From NCBI RefSeq assembly GCF_000234665.1, contig NC_018324.1, positions 2,600,944-2,664,943 of the forward strand: 64,000 bases of DNA, written 5' to 3'. The position numbers and the translations under genes were made by a program. The notes under the pieces were generated by a model, which was not told where the DNA came from, ran no database searches, and saw only the letters and a list, made by a program, of their open reading frames with translations. The stretch is from Leishmania mexicana MHOM/GT/2001/U1103 (Eukaryota; Euglenozoa; Kinetoplastea; Trypanosomatida; Trypanosomatidae). Each line of letters starts with the position of its first letter. Position 1 is the stretch's first letter. Positions 1-64,000 of this stretch are shown here, one piece after another.

Positions 1-184
1 GCAGTGCCCCGCCGCGACCAGCTTGCCAGTGGTTCGGATACAGAAACATGCTGGCGTACCACACATCGCTGTCAACCAGCTTGCTGCTCGGACCGTTCGC
101 GTCTTCGGGTCTCGCATACTCCATCACAGCTGCCGAAACGCTCGACAAGAACCGATCCAGTCGACTATTCTCAAGAAAGCGCAT
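1..184 (-). CDS. N-terminus of an unrecognised protein, cut by the left window edge
   Basis: A minus-strand frame starts with ATG at 184 and stays open to the window edge, about 61 codons. The translation begins MRFLENSRLDRF and contains SDVWYASMFLYPNHW. Its mixed hydrophobic and aromatic composition looks like real coding sequence and not like the low-complexity spacer translations nearby. It follows Nup155 in the transcription direction at the spacing usual in this window. A polypyrimidine tract on the minus strand (A-rich plus strand around 353-368) lies upstream and could direct trans-splicing. A second in-frame ATG is at 124. The frame is also open for about 20 codons upstream of 184, but without an ATG. 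I do not recognise the family. Confidence 0.55.
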   Translation of the reverse strand, partial: MRFLENSRLDRFLSSVSAAVMEYARPEDANGPSSKLVDSDVWYASMFLYPNHWQAGRGGAL

Positions 185-993
185 CACGTCCCTTCTTGGA
201 GTGACACTGAAAGCGACACCAGGAGGCAGACTGCCTTCACGCCGCACTCAGAGAGAAATAGTTGCCGCGCTGACAAGTGTATCCAGCGCTCCACAACAAC
301 ACAGCGGTGAGGAATAAACGGTCATCAGAGGCGGCGCAGATGTCATCAAACGGTAAAAAAAAGAGAAATGTGGACAGGCGAAGAGAAGTGCAAAGACATC
401 GAGACAAAACGCGCGCCTACATAGATCACCGGCGCGGGGTACCGAATCGAAACAGCCCTTCTGATCACTGCAGTGCGTGGGGTGGAGGGAAGGAGGAGGG
501 GGGAGGCGTCCTTGGAGACGAGCCGCTGCGCGCCTTTAAGCCCACACTCGACTCAAGGCACGCCAGCACACTTATAAACCGAAACAACAGCAAAAAGAAT
601 AAACAGAGCGCGCATACCCGAGGAATGTCCTCGTTCAAGGCAGCCGCACGGGCCGATGGACCAGCCACAGAATGTCACGTCTTTACAGCAGCTATTTCGC
701 CTGTTTTTTTTTTGATTCCTGTGTGGATTCACTGAGGCTCCGTCGGCTGGCCAAAGCCAGTCGCAGCCGTTCGGACCGACGGAGGGAGCACTCTCTCGAC
801 GAAGGGAAACGAAAACAAGACGAGAAGAGAAGCACCACACGTTACCACGTCATTACCAATCTAGAGAGTAATACCCACTCCCCCCCACCACCACTCGCTT
901 TCCGTCCTCTTTTTCTGAATGCCAACAAGCGCGACAAATCCACGCCTTGAAGAAGCAGTTTATCCACGGACAGCCTCGCTAGCTGGTGGCTAG
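185..993. other. Intergenic spacer, no gene seen
   Basis: This is spacer between the Nup155 stop and the start of the left-edge gene. It holds A-rich and GA-rich plus-strand runs (pyrimidine-rich on the transcribed-sense minus strand), for example near 353-368 and 780-835. These suit trans-splicing and polyadenylation signals. Open frames here are low-complexity and not convincing. Confidence 0.6.
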
Positions 994-3900
994 CTACAGG
1001 TACACGCCACTTGAGGCCAGCGTGTTGGCCTTTCGCAGTAGCTCATCCGCCTGCTCCACCGCCGCCTGCTCATTTGGCGATGCAACAGCTCCCGCAGCGC
1101 GGCGAATCATGCTGCGTGTGGCGGTCATGGCGTTGCTGACGAGCCACTGCTGCACAGAGCCGCGCCGGCCGAGGTCCGCTAGATAAACCAGCACTGTGGC
1201 GTACGCGTAAACAAGGTAGCCGCGCGTCACACCGGCCTCAACAAACTCCACACACACCACACCTGTGTCGTCCCTACCCTCAAGGATGCTCTCGTATGTG
1301 ATGAAGAGCACCTTGAGGTCGACCCCAAGACTTACCAGCAGCTGCACCACTTCCGTCGAACCCGCCGGCGAGCGCACAAACGCGCGAGCCTCTAGAAGCC
1401 GCACCAGGTATGACAGTGGAAAGCAGCTGACCTGGTGAAAGTATCTGTCGATGAGCCGCTTCGTAATGGTCTCCGTTGAGTCCTTCTTGTTCTCATAGGC
1501 ACGGCCGATGCAGGTGGCATACACGCCAACGTCTGTGACGTTGGAGCAAAGCAGCGCATCCAGCTGCACCTCTGCGCCACCTAGCGCCGGATACATGCCA
1601 CCCACCTCTGTCAGGTCGCTTGCGGAGGCGACAAAGCTAGACAAGAACTCAATGTGCTGCAGGGCGACATCGCGCTCCGTCACCATTTGACCCTCCCATT
1701 CCACACGACGGTCGAGAGTGGCACTGCCGGAAGAGATGAACTCGGTGGCAATGCGGTATAGCCGCTGCTGCGCCTCCATCAAGCGCAGCTGCTGCTCCAC
1801 CTGCTGCGTTTGGTCGGATTGACACTTCCGGGCACAGTCGAGAGCCTCGCGCAGGCACCGGAGGCGATACTGAAGCCGGTCGGCAACTGGCGTGTCGGAA
1901 AGCGGAGACAGGGCCATCACGAAGCACTGCTGCATCGCGCCTCGGTAGTCGCCCTGGACGCTGGCGAGGTAGTGCGCATACTCCTCCGTCAGCATCTCGG
2001 CATTGCGTCGCAAATAGCTGCCGAGAAACTGGGAGCGCGCCGCTACAAGCGTCTCTCGCAGCGATTTGGCCGTATTCCTGTCGTCACGCGGGGCGCACAT
2101 CCAGTCGAAGAGAAAGCAGTGCGCGTACTCGTCTGACGGCTCAACCTGCCAAATGGTGCCGGAACGGCGCGGACCGCCGAGGAGGTCGTCCACCACGCTC
2201 CGGTGCGTCAGCCACGCCGACTCCAGGGTAGAAACCACAAGCTCCAGCACCTGGGTCTTCGTCTGGTGCAGAGAGTAGGCGTTGCCATACCGCGCCTGGT
2301 CGCCAACTTGACCGGCCCCCTCCGCCAAAAAAACACTCAGCGCCGCATTGTTCGGGTCCAGCTGCGCCGCCGCGTGCAGCAAGAGCTCCACCGCCACATT
2401 CTCGTATTTCAGGCTCCGCAGCTGCTCGCAGATGTTCTGAAGCGCGCCGGATGGCCAGTACGTCGCAGCCTTAGCACCTACCTCGGTAGCCCACTTATGC
2501 ACCTGTGCCTCCGTGTACGATTGAAGAGACTCGCCACGTGTCAAAGATCGCATGTCGCTCTGAAGCTGATAGGCTTCCGAGCTGATGCCGCCAAAAAAGT
2601 ACGGGCACCGTCGCTGCAGCTGCGCGAACGAGGCTGCTCGAAGTCCAGACCCGGCGCTGATGCCATACTGGGAGTCTAGCATCACCTGACTCAGATAATG
2701 TCCCAGCCGCTGCGCGACCGCAGAGTCCCGCATCACCTGCGCAAACGTCACCGACGCGTCTTCAGAGTAGAGCGGGATGCCGAGCACGCGCTGTAGCAGC
2801 GTCGCCGCCTGCCACGCCTTGTGCGTCAGCTCGTAGCACCTGTACAACATGGTCGCCTGTAGCCTCTTCACGTCCTCGGCACGCAAGCTCCGGCCGCGCG
2901 GCACCATCACGACGACCTTGTCCGCCTGCCACTCGTGCTGAAAGCTCACCGTGCGCTGGTGCTCCGGTAAGCCGCTGATAGACAGGCTGTCCAAGTACTG
3001 GATGACCTTTTCGAGCACCCGTACCGCGGGGACGGCGCTACTATGCGTGATCGTGCCCAATCCCGTATTCCAGAGCAGACACAGCGCTCGGGCAACAAAG
3101 GCAACGAGCCCCGTCGCAAACGGCGACATGAGAACGACGACATGCTGGACCTCGGCATCCGTTACGCTACTCGCCGGCACCGCTTGCGTCGCAGGCAGCT
3201 GTAGGCTACGCAGCAGTTCGCGCGCTCGCCGCAGCACTTCAGCGTTGTTCCCACACAGCAGCTGTTGGCCTAGCTCATTCAATGCCGCCCCATCGTCGCG
3301 GCTGCTCGAAAGCGCCGAATCCTTCGTGAACGGTAGTGGGCGCTCCGTTGTTACGTTCAAAGCGCCAACGGCGACCTGAAGGAGCATCGCCGCGTAGTCG
3401 GTGGCACTGTACACGGACGTGAAGCGGCTGAGCAGACTCTCGCGGCAGTCCGCATCGCTTGTCGACAGAATCAGGTACAGCGTGTCGACAGGGCGGGCTT
3501 GAGCAAAGAGTGACAGGCCATGGCGATGCACCACGACGTAGGTCGGTCTGGGTGAGCAAACCTGTGCGCACAAGTCAGAAAGGTTTTGCGGGCCCTGCGT
3601 CGGCATCCGATCGATCGCGTCGACTCGCACAATACGCGAGGATGGACCGCTGAAGGATGCCACGATGTCCCGCACATTTTGATGCGGCGCCATCACCGTG
3701 GCAGGGGAGGTGGCGGCAAGCACTTCATCGGAGGCTCGGTCGTCGTTCATGTCGCTGAAGGCGGCCAAGAAGACTGATGCGGAGGCGTAGCAGACACTGA
3801 TTTCTTTGTTTGCTGACAAGTACGAAGGCGTGTGCGATTGCAGAATGAGCTCACCGCTGAAGACGGAATCGAATGCGTTGATGTAGCGATAGCGAAACTG

Positions 3901-4914
3901 GTCCCCATTGAGGGCGGTGGACATGAGCCGGCACCCTTGCGCATCGGTTTCTATCACAAACAATCGCGTGAGTGGCGCTGATTCGACATGAGGGGCGGAG
4001 TGAGAGCGCGGCAGCCGATCGGGCCGATGGCGAAGAGAGAGCATGTAGCTTATGCCACCACTGGGGTTCAGGCGCCACAGACTAATCGTGCTGCGCTCAC
4101 ACAGCGTAGCCAAGATGCCGTCACGCTCGTCCAAAACGAGATCGATTAGCCCGCCATGCCCGCTACCTCTCCACGACTGCCACAGATTCGCAACAGCCGA
4201 TGTCACCTGCCCAAGGATAGGGGCACTCGAGAACCAATAGCCGTAATACACCATGCGTATCTTCGGTGTAATGGGGGTATTCTCACGCATGTAACGCAGC
4301 TCATACACATTTCCGTCCGCACCTGCGCAGAACACGCGGCCGCTGCTGCCGATCGCCTTCGTTATCACGGTGTCAGTGGAGCAGCTGTACCCCAGGTTGA
4401 CAACCTTCATCTCAGCCAGCTCCCCCTCGCCAAGGATGCAAAGGCCCAAGAGAAACATCATGCTGGTGGTGCCCACAGGAATGATGTATGTTACGTGCGG
4501 CTGGAAGATGCCACTAAGCGGCCGAAGTGGAGATCCGACAACGCTGATCATCTCCGGAATCTCATCGTAGACGCAGAATTCGCGGCCGCCACGGTAGTCC
4601 CAAATGACGAGCCGGTTGTCTACAGTGAACCACGCACGGGACAAGTCGGCAAACACGCCGGTGAGAGAGCCGTAGCGCATCGACTTCCACAGCTCCAACA
4701 GTGGCTCTGGCCATGCTACACCACCTACCGGGAAAAAATCAGGGACAGCGTACGTTGTGTCCCGGGTGCTTAGTGCGTACGAGTTCGACCGTACAAACCC
4801 GATGGCGTGAGGGTTGAGTCGTCGCTCCACCGCCGCACTGCTAAGTGCCGTGCTCACAGCATCCTCGACCACATGATTGGCACCGTTTCGAGCTGCGTTG
4901 AGCTGCTGCTGCAT
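994..4914 (-). CDS. Nup155/Nup170-family nucleoporin (inner ring)
   Basis: This 1306-aa protein is a scaffold component of the nuclear pore inner ring, homologous to human Nup155, yeast Nup157/170 and the trypanosome Nup144-type protein. The N-terminal third (about residues 60-500) reads as the family beta-propeller. Recognisable blocks are GVFADLSRAWFTVDNRLVIWDY, close to the human SRAWLTIDSDIFMWNY segment, then GIFQPHVTYIIPV and SSGRVFCAGADGNVYEL. The remainder is helical without low-complexity FG repeats, as expected for the alpha-solenoid. Length is near the human protein (about 1390 aa). The ATG at 4914 is the first Met and is preceded by a long CT-rich tract on the minus strand (about 5070-5105). 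The family call is firm; the exact trypanosome numbering is from memory. Confidence 0.88.
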   Translation of the reverse strand: MQQQLNAARNGANHVVEDAVSTALSSAAVERRLNPHAIGFVRSNSYALSTRDTTYAVPDFFPVGGVAWPEPLLELWKSMRYGSLTGVFADLSRAWFTVDNRLVIWDYRGGREFCVYDEIPEMISVVGSPLRPLSGIFQPHVTYIIPVGTTSMMFLLGLCILGEGELAEMKVVNLGYSCSTDTVITKAIGSSGRVFCAGADGNVYELRYMRENTPITPKIRMVYYGYWFSSAPILGQVTSAVANLWQSWRGSGHGGLIDLVLDERDGILATLCERSTISLWRLNPSGGISYMLSLRHRPDRLPRSHSAPHVESAPLTRLFVIETDAQGCRLMSTALNGDQFRYRYINAFDSVFSGELILQSHTPSYLSANKEISVCYASASVFLAAFSDMNDDRASDEVLAATSPATVMAPHQNVRDIVASFSGPSSRIVRVDAIDRMPTQGPQNLSDLCAQVCSPRPTYVVVHRHGLSLFAQARPVDTLYLILSTSDADCRESLLSRFTSVYSATDYAAMLLQVAVGALNVTTERPLPFTKDSALSSSRDDGAALNELGQQLLCGNNAEVLRRARELLRSLQLPATQAVPASSVTDAEVQHVVVLMSPFATGLVAFVARALCLLWNTGLGTITHSSAVPAVRVLEKVIQYLDSLSISGLPEHQRTVSFQHEWQADKVVVMVPRGRSLRAEDVKRLQATMLYRCYELTHKAWQAATLLQRVLGIPLYSEDASVTFAQVMRDSAVAQRLGHYLSQVMLDSQYGISAGSGLRAASFAQLQRRCPYFFGGISSEAYQLQSDMRSLTRGESLQSYTEAQVHKWATEVGAKAATYWPSGALQNICEQLRSLKYENVAVELLLHAAAQLDPNNAALSVFLAEGAGQVGDQARYGNAYSLHQTKTQVLELVVSTLESAWLTHRSVVDDLLGGPRRSGTIWQVEPSDEYAHCFLFDWMCAPRDDRNTAKSLRETLVAARSQFLGSYLRRNAEMLTEEYAHYLASVQGDYRGAMQQCFVMALSPLSDTPVADRLQYRLRCLREALDCARKCQSDQTQQVEQQLRLMEAQQRLYRIATEFISSGSATLDRRVEWEGQMVTERDVALQHIEFLSSFVASASDLTEVGGMYPALGGAEVQLDALLCSNVTDVGVYATCIGRAYENKKDSTETITKRLIDRYFHQVSCFPLSYLVRLLEARAFVRSPAGSTEVVQLLVSLGVDLKVLFITYESILEGRDDTGVVCVEFVEAGVTRGYLVYAYATVLVYLADLGRRGSVQQWLVSNAMTATRSMIRRAAGAVASPNEQAAVEQADELLRKANTLASSGVYL

Positions 4915-5809
4915 TGTCGCCGCTCACACGAGTGCACGTACACAGTATTCGCAATGCTACGGACACTCTCCAATCCAGCCAAGGGAATCCGTGCGCTGAC
5001 GCACCCCAGCGCTCAATTGAGTAGAGGGGAGTGGGAGAAGAAAAATGTGAGCCGGAGCGGCAGGCCGAGCGCTGGAGAGAGGGAGGGAGAGGGAGGGGGG
5101 AGGATGGCAGTGTCGCCAGAGGAAACCCTCATAAACAAGTCCAGAGAAACAAACTGCAAACCCTACGTTGAGCGAGATGTGAGTAAAGCAAGAGACGATA
5201 GTAGAGCATACGAGTTGGGCGCATTCGTGCGAATTGGGACGCTCCAGCAAGCATTGGCTGCACACCCTGTGCGCTCCGTATAGAGCCGAGTCGTGAAGCG
5301 GAAAACCGCGCACATGAACCTTCGCGGCACGTGTGCACCCGCAACGAAACGCCGCTGCGGCATCATGATCAGCAGTGCCCTGGCTACCCACTTTTGTTTG
5401 GCCTCCTTGAGATTGCCATCGCGACATGCTTTCAAACTAAAAGCCCCTCACACTCCCCGTCCCCTACACGAGCACGTGCAACAAGTGAATACACGTGCAC
5501 GCCAATGTAGCGCAGTTCGTGCCACGTGCGTGGATAGTGATGTACAGGGACGGAAAGGGAGACAGAAAATCAAACGTATGTCGCGCTCACGGGAGTCGAA
5601 ACGATGCCCCGTGTGCGTACTTGACCGAGCAAGAACAGTTGTGCGGCACAGGAACGGAGACCAGAGAAAGAGGGTAGTACCCCGAGGCCCTCGCACCTCC
5701 TCTCGATTCGCTTGCAGGCGTTTGATTAGCCCCATCTGTGTAGTGCGCTGTTGTTGTTTTGTGCGTGTGTAATGTGGAGGGAGGGAGAGGGGCTTGGAAG
5801 CTTTCTCTC
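4915..5809. other. Intergenic spacer upstream of Nup155
   Basis: No credible gene. The notable feature is a purine-only plus-strand run around 5074-5103, which is a strong CT-tract on the minus strand 160-190 bases upstream of the Nup155 ATG. It is a likely spliced-leader polypyrimidine tract and, by the coupling rule in trypanosomatids, positions polyadenylation of the upstream LRR gene. Confidence 0.55.
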
Positions 5810-7936
5810 TCAGTGGTTCGAGTCAGAATCCGAATCGATAAGCAGTGACCTAAAGTGGGAGGTAGACGCTGGTTTAGCGTAGTCCTTTGGAGACGGCCGC
5901 GCGGTGTTAGCTGCCGCACTGCCGCCATCCGACTTGGCAACTTGAAAACTGGCGCTGCTTGTCTGTTTCCCCTCCGGTCTCCCGCTGAAAACGATGGAGG
6001 ACCTCTGCGAGGCAGCGCCAGGTCTGCCGAACGATCCGACGCTTGCAAGAGCTGTGCTCCCCGGCGCCGCCGCCGCGTCTGTTCCACTTCTCACTTCCAC
6101 GCTGGACACAGATGAAGTCGCGGATGTCCTCCCCGCCTGCGTTTTCCGAGGCGGGACGCGCAGAGGTGGAGGAGCTTTAGAGCTGCCAGCAGGTCGTGCG
6201 GCATTGGCTGGCGCCAGAGGCGGTACACGAGGTGGTTGCACTGCATTCTCTTCTACGCCAGGTACAATGACGCCCCCCTCCGACGCATGGCTCTGGCCCC
6301 TGGTATCGCTTTGAAAGACGACCGACTCAGAATCGATGCTCTTGAGCACGAGACTCTCAAGCCCCTCGGACTTTATCGCGGGAAACACTTCGACAGTCTC
6401 TGCCTTTGTAGACTTCGACAGGGCGCCATCGACCTGTGCGACCGATGCATCGAAGTCGTGGCTCGCCGCGCCAAGTGCCTCAGGTGCAAAGTTGTCCTTT
6501 GTCACCGCAGCAGCGGTGCGCGACTTTCGTGTCGCCTTCACCGAATAGTCAGGGTGAGACCGCCCCGCAGAGCTAGGGCTTGAGTAGGCCGCCGGCAAAG
6601 GAGGAACATCCGTGACATTGTCGAGTGTCTCCACGTGCTTCGCCGCGGGCGCGCCACGCTCTATGTTACTAGCTGATGGTGTCGATGTCAGCACCCCGGC
6701 CTTGGTTGCGTTCGCCGGATGTTCTGACGCGGTACACCACGAGATACTCTGCCCCACCTCGGACAAACTAAAGGAGGTCAGCGGCGACCCCGAGAGCGTC
6801 AGCGCTTTGGGGGAGTGGCGGCGCACACTTTCCACCACCTGCAACTCCCCCTGCGTGGTCACCGAGAGCGGTGGCACAGGACGGGCACTGAGGAGAAACA
6901 GCGCCTTGTAAACAGCCTGCAGGAGCGGAAGCGAATCGAAGCGCAGCTCCACTGTGCCACCGGTTGCATCCGTTGCCGCCAATGTGAGAGGACGAACATG
7001 ACGCACGCGGAGAGAGCGCAAGGTGAGTTGCACAAGGCGATCGCGGGACAAGAAGGACTCGGCAGTCAGCGTTTCATGGTCAATCTGAAGACAGACGCGA
7101 TGAAAGTCGCCCTGCTCGCTGCCCAGGTTGTGGCGGAGCTGAATCCCTTGCAGGAAGCTCATCTTGTCCATTAACGCAAGTTCGGCAGCCGAGAAGAGCC
7201 CACTAGAGGACGAAACCCTGTTGTTGTTACCAAGAACCCCCACAGCTGCTTCCGTGGGTGGAAGTAGCGGGACCGCGTGGGCTGACGACGAGGCGGCAAG
7301 CTGACACTCCAGCTGCGCGACTCGCCGTGTCAGCCGCGTGATTGTTCTCTCTCGTTCAGTCATCTGAAGCTCGGCTGCTGTGCTGTGGCCGTGCTGTCTC
7401 TGCGTGCGGTCAAGATTGGCCAACACGGCTTTGACACTCGCCAAGCGGCTGCTCTGTGTTCGTTTGTACTCATCCCTTCGAAGGCGCCTGAACTCGTCGA
7501 TGATGGCATCGTACTCGGCGCTGGTGCGCGGATGAAGATCTAAAAGCCACCCGTAACTCACCGCTAGCGCAGCCCTCTTCCCAAGCGCCTTCGCGACGTG
7601 TCGCTCTTGGGAGGTGATAGGAAGGCCATCTACATCCTCCAGACCGAAGCCGATGGTGAGTAGCGCCATGAGACGGTAGTATGGGTGGCATGCGACCGGG
7701 CACCCCTGCAGATGCAGCGACCTGAGAGAGACCTGCCTAGTGAGCCCGCGAAACGACTCAATGTTGTTGTGCTGTAAATACAGTTCGATGAGATACGGGT
7801 GTGTGCCAAAGAACTCAAAGCTGGTGAGTCCGTTGCGCTGCAGATTTATTACGAGGAAGTTCTCATCCTTTCGTTCAGCCAGTCCCTCGAACGACTCCAC
7901 GCCTTGATGGACCAAATCCAGCCTGTGATACTCCAT
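5810..7936 (-). CDS. Leucine-rich-repeat protein with a disordered C-terminal half
   Basis: This 708-aa protein has an N-terminal LRR block (about residues 5-100). Tandem units include FLVINLQRNGLTSFEFF, LIELYLQHNNIESFRGL and LRSLHLQGCPV, the SDS22-like LRR pattern common in axonemal and basal-body proteins. A charged helical stretch near residues 170-215 looks coiled-coil. A compact region at about 250-350 (beta-rich, ending in LLQAVYKALFLL) could be a small folded domain. The C-terminal half is rich in Ser, Ala and Pro and probably disordered. The start is the ATG at 7936, close to the first repeat. A cytoskeletal or flagellar role is only inferred from the LRR class. No enzyme motif is visible. 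Confidence 0.75.
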   Translation of the reverse strand: MEYHRLDLVHQGVESFEGLAERKDENFLVINLQRNGLTSFEFFGTHPYLIELYLQHNNIESFRGLTRQVSLRSLHLQGCPVACHPYYRLMALLTIGFGLEDVDGLPITSQERHVAKALGKRAALAVSYGWLLDLHPRTSAEYDAIIDEFRRLRRDEYKRTQSSRLASVKAVLANLDRTQRQHGHSTAAELQMTERERTITRLTRRVAQLECQLAASSSAHAVPLLPPTEAAVGVLGNNNRVSSSSGLFSAAELALMDKMSFLQGIQLRHNLGSEQGDFHRVCLQIDHETLTAESFLSRDRLVQLTLRSLRVRHVRPLTLAATDATGGTVELRFDSLPLLQAVYKALFLLSARPVPPLSVTTQGELQVVESVRRHSPKALTLSGSPLTSFSLSEVGQSISWCTASEHPANATKAGVLTSTPSASNIERGAPAAKHVETLDNVTDVPPLPAAYSSPSSAGRSHPDYSVKATRKSRTAAAVTKDNFAPEALGAASHDFDASVAQVDGALSKSTKAETVEVFPAIKSEGLESLVLKSIDSESVVFQSDTRGQSHASEGGVIVPGVEENAVQPPRVPPLAPANAARPAGSSKAPPPLRVPPRKTQAGRTSATSSVSSVEVRSGTDAAAAPGSTALASVGSFGRPGAASQRSSIVFSGRPEGKQTSSASFQVAKSDGGSAAANTARPSPKDYAKPASTSHFRSLLIDSDSDSNH

Positions 7937-9281
7937 CCGAAAGTATCAGTGGAAGGGCGCAGCACACGCAGAGAGAGGCGCGAGGCCTTCAGCGCGAAGA
8001 AAGCCACAAGTCTATGCAGCGTTCGATCGCTTAGCAAGTTCGCCGGATTCAGAACAGAAGACTCAACAGCAAAAAAAAGTCATGCAAAGAAGAATGGGTA
8101 CAAGAGAAGCCGATATGTGACAATGATGAAAAGTGCGTCTGTGTGTGCGTGTGCGCGCAACACTGTACATCGGAGGGTGCCGCCGATCTAGAGGACAGAA
8201 GGGATGCAGCAGTGTACACACAGACGCATCAGAGCCGTTTTGTGCATCGTGGTTAGCCACCTGGCCGTAGAACCAGCGTAAAAGAGAGAAATCGCAACAA
8301 CGATGCGTGAGCAGGGCAGCGCACAAGGCTAAACGAGAGATACACCGACACTCGCCCGACGGCCTTGCACCCTTTCAGTTGAGGTGACCAAAGAACAGTC
8401 CTCCCTCGAGACATAACGCTGGTACCCCGATACCCGATTCCTTTGCTGCCTTCCGTACTATCCCTTCTGTTGCGCGCTGATACAGCGCTTCGGTGAAGAC
8501 TCCCTGTTGAAAGTAATTTCGAAGTTTTTCCTGTGTGCTCTCGAGCTCATTTTTCTTTTGTTGTGGTTCTTGCCTTATTTCGCCTTTTTAATTAATGAAA
8601 GGAACGCGGGCGGGCACAGGGACACAGACACGCATCACGAACCAGATCAAACTGTGTCCTCCCTCGCACCGTCGAAGGTCAAAAGGGAGCGACACGGCAA
8701 CGACGAGAATGAGAACCAAGGCAACACAGAGACCTTACACCCCCCCCACACACACACACACTCCCGTCCCACCCTGAAACGTAACGCACACTCAACGGGG
8801 GACGCCGCAGCCTGCTTGCTCGTTCGCCAACGACGTCTCCTCCTACCGCTTCATCGACAGGCAGATACGAACACGGACACTTTCACTATTCTTTTTTTTT
8901 CACAAGACATCAACCACTCGAACAAAAAAGGGGGAGGGGAGGGGAGGGGAGGGGAGGGGGAAAAAAGACATATAAAAAAGGGGAGGAAGGGAGGGGGGGC
9001 TCTCTATTCTGGAAGTAACAGCAAGGATCAGTGACATCGAAGAACAGGGTCGCAGAGGCAAAACATTAGACCGCCGCCCACAATCACGCGCTTACCGCCT
9101 ACACCCACAACTGCCGACTTGGCAGTTTGGCTGCGAAGCAACGCCACAGAGCGGCGTCTCGCCGCCGTGGGAAGTAGGCGACGGAGAAGACGGTGTGGGC
9201 GCGAGCAGTATCACTTGTTTGCTCGTCTTTACAGGCAGCATCAGGTGTTCTCATGGCACGATCTATTCTCGCTCCGCCTCC
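7937..9281. other. Long spacer with simple repeats, no gene seen
   Basis: These 1.3 kb between CCT-theta and the LRR gene hold a short CA run (about 8745-8762), a perfect GGGGA-type repeat (about 8935-8960) and further G-rich purine blocks to about 9000. On the minus strand these are C/T tracts. The short open frames are biased translations of these repeats. Confidence 0.6.
8934..8960. repeat. (GGGGA)n purine repeat, G-quadruplex-prone
   Basis: Five consecutive GGGGA units run on the plus strand, followed by more G-rich sequence to about 9000. The transcribed-sense (minus) strand is C/T only, so the RNA carries a polypyrimidine tract while the template strand could form a G-quadruplex. The tract lies about 320 bases downstream of the CCT-theta stop, inside its probable 3' UTR or the splice region of the next gene. 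Confidence 0.75.
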
Positions 9282-10895
9282 TCAGTCTGCGTCGCGTGCT
9301 TCGTCCGGACGGCTCTTGGGGCCACCGGCCTGCTTCGCCACGATGATCTGGTTCACAGAAAGCACCGTGATTACGGTGTCGGTGGCTAGCCTAATTGCCC
9401 AGAACTTGACCATGTGGGGCTCCACAATGCCCGCCTCCAGGGCATCCAACGTGGTGCCATCGCTCAGATTCACACCCTGGTGCTTCTTCCCAGCGTTGTG
9501 GTCGGCCTCTAGCTGCGTCACCATATCGGTACCGTTGAAACCACTAACCTCGGCAAGGGTGCGAGCCACCACCTCGAAGCTGGACGCATACTTGCGCACA
9601 GCGTACTGGTCGAGACCAGGGTTCGCTTCGGCATAGAGGGTAAGCTCTTTCTGCAGTTCCATTTCTACCGCGCCGGCACCCGCCACAAGCCGCTTGTCCT
9701 TCGTCAAAGCCTTGAACACGTTCACGCCGTCGTCGATGGCGCGCTCTACGTCGTCCAAGACGTTCTGCGTGGCGCCGCGCACCACAATCGTGGAGAGCTT
9801 CGAGTCGTCCTTGTCCTGGGCAAACGCCGTCACGTTCTTGCCACCAATGTCAAGCACGTCCACCGAGTCGCATGCGCCCATGTCCTCCATAGAAGGCGCG
9901 TCTAGGCGGGTCAACACGCGAGCGCCAACGGCGGCACAAAGACGACGAAGATCGAACTTGGATGGGACGCGCACCGCCATCATGCCGAAGCGATTTATGA
10001 AGTGCAGCGCCAGATCGCCAAAGCTGGAGTTCGAAACGATAATGTTCGCACCAGACTTGTGAATGTTCGAGATAATCTCCAGCATAATCTCCTCCTCCTT
10101 GCGTGAGTACTGGATGAGATCGTCGGCATTCTCAATCAGCGCTGTCCCTTTTGTCTCCAACGACGGCACGTCCACAGCGCAGCTGTACACGGCCACCTTG
10201 GCGTTCTTGAGGTGCTTCACGCTGCTTTCTGTGTTGCGGCCGATCACGAAGCCACGGACGAGCTTCGTGGAGAGAATCGACTCGCCGTCGAGTTTCACCA
10301 CACGCACGTTGTCGACGTTGAAGGAGCGAACGTTCGATGGGGAGACGTTGATGCAGGCCTCCGCTACAAGATCCGCGAGGAAGTCCTCGTACCCGTACTG
10401 CTTTGACGCAATCGAGGTACGGATCGCATCCACCACCTGCTCCTTTCGGAGGCAGTCATCGGTGGTCTTGCACACCATCGTGTCCAGCAGCTCCAGGCTC
10501 TTGTTGCCCGCCTTCTTGTAGCCTTCGACAATCTCGCTCGGGTGCAATCCCATGCGCACCAGCGACTCCGCCTGCGAAAGAAGCTCACCACAGAGTGTCA
10601 CCACAAAGTTGGTGCCATCACCAACCTCCTCTTGCATGGCGTTGGCAGCCTGCACCAGCAGCTTTGCCGCGGGGTGCTCCACCTCCAGCTCGCGCAAAAT
10701 GGTGGCAGCGTCGTGCGTGACAAACAGCTTGTTGAGATGGTTGATGACCATCTTGCACAGCCCGTTCGGGCCCATGGAGCTGCGCGTAATTTTCGACAGC
10801 TCGCGGCACGCCTCAATATTCTTCAGCACCGGATCGTCCACGAACGTCGAGCCATCCTTCAGCATGCTCTGCGGGCCTGTCTGCATAAAGGACAT
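9282..10895 (-). CDS. CCT8: T-complex protein 1, theta subunit (CCT8)
   Basis: This 537-aa cytosolic group II chaperonin subunit is one of eight paralogues in the CCT ring that folds actin and tubulin by ATP hydrolysis. Group II signatures are present: TRSSMGPNG (residues 38-46), the THDAATIL segment (60-67) and the nucleotide-binding GDGTN (92-96). The theta-type Asn in GDGTN, where other subunits have GDGTT, together with the following GLHPSEIVEGYKKA block, points to theta. Length matches the family (about 540-550 aa). The start is the ATG at 10895, the only Met upstream of the conserved core. It is preceded by a good pyrimidine tract and an AG at 10911-10912. Confidence 0.95.
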   Translation of the reverse strand: MSFMQTGPQSMLKDGSTFVDDPVLKNIEACRELSKITRSSMGPNGLCKMVINHLNKLFVTHDAATILRELEVEHPAAKLLVQAANAMQEEVGDGTNFVVTLCGELLSQAESLVRMGLHPSEIVEGYKKAGNKSLELLDTMVCKTTDDCLRKEQVVDAIRTSIASKQYGYEDFLADLVAEACINVSPSNVRSFNVDNVRVVKLDGESILSTKLVRGFVIGRNTESSVKHLKNAKVAVYSCAVDVPSLETKGTALIENADDLIQYSRKEEEIMLEIISNIHKSGANIIVSNSSFGDLALHFINRFGMMAVRVPSKFDLRRLCAAVGARVLTRLDAPSMEDMGACDSVDVLDIGGKNVTAFAQDKDDSKLSTIVVRGATQNVLDDVERAIDDGVNVFKALTKDKRLVAGAGAVEMELQKELTLYAEANPGLDQYAVRKYASSFEVVARTLAEVSGFNGTDMVTQLEADHNAGKKHQGVNLSDGTTLDALEAGIVEPHMVKFWAIRLATDTVITVLSVNQIIVAKQAGGPKSRPDEARDAD

Positions 10896-10910
10896 GGTAG
10901 CAAAAGACGG

Positions 10911-10927
10911 CTGAGAACAGAGAAATG
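10911..10927 (-). promoter_or_regulatory. Probable spliced-leader acceptor of CCT8
   Basis: The minus strand reads a pyrimidine-rich tract (10913-10927) ending in CAG, with the AG at 10911-10912. This would leave a 15-nt 5' UTR before the ATG at 10895. Inferred from the sequence pattern only. Confidence 0.5.
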
Positions 10928-11780
10928 CGGTCGTGCAGGAATCCCGCGCAGGAGACTTTTTGTTTTATTGTGATGAGCAATGGTGATGAAAAGCAGCTGT
11001 ATGTGTGCAGCTACGATAGCACCCCTCAGCGACGCGTCAAGTAAAACGAGCAGGCGATAGCGTTTCTTCACCGAGACAATGCCCAGTTCCCCGCACGTGC
11101 ATACACAAAAAGGGAAAGGAAAAGAATCAAAGGAAAGATGGAAATCAACGAGTGGAACGGGATCTTTGCACCTTCTCTTCTACTGCGCCAACGTTCGCGC
11201 AACCGTAAGTTACAGTGACAGAATCTGGCGAAATCTCGCACACGGTGGACGCACCGGTAGACTGATGCCCATGGCGAGAGCGACTACGTAACGGCACTGC
11301 CATTGAAGCGCACACATCCAGGTAGCTACCCGCTCTCGCCCCGCCTACCCCCCACACACACACAAACACGCACACGCAGCTGCACGGTGAGACCAGCTTC
11401 GTTTTTTTAAAGCCTAAGCGCGTTTACAAGGATAAAGGGGGCACAAGCATGACATATGAGGCGAAATGGTTCGTCGATGTGACCATGGACACACGCATGA
11501 ATGTTAATCGAGCACCTTTAGAGATGGATTAGGAATCCGTTAAACAGCTTTAGCCCCACAACAACGCCCGTCTCCGTTTCCGACCATGGATCTGCGCTAC
11601 AGAGCACGATGACAGCTGGGAAGAGTGTCGTCGAGCGTAAAACTGAGCGCCACTGCCATCGCCACCGGTCGAGGGTAGACGGAGACGTTCGACCAACGTA
11701 ATCCATAAAGCACGGGGGAATAATTCAACACCGCAGCAAGAGTCATCCCTCGCCATCTTCTAGTACGCCTCGCCACACAG
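10928..11780. other. Intergenic spacer, no gene seen
   Basis: Spacer between the ribosomal-L1-domain gene and CCT8. It contains a CA-rich run around 11350-11380 and T/A-rich stretches near 11400. No convincing coding frame was found on either strand. Confidence 0.55.
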
Positions 11781-12587
11781 TCAGGCCTCCACTTTTCTAC
11801 GCTTCCGCGGCGACTCTGCCGACTCCGTCAGGGCCTTAAACTGGAAAAAGTGACCGAAGATGGGCAAGCCCACGCGCTTGCTATTTGTACCTGTGGCCGC
11901 AACACGAATGTGAAGAATGTTCCTGAGCGGCACTGCGTCAGGGTGCTTAACAAACTTGTCCAAGAAGGCTATAATGTTCTCGACAATCTGCTGGGTCGAG
12001 AGCCCGGTGTGTCCCACGCGGCACGTGACCTGGTTGTCACCACGGCGCGTCACCACGACAGTGTGCACAGCTTTTCGAAGCTTTTCGGGAAACCTGCCCT
12101 TGCTGTTCACCCATGCGGGAACCTTGCGGTGCTCAAGAAACTCTCCTGTCAGCTGCCGCGGGTACTTGGTGAGCCCGTACACAATGAAGTGGTCGTAGCT
12201 CTTTGCAAAGGCACGCACCGCCACAGGGTCTGCCACCTTGGCTGCGAGCTTCTTGCTATCAATAACGCGCCTCACACGCTTAGCGACTGCATCGCCGTCC
12301 TCGCTCAGAGCGAAAACCAGGTCCTTATACTTTCGTTGCGGTGGCGGTGTGATTAAGCACAGAGTTCCGCTGACAGTTTCGTGCGGCACCACGAAGTACA
12401 GTGGAACACGGTGCGCTGGAGGAGCAGCGAGAAAGGCAATTTGGATGTCAACAGGCACGTTGTTGCTCTCTCGCGCCGGCGCAAAAAGATCGTCGACGTC
12501 GTTGCTTGACGCCTGCACGGCGGTCTCTGAGGCGATAAAGGAGACGAGCTTCTCTACAGCCTCCTCCGTTCGAACAAGAAAAGTCAT
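11781..12587 (-). CDS. Ribosomal L1-domain protein, Utp30/Cic1 (RSL1D1)-like
   Basis: This 268-aa protein carries a ribosomal protein L1/L10a-type fold. In the C-terminal half, VGHTGLSTQQIVENI is followed by a helix and then the HIRVAATGTNSKRVGLPI strand, the usual end of the L1 domain. The body is Lys/Arg-rich and the C-terminus is basic (SPRKRRKVEA), a likely nuclear or nucleolar signal. Cytosolic ribosomal L1 (L10a) is shorter and better conserved, so this is more likely a nucleolar ribosome-biogenesis relative such as Utp30 or RSL1D1. The start is the ATG at 12587. Domain assignment is good; the specific orthologue is less certain. Confidence 0.75.
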   Translation of the reverse strand: MTFLVRTEEAVEKLVSFIASETAVQASSNDVDDLFAPARESNNVPVDIQIAFLAAPPAHRVPLYFVVPHETVSGTLCLITPPPQRKYKDLVFALSEDGDAVAKRVRRVIDSKKLAAKVADPVAVRAFAKSYDHFIVYGLTKYPRQLTGEFLEHRKVPAWVNSKGRFPEKLRKAVHTVVVTRRGDNQVTCRVGHTGLSTQQIVENIIAFLDKFVKHPDAVPLRNILHIRVAATGTNSKRVGLPIFGHFFQFKALTESAESPRKRRKVEA

Positions 12588-13342
12588 CCTGTCGCACTAG
12601 AGCCACACGCCTGCAGATGCCGAAGCAGAAGACACAATAGACAGGGAGTGAGGTATATCGCTGCAGTTGTGCAAGGTGGGGCGAGTCCCCAAAGCCAAAC
12701 CAGTCCGTGTGTGCTGTTCTAGATGTGTATGCCCCATATTTCGTGATCCAGATAGGAGAGACACGTAGACACACACGCAGAAAAAAAGGAAAATGCGGGA
12801 GAGAGAGAAACGGGCAAGCGTGAAACATGAGGGGAGAAGACGATTGCCGCAGCAGCTCGTCGTCGGCTTCGCATCGGTCTCCTCTTCCACTGCATGTGCT
12901 ATGGTGCACTGTGTACACGAGTCACAGCGCACCGTACCTCGACAAAGGCGTGCCAGTGCACCGCGCAATCAGCTTATTTCGTTTTCGTGCAACGGCAAGA
13001 ACCAATTAAAAAATCATAACACTGTGAGGTATAACACACAAAAGACGACATCGGGGATGGCTTTTATCCTCCCATCATGCACAGCGGTATGGCGGTAGTT
13101 TGGGACTGGCCCGCAAGACGTCCGGCACAGAGGCATCACAAAAACATGCTTCGGCAGAGCCACAACAAATTTTGCTTACCACCCCCCTCACACACACACA
13201 CACAAACGTACCACTATCCAGTCCCTCATCGTAGGGGTTTCACCGAGAGCGTCTCCCTCAGCGCAGCTTTTGCACCACCGCTTTTCTGCGAACCCTGGGT
13301 GACGGGCACGTCGCCGGCATCAGAGGAAAGTGCACCAACCAC
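12588..13342. other. Intergenic spacer, no gene seen
   Basis: Spacer between KREPA2 and the L1-domain gene. It holds a short CA run (about 13190-13206) and A-rich stretches. Open frames are short and lack family resemblance. Confidence 0.55.
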
Positions 13343-15226
13343 TCAGTTGAGTTTGGCGATCATTCCAGTTGGAAGACCCACATGCACGACCGCTGAGCAG
13401 TATGTCTTCTGCGTTTTCTTATCCGTGAATGGCAAAACGCGCAGCGAACCACACGCGAACACGAGATCGCCGTACACGAGCGCTCTGCCAAGCATTCTAA
13501 GGGCAGCTGAGGTGCAGCGAACAGGAATCACCTCAGACTCGTTCTCGGCCGAATCGGGGACGAAAAGAGACAAAAGCAACGCCCCGTCACTCGACACTTC
13601 GGTATCCAGCACGCGGCCCGCCACAGTAATGTTACTCACGGACTGCGCGTACGGTTTCAGCTCCACTTCCGTCCACGCCGACCGCTGCGCCGACGAGCCG
13701 AAGGGCGATGTCATCGTGAGGTCCACCGGGCTGGGAATGAAGGCCGGTAAGTCCGGAACCTTGCGCTTCTCGTTTCGCCGCCCCTTCGGCAGCTCCTTGG
13801 GCAGTTCCTCCCCATGCTTGACCTTGCTATGCATTCGAAGGCCGTCATACGTCGAAAAGTTCTTCTTGCAAACGGTGCACACATGCGTCGGAGTGGGCAC
13901 CACCTCAGCCGGCGCGCTCGCGGAAGACGCGGAGAAAGAGGGAGAGAAGGCGGCGTCAGGAGCCTCAGCACCGCTTGCCACCGCGGCTGTGTGCCCAGCA
14001 GCATACGGTGCTGCTGCCCAAGGAGATTCGGTGAAAGGGCTCGGAGCTGCGGCGAACGGGGATGGAGGAAGAGCACTAGCAGCAGCCGCGAACGGTGAGG
14101 CCGGAGCCTCAGAGGAGGCCGCCGGTGGCGCGGCGATCCCGGGCGCGGCAGCGGCCGGTTCTGCTGGTTCCTTCACCGAGCCGAACGGAGAGAGCCCTTG
14201 CCCAGCAAACGGAAAGCCCGTCGTCCCTGCAAAAGGCGAGTCATTGGCGCCGGCGGCGAAGGGAGAAGAGACGACGGTGTTGATCGTGGTCGACGGTTCC
14301 TCGGCGGCGCTGGGAGCTGGTGCCGTAGCAGGTGACGGAGTCTGCCCAAACATGGGGAGCTGTCCAAACGGCGTTACCGGCGCCGTTTGCTGCTCTGCCA
14401 ACCCCACCCTCGGGGTAGTTTTCGCAGCATCCTTTGCTAGTTTTCTGAGGAATGGGTTCGGGCACCGAGCGGGACGCAAAGGTCCGAAAGACTCACCACA
14501 CGCCAGCGCAAACGCGTCACCTATGCCGATGCTGTAAAAGTTGACCTCGTCCTTCGTGATAGGACCGGCCGCGTCGGCGGCATACGGGGCACCTTCGAAC
14601 GGGTTCTCACCCTCTGGATTCATGACGTCGTACAACGGCTCGGCGCTGTCAGACGGGCGAGCGGCAAACACGCGCATTACCATACTACTGTGAACAAATT
14701 GATTTCCCATCCGTTTCACCCCCGTGTCATCCCATACAGAGAGCATCTTTTCCATCACAAGACCTGGCACCTCGCGTTCGGCTTGGTGAAGCGGCTTTGG
14801 TGCCGGCTTCTCACGGCGCGCAGCGCGCTCGTGAGTGTGTGGCACGATCGGTGTAACGACGGTTGGTGCCTGCGGAGGTGCATTACGAAACACACCCACC
14901 GGGGTCTGCGGCGCCTGATCCTCTCCCTGTCCGGGCCCAGCCCCCGCCTCCACCGTGCCCTCACCGCTGTGCACCTGCTGAACGTGCAGCTTTGCCGCCA
15001 TCTCCAAGCGAAACGACTTCTTGCAAACACTGCAGTGGAAGCGCCGGTCCGGGATGGCACTTTGATTCCGCACAGCTCCCAGCAGAGCGGCATTTGAGGC
15101 GCCTTTCGCGGAGGCAACAGCGTCTGACGCATGCAAGGGCCGAGACGATACGTGGTGCAGTCGGCGCAGCGCGCAGCGGCTCGCAGCCGCAGCAGCCAAG
15201 ACACCAATCCGCCTCTTCATCGTCAT
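13343..15226 (-). CDS. KREPA2: Mitochondrial RNA-editing complex subunit KREPA2 (MP63)
   Basis: This 627-aa protein is a structural subunit of the mitochondrial U-insertion/deletion editing complex, which uses zinc fingers and an OB fold to bind RNA and partner proteins. The N-terminus (RRIGVLAAAAASRCALRR) is a basic, amphipathic mitochondrial presequence. Two C2H2 fingers are present: C65-x2-C68-x12-H81-x4-H86, and a second at about residues 446-470 (HVCTVCKKNFSTYDGLRMH). They are separated by a long Ala/Pro/Ser-rich linker. The last 110 residues form an SSB-like OB fold. Two-finger plus C-terminal-OB architecture limits it to KREPA1 or KREPA2. Neighbourhood with CCT-theta, PDI and eIF3c (the T. 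brucei chromosome 10 block, from memory) favours KREPA2. The start is MTM at 15226 or MKR at 15220; the in-frame extension to about 15640 lies upstream of a strong splice acceptor. Confidence 0.8.
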   Translation of the reverse strand: MTMKRRIGVLAAAAASRCALRRLHHVSSRPLHASDAVASAKGASNAALLGAVRNQSAIPDRRFHCSVCKKSFRLEMAAKLHVQQVHSGEGTVEAGAGPGQGEDQAPQTPVGVFRNAPPQAPTVVTPIVPHTHERAARREKPAPKPLHQAEREVPGLVMEKMLSVWDDTGVKRMGNQFVHSSMVMRVFAARPSDSAEPLYDVMNPEGENPFEGAPYAADAAGPITKDEVNFYSIGIGDAFALACGESFGPLRPARCPNPFLRKLAKDAAKTTPRVGLAEQQTAPVTPFGQLPMFGQTPSPATAPAPSAAEEPSTTINTVVSSPFAAGANDSPFAGTTGFPFAGQGLSPFGSVKEPAEPAAAAPGIAAPPAASSEAPASPFAAAASALPPSPFAAAPSPFTESPWAAAPYAAGHTAAVASGAEAPDAAFSPSFSASSASAPAEVVPTPTHVCTVCKKNFSTYDGLRMHSKVKHGEELPKELPKGRRNEKRKVPDLPAFIPSPVDLTMTSPFGSSAQRSAWTEVELKPYAQSVSNITVAGRVLDTEVSSDGALLLSLFVPDSAENESEVIPVRCTSAALRMLGRALVYGDLVFACGSLRVLPFTDKKTQKTYCSAVVHVGLPTGMIAKLN

Positions 15227-15229
15227 CAC

Positions 15230-15255
15230 CTGCGGCGGGGAAGGAGGCAGGGAAA
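15230..15255 (-). promoter_or_regulatory. Probable spliced-leader acceptor of KREPA2
   Basis: The minus strand has a CT-rich tract (about 15238-15255) followed by CGCAG, with the AG at 15230-15231. This sits only three bases before the ATG at 15226. It rules out the long upstream in-frame extension, and with so short a leader the next ATG at 15220 may also serve. Inferred from sequence pattern. Confidence 0.5.
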
Positions 15256-15672
15256 GAAATGCGGTAAAGAGCGGCACCTCAGCTTGATTTCGGTCGCTCC
15301 GAAACTTTAATCCAACGGCCCAAGCTGTGAGCGTCGTAGAAGAAAATCGATGTGAACAGAAATAGAGAATGCACGGTAGAGGAGAAATCGGGGAAGTAAC
15401 AAAGAGCTGCACGGCACAACCAGCAACAGGCGAGGCCCCCTTCCCCCAAGTGCCACTGCGGGACTCCGCGCCGAAAAACGTGGCCCTGGCACAGAAGAAA
15501 ACTAAAGAAGCGCAACGGAAAACGTGTCTTCGAAGGCGAAACCCACTGCCCTCTTCCGCGGAAATTTTTGTTTGACCTTGACGACACTCTGTTGTCAGAG
15601 CTGTGAAAGCACCAAAATGTCTGAAGAGCAGAAGCACCACTGCGCTCGAGCCAGAAGAGCCACGACACCACC
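15256..15672. other. Short spacer between the OB-fold gene and KREPA2
   Basis: No separate gene seen. The KREPA2 frame stays open upstream here on the minus strand, but the translation is hydrophobic and low-grade and lies beyond the predicted splice acceptor, so it is treated as non-coding. Confidence 0.5.
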
Positions 15673-16080
15673 TTAAACCAGTTGAGCGACCGATACAATC
15701 GAGCCTAGTGAGTCCGTTACTAGCAACTCAGTGGTGGTGAAGTAGGTTCCGTGAACAGGCACATACCTAGGTCTGTGGACGAGCTTAGATACTACGTGGA
15801 CAAGCTCCCCCTCTCTCAGATTTGCGAAGCAGTATCCTGCCATAGCCACTCCTCGGCACCGCAGATGAAACACCTGCTGCGAAGCAACCGCGTGCAGTGC
15901 TGGAGGCCACCGCGCCGGGATGCCGCACTCCGTCAAGAGCAACTTGCATGACCACTCCGGTTCCCCCTGGAGCACCCCACGACTAGGGTTCTGAATAACA
16001 CCGACGCATGCATGAATAGAGAGCTCGCCAATCGACGAAACCGCCGCACCACCTTGCAGCAGTACCCTTGACAAACGCAT
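15673..16080 (-). CDS. Small single OB-fold (SSB-like) protein next to KREPA2
   Basis: This 135-aa frame opens with ATG at 16080. The pattern is OB/SSB-like: a first strand pair (ACVGVIQNP, then EWSCKLLLTECG), then FHLRCRGVAMAGYCFANLREGELVHVVSKLV, and a final strand block TTTELLVTDSLGSIVSV. The middle segment parallels the classical SSB motif (F-x-L-x-C-x-G, helix, GdLV-V-g-L) and aligns by eye with the OB fold of the adjacent KREPA2. This suggests a KREPA-type or mitochondrial OB protein. It is short, with no clear cleavable presequence beyond the basic start MRLSRVLL. No Zn finger is present. The call is by pattern, not search; coding status is fairly likely, specific identity unknown. Confidence 0.55.
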   Translation of the reverse strand: MRLSRVLLQGGAAVSSIGELSIHACVGVIQNPSRGVLQGEPEWSCKLLLTECGIPARWPPALHAVASQQVFHLRCRGVAMAGYCFANLREGELVHVVSKLVHRPRYVPVHGTYFTTTELLVTDSLGSIVSVAQLV

Positions 16081-16928
16081 TTTTGCAGCCGCCTAGTGCA
16101 CACGCTCGCAGAACCGTGTTACCCAATCATCAGCGCGCCCGTGTACAGGCAAAGGAAAACCAGAAAGAACAAAACAACGGAAGAGAAATGGGAAAGTAGA
16201 AGAATGGCACAGAAAGCATGGCAACAAACATCGGGGAGAGGGAGGGGGGGGGGCATTGCAGAGAAGACGGGTGTCGTTCTCATGGATCAGCAGTTCCATC
16301 TCGCGCAGTTGAGAGTAACCGCGCTTTGGCTGAAGGCATACGATGAGCGCCAGGGGCAGATAATGTTGACTGCCACAGCCCGTCGTCCCAATCACACAGC
16401 AGCACCACGCAAGTGCCGTAGCTTCCCAGTCTGCAATACAGAAAGCACGCTCGATACACCGTATTGGCATTGGCAGTCGAACATACTTTTCATTCGTGTG
16501 CGATTTCCTTCAGTGTTACAAAGCCCAAGAATTTAATAACCGACAGAGTAAAGACGCACGTCCTCGTCGTAGTGCTGATTTCCCTATTCTGTCCGTTCTC
16601 CGATTTTTTTCTTTTCAAAACTGTGCCAATCCAACGGCAGTCAGCGCACCCATTGTCTGCTTTCACTACTCTTTTCCGATGAATGTTGCTGGATAGAGCG
16701 CAAGGCGCACAAAAAAAAACGTCGACAGAGCGCATGTACAGACGTCAAGACGAGGAAAGCAAAAGAGAGAGTGAATAAAGAAGGAAGTGCTCGCCCGCTG
16801 TTGTCATCCTCCACATATATATATATATGTATATATATACATATATACATATATATAGAAAGACTAAACCTTGATAGTAACAACAAGGGATGGCAGGGCA
16901 GCCTATAAACGCCACATCCATTGCAGTC
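16081..16928. other. Spacer with an AT-rich microsatellite, no gene seen
   Basis: The spacer between PDI and the small OB-fold gene. It contains a run of Gs near 16243, purine tracts and the AT repeat at about 16815-16858. No credible coding frame. Confidence 0.55.
16815..16858. repeat. Alternating AT/GT palindromic microsatellite
   Basis: About 44 bases of alternating purine-pyrimidine, mostly (TA)n interrupted by TGTA and CATA steps. It is nearly self-complementary, so it can extrude as a hairpin or cruciform. It sits about 70 bases downstream of the PDI stop codon, in the expected 3' UTR. Confidence 0.8.
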
Positions 16929-18350
16929 CTACAAATCTTCCTCGTCACTCTTGTCGGAGGGGCCGGCGGAGGCGGTCAAGTGAGACTTTACAAACGCCAT
17001 CATGTCATCCGCAGTGCGGTCTCCCTCGTAGACGACTGGCGGCTTTCCAGCTGGGATGAAGTAAATCGTTGGAAACCCCGACACATCAAACTTATCGCGG
17101 TCAAAGTCGTTCGTAGTGGCGTCCATCTTCGCAATGATCACATTCTCGGACTCGAAGCTCTTGGCCACCTTCTCGTACGCGGGGTGCAGCTTCTGGCAGT
17201 GCCCGCACCACGGTGCGTAGAAGAGCAGCATCACGTTTTGTGTGCTGTCCGTGTACTTCGAAAACGTGTGGCCCACCACCGTCGTCAGGCCGTTCACCGT
17301 CTCCTTGGTGGGAATCGCGTCGGACATCACGGTCTGCTGCGTCTCGCCCTTGATGTACTTCTCCACAAACGCAGCGACGGACTCGGAGGTGACTGGGGTG
17401 GCCGCGTCCATCACGTGATGGCGGCGCTCGTAATCTACCACAAACGCCGGGAACTTCGCATCTTCAGGAATGCCCAGCTGGCGCGAGACGGGGCGGTACT
17501 GATCACCGTCAATGTATGTTAGCAACACCTGCGAGCGGTACTTCTCCGCCACGGCCACGAGTGACCCCTTCAGCGCAGGATCCGTGTTCTTGTCGATGAA
17601 TACCCACCCAAGAGGCTTATCCTTGTTCGCTTCCATGTACTTCTGAAAGCTCTGCTGGCCGAGCTCGCCAAAAAAGTCCAACGTAGCAGTCGCGAGAAAG
17701 CTGTTAACCGACTCCATCGTGATCGGTGTGGCGCCAGTGTACGCCTCGCGCTCCATATTCTGGCGATACACCGTGACCGACTCCATGCCATCATCTGGAG
17801 AGATGGTAGCATCCGTCACGAGCACGAAGTTCATCTGCGAGCGGAGAGAGGTCGCCACCTTGGTCATCATCAACGCCATCTCCGAGTCGGCGCTCGCTGT
17901 CTTCACCACGCACACCGGGAAGGCCTCCTTCTTGAGATCCTCCAGCTCTCCAGCCTTTGCGATGGTCTTCATCGAGGGACCGACCTGCGCCTTCATATAC
18001 GACGCGATGCCGGCGGCAGTGCGGGGACCATCGTAGTCTTTTACCTTTTCACCGTTGCGGAAGAGGTACAATGTGGGGAACCCCTTGATTTCGTACTTCT
18101 CAGCGAGGGCCTCCTCTTTGGTGCAGTCGACCTCTGCCAGCGTCGCGACGCCGGCCAGCATTTCAGCAGCCTTTATAAACTCCGGGGCCAGTGTCTTGCA
18201 GTGGCCGCACCACGGGGCGTAAAACTTGACCAACGTGAGATCCCCGCTTACGATCTTGTCAAAGTTGTCCTTGGTGGCCACCTGTACCTCTGCGGATGCG
18301 ACGCAGAAGAGAAGGGCGCACAGGACGAAAGCAAGGAATGAGCGCTGCAT
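16929..18350 (-). CDS. PDI: ER protein disulfide isomerase
   Basis: This 473-aa protein oxidises and isomerises disulfides in the ER lumen. The order is signal peptide (residues 1-20, hydrophobic core ending VASA), thioredoxin domain a with APWCGHC (C48, C51), two redox-inactive b-type domains, and thioredoxin domain a' with APWCGHC (C382, C385). A C-terminal acidic tail ends in EEDL, the KDEL-like retrieval signal reported for Leishmania PDI. Length matches canonical PDI (about 470-510). The start is the ATG at 18350. Upstream in-frame codons extend to 18509, but the strong polypyrimidine-AG at 18357-18376 places the mRNA 5' end only six bases upstream of this ATG. Confidence 0.96.
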   Translation of the reverse strand: MQRSFLAFVLCALLFCVASAEVQVATKDNFDKIVSGDLTLVKFYAPWCGHCKTLAPEFIKAAEMLAGVATLAEVDCTKEEALAEKYEIKGFPTLYLFRNGEKVKDYDGPRTAAGIASYMKAQVGPSMKTIAKAGELEDLKKEAFPVCVVKTASADSEMALMMTKVATSLRSQMNFVLVTDATISPDDGMESVTVYRQNMEREAYTGATPITMESVNSFLATATLDFFGELGQQSFQKYMEANKDKPLGWVFIDKNTDPALKGSLVAVAEKYRSQVLLTYIDGDQYRPVSRQLGIPEDAKFPAFVVDYERRHHVMDAATPVTSESVAAFVEKYIKGETQQTVMSDAIPTKETVNGLTTVVGHTFSKYTDSTQNVMLLFYAPWCGHCQKLHPAYEKVAKSFESENVIIAKMDATTNDFDRDKFDVSGFPTIYFIPAGKPPVVYEGDRTADDMMAFVKSHLTASAGPSDKSDEEDL

Positions 18351-18356
18351 TTTTGT

Positions 18357-18376
18357 CTGCAAAAAAAAAGAAAAAA
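18357..18376 (-). promoter_or_regulatory. Strong spliced-leader acceptor of PDI
   Basis: The minus strand shows an almost uninterrupted T/C tract (18361-18376) followed directly by GCAG, with the AG at 18357-18358. Only six bases (ACAAAA) separate it from the PDI ATG, which would make an unusually short 5' UTR. Inferred from sequence. Confidence 0.65.
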
Positions 18377-19621
18377 GTATCGATACGAACAGAAGAGAGC
18401 TGAGCGCTGCACCGAAATCAAGAACCGGGAATGGAGTCCACACGTTGCCGGTAGGCAAAAGCTCACAGCAGACAATACGGAGAGAAAGGCACGTTGCGCG
18501 CCGGCACAAACACGGAGAGTGCCGAAGGTGCAGAGAGACAAGTGTGGGCAGAAGAGAGCAAGAAAAGAAGACGAGAAGCAGTCACGAGTTTGTAAGACAG
18601 GTTGAATCGGCGCGTCCGTTTACATTCCCCGCCACAACGAGATGACGCTGTGTCGCCGTCAAGAAAGAGCACTGCCAAGAAACAAAACCTCATCAACACG
18701 CTGCACAAGGCACCAGAGACATATCCTGTTCTTTTGCTACTACTGGCACTAGGGCCCTTCAACCAGAAAAGGCAACTGGGCACTGAGAGACACACTGATG
18801 CACATTGCGGGTGTCACGAGACTCACGTCGTTCTGAGTATCGCGTTTACCATGAGACGCGGTGCAAGTTCGCCCCGAGCACCAAAGAGAAACGCGCCAAA
18901 CCAAATACGTGTTTCCTTCAGCGACTTTCACTTCGTGAATCGAATTTTTATTTATCCGTAAGTGCGTTGGAATTAGAAAGGCACACACCACGCCAGGTAA
19001 GAGACGAAGACTTAGTACTAGTTGTGAATAACATATGAAGAAAAAAAAAGGAGGGCGGGAAAAAAAAATAGCAGCACAAACGCGGTATGAAACATAAAAA
19101 ACTAAAGAGTGAGTAAAACAAGAAGAATACGCCGCCATCACTCGCTTGAAACCACGCACAGTGCTGCTTTGCCTGGCAATCTTTAACCCTACCATTTTTG
19201 ATGCGTCCCCGTCTGAAACTGCAGGCCACCGTACTCAGATTGAGGTGCAAAACGGTACTTCTTTCGCGATGCCTCACATAGCCGCGGTTTCGTTACCAGA
19301 CGAGGGCCGCAAGAACGAGAGGGGAAGAGAAGGGGAGGGAAACACAGAAGGAAGTGTTCTGTTCCAGTAGGTTTCTCACCGACGTTCGAAAGCGAAAGAA
19401 AGGGAGGACCAAAAAAAAAAATCGAATGCCTCTCTATAGCCGGCGATCATCTCGGCCAAAATTTCACTCAAACAGGCATTTTACATAAGTAGGGAAAACA
19501 ACACGGCCTTCTTTCCTTTTCTTGCCCTACTGGGACGTGCTCCCGCGAGGACACGACAGGCGGGAACGTCCAGATGGCGCCACTCATCCGTCCAGCCCTG
19601 CACCGAACCTACTTCGGGCTT
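18377..19621. other. Long spacer between the desaturase and PDI, no gene seen
   Basis: About 1.2 kb with many A-rich plus-strand runs (for example 19038-19069), so U-rich on the RNA-sense minus strand. The minus-strand open frames here (for example 18749-19195) translate to Phe/Ser/Leu-rich strings typical of polypyrimidine tracts and are not accepted as genes. Confidence 0.6.
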
Positions 19622-20812
19622 TTAGCCCCCCGCTGAACTCACAGCAGGCGTGGTGGAGATACGGTACAAGACGTCAAAATTCATCTTGGTGATCTTCCAG
19701 ATTCCTTCCACGTGAAATGGCAGCCCATTGTCCTCCGAGAACTTGCGCAAAATGGGCCGCACCTCCGGGTACCGGTAGCGGGGAACCATCGGAAGAAGGT
19801 GATGCTCCAGCTGGTACTGCATGCCACCAAAAAACCACTCAAAAAAAGGGTCGGAGCAGTGGACGCCACGGGTGGCGCGATGCTGATCAACAACGTAGTT
19901 GTACGGCTCGTCATGTTCGATCATTTCCTCTGTCTGGTGGTTCGCCGTCACCACTACGGCGACAAAAAAACCACCAAGAAGCACGCTACCCAGGGCAACC
20001 TTCCACGGCAACAGCGCCAACCACAGGTAGTTGAGCGCCATCAGCGAGAGCTCGAGCCTGTTACCGCTTCCCAGTGCAAACCGCAGCGACTGAATTCGCC
20101 ACGAAACATACAGGAGAGAGTACGCGGCAAGGTAGAACGTGTACTGATACCGTCTGCACGCGGTGTCCTCGGACACATCCGGCACCCAGAGGAACAGGGC
20201 AGGCTCGTTGTGGATGTCAGCGTCCATGCCTTTGCGATTCACAAAAATATGATGACTGTTGTGCTTGTTTGACCACCACTCCACCGAGAAGGCATTGATC
20301 ATGCCGCCACAGGCTTTGGCGAGGAAGCGGGCAAACTTGCCGCGAGCATGCGTGAAATCATGCGCTAACCAGCCGCCCTGTTGCATGCCTAGTCCGATCA
20401 GAAGGGTGGCCAGGAAAGGACGCGAGTAGCTCAGGTACGTCCCGACAACGCAGAGCACAATGACCGGTATAATGTTCCGTGCAAAGTCGATAATCCACCT
20501 CCGCTCAAACCACCCATCGCTTCGAAACTGCTGAAGGAGTTTCTCAAAGTTCAGCGACACCTGATCGCGAGGTACATCGCCTTCCTTGAGCGGCAGTGCC
20601 TTCATGCGCTTCAGCTTCTGAATCGCCTCCTTCGAGTGCAGCGAGTAGAACGCATCTGTAGCATCCTTTCCATGGAACTCATCACACATTTGCGCCCCAC
20701 CAGGGTGCGAGTTGCGCCAGGATGTGCAGTCGTACCAATTGTCGTCAATGCGGATCACACACTTCGGCAGCGAGCTGCGGTACTTGTACGGGGGAGTGAG
20801 CTCGAAGACCAT
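19622..20812 (-). CDS. Cytochrome b5-fused front-end fatty-acid desaturase (delta-6 type)
   Basis: This 396-aa ER membrane enzyme introduces a double bond between an existing one and the carboxyl end in PUFA synthesis. The N-terminal cytochrome b5 domain carries HPGG (36-39) with a second haem His near 59. The membrane desaturase has the three di-iron histidine boxes HDFTH (151-155), HNSHH (184-188) and QLEHH (334-338). The Gln in the third box is the hallmark of front-end desaturases. Hydrophobic segments flank the boxes (about 111-145 and 265-300). From memory, the L. major orthologue in this position was characterised as the delta-6 enzyme. The ATG at 20812 is preferred over 20947 because a splice acceptor lies between them at 20842. 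Confidence 0.92.
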   Translation of the reverse strand: MVFELTPPYKYRSSLPKCVIRIDDNWYDCTSWRNSHPGGAQMCDEFHGKDATDAFYSLHSKEAIQKLKRMKALPLKEGDVPRDQVSLNFEKLLQQFRSDGWFERRWIIDFARNIIPVIVLCVVGTYLSYSRPFLATLLIGLGMQQGGWLAHDFTHARGKFARFLAKACGGMINAFSVEWWSNKHNSHHIFVNRKGMDADIHNEPALFLWVPDVSEDTACRRYQYTFYLAAYSLLYVSWRIQSLRFALGSGNRLELSLMALNYLWLALLPWKVALGSVLLGGFFVAVVVTANHQTEEMIEHDEPYNYVVDQHRATRGVHCSDPFFEWFFGGMQYQLEHHLLPMVPRYRYPEVRPILRKFSEDNGLPFHVEGIWKITKMNFDVLYRISTTPAVSSAGG

Positions 20813-20841
20813 GTTCAACGTGTTGCGCGGCGATTGCACAC

Positions 20842-20858
20842 CTGTGAAAACTAAAAAC
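20842..20858 (-). promoter_or_regulatory. Probable spliced-leader acceptor of the desaturase
   Basis: A T-rich tract on the minus strand (20845-20858) ends in CACAG, with the AG at 20842-20843. It leaves a 29-nt 5' UTR before the ATG at 20812 and argues against use of the upstream ATG at 20947. Confidence 0.5.
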
Positions 20859-21392
20859 GATTGAATAGCCGAATAAAACGGACGTGTGTCGAGATTATGA
20901 CCAGCACAAGAGGAAAAAAAGAATAGAAAGCACCGTTCGCTTTCCATAGCAAACGTACCACAGTAAGAAACGGAGGAAGAGCAAGTACATGGTTGTCAGT
21001 TGAGCTGCCGCGGCTGAACCATCAGCTACGCAAACGACCTCGCCACCACGCCGCCAACGACACAGGAGCCCGTTTGACAGGCGCGCGAGGACGACATCTG
21101 GTGAGAGCGCGCGTGCTTGACTCCTTCCTCGTAGCCGACCACCGTCGCACATAAGCACAAGAGGACATGTCCCCCCCCGTGGCATCCTTTCTTCTTTTTG
21201 CTGCTGTTCTTGTCGCTGAGGAAACGAGAAGAGCACACCAGAACGCCCAAAAACGAGCTCCGCGTGCCGCCCTTGCCGCGAAAAAAAAAGGAAATGGATG
21301 CAGCCGAAAGAAGGATACTCGAGCAGAGCGTGTACAGCTGGCAGTGCTGGGAGAGAGGGCAGTGAGGCAAAAGATGACCTCCTGCGTCAATG
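20859..21392. other. Intergenic spacer, no gene seen
   Basis: Between the coiled-coil gene and the desaturase. It includes the desaturase in-frame upstream extension (to 20947), judged untranslated, and short A-rich runs near 21279-21290. Nothing else supported. Confidence 0.5.
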
Positions 21393-22493
21393 CTAGTCAT
21401 CGAGCGACCCAGCAAGAGTATCGCAGAGGTGTTTTAAGTCCTTGTTCTCCTTCTCGAAACGCACGGTCTCATCTTGGTAAAAGAGAATCTCCTTACGGAG
21501 CTTCGACATACGGGTGTTGTACATGACCGTATCTTCATCAATCCTGCCCTGCACCTCCTCCGTCTTCATCACGTACATGCGGCGCTCTGCATTCGCCTTC
21601 TGAATGCGCTCGCGCAGCTGCAAGCACTCCCTCTCCGGATTCGTCGAAATGCCCATCGTCTCGACCCCCGAAAGAGCCGTATCGCGATCCTTGATTGACG
21701 ACTCCGTGGTGTATTTAGTGTCCATGAGAACATCTGTAATCTTTCGGTTCGCCTCCTCCAAACGCTCTATTTCTTGCAGCAGCTGGTGGCGCTCTGCCTG
21801 GATGCGCTGGGCGACATTTAGCAACTCCCTATTGTTTGAGTCCGCATACGTGCTCACATTCCGCGTGAATTCCTTTCGCAGCTCCTCGATGCGGCGCTGC
21901 TTCAAGTCGATAAGGGAAGCCATCTCCCGCTCTTTCCTCGAAAGCAAGTGGATCGTGCGCTCGCGCTCGCGCGACAGCTCCTGCACGGTCTTGAGAAGCT
22001 CCTGTGCCCGTGTCTCCTCGCCGCCGCTCGGGCCGTAAACTTTCTTCTTGAGCAGGTTTTGAAGGTCATCCAGCATTGACATGAGACGAGCCACCGTAAG
22101 GCGCTTCTGCGCGTCCACTTTTTTCTCACTCAGCTCTTTGATGCGAGAAGAAACCTCGCCGATCTCAGCCTCAACACTCTTTCTCTCCTCGTCCGCTGCC
22201 ATTAGCTGGTTAACATAATCCTCGCGATTCGACCACATAGGCTCGCTGCTCTGTGTCTCACTGTTTTCAAGCACCTGCTTCGCTCGGGATGCAGTACGAT
22301 ACGCTTCGTTAGCGGCCGCCCTCGATTCCTCCTTCGACGTGGTAGAGAGGTACGCGTTCGCCAGCTCATTGTTCAGATTCCCCGACTGCTGTCTCTTGCG
22401 CTGAAGCGCCTCCTCCCGCACCATAAGCGAATCCTCTAGCTGCTGCAGCTCCATCCTCAGCTCCTCGATAGACTGTTGCTGCTCCATCGTCAT
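21393..22493 (-). CDS. Coiled-coil protein, unrecognised family
   Basis: This 366-aa protein is helical and charged nearly end to end. Heptad-like coiled-coil runs cover most of residues 5-45 and 90-360 (for example EQQQSIEELRMELQQLEDSL and RQLLQEIERLEE-type stretches). No catalytic motif, membrane segment or zinc ligand set is seen. A short break near residues 70-95 (NSETQSSEPMWSNRED) may be a hinge. Such proteins in trypanosomatids are often cytoskeletal, flagellar or intraflagellar-transport related, but nothing here decides that. The start is MTM at 22493; codons upstream begin with TTG, not ATG. A pyrimidine-rich tract lies just upstream. Confidence 0.75.
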   Translation of the reverse strand: MTMEQQQSIEELRMELQQLEDSLMVREEALQRKRQQSGNLNNELANAYLSTTSKEESRAAANEAYRTASRAKQVLENSETQSSEPMWSNREDYVNQLMAADEERKSVEAEIGEVSSRIKELSEKKVDAQKRLTVARLMSMLDDLQNLLKKKVYGPSGGEETRAQELLKTVQELSRERERTIHLLSRKEREMASLIDLKQRRIEELRKEFTRNVSTYADSNNRELLNVAQRIQAERHQLLQEIERLEEANRKITDVLMDTKYTTESSIKDRDTALSGVETMGISTNPERECLQLRERIQKANAERRMYVMKTEEVQGRIDEDTVMYNTRMSKLRKEILFYQDETVRFEKENKDLKHLCDTLAGSLDD

Positions 22494-23125
22494 CTTGCCA
22501 GCACAGCACAAAGTGGAAAGCAAAGAAACTAAACTCTAACGATGGTCAACGGAAGAAAGAAAATAAATATATTTATAGAGAGAGGTCCCAGAGCCTTTGT
22601 CTGCTGGTGCTCTACTCGTGACGTCGACGACGCGCGTATGTGCAAAAGCGCAATCGACGCAAAAAAAATCTCAGGCGTGTGCTGCTCTCGATGGCTGCGG
22701 ATCACGATGAAAACCGATCCGTGCTTCCACAAGTGCACAATGCTTTCCGCCCAGGAGAGTACGCGGAAGGGAAGGAATGGTGGCCAAACAGCAAAAAGGT
22801 AAGCCGGACAAGTGAAGAGCAAGGGGGTGTACAATAGAGGCGGGCGCACAGACGCCGCGGTGGCAAGGGGGGGAAGAAGCCGAGGTGTAGAGGTCACACA
22901 CTGCGTAGTCTCGCCTCATCAGCGCCGTAAGCCACGGCAATGAGGGCTCGCATTTGTCATTCCCTCACCAAATATAGATACCTGCGGCGTATGCGGCGCA
23001 ATAACGACGCGTCGAAAAAAAGATCTGTCTCGGGCGTGGAGTGGCGCGAAGCGCCAAGGAAACACAGCATTTTATTTACTCGTTTCATCCACTTTGAAGT
23101 TGGTGGGCAGCCGTCCATTCTGTGA
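22494..23125. other. Intergenic spacer, no gene seen
   Basis: 632 bases between the methyltransferase-like gene and the coiled-coil gene. A-rich stretches near 22556-22580 and 22660-22670 are T-rich on the RNA-sense strand. No credible coding frame. Confidence 0.5.
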
Positions 23126-24022
23126 CTACGATGCGCTCGTTCCACGCGACGGCTGTTGTGGCTCCCTCACCTCTGCGATCGGCATTGTCGTCTTCTGCGG
23201 CATCGCCGGGGCCGCCTTCCGCGGCTGAAGAACAAGGGTGTAGTAGAAACCAAAAAGGCATCTCTGCTCCTCCTTGATATCGTACAGCATGCTCTCACGA
23301 ATCCACCCGTGATAGTCGTGCACGAAAGACATACTGCTATTTGTGGCTTTGCTGAACCAGCGAGCCAGCTTGATCAGTTTCGGGTACGTTGACTTCCCGA
23401 CATCCATGACGAGAAACACCCCATCCTCCTTTACGTACTGCGCTGCGGAATCGAAGAGATTGCGGGCCTTGCTTTCGTTCTGGTTGAGCATCTCGTCACG
23501 AAGAAGGACACAATCGTACTTTTGAAAGCCCGGTAGCTGCGTGTCTGAACGCAGAACGGTGGTGAAATTCACCGTGCTGCCCACCCAGTTATGATCGTTT
23601 CGGACCATAAAATCCAGCGTCATGGCACGCCGCCGTTTCTCCTGCTCCCCTTCTGAGAGGGCCTCATCTAAGCGGTAGTGACCGTCGTCTACAACCTTTT
23701 CCTCGATTAGAAACTCAACGCGAACAGCCTTGGACATCTCGTACAACGCTACGTCTTTTTTGTCATAGAGCTTCGGAGAAAGGTCAAGCACCTTCCCGTG
23801 ACAGTAGTTTCGGTACACCCGGCGAACACATCGATAGATGAGAAACTGTGGAAGGGCGCTTATGCCCAAGAAAACAGCGACACTGCCGATGGACGTCACG
23901 AAGAAGCGATTTCTGCCCTCGACAATCTTGTCGTACTTTTCCCTCGGTACCTGGACGGGCTGGTACGAGCCGGCAGCTGCGGGTTCAAGCTTGGGCCTCG
24001 CACTGCTGCCGCTTTGAAACAT
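23126..24022 (-). CDS. Membrane-anchored methyltransferase-like protein (OMS1-type)
   Basis: This 298-aa protein has one N-terminal membrane segment (about residues 40-64, FFVTSIGSVAVFLGISALPQF), then a basic patch and a roughly 200-residue soluble domain. That domain resembles class I methyltransferases at the back end: YDCVLLRDEML, then YVKEDGVFLVMDVG, as in strand 4 / strand 5 of UbiE/OMS1-type proteins. The glycine-rich SAM loop is not obvious; KVLDLSPKLYDK sits where it might be, so activity is uncertain. Topology would suit a mitochondrial inner-membrane or ER protein. The start is the ATG at 24022, just ahead of the membrane segment. Confidence 0.6.
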   Translation of the reverse strand: MFQSGSSARPKLEPAAAGSYQPVQVPREKYDKIVEGRNRFFVTSIGSVAVFLGISALPQFLIYRCVRRVYRNYCHGKVLDLSPKLYDKKDVALYEMSKAVRVEFLIEEKVVDDGHYRLDEALSEGEQEKRRRAMTLDFMVRNDHNWVGSTVNFTTVLRSDTQLPGFQKYDCVLLRDEMLNQNESKARNLFDSAAQYVKEDGVFLVMDVGKSTYPKLIKLARWFSKATNSSMSFVHDYHGWIRESMLYDIKEEQRCLFGFYYTLVLQPRKAAPAMPQKTTMPIAEVREPQQPSRGTSAS

Positions 24023-24839
24023 TATTTTTTTTTATGTGCCGAGGCCCGTATCGAACACTTGTCAAGAGCCCAGTTCATGCGGCGGTCAGAAGGTGACACA
24101 GACAGAGAAGGGAGAGGGAGAAGCAGAAAGGTAGAGCGTAACCATGATGGGAGCGCGCGTCAGAGAAAGGTGCTCAAGATCCTCCGCTGTCAAGAGAGAA
24201 AGAGAGAGCACCAAATAGAGGAAGACTACCCCCATCCTGAGGAAAGGAGAAGGCGTGACGATAAGGTGCCCCGACTCAAGAAGTCTTTCACAGCGAGCAC
24301 TGGCCCCGTCATGCACTCCGCTAGAGCACACAAACAACCCGCTTCGAACTGGACGAGTGCCGGATGGGCCACCGCGGCAAGTGGCCATCGCCGAAGCCCA
24401 CTGGCACTGCGGCACAGTAAATCTCCAGGCCGGATAACGAATGGCGACGTGACAAAGCACGTCCCGCCACGCGACTTGCTGGACATGAAAACAGTTTTAG
24501 ACAAACGTTATCTTAAACAGCCATCCTCAAACATTACCTTGCCACTCAAGGCACAGCTTTAAAAGAAAAAAACAAGTACAAAAAGGGCGCCGACCTGAGA
24601 CAATCACACGAAAAGCAAACGGCGTGCCACCCGACCAAAAAAAGGCTCAAAAAAAAGACATGTAAAAAAAAATGAGGCGATACACCTTCTCTATGCATTC
24701 CCTTTTTTCCCCAGCCTTTTCTTAGCTGTTAGTCACACCTATCTCCGCCGTCACCCGATTTGCGGCATGTAAACGCTACCGCAGTGCCGCTTCTCTTTTT
24801 TTTCGTCTTCGCCTGCGCAACGGCCACACCTTCATAGGC
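24023..24839. other. Intergenic spacer, no gene seen
   Basis: 817 bases between eIF3c and the methyltransferase-like gene. It contains several A-runs (for example 24640-24671) and T-rich blocks near 24795. A plus-strand frame here (23798-24562) is antisense to the preceding gene and has poor composition, so it is not accepted. Confidence 0.55.
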
Positions 24840-27032
24840 TTAGCGGCCGCCACGGCCACGTCCACCAGCGCCACGCCCGCCGGCACCGCCCCTACCACCG
24901 GCCACGCCACCGCGACCGCGGCCACGACCACCGTTCGCACGAAGGCGGCTCTCGCAGTGCTTCGCCAGATTGGAGATGCTCTCCGACGTCCCTTTCACCA
25001 AGTGCTGGAGGCGCGTCGCGTTATTGCGGTCCAGGTACAAGTACGCGTCATCGCGGTCCCAGTACGCGCTGAGCGTTGTGTTCTCTGACAGTATTTCGTT
25101 GACTGTACGGCGTACATCGCTTTCCTCCATGTCAAACTTGATGGCCAGGTTGACCACAGATATGGTGGAGAAGTTCGTGCGGTTCGTGTGGCAGAACACG
25201 AGCAGCGCGACCTCCTTCAGGCTCTGCAGATACAGTTTGCGCGTCTCCTTGCCCGATGGGAGGGTGTCAAACGTGGTCATTGCCTCCACCTGCTCCTTGG
25301 CACCAATGTAGTTGCCAGCCTTCAAGTGCTCGTAGGCAACAGCCACTTGCTCCTTGAAGGAGAACGGCTTTCCCATGAGATCCGGGGTACGCGTGACCGT
25401 GTTGTACACGTAGCGCTCCATGTGGTTGCGCTCGTACGGATTCTGCGCCTCCATCTTCACGCCCATGAGGAGGCCGGAGAGAACGGACGCCATCTCCAGC
25501 TGCGCGACGGGCATGTGCATGTGGGGAGGAATAAGCAAGTTTCGGTACTCCATCTCAGCGTGCTCGTCATCCAGCACCGACTTGGGCGGCGGCGACTGGC
25601 CGATCAGCACCTGGTTCGACCGGAGGCCCCAAACGGTGCGCAGCAGTTGGTGCGCCGTAGGGATATCACCCGCGATGAACGCGGCCAACCCGAGCTGGGC
25701 AATGGCCCTATTGAGCAGAATAGCCAGCGGGGCATCGGAGACGGTGATGCTGTTGGCCACGCCTGTGCGAAGCAGGTAGTCGCGACCCTCGCGGTACAGG
25801 CCGCACAGACCGTACTGGTACGCAACGTGGCACACACCCGACGCTGAGAGGGCAACACTGGGCCTCAGTTGAAGGCTAAGCTTGTGAAGGGCGCGGACGG
25901 TATCGAAGACAGACTCCGAGATGATGAGATTGTCTGTCGAGGAGAGGGAGTCGTAGAAGAGCTGGTGGGCCTCCTGACGACGCTGGCCGAGGATGTCGAA
26001 GAGGATGGAAATACACGCCTTCGACGGCTCAATCCTCTTGCGGGCCTGATAGTAGCCTAGGGCACGATCAGCGAGCACAGCAAGTTCGTTTTCGAAGGTG
26101 ATGATCTTGAGGTACTCCTGGCTGGCCACCTCCTCAAACTTGGACTTGTTCACTAACTCTGTGTGAAGGTACGTCAAGAAGCCGTGGATGCCGCCAGGCA
26201 CGACAATGTTGCGTGCATTCACCGACGAGGAGTCCTCGACGAAGCGGACATCAGTGGCGGCGATCATGCGGCTGAAGAACTTGGAGCCCCACTTGAAGGC
26301 GCGCTCCCACGTGTCGGAGCTCACCAGAAGCTTGCGGCTGTCGCGGCGCAGGACAGCCGAGACGGCGATACCCATGGCGGAGATCTCCAGGTTCGTGTAT
26401 CCCTTGCGGCCACACGCGCGAATCACCTTCTCGACCTTGCCCACCAGGTTCACCTCGCGGGAGCCGGAGATGTCCTCGAGGATCTGCGCGTATTCGGCCT
26501 CGGTCAGCTCCGCGCCGGCATCGTCGTCTTCGTCCTGCGCACCGTCATCGTTCTCTGGGCCCTTCGCCAGCTCCTCGAGCTCCTTCTTGTAAAGTTTCTC
26601 CGTCTCCTCCACCAAGGCGACGAGCTCCTTCAGGCTCTTGAACTCCAAACGATTCGCAAAGTCCTCGCGCCCCTTTCCCTCCAGATGCTCCGCCAAGTTC
26701 GGCATGTCCTGAAGGCAGTTCTGCAGTCCCTGCGGCGCCACCTTGTACTTGCGCACAAACATGTGCACCTCATCGCACATGCGCTTAAACGCCTCGAGCG
26801 CCTCACGCCACGATTCATTGCCGGCATTGTAGTCAAACGTATCGCACAGCGCTTGAATAGCGTTGGCCGCCTTCTCCTTCTTGGGAATCACCTCCTGGCG
26901 CTCCTCCAGCTCCTCCTCATCGGTCCACTCAAACCAGAAGGGATTGATCTGCGCCTCCGGCACCTCCTCACGGAACAGGCTCTTCTCCGACTCGCTGTCG
27001 CTGTCGCTAGAGCTGATCGCGAAAAAGTTCAT
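24840..27032 (-). CDS. Translation initiation factor eIF3 subunit c (subunit 8)
   Basis: This 730-aa protein is a core scaffold subunit of eIF3, which brings the ternary complex and mRNA to the 40S subunit. The N-terminus is acidic and Ser-rich (SSSDSDSESEKS), a family feature bearing CK2-like sites. The middle carries conserved eIF3c blocks, such as LTEAEYAQILEDISG and the long helical repeats. The PCI module follows in about residues 520-670, with the winged-helix part at SVVNLAIKFDMEESDVRRTVNEIL. The C-terminus is a Gly/Arg-rich RGG tail (about 697-730), likely RNA-binding and arginine-methylated. It is shorter than the human protein (913 aa), as in other trypanosomatids. The start is the ATG at 27032. 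Confidence 0.93.
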   Translation of the reverse strand: MNFFAISSSDSDSESEKSLFREEVPEAQINPFWFEWTDEEELEERQEVIPKKEKAANAIQALCDTFDYNAGNESWREALEAFKRMCDEVHMFVRKYKVAPQGLQNCLQDMPNLAEHLEGKGREDFANRLEFKSLKELVALVEETEKLYKKELEELAKGPENDDGAQDEDDDAGAELTEAEYAQILEDISGSREVNLVGKVEKVIRACGRKGYTNLEISAMGIAVSAVLRRDSRKLLVSSDTWERAFKWGSKFFSRMIAATDVRFVEDSSSVNARNIVVPGGIHGFLTYLHTELVNKSKFEEVASQEYLKIITFENELAVLADRALGYYQARKRIEPSKACISILFDILGQRRQEAHQLFYDSLSSTDNLIISESVFDTVRALHKLSLQLRPSVALSASGVCHVAYQYGLCGLYREGRDYLLRTGVANSITVSDAPLAILLNRAIAQLGLAAFIAGDIPTAHQLLRTVWGLRSNQVLIGQSPPPKSVLDDEHAEMEYRNLLIPPHMHMPVAQLEMASVLSGLLMGVKMEAQNPYERNHMERYVYNTVTRTPDLMGKPFSFKEQVAVAYEHLKAGNYIGAKEQVEAMTTFDTLPSGKETRKLYLQSLKEVALLVFCHTNRTNFSTISVVNLAIKFDMEESDVRRTVNEILSENTTLSAYWDRDDAYLYLDRNNATRLQHLVKGTSESISNLAKHCESRLRANGGRGRGRGGVAGGRGGAGGRGAGGRGRGGR

Positions 27033-27476
27033 CTTTTACGGGAAACAGAAAGACGCGCGGTTCACAGGAAAAAAAAATATATGAGCATTCTGCATTTTTG
27101 TACCAAAGTGTAGAGTGTGTGGGTGTGTGTGGGTGTGTGTGGGTGTGCAAAGAGAGTGAGAAGGACAAAAAAAGGGATGCAGCGAAACAGTGCAGAAGAG
27201 CGAGTAGACATTCAACAGACAAGATGAATCTACACCCATGCATACGCTTCGTGAAACAGACCCAAAAGCGCGGAGGCGCAAGAGCGTATCTGTGGCGTTC
27301 AGACCAAAGAAGTCCGAGTGCGTCGACTTCTCGGAAGCGAATACGATATTTACGTCATATTTTTTTTCGTCCCCACACCAAAATAGTAGGTTATGGTCGT
27401 TGAATAGCAGAGCAGTACGGCGCGTAACAAACACACACAAAAAAAAGGCGGCGCGGTTGTTGAGCTACGAGCTCAA
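27033..27476. other. Spacer with a GT/GGGT microsatellite
   Basis: 444 bases upstream of eIF3c. A (GTGTGTGG) run occupies about 27114-27150 on the plus strand, so CA-rich on the RNA sense. An A-run at 27069-27077 gives a T-tract on the minus strand near the eIF3c start. No gene seen. Confidence 0.55.
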
Positions 27477-27974
27477 CTATCTCATCAGCGCGTCCATCAT
27501 TTGGAGAGTGCTGCTTACGCGCTTGCGTTCATCTGCAGCAGCGCCGCACTCCATCAGGTTCTCCAGAGACGCTCTGATACGGCGCCACGTGAATCGCAGC
27601 TCTTGGGCATGCAGAAGGTCTGCTCCGTGCCACTTCACCACGTCATGCAGCCTTGCAGCGGCCGCGAAACATTCCTCGGTGCGCAGGCACTCGCACAGAC
27701 GCGGTACATACCTGGACACCTGTTCTGGATGCATCGCAGCAACCTCATCCTCTGTCAGCGCCAAGAAGAATTGCTCGGGTGTCTCAAAAAGCGTCTGATC
27801 CTCATCGGGACACATTTCCGTTGGGATTAGCCACGACTGAGTGCCGCCCAAGAGGCGCACTTGGTTGTTGAACAGCAACACCGCCGCTTTAATCTCGCAT
27901 GCTGCCTCGTCCACGCTTTGGCGATTCACCTTCTCAACATCCCCGATGCGTCGAAGCAGCGTGGCTGCATCCAT
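27477..27974 (-). CDS. Unrecognised small helical protein
   Basis: This 165-aa protein starts at ATG 27974 (MDAATLLRRIGDVEKVNRQ). Predominantly helical, it has a proline-free N-terminal helix pair, a linker (IPTEMCPDEDQTLFETPEQ), then LTEDEVAAMHPEQVSRYVPRLCECL and a C-terminal helical bundle ending SSTLQMMDALMR. No membrane segment, signal peptide or catalytic motif. I do not recognise the family. A 28-codon upstream extension to 28058 (Ser/Pro-rich then basic) begins at another possible start, but the chosen ATG fits the amphipathic N-terminal helix better. Codon usage matches its neighbours, so it is probably real. Confidence 0.65.
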   Translation of the reverse strand: MDAATLLRRIGDVEKVNRQSVDEAACEIKAAVLLFNNQVRLLGGTQSWLIPTEMCPDEDQTLFETPEQFFLALTEDEVAAMHPEQVSRYVPRLCECLRTEECFAAAARLHDVVKWHGADLLHAQELRFTWRRIRASLENLMECGAAADERKRVSSTLQMMDALMR

Positions 27975-28124
27975 TCTTCCTTCCTTGTGTTTGTGTAGTC
28001 GTCTCGCCGTTTTGCGGGCGTACGTGGAGGAGGGGGGAGGGGCGGAGGCGGACGACAACAGTATGGACTGACCAAAGACTCTTAGACGGAGGCGGAAAAG
28101 CGGCAGAGAGAAAGTAGTGGAACG

Positions 28125-28619
28125 TCACGAGAGCCTTCGCAGGTAGGAGACAAACACGTCAGTACCCCATCTGCTGGGATGGGACAGCAGCACATTCTTC
28201 ACGAGCATCGTATCCTCAACAGACTCTGCCACGACAAAGCAACTGTTCACCCCAGCCGATGTGACGGCGACAACACCGGCAACGTGCTTCAGCTTCACCA
28301 CCACCGCCAGATACGGCGCGTTGCGCACAAGAAGATACTTTGACGGCTTTGTTGCCACAATGTACCCACGAATCGGTGAAGCCGGGGGAGGTGAGACACT
28401 CAGGCACAGCGCCCGTCCAAAAAGTGGAAAACCGTCGAGCGATATCAACGCCTCCTGTGCCGCCGACGATTCTGTGAAGGAGATCATCGCCCGACCCTCT
28501 CGCACGTCCACCACAATGTCCTCCACAGATGGCACCCTCTCGAACACCCTCAAAAGCGTGCGCCGAGTATGCTCGACTCCTACGGGAAACGTGACGTTTG
28601 TCACCTCGATAAATTCCAT
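28125..28619 (-). CDS. Small RRM-like (RNA-binding) protein
   Basis: This 164-aa protein starts at ATG 28619 (MEFIEVTNVTFPVG). The first 75 residues read as an RRM: a beta-1 strand IEVTNV, helix (TRRTLLRVFERV), strand EDIVVDVREGRAMISF in the RNP1 position, helix AAQEALISLDG, and a final FGRALCLSV strand. The canonical aromatic RNP residues are largely missing (only F in MISF), so RNA binding may be atypical. The second half (GYIVATKPSKYLLVRNAPY and onward) looks like a second alpha/beta domain, possibly another degenerate RRM. An upstream in-frame extension to 28754 is hydrophobic and is cut off by an AG at 28648-28649. Confidence 0.6.
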   Translation of the reverse strand: MEFIEVTNVTFPVGVEHTRRTLLRVFERVPSVEDIVVDVREGRAMISFTESSAAQEALISLDGFPLFGRALCLSVSPPPASPIRGYIVATKPSKYLLVRNAPYLAVVVKLKHVAGVVAVTSAGVNSCFVVAESVEDTMLVKNVLLSHPSRWGTDVFVSYLRRLS

Positions 28620-29051
28620 GTTGTCCGCACCTGTGCTTCCTGATCTCCTGTAGGATAATTTTTCTCTTTGAAGGGACAAGTAGGATGCCCACGGGGCCCT
28701 GCAAGCGACGCACCAGACAAGAAACGCACCCCAAACTACGGCTATAAGGATCACGGCCGCTGCTCACGATACAGTCCCAAAGCACAGAGAGCAAAGCAGA
28801 AACACCATCAGGAAGAGAAGTTGGCACAGAGAGACAATGTCAGAAAGCAGAGTTGACCATCGAGCCTGGAGACATGCCTAAGAAAGCGCATCCTCACCCG
28901 GCGAGTTGCGGACCTGCGAGTTCATATGCTGTCCATAACAAGACCACGTTCCCAAAAATCACCCCTCTCTGTTCTGTTTCATAGTCGTAGCTTAACTACC
29001 TCATTGTATTTCCCACACACACACGAGAAAAAAAAAACAGTAATCAACCCT
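28620..29051. other. Short intergenic spacer
   Basis: Spacer between the MYST gene and the RRM-like gene. It contains an A-run near 29027-29036 (T-tract on the minus strand). No separate gene seen. Confidence 0.5.
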
Positions 29052-29891
29052 TCACGATGGCGCGCTGGTCCAGTACAGCTTTTCAGCCGCAAGGCGCCGC
29101 TTCAGGAGCTTCGGCTTCTCCGAGGCGTTAACCACAAGCAGGGGCCCTTGCTTACCGACGCTAAAAAGAACATCCAAGCCCTGCAGCGCAACCAGCACGT
29201 CTTCAACAATAAGACCTGACACCTTGCTCAGCTCCCCCACGGTGACCGGGGAACCCCGTGCTTCGAGCGCAAACACGGCAAACAGCACCTCTTCGCGCCA
29301 CACTTTACGAAAAAGAGCATTGCCGCTCTTGCTAAGCGGGCGTTCAGGAGTGCCAACCATCCCCTCCAGCCTTGCCATTTCATAGGACAGCCGGACTAGA
29401 AAGCTACCATAGCCTTTTGATCGAAAAGGCGGCAGCACCATCACGCACGATAGAGTGTTCATACAACTCGAGCTGCTCGTCCATTCTTTGCTAAAGTAGC
29501 CCACGAAGTGAAACCCCTCATCATCGACCTCGAACAACGCATTGAACGAGAAAAAGTGAACATCATCTAGTGTCACCTTGTCGACGAGAAACAGCTTTGA
29601 TAACAAGCAAATTCGCCGTGACATAGCGGCACAGTGCGGCTTTCTACCATCGAGCGCGAACACACAAAAACGACGCTCCTCGTCTCTATAAACCTCATCG
29701 CCCGGGATCCAGAAGGCATTACTACAGCGCTGCAGATGCTGCTGCAAATGACCCGCCTGTGCAAATGTGCAGAGGCACGAGTCGCAGAGGTAAATGGTGC
29801 CTCTGTGATTGAACAACGAAAGTGCGGTGTGCTCAGCCACACCACAGAAAGAGTGGCGCGGTGATACGACTTGAACGGGAACGACGTTCAT
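29052..29891 (-). CDS. MYST-family histone acetyltransferase (small, no chromodomain)
   Basis: This 279-aa nuclear lysine acetyltransferase is of the Esa1/Tip60 type. A C2HC zinc finger is visible as C36-x2-C39-x12-H52-x3-C56. The MYST core follows: ICLLSKLFLVDKVTLDDV, GFHFVGYFSKEW, the active-site Cys strand LSCVMVLPP (C149), the acetyl-CoA loop RSKGYGSFL (about 157-165), and the catalytic glutamate in LSYEMARLEG (E171). The end of the domain is TPERPLSKSG. No N-terminal chromodomain is present in the accepted frame. The start at ATG 29891 is preferred to 30014 because a strong polypyrimidine-AG lies between them at 29941. Which trypanosomatid HAT number this is cannot be settled by eye. Confidence 0.9.
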   Translation of the reverse strand: MNVVPVQVVSPRHSFCGVAEHTALSLFNHRGTIYLCDSCLCTFAQAGHLQQHLQRCSNAFWIPGDEVYRDEERRFCVFALDGRKPHCAAMSRRICLLSKLFLVDKVTLDDVHFFSFNALFEVDDEGFHFVGYFSKEWTSSSSCMNTLSCVMVLPPFRSKGYGSFLVRLSYEMARLEGMVGTPERPLSKSGNALFRKVWREEVLFAVFALEARGSPVTVGELSKVSGLIVEDVLVALQGLDVLFSVGKQGPLLVVNASEKPKLLKRRLAAEKLYWTSAPS

Positions 29892-29940
29892 ACAATCACC
29901 CCCACAGTCGTCGAATCCGGCGCTGGTGTTCCTTTCTGCC

Positions 29941-29970
29941 CTGCAAGAATCAAAACCGTAAAAAAAGGTG
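29941..29970 (-). promoter_or_regulatory. Probable spliced-leader acceptor of the MYST gene
   Basis: A T/C-rich run on the minus strand (about 29950-29975, including a 7-T core) is followed by CTTGCAG, with the AG at 29941-29942. It lies about 50 bases upstream of the ATG at 29891 and excludes the in-frame ATG at 30014 from the mature mRNA. Confidence 0.55.
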
Positions 29971-29975
29971 AAGAG

Positions 29976-30442
29976 AGCAGAGAAGTAGGGTAGCAAGCAA
30001 CAAGCGCACCACATTCATCGCTAAAACACAAAGGTCTGCAAGTGCGCGTCCCTGCACGGGAGTACATGACTATCAGCATGCTTTGAACACTCCACGCTTC
30101 TGCTAGAAGCGGAACTCTTGTCACAAGACCATTCGGCGTGGCAGAATCCTGGGAAGGAAAAAAAGCAATCGCTCACCGAGAACGCACTACCACGGAGAAA
30201 AATAGCGCAATCGTAGAAGATGGCAAAGATGCGCACAACCCTGCCACGGTTGTCCTTCCTGTTTCATTTCTCTGGGGTGTCCTAGTATAAAATCCCAAAA
30301 AACACAGATAAAAAACGGAAGCGAGTCAGCACACAACCTAACGTCTTGCACACAGAAAAACTGCATGAAGACAGGGCTACCATACGCTACTACGTGTTCT
30401 GAGTTTGTTGTACAAGTCCCAAAATTCTAGCAAACAGAAGTC
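29976..30442. other. Intergenic spacer, no gene seen
   Basis: Spacer between the small membrane-protein gene and the MYST acceptor. The minus-strand extension of the MYST frame to 30014 is judged untranslated. Nothing else recognised. Confidence 0.5.
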
Positions 30443-30817
30443 CTAATGATGACCGAGGTCGACCGCTCCAGGGGCCGGACGATGAATGGCCGGACCCGCA
30501 GCGTAACCCTCACCGATATCGAAGGAGAAGTCCCACGGCTTTCGGTCCTGGGAACGCCACCCGTAGTCCAGAGCGCTGGGGCCGCCACCGGAAATATCAT
30601 CCAGCTTTGACCAGAAGCCGTCCATCATGATTGCGCCCACGAGGAGAAACGGGCCTGTGCAGCACAGGACCATCCAGTAATTCTGGCCGGGCTTGTGGTA
30701 CACCTCGCTAGTCCAGTAGCCGACGCCACGCAGACCAAAGTTCGGGCGCGCCTTCGCCTTGCTGTTAAAAGCAAGCATATATGTGCGCTTGCTAACGGAG
30801 AGCGCTTGGCGAAACAT
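30443..30817 (-). CDS. Small single-span, probably mitochondrial protein
   Basis: This 124-aa protein starts at ATG 30817. The N-terminus is basic with hydroxylated residues (MFRQALSVSKRTYMLAF), a mitochondrial-targeting look. One membrane segment is at about residues 47-65 (NYWMVLCCTGPFLLVGAIM). The C-terminal part is soluble, rich in Trp, Gly and Pro (LDYGWRSQDRKPWDFSF). The architecture resembles accessory subunits of respiratory complexes or ATP synthase, where trypanosomatids have many lineage-specific single-span proteins, but no named subunit is recognised. Composition and length make it a convincing gene. Confidence 0.7.
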   Translation of the reverse strand: MFRQALSVSKRTYMLAFNSKAKARPNFGLRGVGYWTSEVYHKPGQNYWMVLCCTGPFLLVGAIMMDGFWSKLDDISGGGPSALDYGWRSQDRKPWDFSFDIGEGYAAGPAIHRPAPGAVDLGHH

Positions 30818-32022
30818 CTTTGATAGAATGAGTTAGAAGAGAAGCAAAATGTGTACACTACCTGCAGGGCACATGATCGTAAGTAACAATACCGAGGAGG
30901 TGATGCCACCACAAAAAAATAACATATACATGTATGCATATATGTCAAAGAGAAAGAAGTGGGGTAAGGGAGAGAAGAGACTTGCATCCGCACATAGAGT
31001 ACTACAAGCAGAGAGCTCAACCACTTCAGCGCTCCTGAGCACCAAGCAGCAGAAAAACCACTGTCGATCATTTTCGACACCACCACCATCCTCTTTCACT
31101 ACTCAGCACGCGCCTCAACGCACCACGCTAAACTACAGTGCGAAGATATATATATTTCGATCTTGGTTTGTTCTTTGTGTGTCATGCTTCTCAGTTGACC
31201 CCCAGAAAAAAAGCCAAAAAAGAGATGAAGCAAAGACGAAATCTAACCCTTCCGGGTGAAGTCTATCCGGTATGAAAAAAAGGAAAGAAACACAAACGTC
31301 TTTCCTTGTTCAAAGCTCCGTCAACATCCATCCAATAATCTTTGGCAATTTGGCGACTAGGTGTCTGATATCGTCAACTGGAGGATGTTAGGCGAAAATA
31401 AGACAGAAAAAAAATACAGCATGAAACGAAACAAAAAAAAACAGGCCCAAACGAGATAAACCGAAGCTTCGAGACAAATAAACAAGGGAAAGGGGGAAAA
31501 AGAGACACACTCAGTGAAAAGCACGAATTCCCTCGAGAAAACACGACGAAGTGCTCTGCTACCACTACATCAGCATTGAACACATACTTGGGCGCAATCG
31601 CAAAGTCATTCAGCTTTTCCCATTTTTTCCCTGCTACAGCAGCAATGTCAATACAAACTCCGTAAAGTTGCATTATTCTTGCGATTCGACATTGCAACGA
31701 ACTCATATTGAGCGTCGCACTTACAGGTATGTTTCCCGACAACACGAAACATGTACAGCAGGGTCGACCTCAGAGACAAAGAGATCCACAAGAGAAGGAT
31801 TGACCGTATGAAGCATTTTGTTTCCTCTATACATACACATGGAGAGAAAGCCAATGTGCATACCTAAAAGCAAAGAGCGAGGAGGGTGCCATACGCACAA
31901 AAAGGAAGCTAATAGGCAAATAGAAAAAGGCGTCGGTACACGAAAACATACATACAAAGGAGAACCAATAATAATAATAAAACGTTCACTATGCGACGGC
32001 CTAAACCGTGCTGCAAATCTCC
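30818..32022. other. Long spacer, no gene seen
   Basis: 1.2 kb between the PSP1 gene and the small membrane-protein gene. It has A-rich runs (31410-31440), short AT alternations (31147-31156) and an AAT triplet run (31969-31980). A single CTAACCCT occurs at 31243-31250, not in tandem. Open frames are short and compositionally biased. Confidence 0.6.
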
Positions 32023-32748
32023 TTACTCGTGATTGCGAAGTTTCTCCATCCAGATACGGCAGCCATATTCGCGGTAGAGTTCCTTCAGAAGCTGCACAAA
32101 ATCGATGCGTGTCCGGGCCTCGTAATAGAAAGTCAGCTTTTTCTTGTCAAACTGGTACTCTGCGTACGCAATCTCCATCGGCAGGCCATGCGAGCGTGCC
32201 TTTGCCTGACAGAAGGCAGCGGCCATCGCCTCAGCATCTTTCAGATCGGTTGCCCAGTAGTCCACTTCGCGTTGGGTGGCGTGGCGCAAAATGCTCCCGA
32301 CAGGGCCTGTGCGTTCCACATACGTTTTTTGAGAGCTTGTGTTGACGCGGATCACAACCCCGATATCGATACCTCGGTCGCCCTGAACCACAACGTACTG
32401 GCCTTTATCCACCTCCATCGATGACACAAATTCAGCTTGATGGCACTTGAACTGCACAAGGGTGTTGCACACCGATGGCCCGCCAGGAGCAGGAGGGGCA
32501 CGGTCCTCTTTTTCCTGAAATAGCTCGTGCGCAGGCAGCGTATAAGCATCTTCCATATCCGCCATCATGTCAGCAGCGGAGTGAGTGCCTGCAGGCAAGC
32601 ACTTCCACTTGTACGGGTTGTGTTGAGCAACGGTGCGTCGAACCACTGCAGGGGCTACAGGAGCCACGTTTACCGCCGCAATCTTCCCCTTTGGGGGTTG
32701 CGGGAGCGTCGCTTGCACATTGGTGATATCTGTCAGTGTGGCAAGCAT
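32023..32748 (-). CDS. PSP1 C-terminal-domain protein
   Basis: This 241-aa protein starts at ATG 32748 (MLATLTDITNVQ). The C-terminal 100 residues form the PSP1 domain: GQYVVVQGDRGIDIGVVIRV, then a spacer, and YAEYQFDKKKLTFYYEARTRIDFVQLLKELY with the final CRIWMEKL. PSP1-domain proteins are common in trypanosomatids and bacteria (YaaT), and several associate with RNA or translation regulation. The specific role here is not known. The N-terminal half is Ala/Pro-rich and probably disordered. The frame is open upstream to 33096, but that part is unlike protein (Cys, Phe and Ser-rich), so the inner ATG is chosen. In this window it is the last gene on the chromosome-36-like arm, beside the junction. 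Confidence 0.8.
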   Translation of the reverse strand: MLATLTDITNVQATLPQPPKGKIAAVNVAPVAPAVVRRTVAQHNPYKWKCLPAGTHSAADMMADMEDAYTLPAHELFQEKEDRAPPAPGGPSVCNTLVQFKCHQAEFVSSMEVDKGQYVVVQGDRGIDIGVVIRVNTSSQKTYVERTGPVGSILRHATQREVDYWATDLKDAEAMAAAFCQAKARSHGLPMEIAYAEYQFDKKKLTFYYEARTRIDFVQLLKELYREYGCRIWMEKLRNHE

Positions 32749-33719
32749 CTTGAAACGAAGTGTATGTATGAAAATGCAATAATAAAAAAGACGCGTGCGT
32801 GTATGAACAAGAAAACAAACAGTAGAACTAGTACAATCGTTGAAATCTAGAAAGGTACAGGGAGTTACAAGGCGGAAGAGGTTTAGAACTTGCAAAGCCA
32901 GGGCGCCTATAGATCGCTCTGTAACCAAGCATTTATCTACTGTGAGTTGCGGGGAATAAATAGCGTGGCACACACGAGAAGCAGAGAGGACAGAAGGCAT
33001 GAGGATAAATAAAAGCATACGAGGCGAGTTGCTCAGCAGAAGGATCACAGAGGCTGACATGCGCCCCTCAAAAAATGTAGCTTTGTTTCGCGGCACCCCT
33101 TGATATTCGAAGAGATGATGTCATTTAAACGCCGCCACACGCACGTACGTATCTGACTATAGGCACACAAACACACAAGAAAAACATCGGCACAGCATGC
33201 CAAAGTGAAAACCAGGTCACCTGCGACTGCCGTCCCTTTTACTGAAGAACGGACACCATAGAATATTATCATTCGTCATTTTCTTCACCTCCAGGCGAGC
33301 ACAGATGTTTTTCTTTTTTTCACTGCGATTCCATACAGGCGCGCAGAGGCATCAGCAAGGCTAAAAAGTTTCATTCACACAAACATGCATTCTTGCACAA
33401 AAGTGCGTCGACCAGTAAAGGTCTACGTTTGTTCGACCACGTCATCTCATGCAGGGCTCAATATCGTTCCTCTACACGACGATGCGTCATCAAGGCCAAC
33501 TACCTCACCTGGGGGTGGTGCTGCATCCGCACCCATTTCTAAGCCTACCAAAACCCCAAAGACACTCTGGAGAAATGGTGCTGCGCAACGCGGCTTCATC
33601 TCTAGTTTCATCTTTCCTCATCAGTTCCGAAAAGTTGCAGAAGGAGAGAGAGTCACAAGAACAGGCACACGCAGTAGTCAGCTCAGAGATGGGGGAGGGG
33701 AGGAGTGAGCACTCAGCGG
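32749..33719. other. Left flank of the gene-free junction gap
   Basis: Ordinary-looking spacer, A/T-richer than what follows, with no gene. It includes the 5' region of the PSP1 gene. No tandem telomeric hexamers (CCCTAA or TTAGGG) were found here. Confidence 0.6.
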
Positions 33720-35369
33720 AAATGTGTCGGCGAAACCCCCTCCGCAGCCACAGACCACAACACATTCTGCTGGCCCCCACTCGGAACCTCATGCAACCGG
33801 GTGCGCGGACAGAGAGCCTTTGCCGAAACCCACTCACCAGATCCACTCCAGGCTGGAAAAGGGATGTGCCTCCCCCCTCGGCGTGCGTCCGCGCACCTCT
33901 GTCGATGACGCGTGTGCGGCACACGCCGTTTCAAGCGGCAAAAAGCACCTTTGGCGAAATTGCGCGGACAGGCGCAATCCACTTGAATGGCGGCTGGGGT
34001 GGCGCTCCGCCCCCGGCCTGGCATCGTGGTCCATCAACGGGGGAAGGCGTTGGCCTTGTGGGAAACCGCGTGCGGGAATGCGACTGTGTACCGAGAAAAA
34101 AAAACCGTGCCACCCCCCCAAATTATCGCGGTACCATCTCATGGTTGAGCAATTCGTCGGCAGAAAAGTCTTGTATGCAGGCGTTGCCTAACGGTAAGGA
34201 AGAAAGTTTCGACAAGCCGCTTTCCCTCTTTTTCCCCAGTCTTGCACGCACAGTGGTTTTTAGCCCGCGCCAGCGACCTTTTATTCCCTGAAAAGAGCAA
34301 GGCGGCGGGTCCCAGCGAAAGCGGCCCGCCGTGTGCCTCGGGTCCGCGCGCGTTGCCTACGAACAAGCGCCGCGCCTCCAAGATCGACCTCCTGCGCAGC
34401 ACTTGGTTTCCTCCACGGGTCAACCCATAGCCCGCCCAAACTGACGGATAAGTCCGCCGCCTGAAGGACCCTCTTTGAATGGGGAATCTGCGGTGGCCAT
34501 GTTTCTCGGCGCTGCGGCGTCATGCGGGGGCTCCCGCGTGGGGCGGTGCCGCGGCCCGGGCGTCTTGCGCCGTGGCGCGCGCGCCTCGCGGAGGGATCCG
34601 CGTGGGGGAAACGCATCCGGCACCGACCCCCACGCCATCTGCTGGCTGTGCCTTGCTTCTTTCCGAAGCCGTAGCCGCAAAGCCGCCCCACCCCTTGGCC
34701 CCCCAGAAACCGGTGTTCATGACTACACGCCGGATCGCCGTGCCGCCGGTGGGCTCGCCGAGAAGTGGCCTCATTGGGTGGTCGGCTTTTCTGTGTTAAT
34801 GCCTTGCTTTGCGTCCGGGGGAAAGCGTTTGCGCTTGCGCCAAAGCCGCCGCCGCGACGGCTGCGCACCGTGCCTGGCCGCGCGCGCCCATGTCCGTAAT
34901 TTGGTCTTGCGGGTTGCCGGCCGCCACTGCCCACCCTCGTGTGTGCGGGGCCTGCTTTTCGCGGCGGCGGGGCACCCGCGACGCCAACGCTGCTCTCCGT
35001 CGGCGCGCCGAGTGCTGACAAAAAACCCGCCGTTTCGGAAGGCCTTGTTCCACAGCGGAGTTGCCGGGGAACTTTGCAAACAAAGGCGTTTCCTTGGCGT
35101 GCTAAACCACGCGCCGGGGAAAATGGGGCAGGCGGCGCCGCCCCCAAAAGCGTTTGCGCATCCCAACGGCGAAAAAGAAGGCGTGACCCCCCGCCGGTGG
35201 CGAAGCTTGGATGCGGGGGCGGGCCCTGCGCCTCGGCGCTTCTTGCCGCCGGGGGGGGTGTCCGCGCGCGGGGTGTGGGCCGGTGTGCTGTGCGGGGGTT
35301 GGGGCCGGGGGGGGCCCGCGCCCCGTGCCCCCAAGCCAACACCCGCCCCCCAACCCAAACCCGAACACC
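33720..35369. other. Anomalous GC-rich, homopolymer-rich block
   Basis: About 1.65 kb whose texture differs from everything else in the window. GC is visibly much higher, and the sequence is studded with short homopolymer runs (CCCC, GGGG, AAAA, TTT). There is no recognisable gene or repeat unit. Several long open frames on both strands exist only because GC-rich sequence has few stops. The right end runs directly into the truncated SIDER2 copy at 35370. Just before that point it seems to hold a garbled version of the retroposon's expected 3' sequence. It may be real junction or subtelomere-derived DNA, or unpolished low-quality sequence used to close a gap. Confidence 0.7.
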
Positions 35370-35828
35370 GCCGCACACACACGCGCCACGGCAACGCGCC
35401 CACTCAGCCACCCGAGCACGGCCCCCCGCCTCAAGCCCTACCCACCCACACCCGCTCCGCAGGTCGCCTCGCAGACGTCCCCCGTTGCGCCATCCACCAC
35501 GCCGTACGACGGCGGGGCCGGGTGGGATGCGCTCCGGTCGCGCTGACACTTCGCCCATCATATCGGCGGCGCACGCGTGTCCACGCTCGCAGGCCGCTCC
35601 GGCGCAGCACCATCCTGGACACGACCGCCGGCATCAGCAGCAATGCATGGCTCTGACCTCCCCCGACGTCGTGGGTGCTTGACCCTGCCACCATCAGAGG
35701 CGGTTCCGCATCAGCAGGTGGGGGGATGGCAGGGAGGAAGCGGGGGCTGCTTGGCTTCCCCGCAGACCGACAAGACACGGAACCCTGTGACACCACGCGG
35801 GGGGGGGGGGGTCCCCTCACAGTCATCC
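35370..35828 (-). mobile_element. SIDER2-type degenerate retroposon, copy A (3' truncated)
   Basis: 459 bases nearly identical to copies B and C. Sense is taken as the minus strand because, there, the motif GTGG-TGTCACAGGGTTC and, about 100 bases on, ATGGTGGCAGGGTC resemble the two 79-bp signatures shared by trypanosomatid ingi/L1Tc-clade elements. Compared with B and C it lacks about 54 bases at its 3' (left) end, where the anomalous GC-rich block begins. The poly-G tract near 35800-35812 is the longest of the three copies. It lies 745 bases downstream of the RPC2 stop. Confidence 0.8.
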
Positions 35829-36572
35829 CGGTGGCGGAGAGGGGTAGACGCTAAAAAAACGACAGGCGTGGCGAAGAGTATATCTGTGGATGTGTGTAAG
35901 AGCTCTGCGGTTGCACTGCGCATCTCTGTAGAGCATGTGGCCTTGCTTGCACCACAGTGCGTGCACAACATCGCACGCAGTCGACCCTCTTCCTGCGGGC
36001 GTACTCAATGTAGACCATGTTGAAGCGCCATACGGAGGATAAAGGCGCGCAAGACCGTCCTCTCGCGCCTCTGGTTACCCTCAGCGTAAGCGGAGGGATC
36101 ATCCTGGACCACGTTTTATGCCCGTGGTTGTTGGTGGAGGGAATGGCATGTGGAAAGGGAACAAGGGTCACAGATGCCGTGCGGGGCGCAGTGATCAGAG
36201 GACCAAACAGTGAGGCGGGTGTAAAGAGGGTACGAGCGCGAGTGTGTAGAACGAGCGAGGGATGGCGCGGAGATGACGACGGGGGACGCCCACAAGCCGT
36301 CTAAAGGAATCTGTTTCAAGAGACGCCGCGAACGTGTGCCGTCCTTGTGCCACGTCAGGGAGGGAGGTGGGCCACATCTCATTTATTTTTCGGGATGGTG
36401 AAGCAGGACAGTTGTTGTCAGAGCCGTCGCTGAGGCCTCGCGAGAAAACAAAACTAGCTCCGCGTGCAACACAGGGAGTGCATGACTGAACGCTGCTAGT
36501 TTTCTGTCCATTACACGGGGTATCGTTAAGAGGAAAGGGAAAGAAGATGCGTAATGCCACTCCGCGTGGCGG
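35829..36572. other. Probable 3' UTR of RPC2, no gene seen
   Basis: About 740 bases between the RPC2 stop and SIDER2 copy A. No open frame of quality and no telomeric repeats. A short A-run at 35852-35859 lies just beyond the retroposon 5' end. Confidence 0.5.
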
Positions 36573-39500
36573 CTATGTCGGGGAGTCCATTGTGAGGCGA
36601 AGACTGACACCCATGCCCTGTAGTTCTTGGATCAGTAGCTTGAAGGCGTAGGGCATGTTCACCTTGGAGGTAGTCCCCTTGGTTTTGCAGTACGTGCACC
36701 GATTGTTGTAGCCGAGGTTACCGCACACGTGGCAAATGTCCGCCGTGAACATGTCGGAGCTGATAAGCAGTCGCTCGTTGAGGAGGTTGGACGCGCCGTA
36801 GCCCACCATGCAGTCGCGCTCCATCTCACCAACGCGGAGTCCTCCACTGCGAGACCGGCCCTCGGTTGGCTGGCGAGTCAGCATCGACCGTGGCCCGGTC
36901 GAGCGGGCGTGCATCTTGTCTGTGACCATGTGCTTGAGGCGCTGGTAGTAGATGGGGCCGAAGAAAACGTAGCCCTGCATTAACTCGCCCGTGATTCCCG
37001 AATAAAAGACATCCTTGCCGTGGTAGTTGTAGCCAAAGGAGAGGAGCTGCTGGCTGATGCTGTCGGCCGAGTCGCCGCCGAAGGCGGTGCCGTCGCCCAT
37101 CGACCCTCGAAGCGCTGCCGCCTTAGAGCAAACGAGCTCGAGCAGCTTGCCGACCGTCATGCGGCTGGGGAAGCCGTGCGGGTTCATGATCATATCGGGG
37201 CACATGCCGCGCTCGTTGAAAGGCATGTCAACTCCGTTCACAATCAGGCCGACGACGCCCTTCTGGCCGTGACGTGATGAGAACTTGTCACCGGGCTCTG
37301 GTGGTCGCACCTCCCGCGTGACCACCTTAACTTTCTGATCGACGTCGAGCGACCTGTCGTAGTCGCCGGGGGGCGAGATGATGACATGGTCAACGACCGC
37401 AGGCTGCGGATACTTGTACACTAGCGGCGCCGGCCGCGGGTCACCGCCAGCGACCGGGGTGAACTTGTTCACGAGGACGTCGTACTGCTGCACAAGGACA
37501 CCTTTGCTGGCAACGCCGTCTGGGTTGAGTGCCTTGAACTTCCCGGTGCCGCTATTCTTCTCCGGCGGCAAGATGACATCGAACTCGCCGCCCGCGTACT
37601 TTTCCAAGTCCACTTCGTGCTTGCGCAGCACCACGCAGCGGCCGTACCCGCGGTCCAGGGAGGACTTGTTGTACACCTGCGCATCCTCAATATCGTAACC
37701 GCTGTAGCTCATGACGCACACCATGGCGTTGATGCCGGCGCCGAGCCTTTCGTAGTGTGTCAGCGACATGGCCTTTGTGCGGCACAGAGGCCGCTGTGGG
37801 TAGGCACCGAGGAGGAGCACCGTGTCGGCGCGTATGTATTGGTTGAGCGCCACGGTGCCGAGGGCCTGCTTGCCCATGGCGGACTGGAAGGTGTTTCGGG
37901 CGGACTGGTTGTGGTGCGGGTAAGGGATAATGCCGGCCACGACGCCCAATAGCGACAGCGGCTCCACTTCGAGGTGGGTGGTGTAGGGCCTGATGTCGGC
38001 AGGGTAGACGGCGATGAGGCAGTCATTCGATTCATTCACGTCCACGTACTCGATCAGCCCCTCCGCCAGAAAATCGTTGTGGGTGCACAAGCGGTCGCGC
38101 AGGCGGTCGAGGTGGGCGGAGGTGACGGCCGGCTTTCCGTCCCGCACGATGATGAGCAGGCGAACGATGCGACCGCCATCACTGCCGATCTGGACGGTGC
38201 GCTGCCGTGGCTGCGTTGAGATGGACACGTGCGGGTGAAGACGGCCGGAGCGCCGGAGAGCGCGGATGCCGGCGCAGAGTCGGTTGGGGTAGCGGTGAAT
38301 GCCAATGAGGGTACCGTTGAGGAACACGGTGTAGTAGTGCAGAAAGTCCGTCGGCGTAACCGTGTCGATCTCCTCCACGCCAAGTGAGTGCGCGGCGGCA
38401 CGGACGTAGTTGTCGTTCAGGTCCAAGGTGACCTGACTAAGCGTCGCAAAGTTTTTCACCAGACCGCAACTCTCACCTTCTGGCGTATCGCAGGGGCACA
38501 CCATCCCCCACTGACTCGGCTGCAACGAGCGTGGGCCACTTACCTTGCGCGTCTTCTCGAACGAGGACGCCAGCCTTGTCATCATGCCGAGGCTGGCAAT
38601 GTACGAGAGTCTCGAGAGCACCTGTGTGATGCCCTGCCGGTTCATGTTGAAGCGCTTCAAGTCCCATCGCCCACTGCTGATCGCCATGCGCATGCCGTTC
38701 TGGATCACCTCCATCTTGCTTTCCATCAGCTGCTTCACGTTGAAGGGGCGCGTGGAGTCCTTTTTCGACAGCTGCTGATCCATCGCCGTCTTCACAACGC
38801 GGTTAAATTGCTTCAGCAAGTCCTCAAACAAGAGCGCCATCAGCGTGCCGGTCGTCTCGAACCGCTTGTTGCCGTAGAAGTCGCGCTCGTCAAGCAGCGA
38901 TGCGTCGAAGCTGGCCTCGATCATGCCACGTACCATGAAACAGACGTAGAACGCCTTGTGGCGAAAGTTCCAGTCCTTCTGCACCTGCGCCTCCCGAATG
39001 TGGCAGAGCAGCACGTTGGCGAGAAACTCGGCCGCCTTGTCGGCCTTCGACCTGTTCACTTGGCGCTGCTGCGTCTCCTCCGCCTCCCACACCGTCTCCT
39101 TCCGCTTCTCGCCGATGTACTGCAGGGCGTCGTTTTGCGTGACCACGTTCAACAGACGCGCCTCCTCGAAGCACGGAAAAAGGATCGCCTGAAACTCTGG
39201 CGAAGTGCCGATGCACTGGGTGATGTGCTGATCATTCTCCAAGCCGAGTGCCTTGAGCACGACAATGATCGGGATGTCCTCTGTGAAGGAGCGATGCGTG
39301 AGCACGATGCTGCCCTTCTTGAAGGTAACGGCGCACTTGGAGATGGAGTAGTGCGTCTTGCTCTGCACGTGGGCCGAGATGCTGCCGTGTTCGTCAGCCT
39401 CAATGATGACACGGTTCTTGCTCTGCTGCTCCTGAACCAGGCACACCTTTTCAACGCCTTTGATAATGAAGTAGCCACCAGGGTCGAGTGGGCACTCGCG

Positions 39501-39971
39501 CATGTTCACCAGCTCTTCGCGTGTTTTGCGGTACAGGTTGCAGCACTTGGACTTAAGCATAATCGGTATAGTCCCGATCTTTACGTCTTTCTCGACCAGC
39601 ATCGCTCGCGAGCGGTCGCGGCTGGTGTACTGGACATCTACGATCATGTCGCCTCGGTACGTCATGTCCCGAATACGGCACTCCTGCGGCGTCACAAGCT
39701 TTGGTATGTGACCTTTGCCAACAATCTCCTGTGGCCGGCAGATGCGAATGTTCTGGTAACGAATCACAAAGTCCGGGTCGACGGTGCTCTTGATTTCGAC
39801 GTTGGACTCGTTCAGCAGGATTCGCTGAAGCTCAACCTCGATCAAGTGGTCGAATGAGGCGATGTGGTGGTTGAGAATGCCCCGCATACCCATGAGTGCG
39901 GGAAGCATCTCCAGCTTCTTCCGCTGGTACTCCTCCCCGAAGTCTGACATGGCGTGCGCCCCTGTGAACAT
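36573..39971 (-). CDS. RPC2: RNA polymerase III second-largest subunit (RPC2)
   Basis: This 1132-aa catalytic subunit of Pol III transcribes tRNA, 5S and (in trypanosomatids) many snRNA genes. Diagnostic Pol III blocks match human RPC2 closely: [59 protein letters not shown], and [13 protein letters not shown]. Universal beta-subunit motifs follow: [33 protein letters not shown], and [17 protein letters not shown]. A C-terminal zinc ribbon ([16 protein letters not shown]) closes the protein. Length equals the human 1133 aa. Either ATG 39971 or 39950 (MSDFGEEYQ) may start; a T/C tract lies upstream of both. It is the first gene on the chromosome-20-like arm beside the junction. Confidence 0.96.
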   Translation of the reverse strand: [1132 protein letters not shown]

Positions 39972-40522
39972 GTCAACGTCGGTGATGATCCCTTGGCGAC
40001 AGAAAGAGAGAAATCAGGGGAGGCGCCATAAAGTGCACGGATCACATTGGGGAAGAGAGGCGTGGTGCTACTGGCAACGCGGTGTTGTTGTCGCGGCCGA
40101 ATCGGCGTCCGTCACGGGTACTGATGCATGTAGATATGGTGCTAGTTTTGTAGCTCTGGATAGGATGCTCAGGTTCAATGTGGCGTACAAGCGCCGCACC
40201 ACTGGGGAACGGCGGACTGAGTTTGTGCACGGCAGTCCGAGTACCGCTGAAGGGGCGCACCATCCTTCAAGGCTGTTGAGGAGACCGTGACCTCCCACAT
40301 GGTAGTTTCTACGCTTCTTTACGTTTTTACCGGATCGCGTCTACTGAACAACGAGCCGAAGGTCTTTTTTATTCGCCTTACGCGAATTTTAGCGGCAAGG
40401 TGTAAAACAGCGGCCTTCTCTGCAAAAAGAACAGCGCAAGTACGCACAAGAAGAAGGCCAGCAGGTAACGGCACAGCGAGGACATTCTATCCGTATGACG
40501 GAATGGTGGCGACAGGTACCGA
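39972..40522. other. Intergenic spacer, no gene seen
   Basis: Spacer between the WD40 gene and RPC2. It contains a C/T-rich stretch on the minus strand near 39998-40015, suitable as the RPC2 polypyrimidine tract. No gene seen. Confidence 0.5.
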
Positions 40523-41782
40523 TCACAGGTTCATCAAATGGCCCATCTGAGGCTTTTTTGCGGCAGAAAGTTTGCGCAGTCGGCGCTGGAGCTGCGCCCG
40601 AAGGTCGCGCAGCTCCTCTACCTTTGCACGAACCTCTGCCAGAGCATTCGCGTCTGCCTCCTCGTCGGGCCCAAGCCGCCCGTCAGCTTCGCCGACTCGG
40701 TCCCGCTTCACGCCGCGCCTGTCTTGGCACGTCGTGAGAGCGCACTGTGTGATGCGATAGTTGCCTCGCGAGGGATCGACAGGGTGCTTCTGCAGCGGCG
40801 CACAAATCCCCTTCACGAGCAGGGCAGCTCGTGGTACCACGCAGCAGCCGAGCAGCCGCCCCTTTTGGGGGCCGATGCACTCTTTCACAAGCCGCCCGTT
40901 TCGGATGTCGAACCACAGAACGGCGCCACCTTCGCTGGCGGTGAGGACGCACGATGGTGAAGAGGGCAGACAGCGCAGAAAAATAACGGGAGAGTGGTGA
41001 CCATCCGCGCTGGGTGGTCGCAGGATCGCCTCTCGGACACCACCATCACGTTCTGATTCTATGGCAAGCCCGACAGATGGCTCATAAAGATCGCTGAAGA
41101 ACAAGAATCCCTTTTGCGTGCCGGCAACAATCGAGGCGTCGTCAAGGCTCACGGCGACCGCGGTGACAGCATCACCGACGGTGATGGAGCGCAGCTGCTC
41201 CCCTGTGTGGGGGTCCACGAGGCGGCAGGTGCGGTCGCTAGAGCCGGTGAAAAGCACGTTCGAGTGGTGCAGGAAAGTGCAGCAGGTGACCGCGAGTGAG
41301 TGGCCGTTGAAGAGGCACCGAGGCACGACCTCGCGCATCCGTAGCGATGCCAGTGTTGCTAGATTCCATACCTTGCACACCGAGTCCTCAGATACCGTCG
41401 CGACGAGGGAGTCGTCAGCTGAGATCGCGGCACAGTGCACTGCACGCAGGTGGCCCTTGTAGCTCTTGATGAGGTCGCCAGACTGCAGGTTCCACAGGAG
41501 AACGGTGCCATTCGCTGTGCCCGCCACCATGAAGGTGCCGCACCGAGTGACGGCGCAGCTTGTGACCAGCTCCGGCGTGAAGCTGCGCTGGAGTGGCTGC
41601 TGCGTTGCCGCAGAGAGAAAAAGAGCACAGTTGCGCGTTTGGTGCGCTATCACGGCTTGGCTGATGGGGGAGTAAGCCAAAGCGTTTTTCGCCACCTCAC
41701 CAATCGCGTAGTTGCGCAGCACCGTCTGCGTCTCGATATCGACCAAGTGGCCGCGCATACCATCTCGCGCAAGAAACAGCAT
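40523..41782 (-). CDS. WD40-repeat protein, Ipi3/WDR18-like
   Basis: This 419-aa beta-propeller starts at ATG 41782 (MLFLARDGMRG). WD repeats are visible: GTANGTVLLWNLQSGDLIKSYKGH, ISADDSLVATVSEDSVCKVWNL, LHHSNVLFTGSSDRTCRLVDPHTG, and AVSLDDASIVAGTQKGFLFFSDL. The 'agTanGtvllWnl.sGdl...y.gH...v' repeat and the 'sadDSlvaT.SEDs.v.vWnl' repeat are typical of Ipi3/WDR18, the scaffold of the Rix1 60S-maturation complex. A C-terminal acidic then coiled segment (ADANALAEVRAKVEELRDLRAQLQRRL) also fits. The frame continues upstream to 42091 with disordered Arg/Pro-rich sequence that is probably untranslated. Confidence 0.72.
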   Translation of the reverse strand: MLFLARDGMRGHLVDIETQTVLRNYAIGEVAKNALAYSPISQAVIAHQTRNCALFLSAATQQPLQRSFTPELVTSCAVTRCGTFMVAGTANGTVLLWNLQSGDLIKSYKGHLRAVHCAAISADDSLVATVSEDSVCKVWNLATLASLRMREVVPRCLFNGHSLAVTCCTFLHHSNVLFTGSSDRTCRLVDPHTGEQLRSITVGDAVTAVAVSLDDASIVAGTQKGFLFFSDLYEPSVGLAIESERDGGVREAILRPPSADGHHSPVIFLRCLPSSPSCVLTASEGGAVLWFDIRNGRLVKECIGPQKGRLLGCCVVPRAALLVKGICAPLQKHPVDPSRGNYRITQCALTTCQDRRGVKRDRVGEADGRLGPDEEADANALAEVRAKVEELRDLRAQLQRRLRKLSAAKKPQMGHLMNL

Positions 41783-42804
41783 GGCGCAGACACCACTACG
41801 CAAACAATCGTCGGGTCTCCTCTTCTGTGCTGTACTGACACATGCACGTTGTAGGACTAGAGAAAACCCCGGAGCAACGAGAAGAGGGAAGGGGGGAGGG
41901 AGGTGTCTGGAGGTGCGTCTGAAAACACAGATGACAAGAGGCAGCACAGATGAGACGCGCGGCGTGGTCGACCGAGAGGGAGACCGGGGCGACGCCGGGT
42001 CTTTCGTGGGCTGCGAGCGGAGCCTTCGCGGTGAAGCCCGCACGTCACTGTATGATAGACGATTGCCAGCCGCGACTGAACGCACCGTCACCCTTACCTG
42101 GAGCTTCTTGGCGAAGGCCCAGTTCAGAGGAAAGCATTAGGGATAGAAGAAGCTGGGTGATCCCCCATCGCTTCCTGCTGAGCGGACCACCACAACGAAA
42201 GGCCACATGAGTGGACACATCACATCTGCACTGTTCCTTACCGATCCGTTGGTCCTCGTTTTCATCGCTCCTTGAGGACACGACCGCTTCCCGGTAAAAG
42301 GAGGAATGATCAGGTGTACGCATTATACACGACGGGGAAAAACGGAGGTGGCGGGTCAGAAAGCTGCCATGCCCGCCCATTCCCGGCCAGAAACATGCGC
42401 ACCACCGCGCATTGGCGTGCTCATGTGGGTGTCATCGTTGATGAGGAGGTCCCGTGGGAAGGAGAACTTGTACAAGTAAGTTGTTTCTAAAAAAAGAGTA
42501 AACGGCGGTTTAATGGAGCGACACGATGATTGGGCATTGTGAGGCATAGACCAGACGAGGCTAGTCGGCGTGTGTCCATGGCAGCCTCGTACGTGTCTTT
42601 CAGTAGCCTCACCGCACCAGCGCACGACACCGGCACAAACGTGCGTCTCTCTTCCCGAAGTCTATGGGTGATGGTAGAAAAAACAAAACGAAAGAAAAGT
42701 ACGAGGAATGCGAACAGCCGGAAGGGTAGCTGCACCAGCAACAACACTCGAAAATGATGTCTGGCTTTCGACGTAAACACGTGCAGAAACAAAAAAAAGT
42801 AGTG
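41783..42804. other. Intergenic spacer, no gene seen
   Basis: About 1 kb between DOT1 and the WD40 gene. Purine-rich plus-strand runs near 41878-41902 give a CT-tract on the minus strand, likely for the WD40 gene's trans-splicing. Nothing else supported. Confidence 0.5.
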
Positions 42805-43644
42805 TCATGTGCGCTTCACATACAAGAAAAACGGGCCGGTGTTGGAGCACCACTCAACACTGTCCGGTTGCCACTCATAGTCCAGCATGTCGAACTTCTC
42901 GAACGCGTCAGGGTCACGTAGGCGGGCAAGGGAGCGGGAGTGCGGGTACATGTCTTCGAAGCACATTATGCGCGTGCCACGCGGCACACTGCGCAGCCGC
43001 TCCGAGAGGTAGTGATTGACCGGCCTGGGAAGCAGCAGGTTCGCCGCCCAGATGACACACGGTGCAGGAAAGTACGCAGCATCTCGGAGAAGCGTGCAAA
43101 AGTCAGCGCACACAATCTCCACTGAGAGTTTGCGCTTGAATTGCGCCTCGAAGATGGGTTGCAAAAACACCCACGCTGTGCTAGCAAGCTCCGCGTTGTG
43201 GGGGTTGATCTCCACCCCTACACACCGCGCACCTGTCAAGGCGGCCACCTGGAAAAGAACGCTGCCGTTTCCGCAGCCTAGATCATAAAATGTTTCCCCG
43301 GAAGCCATGTTGGCAATGCGGATGAGTCGAGTGACGAACGGGGGCAGGACAGACTTCGCGCAGAGTTCACGCTTCTTGACGCGCTCCGTCTCACGCTTCA
43401 ACGAGAGAGACGCGTAGCAGCGCTCTAGCTGCTCGGCAAACCACACGCAGTGGCATGTCGGAGTCGGGCAGTGCAGACAACTGGACGTGTTCGGTGTCTT
43501 CCGCAGCGGAAGACGATAGGGACTGCGCGGTGTCCCGTCGCCAAGTTCGACAGGGGAAGAGAGCGGTTGCTCCCCGCTAACCAGCTTTGGTGTCTTTACC
43601 GGCTGAGGTGCCGCATTGTCGGCACGACGCAGACGTTTGTGCAT
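42805..43644 (-). CDS. DOT1-type histone H3 lysine methyltransferase
   Basis: This 279-aa nuclear enzyme transfers methyl from SAM to the H3 lysine equivalent to K79 (K76 in trypanosomes), with roles in cell cycle and antigen silencing in T. brucei. The SAM loop DLGCGNG (121-127) is followed by the acidic SAM-ribose residue in CVGVEINPHN (E145). Further DOT1-like blocks are ASTAWVFLQPIFEAQF, VCADFC, and VIWAANLLLP. The NN of the DOT1 'NNF' motif is here AANL, as in the diverged trypanosomatid enzymes. The N-terminus bears a Cys cluster (C57-x2-C60-x3-C64-x-C66), possibly a zinc site. Start at ATG 43644. DOT1A versus DOT1B is not resolved. Confidence 0.88.
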   Translation of the reverse strand: MHKRLRRADNAAPQPVKTPKLVSGEQPLSSPVELGDGTPRSPYRLPLRKTPNTSSCLHCPTPTCHCVWFAEQLERCYASLSLKRETERVKKRELCAKSVLPPFVTRLIRIANMASGETFYDLGCGNGSVLFQVAALTGARCVGVEINPHNAELASTAWVFLQPIFEAQFKRKLSVEIVCADFCTLLRDAAYFPAPCVIWAANLLLPRPVNHYLSERLRSVPRGTRIMCFEDMYPHSRSLARLRDPDAFEKFDMLDYEWQPDSVEWCSNTGPFFLYVKRT

Positions 43645-44863
43645 TCAAAAATGCAGCTTACAGCGAAGCGGTGCCCTGCATTGTAGCGTGGGTCGGCGCG
43701 CGGGAAGGTGGTAAAGGCACGTGAAAGAAAAGGACACAGAGGATTGGGGGAGCGCCAGTGAGCAGATAAGGAGAGGATCACCGTACGGTGCACACAGGGG
43801 CAATCACGTTCGAAGGGTTCTTCATAGTCATGAAAAAAAGCGGGAAAGGGAGGGGTGCGCCCGGTGTGTGCCATTGAATCTCCGCGCAGCAAATGCGCGG
43901 CTCGCACGGGGCACCAGACCCTCTGCAAGAGCGCCGGCAACGTTTTAGTGGGATGGCGACCTTCACACGTGTGAGAAGGCGGGGACATCGCAAAAGGCAG
44001 ACCAGTGCCATGCTGTTCTGTTTGGATACGCAAATACTCTTCGGAGGCACTTGGTATAGCTCCTTAATGTGAGTGCCGTGGACTCCCTCGGCAGTTCAAG
44101 TCACAGGCCTGGAAGAGCTGCAGAATATACCAGCGCTCAGCTCATGGCCGAGAGTCAGATGGCACACGAAAGAAGAATAATAATCAAAGGCACGAGAAAT
44201 AAGGGGCTGATAAAGCAGATAGAAGAAGCAGCTCCCCTTGCCAACGAAGACGAGTAAGGTGTGGGTACAACACAGCCCAGCCATCTCTCCACCAACTGTC
44301 CTTCTCGCATACACGTCCCGTGAGCTTGTCTCTCAGCGACAGAGGAGAGAACGGTATATCCAGGGAGGGCGTGAGCGGGTTCGCGGAGCAGAAAAAAAAA
44401 TCAGGCTCGATGGAGCGATACGGCTATGGGCAGACACAACAGACAACAAAACCGAAAAGTCAGTGCATCACACCAACACAGACAGAGAGAGTGCGAGAGA
44501 CCGACGCATAAAAGGAAAAAAAACGAAGGAGAAATAGGCGACAAGTGGAGACGAGAGAGGGAGAGGGAGGGTGGGTGAGAGGGAGGCATTACAGCGGGAT
44601 GCAAAAGGGTGAGCCGGCAGAAACCACCGCATATAGTCCTTCGAACCCGCCTTCCCGCGTGGCTCAAGCCATCTCTGCTACCCTTTCTCTCCCTCCCCCC
44701 GCCCCCACAAACACGCAGACCACAGCGCAACCAGGGTGTCCAGCACATATGTAGTAACACACAACACACAGACGCAACAGAGACGAAACAGTAGCGATAA
44801 GGCGCAACAAGGGTGTAGACGCGCACCAATGCAACCGCCGCACTCTCCTGCTAGCACCTCCAT
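43645..44863. other. Spacer upstream of DOT1, no gene seen
   Basis: 1.2 kb between SIDER2 copy B and the DOT1 start. It has a GGGA-rich purine block near 44552-44583 and, on the plus strand, a C/T tract near 44680-44708. A minus-strand frame overlapping the DOT1 start (43596-44033) has poor composition and is not accepted. Confidence 0.55.
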
Positions 44864-45370
44864 TCCGCTGTACCGCCCGCCATTCGCACAGGCCCCCATC
44901 GCGTGGTGCCAAGCAGCCGCACACACACGCGCCACGGCAACGCGCCCACTCAGCCACCCGAGCACGGCCCCCCGCCTCAAGCCCTACCCACCCACACCCG
45001 CTCCGCAGGTCGCCTCGCAGACGTCCCCCGTTGCGCCATCCACCACGCCGTACGACGGCGGGGCCGGGTGGGATGCGCTCCGGTCGCGCTGACACTTCGC
45101 CCATCATATCGGCGGCGCACGCGTGTCCACGCTCGCAGGCCGCTCCGGCGCAGCACCATCCTGGACACGACCGCCGGCATCAGCAGCAATGCATGGCTCT
45201 GACCTCCCCCGACGTCGTGGGTGCTTGACCCTGCCACCATCAGAGGCGGTTCCGCATCAGCAGGTGGGGGGATGGCAGGGAGGAAGCGGGGGCTGCTTGG
45301 CTTCCCCGCAGACCGACAGGACACGGAACCCTGTGACACCACGCGGGGGGGGGTCCCCTCACAGTCATCC
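44864..45370 (-). mobile_element. SIDER2-type degenerate retroposon, copy B (longest)
   Basis: 507 bases, the most complete copy. Read on the minus strand, the 5' region begins GGATGACTGTGAGGGG, runs through the poly-G/C tract and signature-like GTGGTGTCACAGGG, then the second signature-like GATGGTGGCAGGGTCAAGC, and ends at GCGGTACAGCGGA. Copies B and C share exactly this 3' end, so it is probably the true terminus; no poly-A follows. It starts only 132 bases downstream of the phosphate permease stop, in sense orientation, as is usual for SIDER2 in Leishmania 3' UTRs. Confidence 0.82.
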
Positions 45371-45502
45371 GGGTACACACTCGATGAACGGAAGCAAAAC
45401 AATCGAGGAAACAAGAGACGTCGGGGTGTGGCGAGATAGAGGTGTGGCCATCCACCGATGCAGACCTGAAAAGAGCGCAGGAAAAAGGGAACCGACGGAC
45501 CT

Positions 45503-47221
45503 TCACATGCAATGCAAGAGCCGCTTCGACGCTGTGCGTGCGTGCGTGTTTGCAGTCGCGCTCGCTCCTCTCATCCTTCGAGAGAAATGGGTGTGCCATC
45601 GGGAAGGGGCATTAATACCTTGAGCAAAGAAGATGGCAGACATAAGCGCGGTCAAGACAAGAGTGCAGACCCACCCCCCGTACATCTTGAGCACCATCCA
45701 CCAGCGAACGTTGAGAACCCCAACGTCTAGAATACTGATTCCGACAACAGCTCCCGTGATGCAGTGCGTGGATGACACAGGGATTCCATAGCCAGACGCA
45801 AACGACACCACCAAGGCTGCGGACAGCTCCGCCGAGAACCCTCGGCTGGGTGTGATGACGGTGATCTGCTCGCCAAGAAGCCGCATGAGACGAATACCAA
45901 AGGTGGTCAATCCCAAAACAAGACCAGCGCCGCCAAGGCACAGAATCCATGTGGGAATCAACGTTGTTGTCTGCACCGCTCCTGTCTGGTACACGGAGTT
46001 GATGGCGGCGAGCGGACCGACGGCGTTGCTGACGTCACTCGCACCATGTGCAAAAGAAGCGTAGATGGCAGTGAAGACCTGTAGGTAGCGGTACAACATT
46101 TCGGCGTGCGTGTCGTACAGCTGCACCTCCATTCTACTCGCCGCCACCGCTTGTAGCTCTCCTAGCGGAATAACAGCATTGCCATCTGCACCGTCGTCTT
46201 CGCGCACCACCGTGTCAGGGGACCCCTCCGTCTTGTCGTAGCTGTCGTCGGCGCGGCGGCTCTGTGCCGAGGCGTAGGTGAAAGATGCTGGTGAGGGTGG
46301 CAGTGCCGACGGCGCTGGAGTGGCGGGCGCAGGCTCCCCCGCCTCGCGCCATTCTGTGGAATGGAGATCGACTGGCAGCTCTTCAAAATAGCCGCGATGC
46401 ACCATCGCGTCCTCGACACCGCCTAGCGTGTGGCCATGCCGGTGTGCGAGCACCGCCGCCTGCTGTTCCATCTTCTTTACACGCCGCTTCAACAGCGGGA
46501 CAAAGCCACACGACAGCACACCAGCGACAGCGGCAATCCACACGGCCACCGACGCTGCATGGTGCACATCCCAGTGCAGGCGACTCTGGGCACCCTTGAA
46601 GAGGACAAAGAAGGCCTTCAGGAAAAACGTGATGGCGACGATAATCGGAAGTGTCAGTATGGCTCGCTGCACCGAGTTTGCATGCCGAAGCACAAAACAC
46701 CGAACAGAGCCGAAGATGGCGGCTGGCACGACACCGGTGAGGAGCGGTGAAATGAACCATGAGGCGACGATCGGCGCCACCCCGTTCACGAACGGGAACT
46801 CGTCTTGGCTGTCAGCCCAGCTCACCGAACCAGCACCGCCGTACACCAGAGCAAAGCCGATGACGCCTCCGCAGATGCTGTGCGTGGAGGATACCGGAAG
46901 CGTCAGCCACGTTGCGATGGCGAGCCAGCAGAAGGCGGCACCGCAGGCGCACAGCATACCGTACATGAACATGTAAGGGTGATCTTCAAAGTCGGCGGGC
47001 TTGGCGATGCCTCCTGATATGGTCGCCGTCACTGCACCGCCCAGACTGACTGCATCTGAAAATTCGCAAACAGATGCAAGGACGATTTGAGAAACTGTGA
47101 GCACCTTCGCCCCGTAGGTGGTTCCAAAGGCGTTGCTGAGGTCATTCATGCCTACCCCGGTGCCGGCCAGAAACGACACGAAGGCGCCGACAACTGCAAT
47201 CCAGAGAAATGGCTGCACCAT
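45503..47221 (-). CDS. PiT-family Na+ (or H+)/phosphate symporter
   Basis: This 572-aa polytopic plasma-membrane transporter belongs to the PHO89/PiT family, probably the 'phosphate-repressible phosphate permease' of trypanosomatids. The duplicated PiT signatures are present: GVGMNDLSNAFGTTYGAK near the N-terminus and FAHGASDVSNAVGPLAAI in the C-terminal half. Each is followed by the VSSTHSICGGVIGF / VSSTHCITGAVVGI element. A long cytosolic loop (about residues 245-385, rich in charged and Pro residues) divides the two halves, as in the family. About ten membrane segments are visible. Start at ATG 47221 (MVQPFLW); the codons upstream to 47476 form a Ser/Arg/His-rich non-protein-like extension through a CA repeat. 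A SIDER2 element lies in its 3' UTR. Confidence 0.93.
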   Translation of the reverse strand: MVQPFLWIAVVGAFVSFLAGTGVGMNDLSNAFGTTYGAKVLTVSQIVLASVCEFSDAVSLGGAVTATISGGIAKPADFEDHPYMFMYGMLCACGAAFCWLAIATWLTLPVSSTHSICGGVIGFALVYGGAGSVSWADSQDEFPFVNGVAPIVASWFISPLLTGVVPAAIFGSVRCFVLRHANSVQRAILTLPIIVAITFFLKAFFVLFKGAQSRLHWDVHHAASVAVWIAAVAGVLSCGFVPLLKRRVKKMEQQAAVLAHRHGHTLGGVEDAMVHRGYFEELPVDLHSTEWREAGEPAPATPAPSALPPSPASFTYASAQSRRADDSYDKTEGSPDTVVREDDGADGNAVIPLGELQAVAASRMEVQLYDTHAEMLYRYLQVFTAIYASFAHGASDVSNAVGPLAAINSVYQTGAVQTTTLIPTWILCLGGAGLVLGLTTFGIRLMRLLGEQITVITPSRGFSAELSAALVVSFASGYGIPVSSTHCITGAVVGISILDVGVLNVRWWMVLKMYGGWVCTLVLTALMSAIFFAQGINAPSRWHTHFSRRMRGASATANTHARTASKRLLHCM

Positions 47222-47246
47222 CGTCTGCTGTCGCCTACGTGGATGT

Positions 47247-47272
47247 CTGTGTGTGTGTGTGTGTGTGTGTGT
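47247..47272. repeat. (GT)n microsatellite upstream of the phosphate permease
   Basis: About 12 perfect GT units on the plus strand, hence (AC)n in the RNA-sense strand, 26-51 bases before the permease ATG. It lies within or next to the permease 5' UTR. Confidence 0.85.
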
Positions 47273-48141
47273 AATAAGAGCCCTGCAGCAAGCACTGAGC
47301 CGGTGAAAGTTGTTTGGACACGCAGAGACGACGCGCGAGAATTCCGAGAGGGGAGCCGAGAGAGTCCGCAAGGAGCTCGCGGCAGTAAGGGAACACAGAG
47401 CGCGAAGAGCCGCCAGTGTGAGAGCGGCAGCCGCGCCCTCTGCGCAGCGTGGTTTACTTTTATTTGATGTTGTCACAGTGAAAAAAAAGACACGTGGGTG
47501 CAGCGCCGGTAAAGAGGGCGGTGTATCTCTTCTTCAAGCACGATGTGTGACGACTGCCCTCGTAACGGCAGAACGACGCGATGAATCGAAAAAGGTGAGA
47601 CGCGGAGCACGGAGGAGAGGCGAAAGTATGTCGCCCAGTATCAGCAGGCACAGCATGCGAGGGAGAAGCCAAGAGCGGGGCTGAGAGAAAAAAAGAAATA
47701 AACAAATGCATTGCACGCGTAGACAGACACCCACCCTGTGCCGTGGAACAGGGAGGAGAAAGACGAGCAACACAGCCAGAGCATGGGGCCAGCGCGGCGC
47801 CCCCTACCTTTGCACAGCTTTCTCGACTCACACAGCCTGACAAACGATGGAGCACAAACAAAACAAAAGGGTGGCAGAGGCGCCGAGCTGTTTCTTGAGT
47901 GTTGTTCTCCAGTCACCGATGTGTGCGTCGCGCGGCGCCGGTTGGACGCGGTTGCCATCCACGGTGCGCAGCACGGTCCAGGTGTGAAGTTCAAATCGGC
48001 TGCCGAGCGACAAACCCTCAGTGGCACAGTGGCACCCACGGAACACACAGCGAAAAGCGAGAGGGAATAATACACCCCCCCCTCCCCCTGGTGTCCACGC
48101 GCTGTGTAGGTGCGCAAAACCAAGTGTCCTTTAAAGCAAAT
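47273..48141. other. Intergenic spacer, no gene seen
   Basis: Spacer between the 329-aa gene and the permease. It holds an A-run near 47479-47487 and C-rich plus-strand tracts near 48070-48090. No convincing gene. Confidence 0.5.
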
Positions 48142-49131
48142 CTACGCCTCCTCGGCCGCAATCAAAGCCTTTTTCCGTTGACGCAAGCTACGGCCGTCGC
48201 ACGGGAGCCTGCGGGCGCGTGCTGCGTCGACGTGTTGAACCCTGTCTTTCTGCGCAAGGGCGAGCACGGCAGCGGCCTCATGCAGCACGTCACGCCGAGG
48301 GCACTCGTTCAACGCCTTCCCCAGCGCCTTGAGACGCCCGAGGTGCATGAAACACGCGTACAAATCTCGGTCCTGCGCTTCGGTCGCCTGAAGCCGCCTG
48401 CGCATGATGGCCTCGGAACGGATGAGGCGGCAGACTGCCTTAAACTCGTGCGGTGTCAATGGTGTGAGCTTTGAGAACTCACGGTCCATGGATGCTGCCA
48501 TGTCGCGCTGAGACTCCTGCCATTCGCGGAAAAGCGCTCTTCGCCCGCTAAGCTCACATGCGACCATATCCTTGACGGCGGCCTTGAAGAATGCGGACGC
48601 CATAGTGTTAAAGCGATTCCTCGCCATCGCCACCAGCTGGTGGCGCTCGTACCGCTCCAGATCTATCAGCTCCTGTGCCGCACGCGCGAGGTCGCTTCGG
48701 CGACGCGCCTCTCGGTCAGCATGGCTGATGTAGGACGGGCGTGCAATCTGTGACACTCTCCTCTTGTTCAGCATGGCTGCAACTCCTTTCCTCCGCAGGT
48801 TGCGTATGAGGAGCTGCTGCAAGGGATCTGCGTACACGTCTTCTGAGTCGCAGCGCGCGCTGCTGTTCCAACGCTGGCGCGGCATCGTGGAATGGGTGCT
48901 GGCCAGAGCGACCGTGTCAAGGCTGTCGGTGAGCGCGGAAGTGCGAAGGGCGTTGGAGAACTTCAAGGAAAACGCGTTGTCGCTGGACCCACGGCGGAAG
49001 ACAAGCCAGTTGCTCTCTTTGCTGCAGATCATGCCAGCAGCAAAGGGTTCATCGCCACCCGGTTTCTGCGCTGCACGCTTCCAGGCGCGCTCGTCGCGAA
49101 CAAAGGCGTGTATATCAGCTGCAGAGAGCAT
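48142..49131 (-). CDS. Unrecognised basic helical protein
   Basis: This 329-aa protein starts at ATG 49131 (MLSAADIHAFVRDERAW). It is basic and largely helical in the C-terminal two-thirds, with blocks such as REARRRSDLARAAQELIDLERYERHQLVA, VKDMVACELSGRRALFREWQ and DRDLYACFMHLGRLKALG. The regular W/R/E spacing is reminiscent of long helical bundle or IQ-like repeats, but no defined motif is matched. No signal peptide or membrane span. The C-terminus is Arg/Lys-rich. The family is unknown to me. Coding status is well supported by length and codon texture. Confidence 0.7.
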   Translation of the reverse strand: MLSAADIHAFVRDERAWKRAAQKPGGDEPFAAGMICSKESNWLVFRRGSSDNAFSLKFSNALRTSALTDSLDTVALASTHSTMPRQRWNSSARCDSEDVYADPLQQLLIRNLRRKGVAAMLNKRRVSQIARPSYISHADREARRRSDLARAAQELIDLERYERHQLVAMARNRFNTMASAFFKAAVKDMVACELSGRRALFREWQESQRDMAASMDREFSKLTPLTPHEFKAVCRLIRSEAIMRRRLQATEAQDRDLYACFMHLGRLKALGKALNECPRRDVLHEAAAVLALAQKDRVQHVDAARARRLPCDGRSLRQRKKALIAAEEA

Positions 49132-50158
49132 TATCGCCCTGGTTGTCTATGGCTAGTGATGCGTCTACAGAGAGGGAGTTGTGAGTCTATGAGAGGGGTG
49201 AGGTTTTCTGAGTAAAGTTGCCCGACAACCACCACAGCGCGTACGTTTGGGAGGAGTTGCTGTCGGTGAGAGCGAGCAAACCGATGACGGGAGAAAACGT
49301 CCGGCTAAAGAGTAGCGGCCACAGTAAACAGGGCGGTCTTCGTGGTCTCTTGGTGGAACGGGGCGACGTGTGCAGGCGTAAGGAAAGCGCTCGCGCGCGG
49401 TATTGGAAGTACAAGCAGCGCATCAGTAGAACGAAAGAAAAGGCCCGCAGAGGGAGGGAAAGGGTCCGGTGATCGTAAAACGTGGATTGGGAGACAGTGA
49501 AGTCGGTCCCCCCTTCATCGTCGTTTGGCATGACTGGAAAAGGCGCGGAACACCGTCCCGGAAAGAATGCGCACATGGAGGTATCCTTTTTTTTTCCACA
49601 GACCCCAAGAGTCCCGCCGCCCTGTATCGGCGCTCTCACGCTGCGGTACGCGTGTGCCTCGCCCGCTCCCTCCTCCCTCCCACCCCCCGGAGAGTAGCAG
49701 ACCAGGGTATGCCGCCCAAAACGCAAAGAAGCAACGAAGAAACACGAAGAGGTTCAAGCTGACTGGAACGCGCCTGCCACGTCTGCTTCGCGCTTTGACC
49801 TTCGAGGCGCCCGGGTGGTCGGTGCTCCCTTTTCCGATTTGCATATCGCCACGCGCGCGTCACCACGTCCGTGCACGTGCACTCACAGTACCAAACACAA
49901 GATCGCACAAGAACAACAACAACGAAAAAAAAAGCGAATGCACGGAGAACTTACAAGGTGATCAGCGGAGTCGGACAATGTGATCACCGTGACGTCTAAC
50001 GGCGACAGACAGAACGAAAAAGCGAAAGATACGGAAGCGAGAAATGAAACCAGTTCATCTATACGGTGTACCAAAACGAGCGCTCGATGCCCCCGACCTT
50101 GTCGATCGACTACAACGAGGCCCCCCCCCCGCGCACATCCCTCACGTACGCTTCTATG

Positions 50159-50190
<32 letters not shown>

Positions 50191-50622
50191 CATCCTCACT
50201 CTTCCAGCGAGAAGTGAGGAGCAGGATGAGGTAATGAAAAACGAGGCACAGACTGTGAAAAGGTCCTTCAAAGAACCAGCCGGAGACACCGAGCGTCAGT
50301 GCGGCCGGTGAGCCAGCGATCACACGCCAATTCAGGAGAACGAAACTGGTGGGTGAATCCCGTGCACGACTCTGTCCCCTTTGCTGTGCTGCTGGGTGGA
50401 CGAGGGCAGAGAGGGAGTCGGTGCCGACACCTCGGCAAGTGTGCGCCCACTACTTCACACGCGCCGACAAGGACAATGTGTAACGGCGACGATGACAGAC
50501 TTTGTCCTTCTCTCTCGAATGAACAAGAGACCGCGCTTTCTTTTTATCCCTGAGGGTTTGACAAGGCGCTCTCCAGCTCTCCCTCGCCCTCATTCTCTCA
50601 TCCTACCTCGCCATATGTGGCC
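49132..50622. other. Long spacer with a GT microsatellite, no gene seen
   Basis: About 1.5 kb between ASF1 and the 329-aa gene. It contains an A-run near 49924-49935 and a (GT)n run at about 50157-50185. Open frames are short and biased. Confidence 0.55.
50157..50185. repeat. (GT)n microsatellite
   Basis: About 13-14 GT units on the plus strand, (AC)n in the RNA-sense strand, about 440 bases downstream of the ASF1 stop. Confidence 0.85.
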
Positions 50623-51099
50623 CTATTGACCCCAGTCAATGGGGGTGACTGTGACAGCTGGTTGCGGCATGGCAACAAATCTACCAAGCAGCGCACGCTG
50701 CGGCAGCGGTGGGGGGTTCCGGTTGAGCTGCGCGTCAAAGTATGCCACTTGAGTGTAGTAGCCCACGCGCAGGAACTCCTGACCCCGGTACTGAAACGAG
50801 ATGAGCAAAATCGTCACACCCACCACATCCTCCACTGGTACCAGCTCCATCTGCGGGGCATCACATTCTAAGGTGAACTCAGTGATGCCCTTCTCCAGCG
50901 GTCCGACTTCGAAGTCATCGAGCACCTGGTCGTGCTGCGACGACGAAGCGCTTCCGACCCACACGAAGGAGACGGAGACGGTTTGAGGCAAACTCGCCCC
51001 TGCCTCCAGACGCATTCTCCACTGGAACTGGTTGGTGTATGCATCCGGGTTTGCCCCGAGCAGCTCAATCTCTAGCAACTGCAGCACGGGATCGGCCAT
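50623..51099 (-). CDS. ASF1: Histone chaperone ASF1
   Basis: This 158-aa nuclear chaperone binds H3-H4 and passes them to the assembly machinery during replication and transcription. It is the Ig-like ASF1 core without a long acidic tail. Signature blocks are FEVGPLEKGITEFTLECDAP and the helix-strand region VVGVTILLISFQYRGQEFLRVGYY, near-identical to the family consensus around the H3/H4 contact surface. The first strand (VLQLLEIELLG) and the L-x-W-x-M-R-L block also fit. Yeast and human ASF1 cores are about 155 aa, so the protein is the minimal form. Start at ATG 51099. Trypanosomatids have more than one ASF1; which one this is cannot be decided here. Confidence 0.95.
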   Translation of the reverse strand: MADPVLQLLEIELLGANPDAYTNQFQWRMRLEAGASLPQTVSVSFVWVGSASSSQHDQVLDDFEVGPLEKGITEFTLECDAPQMELVPVEDVVGVTILLISFQYRGQEFLRVGYYTQVAYFDAQLNRNPPPLPQRALLGRFVAMPQPAVTVTPIDWGQ

Positions 51100-52078
51100 T
51101 ATTGCGGTCTGTTAAGGTTTCCCTTGTCTCGGTATGCGAAAGAGGGGGGGGGGAGGGGTCAACAAAGCGGTCGAGAGAGCGCGCGCTCCGCGAGAAGAAC
51201 GCGGGGTCAGCACAACAAGAACGACGTCGATGGGAGGAGCGTCCACTGTGCCGTCTCGCACTGCAGTCCAGCACGCTTACGATGTTGGTGGTGATGGAAT
51301 GGAGTCGAATGCCTGCGTGTGCAAAATTAAGTAAAGAAAACGGGCGGAAAACACGGAGAGGCGCGGGGCTGCACGGTAGAACGCAAAGACTGACCAGAGA
51401 AAGCCGTTGTGCCTCTCTGAGAGCAGGCGGTACACGGATGGGGGAGTTTCGACCTGCAACGGTGCACCACTGCACTAGGGTAGAGGTGCCACGCACTTGC
51501 CTCGCTGTACCTGCTGCTATTCGTTCTGTCGTAAGAGTGGAGAGAGTGATGTCGTTCCGTTAAAGCTCAAAGTCCTTGATTATATGTAAGAACGATAGAA
51601 GAAGAAAAGAGTTCTGCGGCGGGTGCGCACAGTAAGGTCGGGCAGGCGTGGATGGATGCGTGAGCGCGTGTGGGCGTGGGCATCGATGCGCGAGAATACA
51701 AAGCAGAGGGGAAGCAAGACAACGGGGTGGGGTGGGGCAGCAGTATGGAGAGATGAACACATCTGTGACTCGTCGTCGTTGGTGATATGAATTTGTCCGC
51801 TCCTTATTTTGGGGTCTTCCACGCTGGCGACATGCGGATGCCATTACTCCCAGTGAAGCTGCTCCCGTGAGCCTCTATCCATCGCTACAAGCGGTAATAG
51901 TGCGTTGGCGATGCAGCGCGGGTGTTGCCCACTCCGCCATACCCCCACATGCGCGTGAGAGACAGCACTGATTTTACTATGCAACGAAGGTTTGTTTCTG
52001 CATTGCAGCTACTGGGCACAACAGCCCCGCGACAGCACTCATTCGCAAGGGTGAGTCCACACGTGCCAGCTTCCGCCC
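51100..52078. other. Intergenic spacer, no gene seen
   Basis: 979 bases between BRCA2 and ASF1. It includes a G-rich plus-strand block near 51143-51157, which is a C-tract on the minus strand just upstream of ASF1. No gene seen. Confidence 0.5.
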
Positions 52079-55000
52079 CTAGTCGCAGGGAAGCTCCGCC
52101 ACACTGCAGCAGTCAGAGATGAGACGCACATGACGCAGAACCTCGCCGCTGAGGGAGAAGTAAAAAAAGGCACATTGCAGCTTTACGTTCACTGTCCTCA
52201 TCGCCTCGGTCCACTCCGCAGGCAGCCACCACAGATACTCGCTGGAGGCGCCATCCAAGTCAGCGGGGGAGGCGAGAGCACGCGAATCGGTAAAGAGCCG
52301 CCACCACACCGACAGCGAATCCTGCCGCCGCCACTGCACAACTCGTTCACTCCTCGCCAGCGAGACGTCGATATGCCGTTCGTCTGCAATGACGGAGCAC
52401 AGCTCCTGCAAAGGGCACACACTCTCCAGAACAGTGCCGAGGATGCTGCTCTCCTCCACCTTGCACGTCATGTCATCTGCCGAGTCGGCCGAAAGGCGCC
52501 AGCACAGCTGAGCACGCTTGAAGCGTTCACCATGCCGCACGGCTTCGGTGGGGGTGGCCTGCAGAGGTTCTGTAAGCGGGTGCCACGCGCGCCGGTTGAG
52601 ACGAGGGTCGAACAGAAACATCAAGTCCGCTATATTGCCGTAGTGGCGGCTTCGAGCGCCAACGACTGAGCGCGCCGGCTGCACAAGCGGCTCACGTACA
52701 CCGGAGTGGATTGTTGTAGCGCTGTAAGGGCCCTGCACCGCAGTTGGGGCGGCAGGAGTGGGGAGAGCTGCCGAAAGTAGCAGTACGCCATTTAGCTTGC
52801 CGGCTCTCACCCTGCCGTTATCTTGACGCAGATAGTACGGCAGTCTCCCGTCCCTCTGTGCAGACACCGGTGATGACGCTGCAGCACTTGGGCTTGCAAG
52901 GGGTGCATCACGCCAGACGTCCAGTAGCACTTCTGGAACGCCTTGGGGGTCACGGTTGGTCAGGGCGGTGCTACAGCCGAGACCCAAGCCGCCACTCGGC
53001 TCGCCCTCGTCAAGACACCGGAACACCTCTGCTTTCCGAGCGGCGTACTTTTGCGGAGTAGCATCGACCAACCCGCGAAGTTGCGCGGCCGTCTCCAAAG
53101 CCTCCTTCAGGTTAGCCTGTATAGATCGCTGGAGGACTTCTGTGTACTCGTTGGCGAAGAGCCGGCAGCAGTCAGACCCGGCCACGGAGTCCTCGCCGGT
53201 AAGAAAGGTCGCGTTCAGGACCACCAGCGAGAGCCGCTCTGTCGTGGGCATTGGGAGCGATAGTGCCCGCCCCGCAGACGGCGCCGGAATCTGAAGGAGT
53301 GCATACGTGTCGTTGCGCAGTAGCAGCAGCGCGAACGTGCCCTGTTCATTTCTGTGACTGCCCATGTAAAGGCCACACACATCAGCTACGTCGCCGACCC
53401 CAGCGGTGTTGTTGTTGTCTGCTGCGTCCATCCAAATGCGTCGCAGGTGCTGAAGTGAGTTCTTGGATGGGACATAGTGCAGCTTACGAGCAGAGAAGAA
53501 CAGCTTTGCGCGCGTGAACGGCGCCGCGGCGGTGCGCGACTTGGCGGGGTTGACCGCGTAAAGCGTGGCCCAGCTTCCCTCCACCGGCAGTGAGGCACCA
53601 CCGTCGTCGTCGGTCAGCAGGACACGCTCGTCCACTGTCTCCCACTGTTGCACGAGAGCCTCGGCATTGTCCTTCACAATGAGCAGCGAGGTCACCCGCG
53701 AAAGCGACTTCGACTGGGCTGCCTCACCATCTGCCCGCGCCTCTGCCTCCCTGCGCAGTCGGTCGCTCACCTGGAGCTGGGCATGAGCATTACGCACCGT
53801 CTTAAAAACGCGGTTGCGCGCCAGACGTGCGCCATCGGCGGTGCCCGGCATCTCCCTCGCTTCCTCTGAAATAAAAAACGACGGCAGCGTTCGCGCCACC
53901 ACACCTTCGATCGCCGGCACAAGTCCACCGAGCGGGTGCACAAGCGACAAGGGCAAAGGCAGCGGCTCTCCGTGACACACACCCAGCGGGGTCTGCTGAG
54001 CCACCGCTCGCACGCAGTTGTAGTTGATGCTGAGGACCACCTGTGCCTCGCACTCCGTCGGCGCGCACTGTCTGTGCAGAAGGGACTTGGCACCGCACAC
54101 GGCCATCCTCTGCCCTGGTTTCAGAACCCCTTCACGAATCAAGTTGCTTAGCGGGACGTCGCACGTCACCTTGAGATGGTAAATGCCGTCGGAAAGGGTC
54201 ACGATGCGCATGTGCGGCGAGCTGCGCTCCTCACTAATAGAGCTCATGTACAGCACCACCAAGGAGGCGCTGGAGATATCTCCTTCCACTATCTTCCGCA
54301 GTGCCGGGCGCTCGCCGTTCACCATCTCCGCGTTGTACATCTGCATGACGCATAGAAGAACCGTGACGGGGGAGAAGGCGCTCGACAGCGCGCCAGACGC
54401 GTCTTTCGTCATGAAGTGCACCCGCGCCATCGCCGACACGAGCGCGTGGCGACACCACTCGATCGTGCAGTGTTTCGGGCTGGCGCCAAGCCTGAGCAGC
54501 ATCGCATGCCAGTGGAAAGGTTGCACCGATTCAGCGCCGCTCACACCCAGCAAGGCTGCCAGAACCTTGCCGCAGTCGCTGCCCTTGAACGAGAACATTA
54601 GCGATGTGATGGACGACAGTGATGGGCTCGGGGTGATGCTACGGCACGTGCACGCATCCGGATTAAATCGCAAAATAGTAAGCCGAGTGGTCGTGGCCAG
54701 TGGTATCGCGTGTGCCAGCTTGGCGAGCGGTTGCGCACTGGGGCGCCGCTGCGGGGGCACAAAGCCGCGTCGCTGGCCCGCAATGCCGTGAGGGGCGAGG
54801 GCGCGAAGGCTGCACTCAGATGTACTTGTTGTCAAGCCCGTTGACGGAGCCTCCGCACGTGGTGTTTGCCGAGGTGCCCCTGTGCTGCGCACGGCAGCCG
54901 TATCCGCGGTACCGTCCTTGTCTAAAAGCGAGCTTGGCTTCAAGTGCTCAGCAGGTGCCTGCATCGGTACTGTCGGCACGCGCACCTCCGCGTCCCGGGG

Positions 55001-55576
55001 TGCGGCAGAGAGTGTGGGTGCGCTTGTGGAAGGCGCACCGTCGGCTCCCAGACCATCCATAGATGCCTTTGCCTTGTCCAGTGAACATATCCGCACGGTG
55101 ACCGCCTTTCCTCTTCCCGTTTCGAACAGTGTTGGGACACGCGCCTCCATGTCGGGGGAGTCGAGGTCGCCGAGTCGCTCCGCCACCTTTTGAAGAGACT
55201 CTCGGCGTACCGTCACTGGCTTGCCAGAGGCCGTGGAAAACAGTGTCGGGACCAGCGGAGGGGCGGCCGCCATCGCCTCCGAATCGGGTGGTTGAACGGC
55301 TTGGGCACTAGCCGCTGTGCTGCTCTCTCGCGCGGCTAGCGGCATCGGAGACTTTGTCGTGTCGCATCGTATTTGTGAGTCGCCAGTCGGTGGAGAGTCG
55401 TGCTGCAGAGGAGTGGATGACGGTGACGGAGTCCCCTTCCGACCTTTGCTGGCTGTCGCGGGTGAGGCGTCGTCCACTGTGCGTTCGCGCTTCCGCAGCA
55501 GCCGAAGGCAAACGCCGCACTTCACCTTACTTGGTGGATTGATGAAGGTGCAATGCGGGCAGGCAATCGTCTTCAT
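52079..55576 (-). CDS. BRCA2: BRCA2-family recombination mediator with NZF-like zinc finger
   Basis: This 1165-aa nuclear protein loads RAD51 onto single-stranded DNA in homologous recombination. An N-terminal zinc finger fits C-x2-C-x3-N-x6-C-x2-C (C6, C9, N13, C20, C23; CPHCTFIN), the RanBP2/NZF pattern. Two BRC repeats follow: LFSTASGKPVTVRRESLQK (about 112-130), an excellent match to the RAD51-binding consensus, and a diverged LFETGRGKAVTVRICSLDK (about 150-168) with FETG where FxTA is expected. The central and C-terminal parts hold the BRCA2 helical and OB-fold DNA-binding domain; for example TLSDGIYHLKVTCDVPLSNLI matches the OB1 'LTDGWY...' block. Two BRC repeats agree with reported Leishmania BRCA2. 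The start is ATG 55576, directly before the zinc finger. Confidence 0.9.
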   Translation of the reverse strand: MKTIACPHCTFINPPSKVKCGVCLRLLRKRERTVDDASPATASKGRKGTPSPSSTPLQHDSPPTGDSQIRCDTTKSPMPLAARESSTAASAQAVQPPDSEAMAAAPPLVPTLFSTASGKPVTVRRESLQKVAERLGDLDSPDMEARVPTLFETGRGKAVTVRICSLDKAKASMDGLGADGAPSTSAPTLSAAPRDAEVRVPTVPMQAPAEHLKPSSLLDKDGTADTAAVRSTGAPRQTPRAEAPSTGLTTSTSECSLRALAPHGIAGQRRGFVPPQRRPSAQPLAKLAHAIPLATTTRLTILRFNPDACTCRSITPSPSLSSITSLMFSFKGSDCGKVLAALLGVSGAESVQPFHWHAMLLRLGASPKHCTIEWCRHALVSAMARVHFMTKDASGALSSAFSPVTVLLCVMQMYNAEMVNGERPALRKIVEGDISSASLVVLYMSSISEERSSPHMRIVTLSDGIYHLKVTCDVPLSNLIREGVLKPGQRMAVCGAKSLLHRQCAPTECEAQVVLSINYNCVRAVAQQTPLGVCHGEPLPLPLSLVHPLGGLVPAIEGVVARTLPSFFISEEAREMPGTADGARLARNRVFKTVRNAHAQLQVSDRLRREAEARADGEAAQSKSLSRVTSLLIVKDNAEALVQQWETVDERVLLTDDDGGASLPVEGSWATLYAVNPAKSRTAAAPFTRAKLFFSARKLHYVPSKNSLQHLRRIWMDAADNNNTAGVGDVADVCGLYMGSHRNEQGTFALLLLRNDTYALLQIPAPSAGRALSLPMPTTERLSLVVLNATFLTGEDSVAGSDCCRLFANEYTEVLQRSIQANLKEALETAAQLRGLVDATPQKYAARKAEVFRCLDEGEPSGGLGLGCSTALTNRDPQGVPEVLLDVWRDAPLASPSAAASSPVSAQRDGRLPYYLRQDNGRVRAGKLNGVLLLSAALPTPAAPTAVQGPYSATTIHSGVREPLVQPARSVVGARSRHYGNIADLMFLFDPRLNRRAWHPLTEPLQATPTEAVRHGERFKRAQLCWRLSADSADDMTCKVEESSILGTVLESVCPLQELCSVIADERHIDVSLARSERVVQWRRQDSLSVWWRLFTDSRALASPADLDGASSEYLWWLPAEWTEAMRTVNVKLQCAFFYFSLSGEVLRHVRLISDCCSVAELPCD

Positions 55577-56623
55577 TGCGGCGGTGTATAAAGACACACC
55601 GCGCGTATGCCGCTTCGAAGACTCTCGCGAGGAAGAACGCGTGCAATGAGTGGCAAGGGTGTCCACACCCTGAGCACAGCTCCCTCACTCAGAGATGCGT
55701 GCAGTGTCCCCACCCCCTGACGTTTTTGCGGTACACGTGTCGCAGGACGAGGGGGACGGCAGCTAGGAAGTGCTGCGGGGGCAGCAGGGAAGAAAAGGGG
55801 AGAAGGGAAAATGAACAATATAGGTTAAGCAGAGGGAGAGACGTCAGAGAGGAGATGCTGCGCTGGAGATGCGACGACTGCTTGCATGTCTGTGTGTGTG
55901 TGTGTGTCCCTTTTCTGCTCTGTTTGTTTTCGATGTGGTGGCGGTGTACGGCCCCAGGGGGTGCGCGAATGCCTTTGGCGCTGACGCCACCTCTACAGCA
56001 AGGGGCCCGGGAGTAAGAAAACAAGAAATGGAGACGGGGAGCAGAGGCGGTGCATGGCCAAATTTTTAAAGGCGCAAGACACGAAGCGGGGGAGTATAGA
56101 CGGCGTTGCCGGAGAACGGGGAGGGGAGGCCAAGCGGGTGTTTACGTCAGCGATCCTCCCGCTCTCAGCAGAGAGAACGAGAGAGAAGGACAGAGGCCAT
56201 TCTACAGCAGAGGGAAGCGTGAATCGATCAAGGGGGAGGGATGGTCTGCTGTCAAGCCGTCCTCTCCGCCACCGCCTTCGCCCAAAATGCTCCTGTTTGG
56301 AAGACCTCCCCCCCACACACGTGAAAGACCAACTGTAGCGAAGCACGTCAGCCATGTGAGCAGACACACATTCTCCCCGGTAAGCGGCCTTGTGCGCTCG
56401 CCTCCTGCTCCTCAAGACGCGCTAGTGTAAGTGGCAAGAGGAAGCACTGAGGAAAAGAGGAAAGGGTGTCTTTAGGGGGCAGGCGCACCCCCCGTGCTCC
56501 GTGGCAGCGCTCTTGGCAGGTTGTGTGCTCAGCGAAATCGAACATAGAAACAACGCACGTTGTCGTCCCGTGCGCTTCACTCGACCCAAATCAGACGTAC
56601 AGAGCTATCCTTAAGGCGTCCTA
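55577..56623. other. Intergenic spacer, no gene seen
   Basis: About 1 kb between the MRG gene and BRCA2. It contains a (TG)n run at 55890-55907 and purine-rich plus-strand segments near 55780-55850 (CT tract on the minus strand) that may serve BRCA2 trans-splicing. A 30-codon in-frame extension of BRCA2 to 55666 is judged untranslated. Confidence 0.5.
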
Positions 56624-57235
56624 TCAGCGCAGTGGGACGTACTCCGTGATTGGCGAAAAGAGTCGGGGGTCAGCGCTCAGAATTTGCATGGTTATGTTGA
56701 TGAAGCAGCAGAGAGGGGCAGTTGCATACGACGGCGTGTGCGCACCCCCTAGCTTGTCGTAGTGCTCTAGAATCATGGGCAGCGATACGTAGAGTCGCAG
56801 CAAGTACTCTAGCGTCAGCACCCGTGCGTACCGCGGTTCGCTTGCCGCTCTCTCATCCAGGCGGCGCCGCTTGGAGTCCATCGTGTTCGAGCGCGCTTTG
56901 CTCAGCAGGCGCTTCTCCAACTGGCGCACCGTCATGGCGATGATGCGCCGCTCCCGCGACAGCAGAAAAGACAAGGAACACGACTGCTCCAGCACACCCA
57001 TGAGAAAGGCAGTGCAGCACTCCGTCAGCGCTGCATCGAACCCGCTGCCTTGCATTTGGGCTTCAATCGCGTCACGGTGCGTCTCGAAGAAGTCGTAGAT
57101 GGTCAGTGCCGACGACGGCATCGGCGGTATACTAGGTCTCACCGCATCCTCTACGTGGTCGAGGTGCCGCTTGACGGTGCGGAGAAGAGTGGGCGGCCAC
57201 TCGACACCTTGCAAAGGGGTTCTAGAGGAGGACAT
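56624..57235 (-). CDS. MRG-domain protein (MRG15/Eaf3-like, no chromodomain)
   Basis: This 203-aa nuclear protein's whole length is an MRG domain. The N-terminal helix begins near WPPTLLRTVKRHLDHVEDAV (compare 'IP..LK..L..DW..V'). The LLSRERRIIA block is at the position of 'LLY..ER.QY'. The C-terminal part RVLTLEYLLRLYVSLPMILEHY is a good match to 'YGA.HLLRLFV.LP.LL'. The end, ILSADPRLFSPITEYVP, closes the domain. MRG proteins recruit histone acetylase (NuA4) and deacetylase complexes. The chromodomain of MRG15 and Eaf3 is absent. Start at ATG 57235. Identity by pattern is good. Confidence 0.75.
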   Translation of the reverse strand: MSSSRTPLQGVEWPPTLLRTVKRHLDHVEDAVRPSIPPMPSSALTIYDFFETHRDAIEAQMQGSGFDAALTECCTAFLMGVLEQSCSLSFLLSRERRIIAMTVRQLEKRLLSKARSNTMDSKRRRLDERAASEPRYARVLTLEYLLRLYVSLPMILEHYDKLGGAHTPSYATAPLCCFINITMQILSADPRLFSPITEYVPLR

Positions 57236-57512
57236 TGGAGACTCCTGCCACGCTCAAAGCACGCTCTCGTGGTCTGTGCTGTTAGGGCGTGCACTTTGTA
57301 AATCGTGTAGTCTACCCATCATACATCAAGCGATAGATAGAATTCGGGAAGAAGTGAGCAGCAGTGATGGGTTACAGAAAAGGCATGACCGTAGAAGAAA
57401 CACGAGAAAGCGAGAGAGTTGCGATGAAGATGGATGAACGATGCATGACGCTATCTAGGAAGCACAGAAAGACGCAAAAGATGCCGGCCTGCATCAGTGG
57501 AGGAGTTGTGCC

Positions 57513-57734
57513 TCATGACGCACAGTCCTCTCCGCTGCTCGAGCCATTCGTCCTGAATACCGGCCCACCGCTCTTCTTTAACGTTAGTTGGGCCTGCAGA
57601 TGGCTTTTGGCCCCCCAAGCAGTCCACCTCTCCATGCAAGCGGATGTCTGCTCCACTACCGCAGCAGCTTCGCTGATGGACATCCTCGCCATTGTGTTTC
57701 TCCGCGCGTCTTCGTTTTCGATGGCAACGTGCAT
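57513..57734 (-). CDS. Possible small 73-aa protein, unrecognised
   Basis: A short frame with ATG at 57734 (MHVAIENEDARRNTMARM). It has a helical middle (ISEAAAVVEQTSACMERW) and a polar C-terminus. No known family is recognised. It could be a small conserved trypanosomatid protein, or chance. Composition is acceptable and it sits alone in a 1.67-kb spacer between MRG and the 575-aa gene, which would otherwise be unusually long. A second start at residue 15 is possible. Confidence 0.33.
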   Translation of the reverse strand: MHVAIENEDARRNTMARMSISEAAAVVEQTSACMERWTAWGAKSHLQAQLTLKKSGGPVFRTNGSSSGEDCAS

Positions 57735-58669
57735 TCCATTGACTGAGAGGGAATGAGGATAGTTCTAACTTATGGCGAGGACTGGGGAGACAGTGAAAGA
57801 GGTGAAACAAGGAGGACGGAGAACAACACACACACACAACAACATACATGCCCATACAGCGCCACACCACACATCACACGTGCATCTGAGTAAGAGAGAC
57901 GCACCCCAACAGAGCCAAGAAAAGGAGAGAAAGAGAGAGAGGAAGCAGTTTCGCTCCGACATTTGCCGCTGCCATCGCACCGTCATCGGACACCGCCAGC
58001 GCAACCGCCACGCCGGTTGCTCGAAAATAGTCAAAAAAAAGAACAAAGACGCGTGTGCGTGCACCATCGCCAGTACACACACACATACACACACACACAC
58101 GAGCACGTGGGGGAGAATCGCAGTGAAATCGCATAGACACACACACACACACACGCAAAAAAAAAGACAGTAATAAAGCACCCGACGGGGAGAACACAAG
58201 AGGTAGAGAACCAGAACAGACCTCAGAAAGGTACAAGACCAGACAAGAGAGGGGAGGAGCACTCTTCGCTGGACTGTCAACTCGCAGCACACGCACCCCG
58301 CTCGCACTCAAACCGCCGCCACAAGAGCGAGAGCTTTTCAAGTCCGTCTTTGAAAGCACCAAATCGACAGCATCAAAACACCGAGAGCCGGAAAGATACA
58401 GTGACGAGTACCAAGGGGTAAACGTGGAGGTGCACCGCAGGAGACTCCCCAAGACACCGCGAGCCAAGCACGACGAAAAATAAAAAAATCGGCGAAAGGG
58501 GGGAAGACCGAGCTTATGTGCAGACTGTCAGGACGAGAGTGCGGGGAGGGGGTGGGTATCGTGTTCGCTGCGCCATTGATGGGAAAACAGAGCAAAACGC
58601 AGACGCAAAAAAAAGTGAAATGAGGTGAAGCATGGTAGAACGGCGCGCCACCAGCAGCCATGCAACGTA

Positions 58670-58703
<34 letters not shown>

Positions 58704-58908
58704 CACGCGAGAGAAAGACAGCGAATCAAAACACGAGTGCCAACAGGCAACTCAGCGAGCGTTAAGCGCTCACACAGACACAAAGAAAGTAATGAATACA
58801 GCCTGCTGCACCACAACCGACATACGGCAACAGCGTCCGTACCTACACGTGCCGAGCGCTAAAGGAACGGGTGAGGCTCGGCTCCAACAGCAAGCATTCC
58901 TCACAGGG
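57735..58908. other. Spacer with CA microsatellites, no gene seen
   Basis: About 1.2 kb with three CA-type runs (about 58076-58100, 58137-58154, 58672-58700) and an A-run near 58157-58166. Long minus-strand frames here translate to Cys/Val and Leu-rich strings from (TG)n and are spurious. Confidence 0.6.
58672..58700. repeat. (CA)n microsatellite
   Basis: About 14 CA units on the plus strand, (GT)n on the RNA-sense strand, about 210 bases downstream of the 575-aa gene's stop. Two shorter CA runs lie to its left at about 58076-58100 and 58137-58154. Confidence 0.85.
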
Positions 58909-60636
58909 TTACACCACCATGCGGCACGCCACAATGTCGCACGGCACATGCGTGGCGGCAATCAGCCAGTAACCCTGCCGCTCCACGGAGAACAAAAGGG
59001 CGTAGTCATACGGATAGTCGTACAGCGGGTTTGTTTCTTTCGACGCCGTCTTCGCATGGTTGAGGTAGTGAATCGCCTTCTTCAGGTTGTCCTTTGCCAA
59101 GCCGATGGCAGGAGTGATGTTGAACTTCATCTCCCTCGGCGTTATCTGATACACACTCACGCAGCAAGACTCGCTCCACTCCCGCCGCACAGACTCCTTC
59201 AGCTGCCGCTGGAAATTCAAGAACTCCTCCATCTCGCTGCGCACGTTCGCTGCCTTGGGCCACTGTTTGTCGTTTGGGATGGCGCTGGCGGGCAGCCCCG
59301 CAGACGCGGCAGCCGCCGGGGTGACGACAGGGGCTGCTGCCACAGCCGCCGCGAAGGCCGTAGTAGCGGCAAAAATCTGTGAGCTGAGGTTGGCGTTCGT
59401 CTTGTTGTCGCGGACGTAGCGGCGGAAGGCTTGGCGATCACAGTGAACCACCGTGTCGGCGCAGAGCACCGTGTTATGCACTACGCAGAACTCAGCAGGC
59501 CAGCTCAGCGCTTTCGAGTTCAGCGCGTCCACTGCGTCGTTGGCGTTCGAAAAGTGGCTCGACACGTCGTACATCGCCTCTGCTGTAGAGAGTTTTGTAT
59601 CACTGCCCTTGAGTAGAAAGGAGTGCGTCGACTTCCACCGCTGCTGGCTTGCCTGCTGCTGCCGCATGAGGCGCTGGATGATCTCGGTGGCGGACGAATT
59701 TGTCTGCGGTGCCGGCATCGGCGTCTTTACCGTCTCCGCGCTGAGAATGGCAGGATCGGCGAGAGGCTGAGAAGGGGTGCCGGGTGCGGGAGGCCCGCTG
59801 GGACTCTTCCCACGGCAGGACTTGGCGCTGCGTGGCATCGGAATCGCTATCGTCGAGTTCGGCTGCCCACGGACGACAAGTGTAGTGGAGAGGTAGCGCG
59901 GCTCCTGGCCGACGAAGAGCTCCGCTGTCGATGCCAGAACGCTGTACTTGGGGCTCTTCAGCCACACCGTCCACGGCGTCGTCCAGTTCGAGGTGCGCTC
60001 CATCCCTTCCTCCATCACATCCACAAAGCCAGCGGTTGCGCGGTTTGCCTGCAGCTCGCGGTACGGGTCCTCGGTGAGCACCATGCCCTCCGTCACGTTG
60101 CTGAGCAGAACAGCGATATCCACGTTCGGGTGCGCACGCAAGAGCGCCATGGCAAACGTGAGGCGGCGGGACGCCCCAGGCTCCATGTGCAGAACAGTGA
60201 TGGACAGCGATGGCCCGTTAGGGATGCGGATGTTCACCTGCACCAGTGCGCGGAATGCCTGCTTGCCGTCCGTCTTGGGCACCTCCGTCGGCTCGCATTG
60301 CAGCCCGAGGCGGAGCAGGGCTATGGTACTATCCTCCTGCTGCTCGCACCGGCTCGTCTCCATCACCGCGTAGGCTTTGCGGATCTGGCTGTAGCTCTTG
60401 ATGCGGCTCAGCGTCGCCGGTGAGACGTTCTGCATCACCACCGCCGTCGGCGCACTCGCGAGTACCAAATCTTGCAGACGGTCAACATCCGCAATGTCTA
60501 CATGATTCAAGTCAACATTCGCCACGGTGATGTTCTTTAGCGCAAATACGGCGCTGCTGGCGGCCGCGCTCTTGCGCTCCGACCAGCCTCCGTTGTCATC
60601 AAAGTACTTGATCTTGACTGCCACCCCGCGGTTCAT
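58909..60636 (-). CDS. Unrecognised 575-aa protein
   Basis: It starts at ATG 60636 (MNRGVAVKIKYFDDNGGW); the codons upstream begin with TTG and lie in a CT-rich tract. The N-terminal 260 residues look like an alpha/beta domain with parallel-strand texture (NVDLNHVDIADVDRL, APTAVVMQNV, SLSITVLHMEPGASRRLTFAMALLRAHPNVDIAVLLSNV). The order resembles an endonuclease/exonuclease/phosphatase fold, but its catalytic residues (E, D-x-N, SDH) are not seen clearly. A Pro/Ser/Ala-rich linker (about 270-330) and Ala-rich stretch (about 430-470) follow. A C-terminal segment ends DIVACRMVV. No membrane segment. Function unknown. Confidence 0.75.
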   Translation of the reverse strand: MNRGVAVKIKYFDDNGGWSERKSAAASSAVFALKNITVANVDLNHVDIADVDRLQDLVLASAPTAVVMQNVSPATLSRIKSYSQIRKAYAVMETSRCEQQEDSTIALLRLGLQCEPTEVPKTDGKQAFRALVQVNIRIPNGPSLSITVLHMEPGASRRLTFAMALLRAHPNVDIAVLLSNVTEGMVLTEDPYRELQANRATAGFVDVMEEGMERTSNWTTPWTVWLKSPKYSVLASTAELFVGQEPRYLSTTLVVRGQPNSTIAIPMPRSAKSCRGKSPSGPPAPGTPSQPLADPAILSAETVKTPMPAPQTNSSATEIIQRLMRQQQASQQRWKSTHSFLLKGSDTKLSTAEAMYDVSSHFSNANDAVDALNSKALSWPAEFCVVHNTVLCADTVVHCDRQAFRRYVRDNKTNANLSSQIFAATTAFAAAVAAAPVVTPAAAASAGLPASAIPNDKQWPKAANVRSEMEEFLNFQRQLKESVRREWSESCCVSVYQITPREMKFNITPAIGLAKDNLKKAIHYLNHAKTASKETNPLYDYPYDYALLFSVERQGYWLIAATHVPCDIVACRMVV

Positions 60637-61249
60637 CTTGATTGGGTCAGCTCCCTTGGAAGGAGAGAGGCAAGAGAACAAGAACAGTGTGTGCTGCAGA
60701 CGCGACGAGCGGGTATGTATGTGTCGACGGCACGTGCACAGAGAGGGATGGGGGGAGGGTGGCAGTGGCGGTGGTGGCTTCCGCGAGAGAAGGGAGTAGA
60801 TATAGGTATCGGTCGTCTGACTCTTACGAAAGTGTACGGGAAAAAATCGAAAAGTGCAGCAACGTCAACGAGACAGCTCAACACCTTTTCTTAGGAGAGT
60901 GGCAGACGTAGGCACATGGGCAGCAGCGCACGCCAAGCGGCGCCAGCACAGCGAGGGAATGAACGAGGGGAGTGGGCGGAAGCATGAAGTGAAATACAAA
61001 GTGGCGTTCACGTATCGCACAGTAGACAGCGCGCTGTTCCGCACAGCGGAGTGGTATCGACGTTGCGCGATCTGGCGCGGTGCTGCCGTTGAAGAGAAGT
61101 GCTAGTCAGAGCCTTTTGTTCACGTACGCACGAAAAGGGACACGTGTTACCCCTCACGAGACAAGCAGCAACATCCATTGACGAAAATGCAAGGCAGCCT
61201 TTTTCTTTCCCAGTGTGCTCCGTTCTTGGCCACACAAGATCAGTCGAGC
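60637..61249. other. Intergenic spacer, no gene seen
   Basis: About 600 bases between the 3' end of SIDER2 copy C and the 575-aa gene. A CT-rich minus-strand tract directly upstream of 60636 is the likely polypyrimidine tract of the 575-aa gene. No gene seen. Confidence 0.5.
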
Positions 61250-61732
61250 TCCGCTGTACCGCCCGCCATTCGCACAGGCCCCCATCGCGTGGTGCCAAGC
61301 AGCCGCACACACACGCGCCACGGCAACGCGCCCACTCAGCCACCCGAGCACGGCCCCCCGCCTCAAGCCCTACCCACCCACACCCGCTCCGCAGGTCGCC
61401 TCGCAGACGTCCCCCGTTGCGCCATCCACCACGCCGTACGACGGCGGGGCCGGGTGGGATGCGCTCCGGTCGCGCTGACACTTCGCCCATCATATCGGCG
61501 GCGCACGCGTGTCCACGCTCGCAGGCCGCTCCGGCGCAGCACCATCCTGGACACGACCGCCGGCATCAGCAGCAATGCATGGCTCTGACCTCCCCCGACG
61601 TCGTGGGTGCTTGACCCTGCCACCATCAGAGGCGGTTCCGCATCAGCAGGTGGGGGGATGGCAGGGAGGAAGCGGGGGACTGCTTGGCTTCCCCGCAGAC
61701 CGACAGGACACGGAACCCTGTGACACCACGCA
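61250..61732 (-). mobile_element. SIDER2-type degenerate retroposon, copy C (5' truncated)
   Basis: 483 bases, nearly identical to copies A and B. The 3' end is the same as B (GCGGTACAGCGGA on the minus strand), with different flanking sequence beyond it, confirming the terminus. At its 5' end the match stops after GTGGTGTCACAGGG-type signature sequence, before the poly-G/C tract present in A and B. One extra A occurs in the AGCGGGGG-A-CTGC stretch. It lies 1.27 kb downstream of the channel-like gene's stop. Confidence 0.8.
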
Positions 61733-63005
61733 CTGAGCGGTGTCGCCTCGTCATCATCGAAAGAGGGAGGGGACGGGGGGGGGTGCGCAAGAGAAACAAA
61801 CGAGATGCAGCTTACATACCTGCCCGCCGTCTATTCTGTCTTTTGTTTTTTTGGCGGCGGTTCGTCACCGCTGGCAGTGTCTCCCAACGTGCGCCGACAC
61901 GCTCATTGGCCACGATGGCCGACTTGAAGAGGCTTTATCTCGTCCTATCGACACAGAAAGAGGGGGTAGACATGATCCGTGCAGGTGGGGGGGGGGTCTA
62001 CGGGGGTGGATGATGGCCAACAGCAGCAGAAACATGTTAGAGTGTACAGGCATAGAGCACCGTGACCCGGGCCACCAATCAGCAGTTGTATCAACTTCTC
62101 TCGTTGGCCTCCGTCTTCCGTCTGCAGTCACCTGCGCAGAAAGCATCGAAGGGAGCAAAAATGCAAGCGGTGCCAACGCACCGTGCCCTCTCGCCTCTCT
62201 CCTCTTGCAGTATGTGGTGCGCGTGCCACATCCTCTGTCTCACACGTTGAACTCTGCAGCACCACCATCGTCTGTCGTCCTCTTCGCCACCACCTCCCCC
62301 GCTAAGGACCACGCATCCCTCTTGACAGCAGTGAAGCACGAGATGCCCGACGACACACAGCACGCACAGAAAGCTCGTTCGCCAACCTTCGCGGAGACGC
62401 TAACACTTAGCACCCGCTGTGACAGAGAGGAGAAAAAGGGAGTGTTGGAGGACACACACACGCACAGTGGCGCATGCATGCACAACTGCAAAGAGAGACA
62501 GCGACACGGGAGAGACGCACCGCGCAAGGGACGCTCCAGTGCGCAGCGGAGACAATAACCAAAAGAAAAAACAAAAAACATATATATATATATAAACATA
62601 CACGAGATGCCGAGAGCAGGTCAGCGCACAGGAACGGTCGTTTCAGCGTTGCAGAAACTCCGTCAAGGGGACTGGAGCCGCGCCTAGACGTGTGAGGGTG
62701 AGTGAGTGTGCGACATAGAGACGCAACGAGTGTTGCAGGAGCGCGCCACTGCCTCGACTCGCCAGCAAGCGGACGAACATACAGGTAGCGCAAAAGTGGC
62801 CGACAAGTGATAACAGCATGAGCGACCGGAGGAGACGCGAATGGGGACACCGAAAAGAAAACGTGGTGCTGTTCGTGTGACCATGAGCGGAAAGCACTTG
62901 CTGCCGTCAACGACGTAGGCACAGGCATACCTACCAGCCACCATACGCACGTACTTCACATCTTGCCGTGTCCATCGCTTCTGCAATCCTTTGGCTATGG
63001 GTGCA
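61733..63005. other. Spacer with TA microsatellite, no gene seen
   Basis: 1.27 kb between the channel-like gene and SIDER2 copy C. It includes a G-run near 61986-61995 and a (TA)n run at 62580-62594. A plus-strand frame (61740-62558) is low-grade and unlike the local gene direction, so it is not accepted. Confidence 0.55.
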
Positions 63006-64000
63006 CTACGTTCGCATCATGTTCAAGCTGCCGTCCAGACAGTAAATGATGTCCTCCAGCAGCAGCGGCATGCACATCGGCGGGTTGGTCACAAAGTAGC
63101 GAGGCGTGCCGCTCAGCATCTCGGATGCCGGGAACAACCGAAACACGCCGATCGCCACACACTGCCGCCTCGAGAGAAGAAACTCGAACGCGTCACCGAA
63201 GGTCAGAAAGTGCAGGGACTGGTTACCGCACAACTTGAAAAGCGTCTGTGACTGTGCCGTGCGGTTTGTCCACACCGCCTTGTCAAACATCTCCGCAGTG
63301 GAGGTGAGGTTGAGGGCCATCTCGAAGAACTTGACGATGCGCGAGTCACGGTGGCTATGGATGAGAATCGTGAAGAGCATGTTCGAGGAAAAAAACCGGC
63401 CCATCATAAAGGCAAGTGTATCCTGAAAGTTTTCCTCGCCACGCGAGCGCCACACTGCGTCGGTGTGGAAGGGCGACACCTTAATAGAGAAGAGGAAAGA
63501 CTGTAGTTCTACGACGATGTTCTGCTCACGCGCGCCCCTCAGTCCATTCCGCGTCTGCTCGTTCCACTCCAGCAAATCGCGCACGCTGTTCTCGACGGAA
63601 AAGATGGGAACGTCACCAAAGTCGCGTGGCCCCATCTGTGAGCAGTACAAGAGAATGCCTCGCACATTGGTGACGTCCGTGTCCGCCGTCAAGGCGTAGT
63701 TTAGGTGCGCGTCCAACGAGCCCTGACCGCGAATGTAGCGCAGTGGTGTGCCAAAGATCTCTTTCCAGGTCTGCAGAAACTGGGGCGGATACTTGCGCAG
63801 CGTCAGGAGAGTCAGGCGGGACTGGGAGTGCACGGCGCAGATGCACTGCATCATCACGTACAGCTGGTACTGCGCAATCGTCTGCGAAATGACGTCCTCG
63901 TAAACGGACGTGGTCGTCTTGCGAAGAATAGAGCTAGTCTGGTCAATGAAGAGAAAGACCTCGTCCTGGTGCTTCAACTCCATTGCCTGGCGGTCATGCT
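63006..64000 (-). CDS. C-terminal part of a probable RCK-domain / BK-like channel protein, cut by the right edge
   Basis: The frame is open from the stop at 63006 to the window edge; an ATG at 63983 is internal or accidental because in-frame codons upstream (H-D-R-Q-A) continue without a stop. The 325 visible residues resemble the cytosolic RCK region of large-conductance K+ channels: LTLLTLRKYPPQFLQTW-EIFG, then LDAHLNYALTADTDVTNVRGILLYC, and NIVVELQSF, followed by FMMGRFFSSNMLFTILIHSH. The pattern is strand-helix alternation with 'GS...L..A....A.....' like RCK Rossmann units. No membrane segment lies in this part; the pore would be off the window. The identity is a tentative pattern call. 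Confidence 0.4.
   Translation of the reverse strand, partial: HDRQAMELKHQDEVFLFIDQTSSILRKTTTSVYEDVISQTIAQYQLYVMMQCICAVHSQSRLTLLTLRKYPPQFLQTWKEIFGTPLRYIRGQGSLDAHLNYALTADTDVTNVRGILLYCSQMGPRDFGDVPIFSVENSVRDLLEWNEQTRNGLRGAREQNIVVELQSFLFSIKVSPFHTDAVWRSRGEENFQDTLAFMMGRFFSSNMLFTILIHSHRDSRIVKFFEMALNLTSTAEMFDKAVWTNRTAQSQTLFKLCGNQSLHFLTFGDAFEFLLSRRQCVAIGVFRLFPASEMLSGTPRYFVTNPPMCMPLLLEDIIYCLDGSLNMMRT

What the first reader, a model, noticed from the sequence alone, without database searches (positions are those of the whole stretch)
32749..36572. Window spans an ancestral chromosome fusion (36 right end to 20 left end)
The left arm carries a gene set (CCT-theta, KREPA2, PDI, delta-6-type desaturase, eIF3c, MYST HAT, PSP1) that, from memory of L. 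major, lies at the right end of chromosome 36. The right arm (RPC2, WD40, DOT1, PiT permease, BRCA2, ASF1) matches the left end of chromosome 20. The only gene-free gap between the two sets is this 3.8-kb interval. The 36/20 fusion is known in the L. mexicana complex, but the base-level structure of its junction is what this window appears to show. No tandem telomeric hexamers remain, so any telomere has been lost or was never included.
Basis: partly seen in the sequence, partly recalled or inferred. Interest (0 to 1): 0.88.

Follow-up and report, generated by a model that had tools for sequence, protein, structure and literature searches.

The report
Scar of an ancient chromosome fusion
This stretch of a Leishmania genome is most likely the scar where two once separate chromosomes joined end to end: it keeps decayed pieces of both old chromosome ends, and it lets an already known fusion be read at the level of bases.

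Summary
The window lies in contig C20 (3.34 Mb) of a 32.03-Mb genome that fits L. mexicana. In L. tarentolae and Porcisia one gene from each side lies on contigs of quite different length. The two halves of C20, 2.636 and 0.707 Mb, nearly match whole chromosomes 36 and 20.

New here is the anatomy of the join. Bases 34511-35242 are an 81% copy of the left subtelomere of C27, polarity telomere-to-the-right. Bases 35892-36119 are a decayed copy of a 326-bp repeat found mainly at chromosome ends, polarity telomere-to-the-left. Between them, G/T-rich DNA flips to C/A-rich DNA at 35315, the sharpest such switch in the window. It is followed by a degenerate CCCTAA stretch (35323-35368), which abuts a dispersed repeat cut short at 35370.

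I read this as a decayed head-to-head telomere fusion. The chromosome-36 half of the join keeps base skew but no recognisable hexamers, so the telomere-to-telomere reading is likely, not proven.

The parts
32023..32748 (-). PSP1-domain gene, last gene of the chromosome-36 arm before the junction
   Evidence: Pfam PF04468; Leishmania homologues of 241 aa on contigs of 2.43-2.75 Mb
32749..34510 (.). chromosome-36 right flank; probable start region of the chromosome-36 transcription unit (inferred)
   Evidence: no other copy of 32980-34300 found in the genome
34511..35242 (-). chromosome-36 right subtelomere relic: 81% copy of C27:696-1428, which lies about 480 bp inside a (CCCTAA)n telomere; polarity says the telomere lay to the right
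   Evidence: no third copy found; 132 substitutions in 730 aligned bases, three gaps, one of them a single base, no codon periodicity
35243..35314 (+). G/T-rich, A-free stretch (45 G, 15 C, 12 T, 0 A), where a TTAGGG array of chromosome 36 would be expected; hexamers not recognisable
   Evidence: 2224 of 3000 mononucleotide and 2092 of 3000 dinucleotide shuffles score as well
35315..35315 (.). inferred fusion point: largest G/T-to-C/A switch of the 64-kb window
   Evidence: half-widths 40, 50, 60 and 80 (at 50, five positions reach the local maximum)
35323..35368 (-). degenerate telomere array in chromosome-20 left-end polarity (CCCTAA-like on +); includes three successive minus-strand hexamers TTNGGG at 35348-35365
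35370..35832 (-). SIDER-like dispersed repeat, cut short at 35370 where the telomere-like DNA begins (strand and family name recalled)
   Evidence: the copies at 44.9 and 61.3 kb continue 52 bp further; 33 of 38 rows outside the window's three copies continue further too
35892..36119 (+). chromosome-20 left subtelomere relic: decayed copy (68-76%, about 110 bp missing) of a 326-bp repeat found mainly at chromosome ends; polarity says the telomere lay to the left
36573..39971 (-).
   Evidence: Pfam; third ORF of 200 aa or more on from the gap is DOT1, fitting LmjF20.0030

Best explanation
The gap is the scar of a head-to-head fusion between the right end of ancestral chromosome 36 and the left end of ancestral chromosome 20, in the lineage leading to L. 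mexicana. SHOWN: one gene from each side lies on contigs of different length in two other species; the halves of C20 have nearly full chromosome lengths; the gap holds a right-end-polarity subtelomere relic, then a strand-composition switch, then a degenerate CCCTAA-like stretch, a truncated dispersed repeat and a left-end-polarity subtelomere relic. INFERRED: both ends had lost their usual telomere-associated block (LCTAS; name recalled) by the time of joining, or it decayed later. The chromosome-20 end had earlier broken inside a dispersed repeat and been capped by new telomere repeats, and then the two short telomeres were joined. The relic no longer exchanges sequence with true chromosome ends, so it has decayed. 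The genes on both sides read leftwards, so a unit that used to run out at the chromosome-20 telomere now runs towards the start of the chromosome-36 unit. The scar is therefore expected to act as a head-to-tail transcription boundary.
For: Comparative; fusion in print, passages. Chromosome-36 side: one other copy of 34511-35242 was found, at C27:696-1428, inside the C27 telomere and its adjoining block. Chromosome-20 side: one search finds 9 places, one of them the window; of the 8 others, 7 lie within 8.7 kb of a chromosome end, these 7 in the polarity that puts the telomere to the left in the window. Middle: no other 18-mer in 64 kb comes within 4 mismatches of TTAGGG repeats; 35348-35365 has 3. 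1 of 60 whole-window shuffles and 1 of 2000 shuffles of 35243-35369 reach 3. 35323-35368 gives the best of 6393 80-bp windows; 10 (mononucleotide) and 12 (dinucleotide) of 3000 shuffles of 35315-35369 reach its score. The G/T-to-C/A switch at 35315 is the window's largest. The dispersed repeat stops exactly where this begins.
Against: The chromosome-36 half (35243-35314) is not telomere-like by hexamers: 2224 and 2092 of 3000 shuffles score as high. Compared with 21 left ends it has only a weak best match in right-end polarity (19 of 300 shuffles as good), and the right half matches ends equally rarely by chance in either polarity (2 of 300 both ways), so that measure does not settle polarity. 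Twelve-base telomere-like matches are not in excess over the window (21 found, 24 expected). In the combined scan a non-junction site at 44631 scores nearly as high (54.0 against 58.5). 7 of 15,460 background windows reach the 80-bp score. The 326-bp repeat also has one internal copy, at C34:492 kb, so it can move. The dispersed repeat is about 99% identical to two neighbours, so it is young or was gene-converted, and its age says nothing about the fusion. No LCTAS was found at the scar. No other species' junction or telomere could be aligned here.
Confidence: 0.8

Rival explanations
1. The two chromosomes joined after both had lost their telomeres. Subtelomeric ends were joined by microhomology repair, and the C/A-rich stretch at 35315-35369 is chance or another C-rich remnant. 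It is still a fusion of 36R and 20L, but not telomere to telomere.
For: The left half has no recognisable TTAGGG, and no LCTAS was found there. Leishmania is reported to favour microhomology and single-strand annealing repair (seen only as titles and abstract openings of PMC6706467 and PMC4912120 in the listing).
Against: The best telomere-like site of 64 kb and the largest strand switch of 64 kb coincide in the 127 bp between two subtelomere relics of opposite polarity.
Confidence: 0.16
2. Assembly artefact: chromosomes 36 and 20 were scaffolded together by mistake.
For: A 99% identical repeat lies at the junction. The right end of C20 looks mis-ordered in this assembly: a telomere-associated block lies 6 kb inside and another subtelomere block beyond it is reversed. 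I found no independent assembly of the join.
Against: No N in the window. Print reports the fusion, with one detectable replication origin on the joint chromosome (passages). Part of the junction is DNA with no other copy found, next to decayed end sequences of both polarities.
Confidence: 0.02
3. The joint chromosome is the ancestral state, and other species split it.
For: Fission is reported in Sauroleishmania for other sites (PMC5335649, passages).
Against: The two genes are on contigs of different length in L. tarentolae and Porcisia. In T. brucei eIF3c is Tb927.10.8270/8290 and one of the two DOT1 genes is Tb427_010005600 (that this is DOT1B, and that '01' means chromosome 1, is by order of listing and recall). 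Decayed chromosome-end sequence at the join is expected from fusion, not from an unbroken ancestor.
Confidence: 0.02

Closest known systems
L. mexicana chromosome 20/36 fusion (PMC4612428, PMC6375703; passages seen)
   Different: The passages I saw describe synteny and origins, not the bases of the join
Human chromosome 2 fusion site (PMC12926204; only the abstract opening in the listing; array structure recalled)
   Same: Head-to-head order with subtelomere copies on both sides and decayed telomere DNA between
   Different: Here only about 46 bp of one array is recognisable; the other half keeps base skew only; and a truncated dispersed repeat abuts the relic
Chromosome 20 joined to another partner in the L. 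braziliensis group (20/34 fusion, recalled)
   Same: The chromosome-20 gene is on a contig of up to 2,649,252 bp in that cluster
   Different: Different partner; which end of chromosome 20 was used I could not tell

Membership tests
Head-to-head telomere fusion site | Flanking gene sets lie on separate chromosomes in relatives | tested here: met
   One gene per side: L. tarentolae 2,700,252 and 695,244 bp; Porcisia 3,844,477 and 768,166 bp; lengths fit whole chromosomes but contigs, not chromosomes, were seen
Head-to-head telomere fusion site | Subtelomere-derived sequence on both sides, in opposite polarity | tested here: met
   34511-35242 (one end homologue) and 35892-36119 (seven end homologues, one internal)
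Head-to-head telomere fusion site | CCCTAA-type repeats on the right half | tested here: met
   Degenerate: best of 6393 windows; 1 of 2000 local shuffles
Head-to-head telomere fusion site | TTAGGG-type repeats on the left half | tested here: not met
   2224 of 3000 shuffles as good; only G/T skew is present. I therefore claim that it looks and works like such a site, not that all defining features are met
Head-to-head telomere fusion site | One of two centromeres or origins silenced | not testable with these tools
   In print: no origin peak at the chromosome-36 equivalent site on L. mexicana chromosome 20 (passages)
SIDER retroposon family | Short dispersed repeat with many diverged copies across chromosomes | tested here: met
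   41 rows on C6, C8, C18, C20, C24, C27, C29, C31, C32, C33; only 40 of 495 candidates scored
SIDER retroposon family | 5' signature and poly-A tail | not tested
   No consensus at hand; the name is recalled

The most novel reading that the evidence does not exclude
Before the fusion, the left end of chromosome 20 had lost its normal cap (telomere-associated block), broken inside a dispersed repeat and been healed by telomerase. That weak end made chromosome 20 fusion-prone, which would explain why it was joined to chromosome 36 in the L. mexicana group and to another chromosome in the L. braziliensis group. The scar now serves as an internal transcription boundary.
Probability: 0.25. Interest if true: 0.66.

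Novelty: new member of a known kind. Interest (0 to 1): 0.5.

Why it matters
The fusion is known, but in the searches I ran I saw no account of its bases. A readable scar says how it probably happened (end to end, in short or failing telomeres), gives a fixed marker for asking whether all members of the L. mexicana complex share one event, and offers a natural case of a chromosome end turned into an internal transcription boundary. It also bears on the printed observation that the joint chromosome shows one detectable origin.

Tried and rejected
Perfect telomere repeats in the window: none among the 21 matches; 12-mer matches not in excess. LCTAS-type block at the junction: none among 47 rows, with 40 of 50 candidates scored; the right-hand rows on C22, C23, C26 and C33 are on contigs whose length I did not see. 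A protein gene in the GC-rich part: the three ORFs at 33449-34291(+), 34281-35561(-) and 34499-35656(+) have no Pfam match, and the minus ORF has no relative at E 0.001 among the 7991 candidates scored. I had hoped that an ORF crossing 35315 would find independent assemblies of the join; it did not. tRNA and Rfam RNAs in the window: none at the thresholds used (ARAGORN ran with its bacterial setting). Left-half telomere hexamers: rejected; left half against 21 left ends: weak. Gene ids above LmjF.36.7000 in print: none for the spellings tried (not every spelling), a weak hint that numbering ends near there. The sister 8/29 junction was not located: I had no marker for it. The BLAST part printed nothing (probably an unsupported scoring choice) and is not used; its pairwise alignments are. 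The telomere pattern search of the genome (1399 forward, 809 reverse) listed only its first places, so it says nothing about internal arrays.
Full report
WHERE THE WINDOW IS. The window is G000:C20:2600944-2664943 in a genome of 32,032,822 bases and 545 contigs. C20 is 3,343,498 bp and C8 is 1,671,993 bp. A paper gives about 3.3 Mb for L. mexicana chromosome 20 and says that L. mexicana chromosomes 8 and 20 are syntenic with L. major 8+29 and 20+36 (PMC4612428, passages); another mentions the 36/20 fusion (PMC6375703, passages). The species name is an inference from contig sizes and print.

THE TWO ARMS. L. major has two DOT1 genes, LmjF07.0025 and LmjF20.0030 (PMC10951340, passage); L. mexicana DOT1B is LmxM.20.0030 (PMC11788152, passage); LmjF.20.0030 is DOT1 in a third paper (PMC4538839, passage). 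The window's DOT1 is the third ORF of 200 aa or more right of the gap, which fits. On the left, L. major names a fatty acid desaturase LmjF.36.6950 (PMC5380837, passage) and eIF3c LmjF.36.6980 (PMC4320536, passage); LmxM.36.6980 is eIF3c in L. mexicana (PMC6939940, passage). I matched the window's genes to these by kind and neighbourhood, not by alignment. T. brucei has eIF3c at Tb927.10.8270/8290 and a DOT1 gene at Tb427_010005600; reading '01' as chromosome 1 is recall.

SEPARATE IN RELATIVES. PSP1 (left of the gap) and a 329-aa gene at 48142-49131 (right of it) were searched in a large protein collection that reports the longest contig of each cluster. Two species have both genes as single-member, single-contig clusters: L. 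tarentolae, 2,700,252 bp (PSP1) and 695,244 bp (right-arm gene); Porcisia hertigi, 3,844,477 and 768,166 bp. Other clusters: PSP1 up to 2,748,001 (named L. major), 2,730,217 (L. enriettii), 2,430,671 (L. utingensis), 1,478,621 (Leptomonas pyrrhocoris) and 4,054,025 bp (T. brucei); the right-arm gene up to 732,590 (named L. infantum), 732,099 (L. martiniquensis) and 745,034 bp (L. sp. Namibia). Two rows depart: the L. braziliensis cluster has the right-arm gene on up to 2,649,252 bp, which fits the 20/34 fusion I recall for that group, and Porcisia has PSP1 on 3.84 Mb. Of the 8 proteins, two more are on contigs of 1.5 and 3.1 kb and say nothing. The inferred fusion point cuts C20 into 2,636,258 and 707,240 bp, so both halves are nearly whole chromosomes. 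The unfused state looks older.

CHROMOSOME-36 SIDE OF THE SCAR. Window 34511-35242 matches C27:696-1428 in reverse at 81% (730 aligned bases, 132 substitutions, 93 transitions, 39 transversions, gaps of 2, 2 and 1 bases, and by codon phase 42/53/37, so no sign of coding). No third copy was found. C27 begins with (CCCTAA)n to base 213, then a telomere-associated block, then this piece. The orientation means that in the window the telomere lay to the right. The next 1 kb of C27 has no match found elsewhere, so only this piece is shared.

CHROMOSOME-20 SIDE. Window 35892-36119 matches, at 68-76% and with about 110 bp missing in the window, a repeat of about 326 bp. A whole-genome search with the C15 copy found 9 places: the window; seven at chromosome ends (C15 1.4 kb, C6 0 and 4.0 kb, C20 8.4 kb and C21 2.0 kb from the left end; C30 7.4 kb and C25 4.4 kb from the right end); and one internal, at C34:491830. 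The seven end copies have the same polarity towards their telomere, and by it the telomere lay to the left in the window. The copies compared (the C21 copy was not among them) are 89-98% alike; the window copy is far more decayed, as expected once it no longer exchanges sequence with true ends.

BETWEEN THEM. The 127 bp 35243-35369 split at 35315: 72 bases with 45 G, 15 C, 12 T and no A, then 55 bases with 34 C, 13 A, 7 G and 1 T. The switch from G/T to C/A at 35315 is the largest in the window at half-widths 40, 50, 60 and 80 (at 50, five positions reach the local maximum). On the minus strand 35348-35365 reads as three hexamers TTNGGG, each differing from TTAGGG only at its third base; no other site in 64 kb is within 4 mismatches of an 18-base telomere repeat in any phase. 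One of 60 dinucleotide shuffles of the whole window reaches 3 mismatches (18 of 60 reach 4), and 1 of 2000 of the local 127 bp reaches 3. With gaps allowed, 35323-35368 is the best telomere-like stretch of 6393 windows; in 15,460 windows from the 20 fetched left ends (2.2-10 kb), 7 reach its score, 6 of them beside a real array at C6 and one at C2. The left half, by the same measure, is no better than chance (2224 and 2092 of 3000 shuffles). Compared with 21 left ends, the left half's best match in right-end polarity is reached by 19 of 300 shuffles; the right half's by 2 of 300 in either polarity. So one half of a head-to-head array is supported by sequence, the other by base skew and position alone.

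THE CUT REPEAT. From 35370 rightwards lies a dispersed repeat with near-identical copies at 44864-45374 and 61250-61731. Those two share 52 further bases on the left that the junction copy lacks. In a search with 44830-45374 (41 rows; 40 of 495 candidates scored), 33 of the 38 rows outside this window's three copies also reach further left than the junction copy. The repeat thus ends exactly where the telomere-like stretch begins. I infer a break inside the repeat, capped by telomere addition, before the fusion. Gene conversion from the neighbours, reaching as far as the homology allowed, would explain the 99% identity; it does not by itself explain the missing end.

WHAT IS MISSING. The telomere-associated block of C27:214-695 has 46 other rows in the genome (40 of 50 candidates scored), none at the junction (the right-hand rows on C22, C23, C26 and C33 could not be checked against contig length). 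So either both ends had lost it, or it has decayed past recognition.

HOW IT WORKS NOW (inference). The ORFs with Pfam matches on both sides are on the minus strand; most long plus-strand ORFs were not tested. The chromosome-20 unit used to run out towards its telomere, and the chromosome-36 unit began near its own. At the scar these are placed tail to head. No tRNA or Rfam RNA marks the boundary. A ChIP-seq study in L. mexicana reports bromodomain-factor peaks at subtelomeric starts and inside units (PMC9279504, passages); whether one lies here I could not see.

NOVELTY. The fusion is in print. Base-level description was sought with searches and not seen; these show listings and passages only, the library holds open-licence papers only, and the paper I would most expect to have it (doi 10.1101/gr.122945.111) is not held. 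I rate it a new, readable example of a known kind of event.

Noticed in passing
window 35370-35832, 44864-45374, 61250-61731: Three about 99-100% identical dispersed repeats in direct orientation within 27 kb bracket the polymerase gene to the phosphate permease and the genes beyond; direct repeats of this kind could support local amplification or deletion.
   Followed up: partly
G000:C34:491830-492143 (L032:1285-1611): One copy of the subtelomeric 326-bp repeat sits alone in the middle of a chromosome, about 98% identical to three end copies, with no other shared flank among the loci compared.
   Followed up: partly
G000:C20:3337194-3343498: The right end of C20 looks mis-ordered in the assembly: a telomere-associated block lies 6 kb inside, and a subtelomere block at the very end is in the opposite polarity to its kin.
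   Followed up: no
Porcisia hertigi, PSP1 homologue P0009: The chromosome-36 gene lies on a 3.84-Mb contig while the chromosome-20 gene is on 0.77 Mb, so chromosome 36 may be joined to a different partner there.
   Followed up: no
L. braziliensis-group cluster P0128: The chromosome-20 gene is on a contig of up to 2.65 Mb, so chromosome 20 may have been joined twice in the genus, to different partners (partner 34 recalled).
   Followed up: no
window 34001-36000: The scar is markedly G+C-rich (0.65-0.69 per kb against 0.43-0.58 in the flanking kilobases 31-34 and 36-37), and its module is richer in G+C than the C27 copy (0.69 against 0.62).
   Followed up: no
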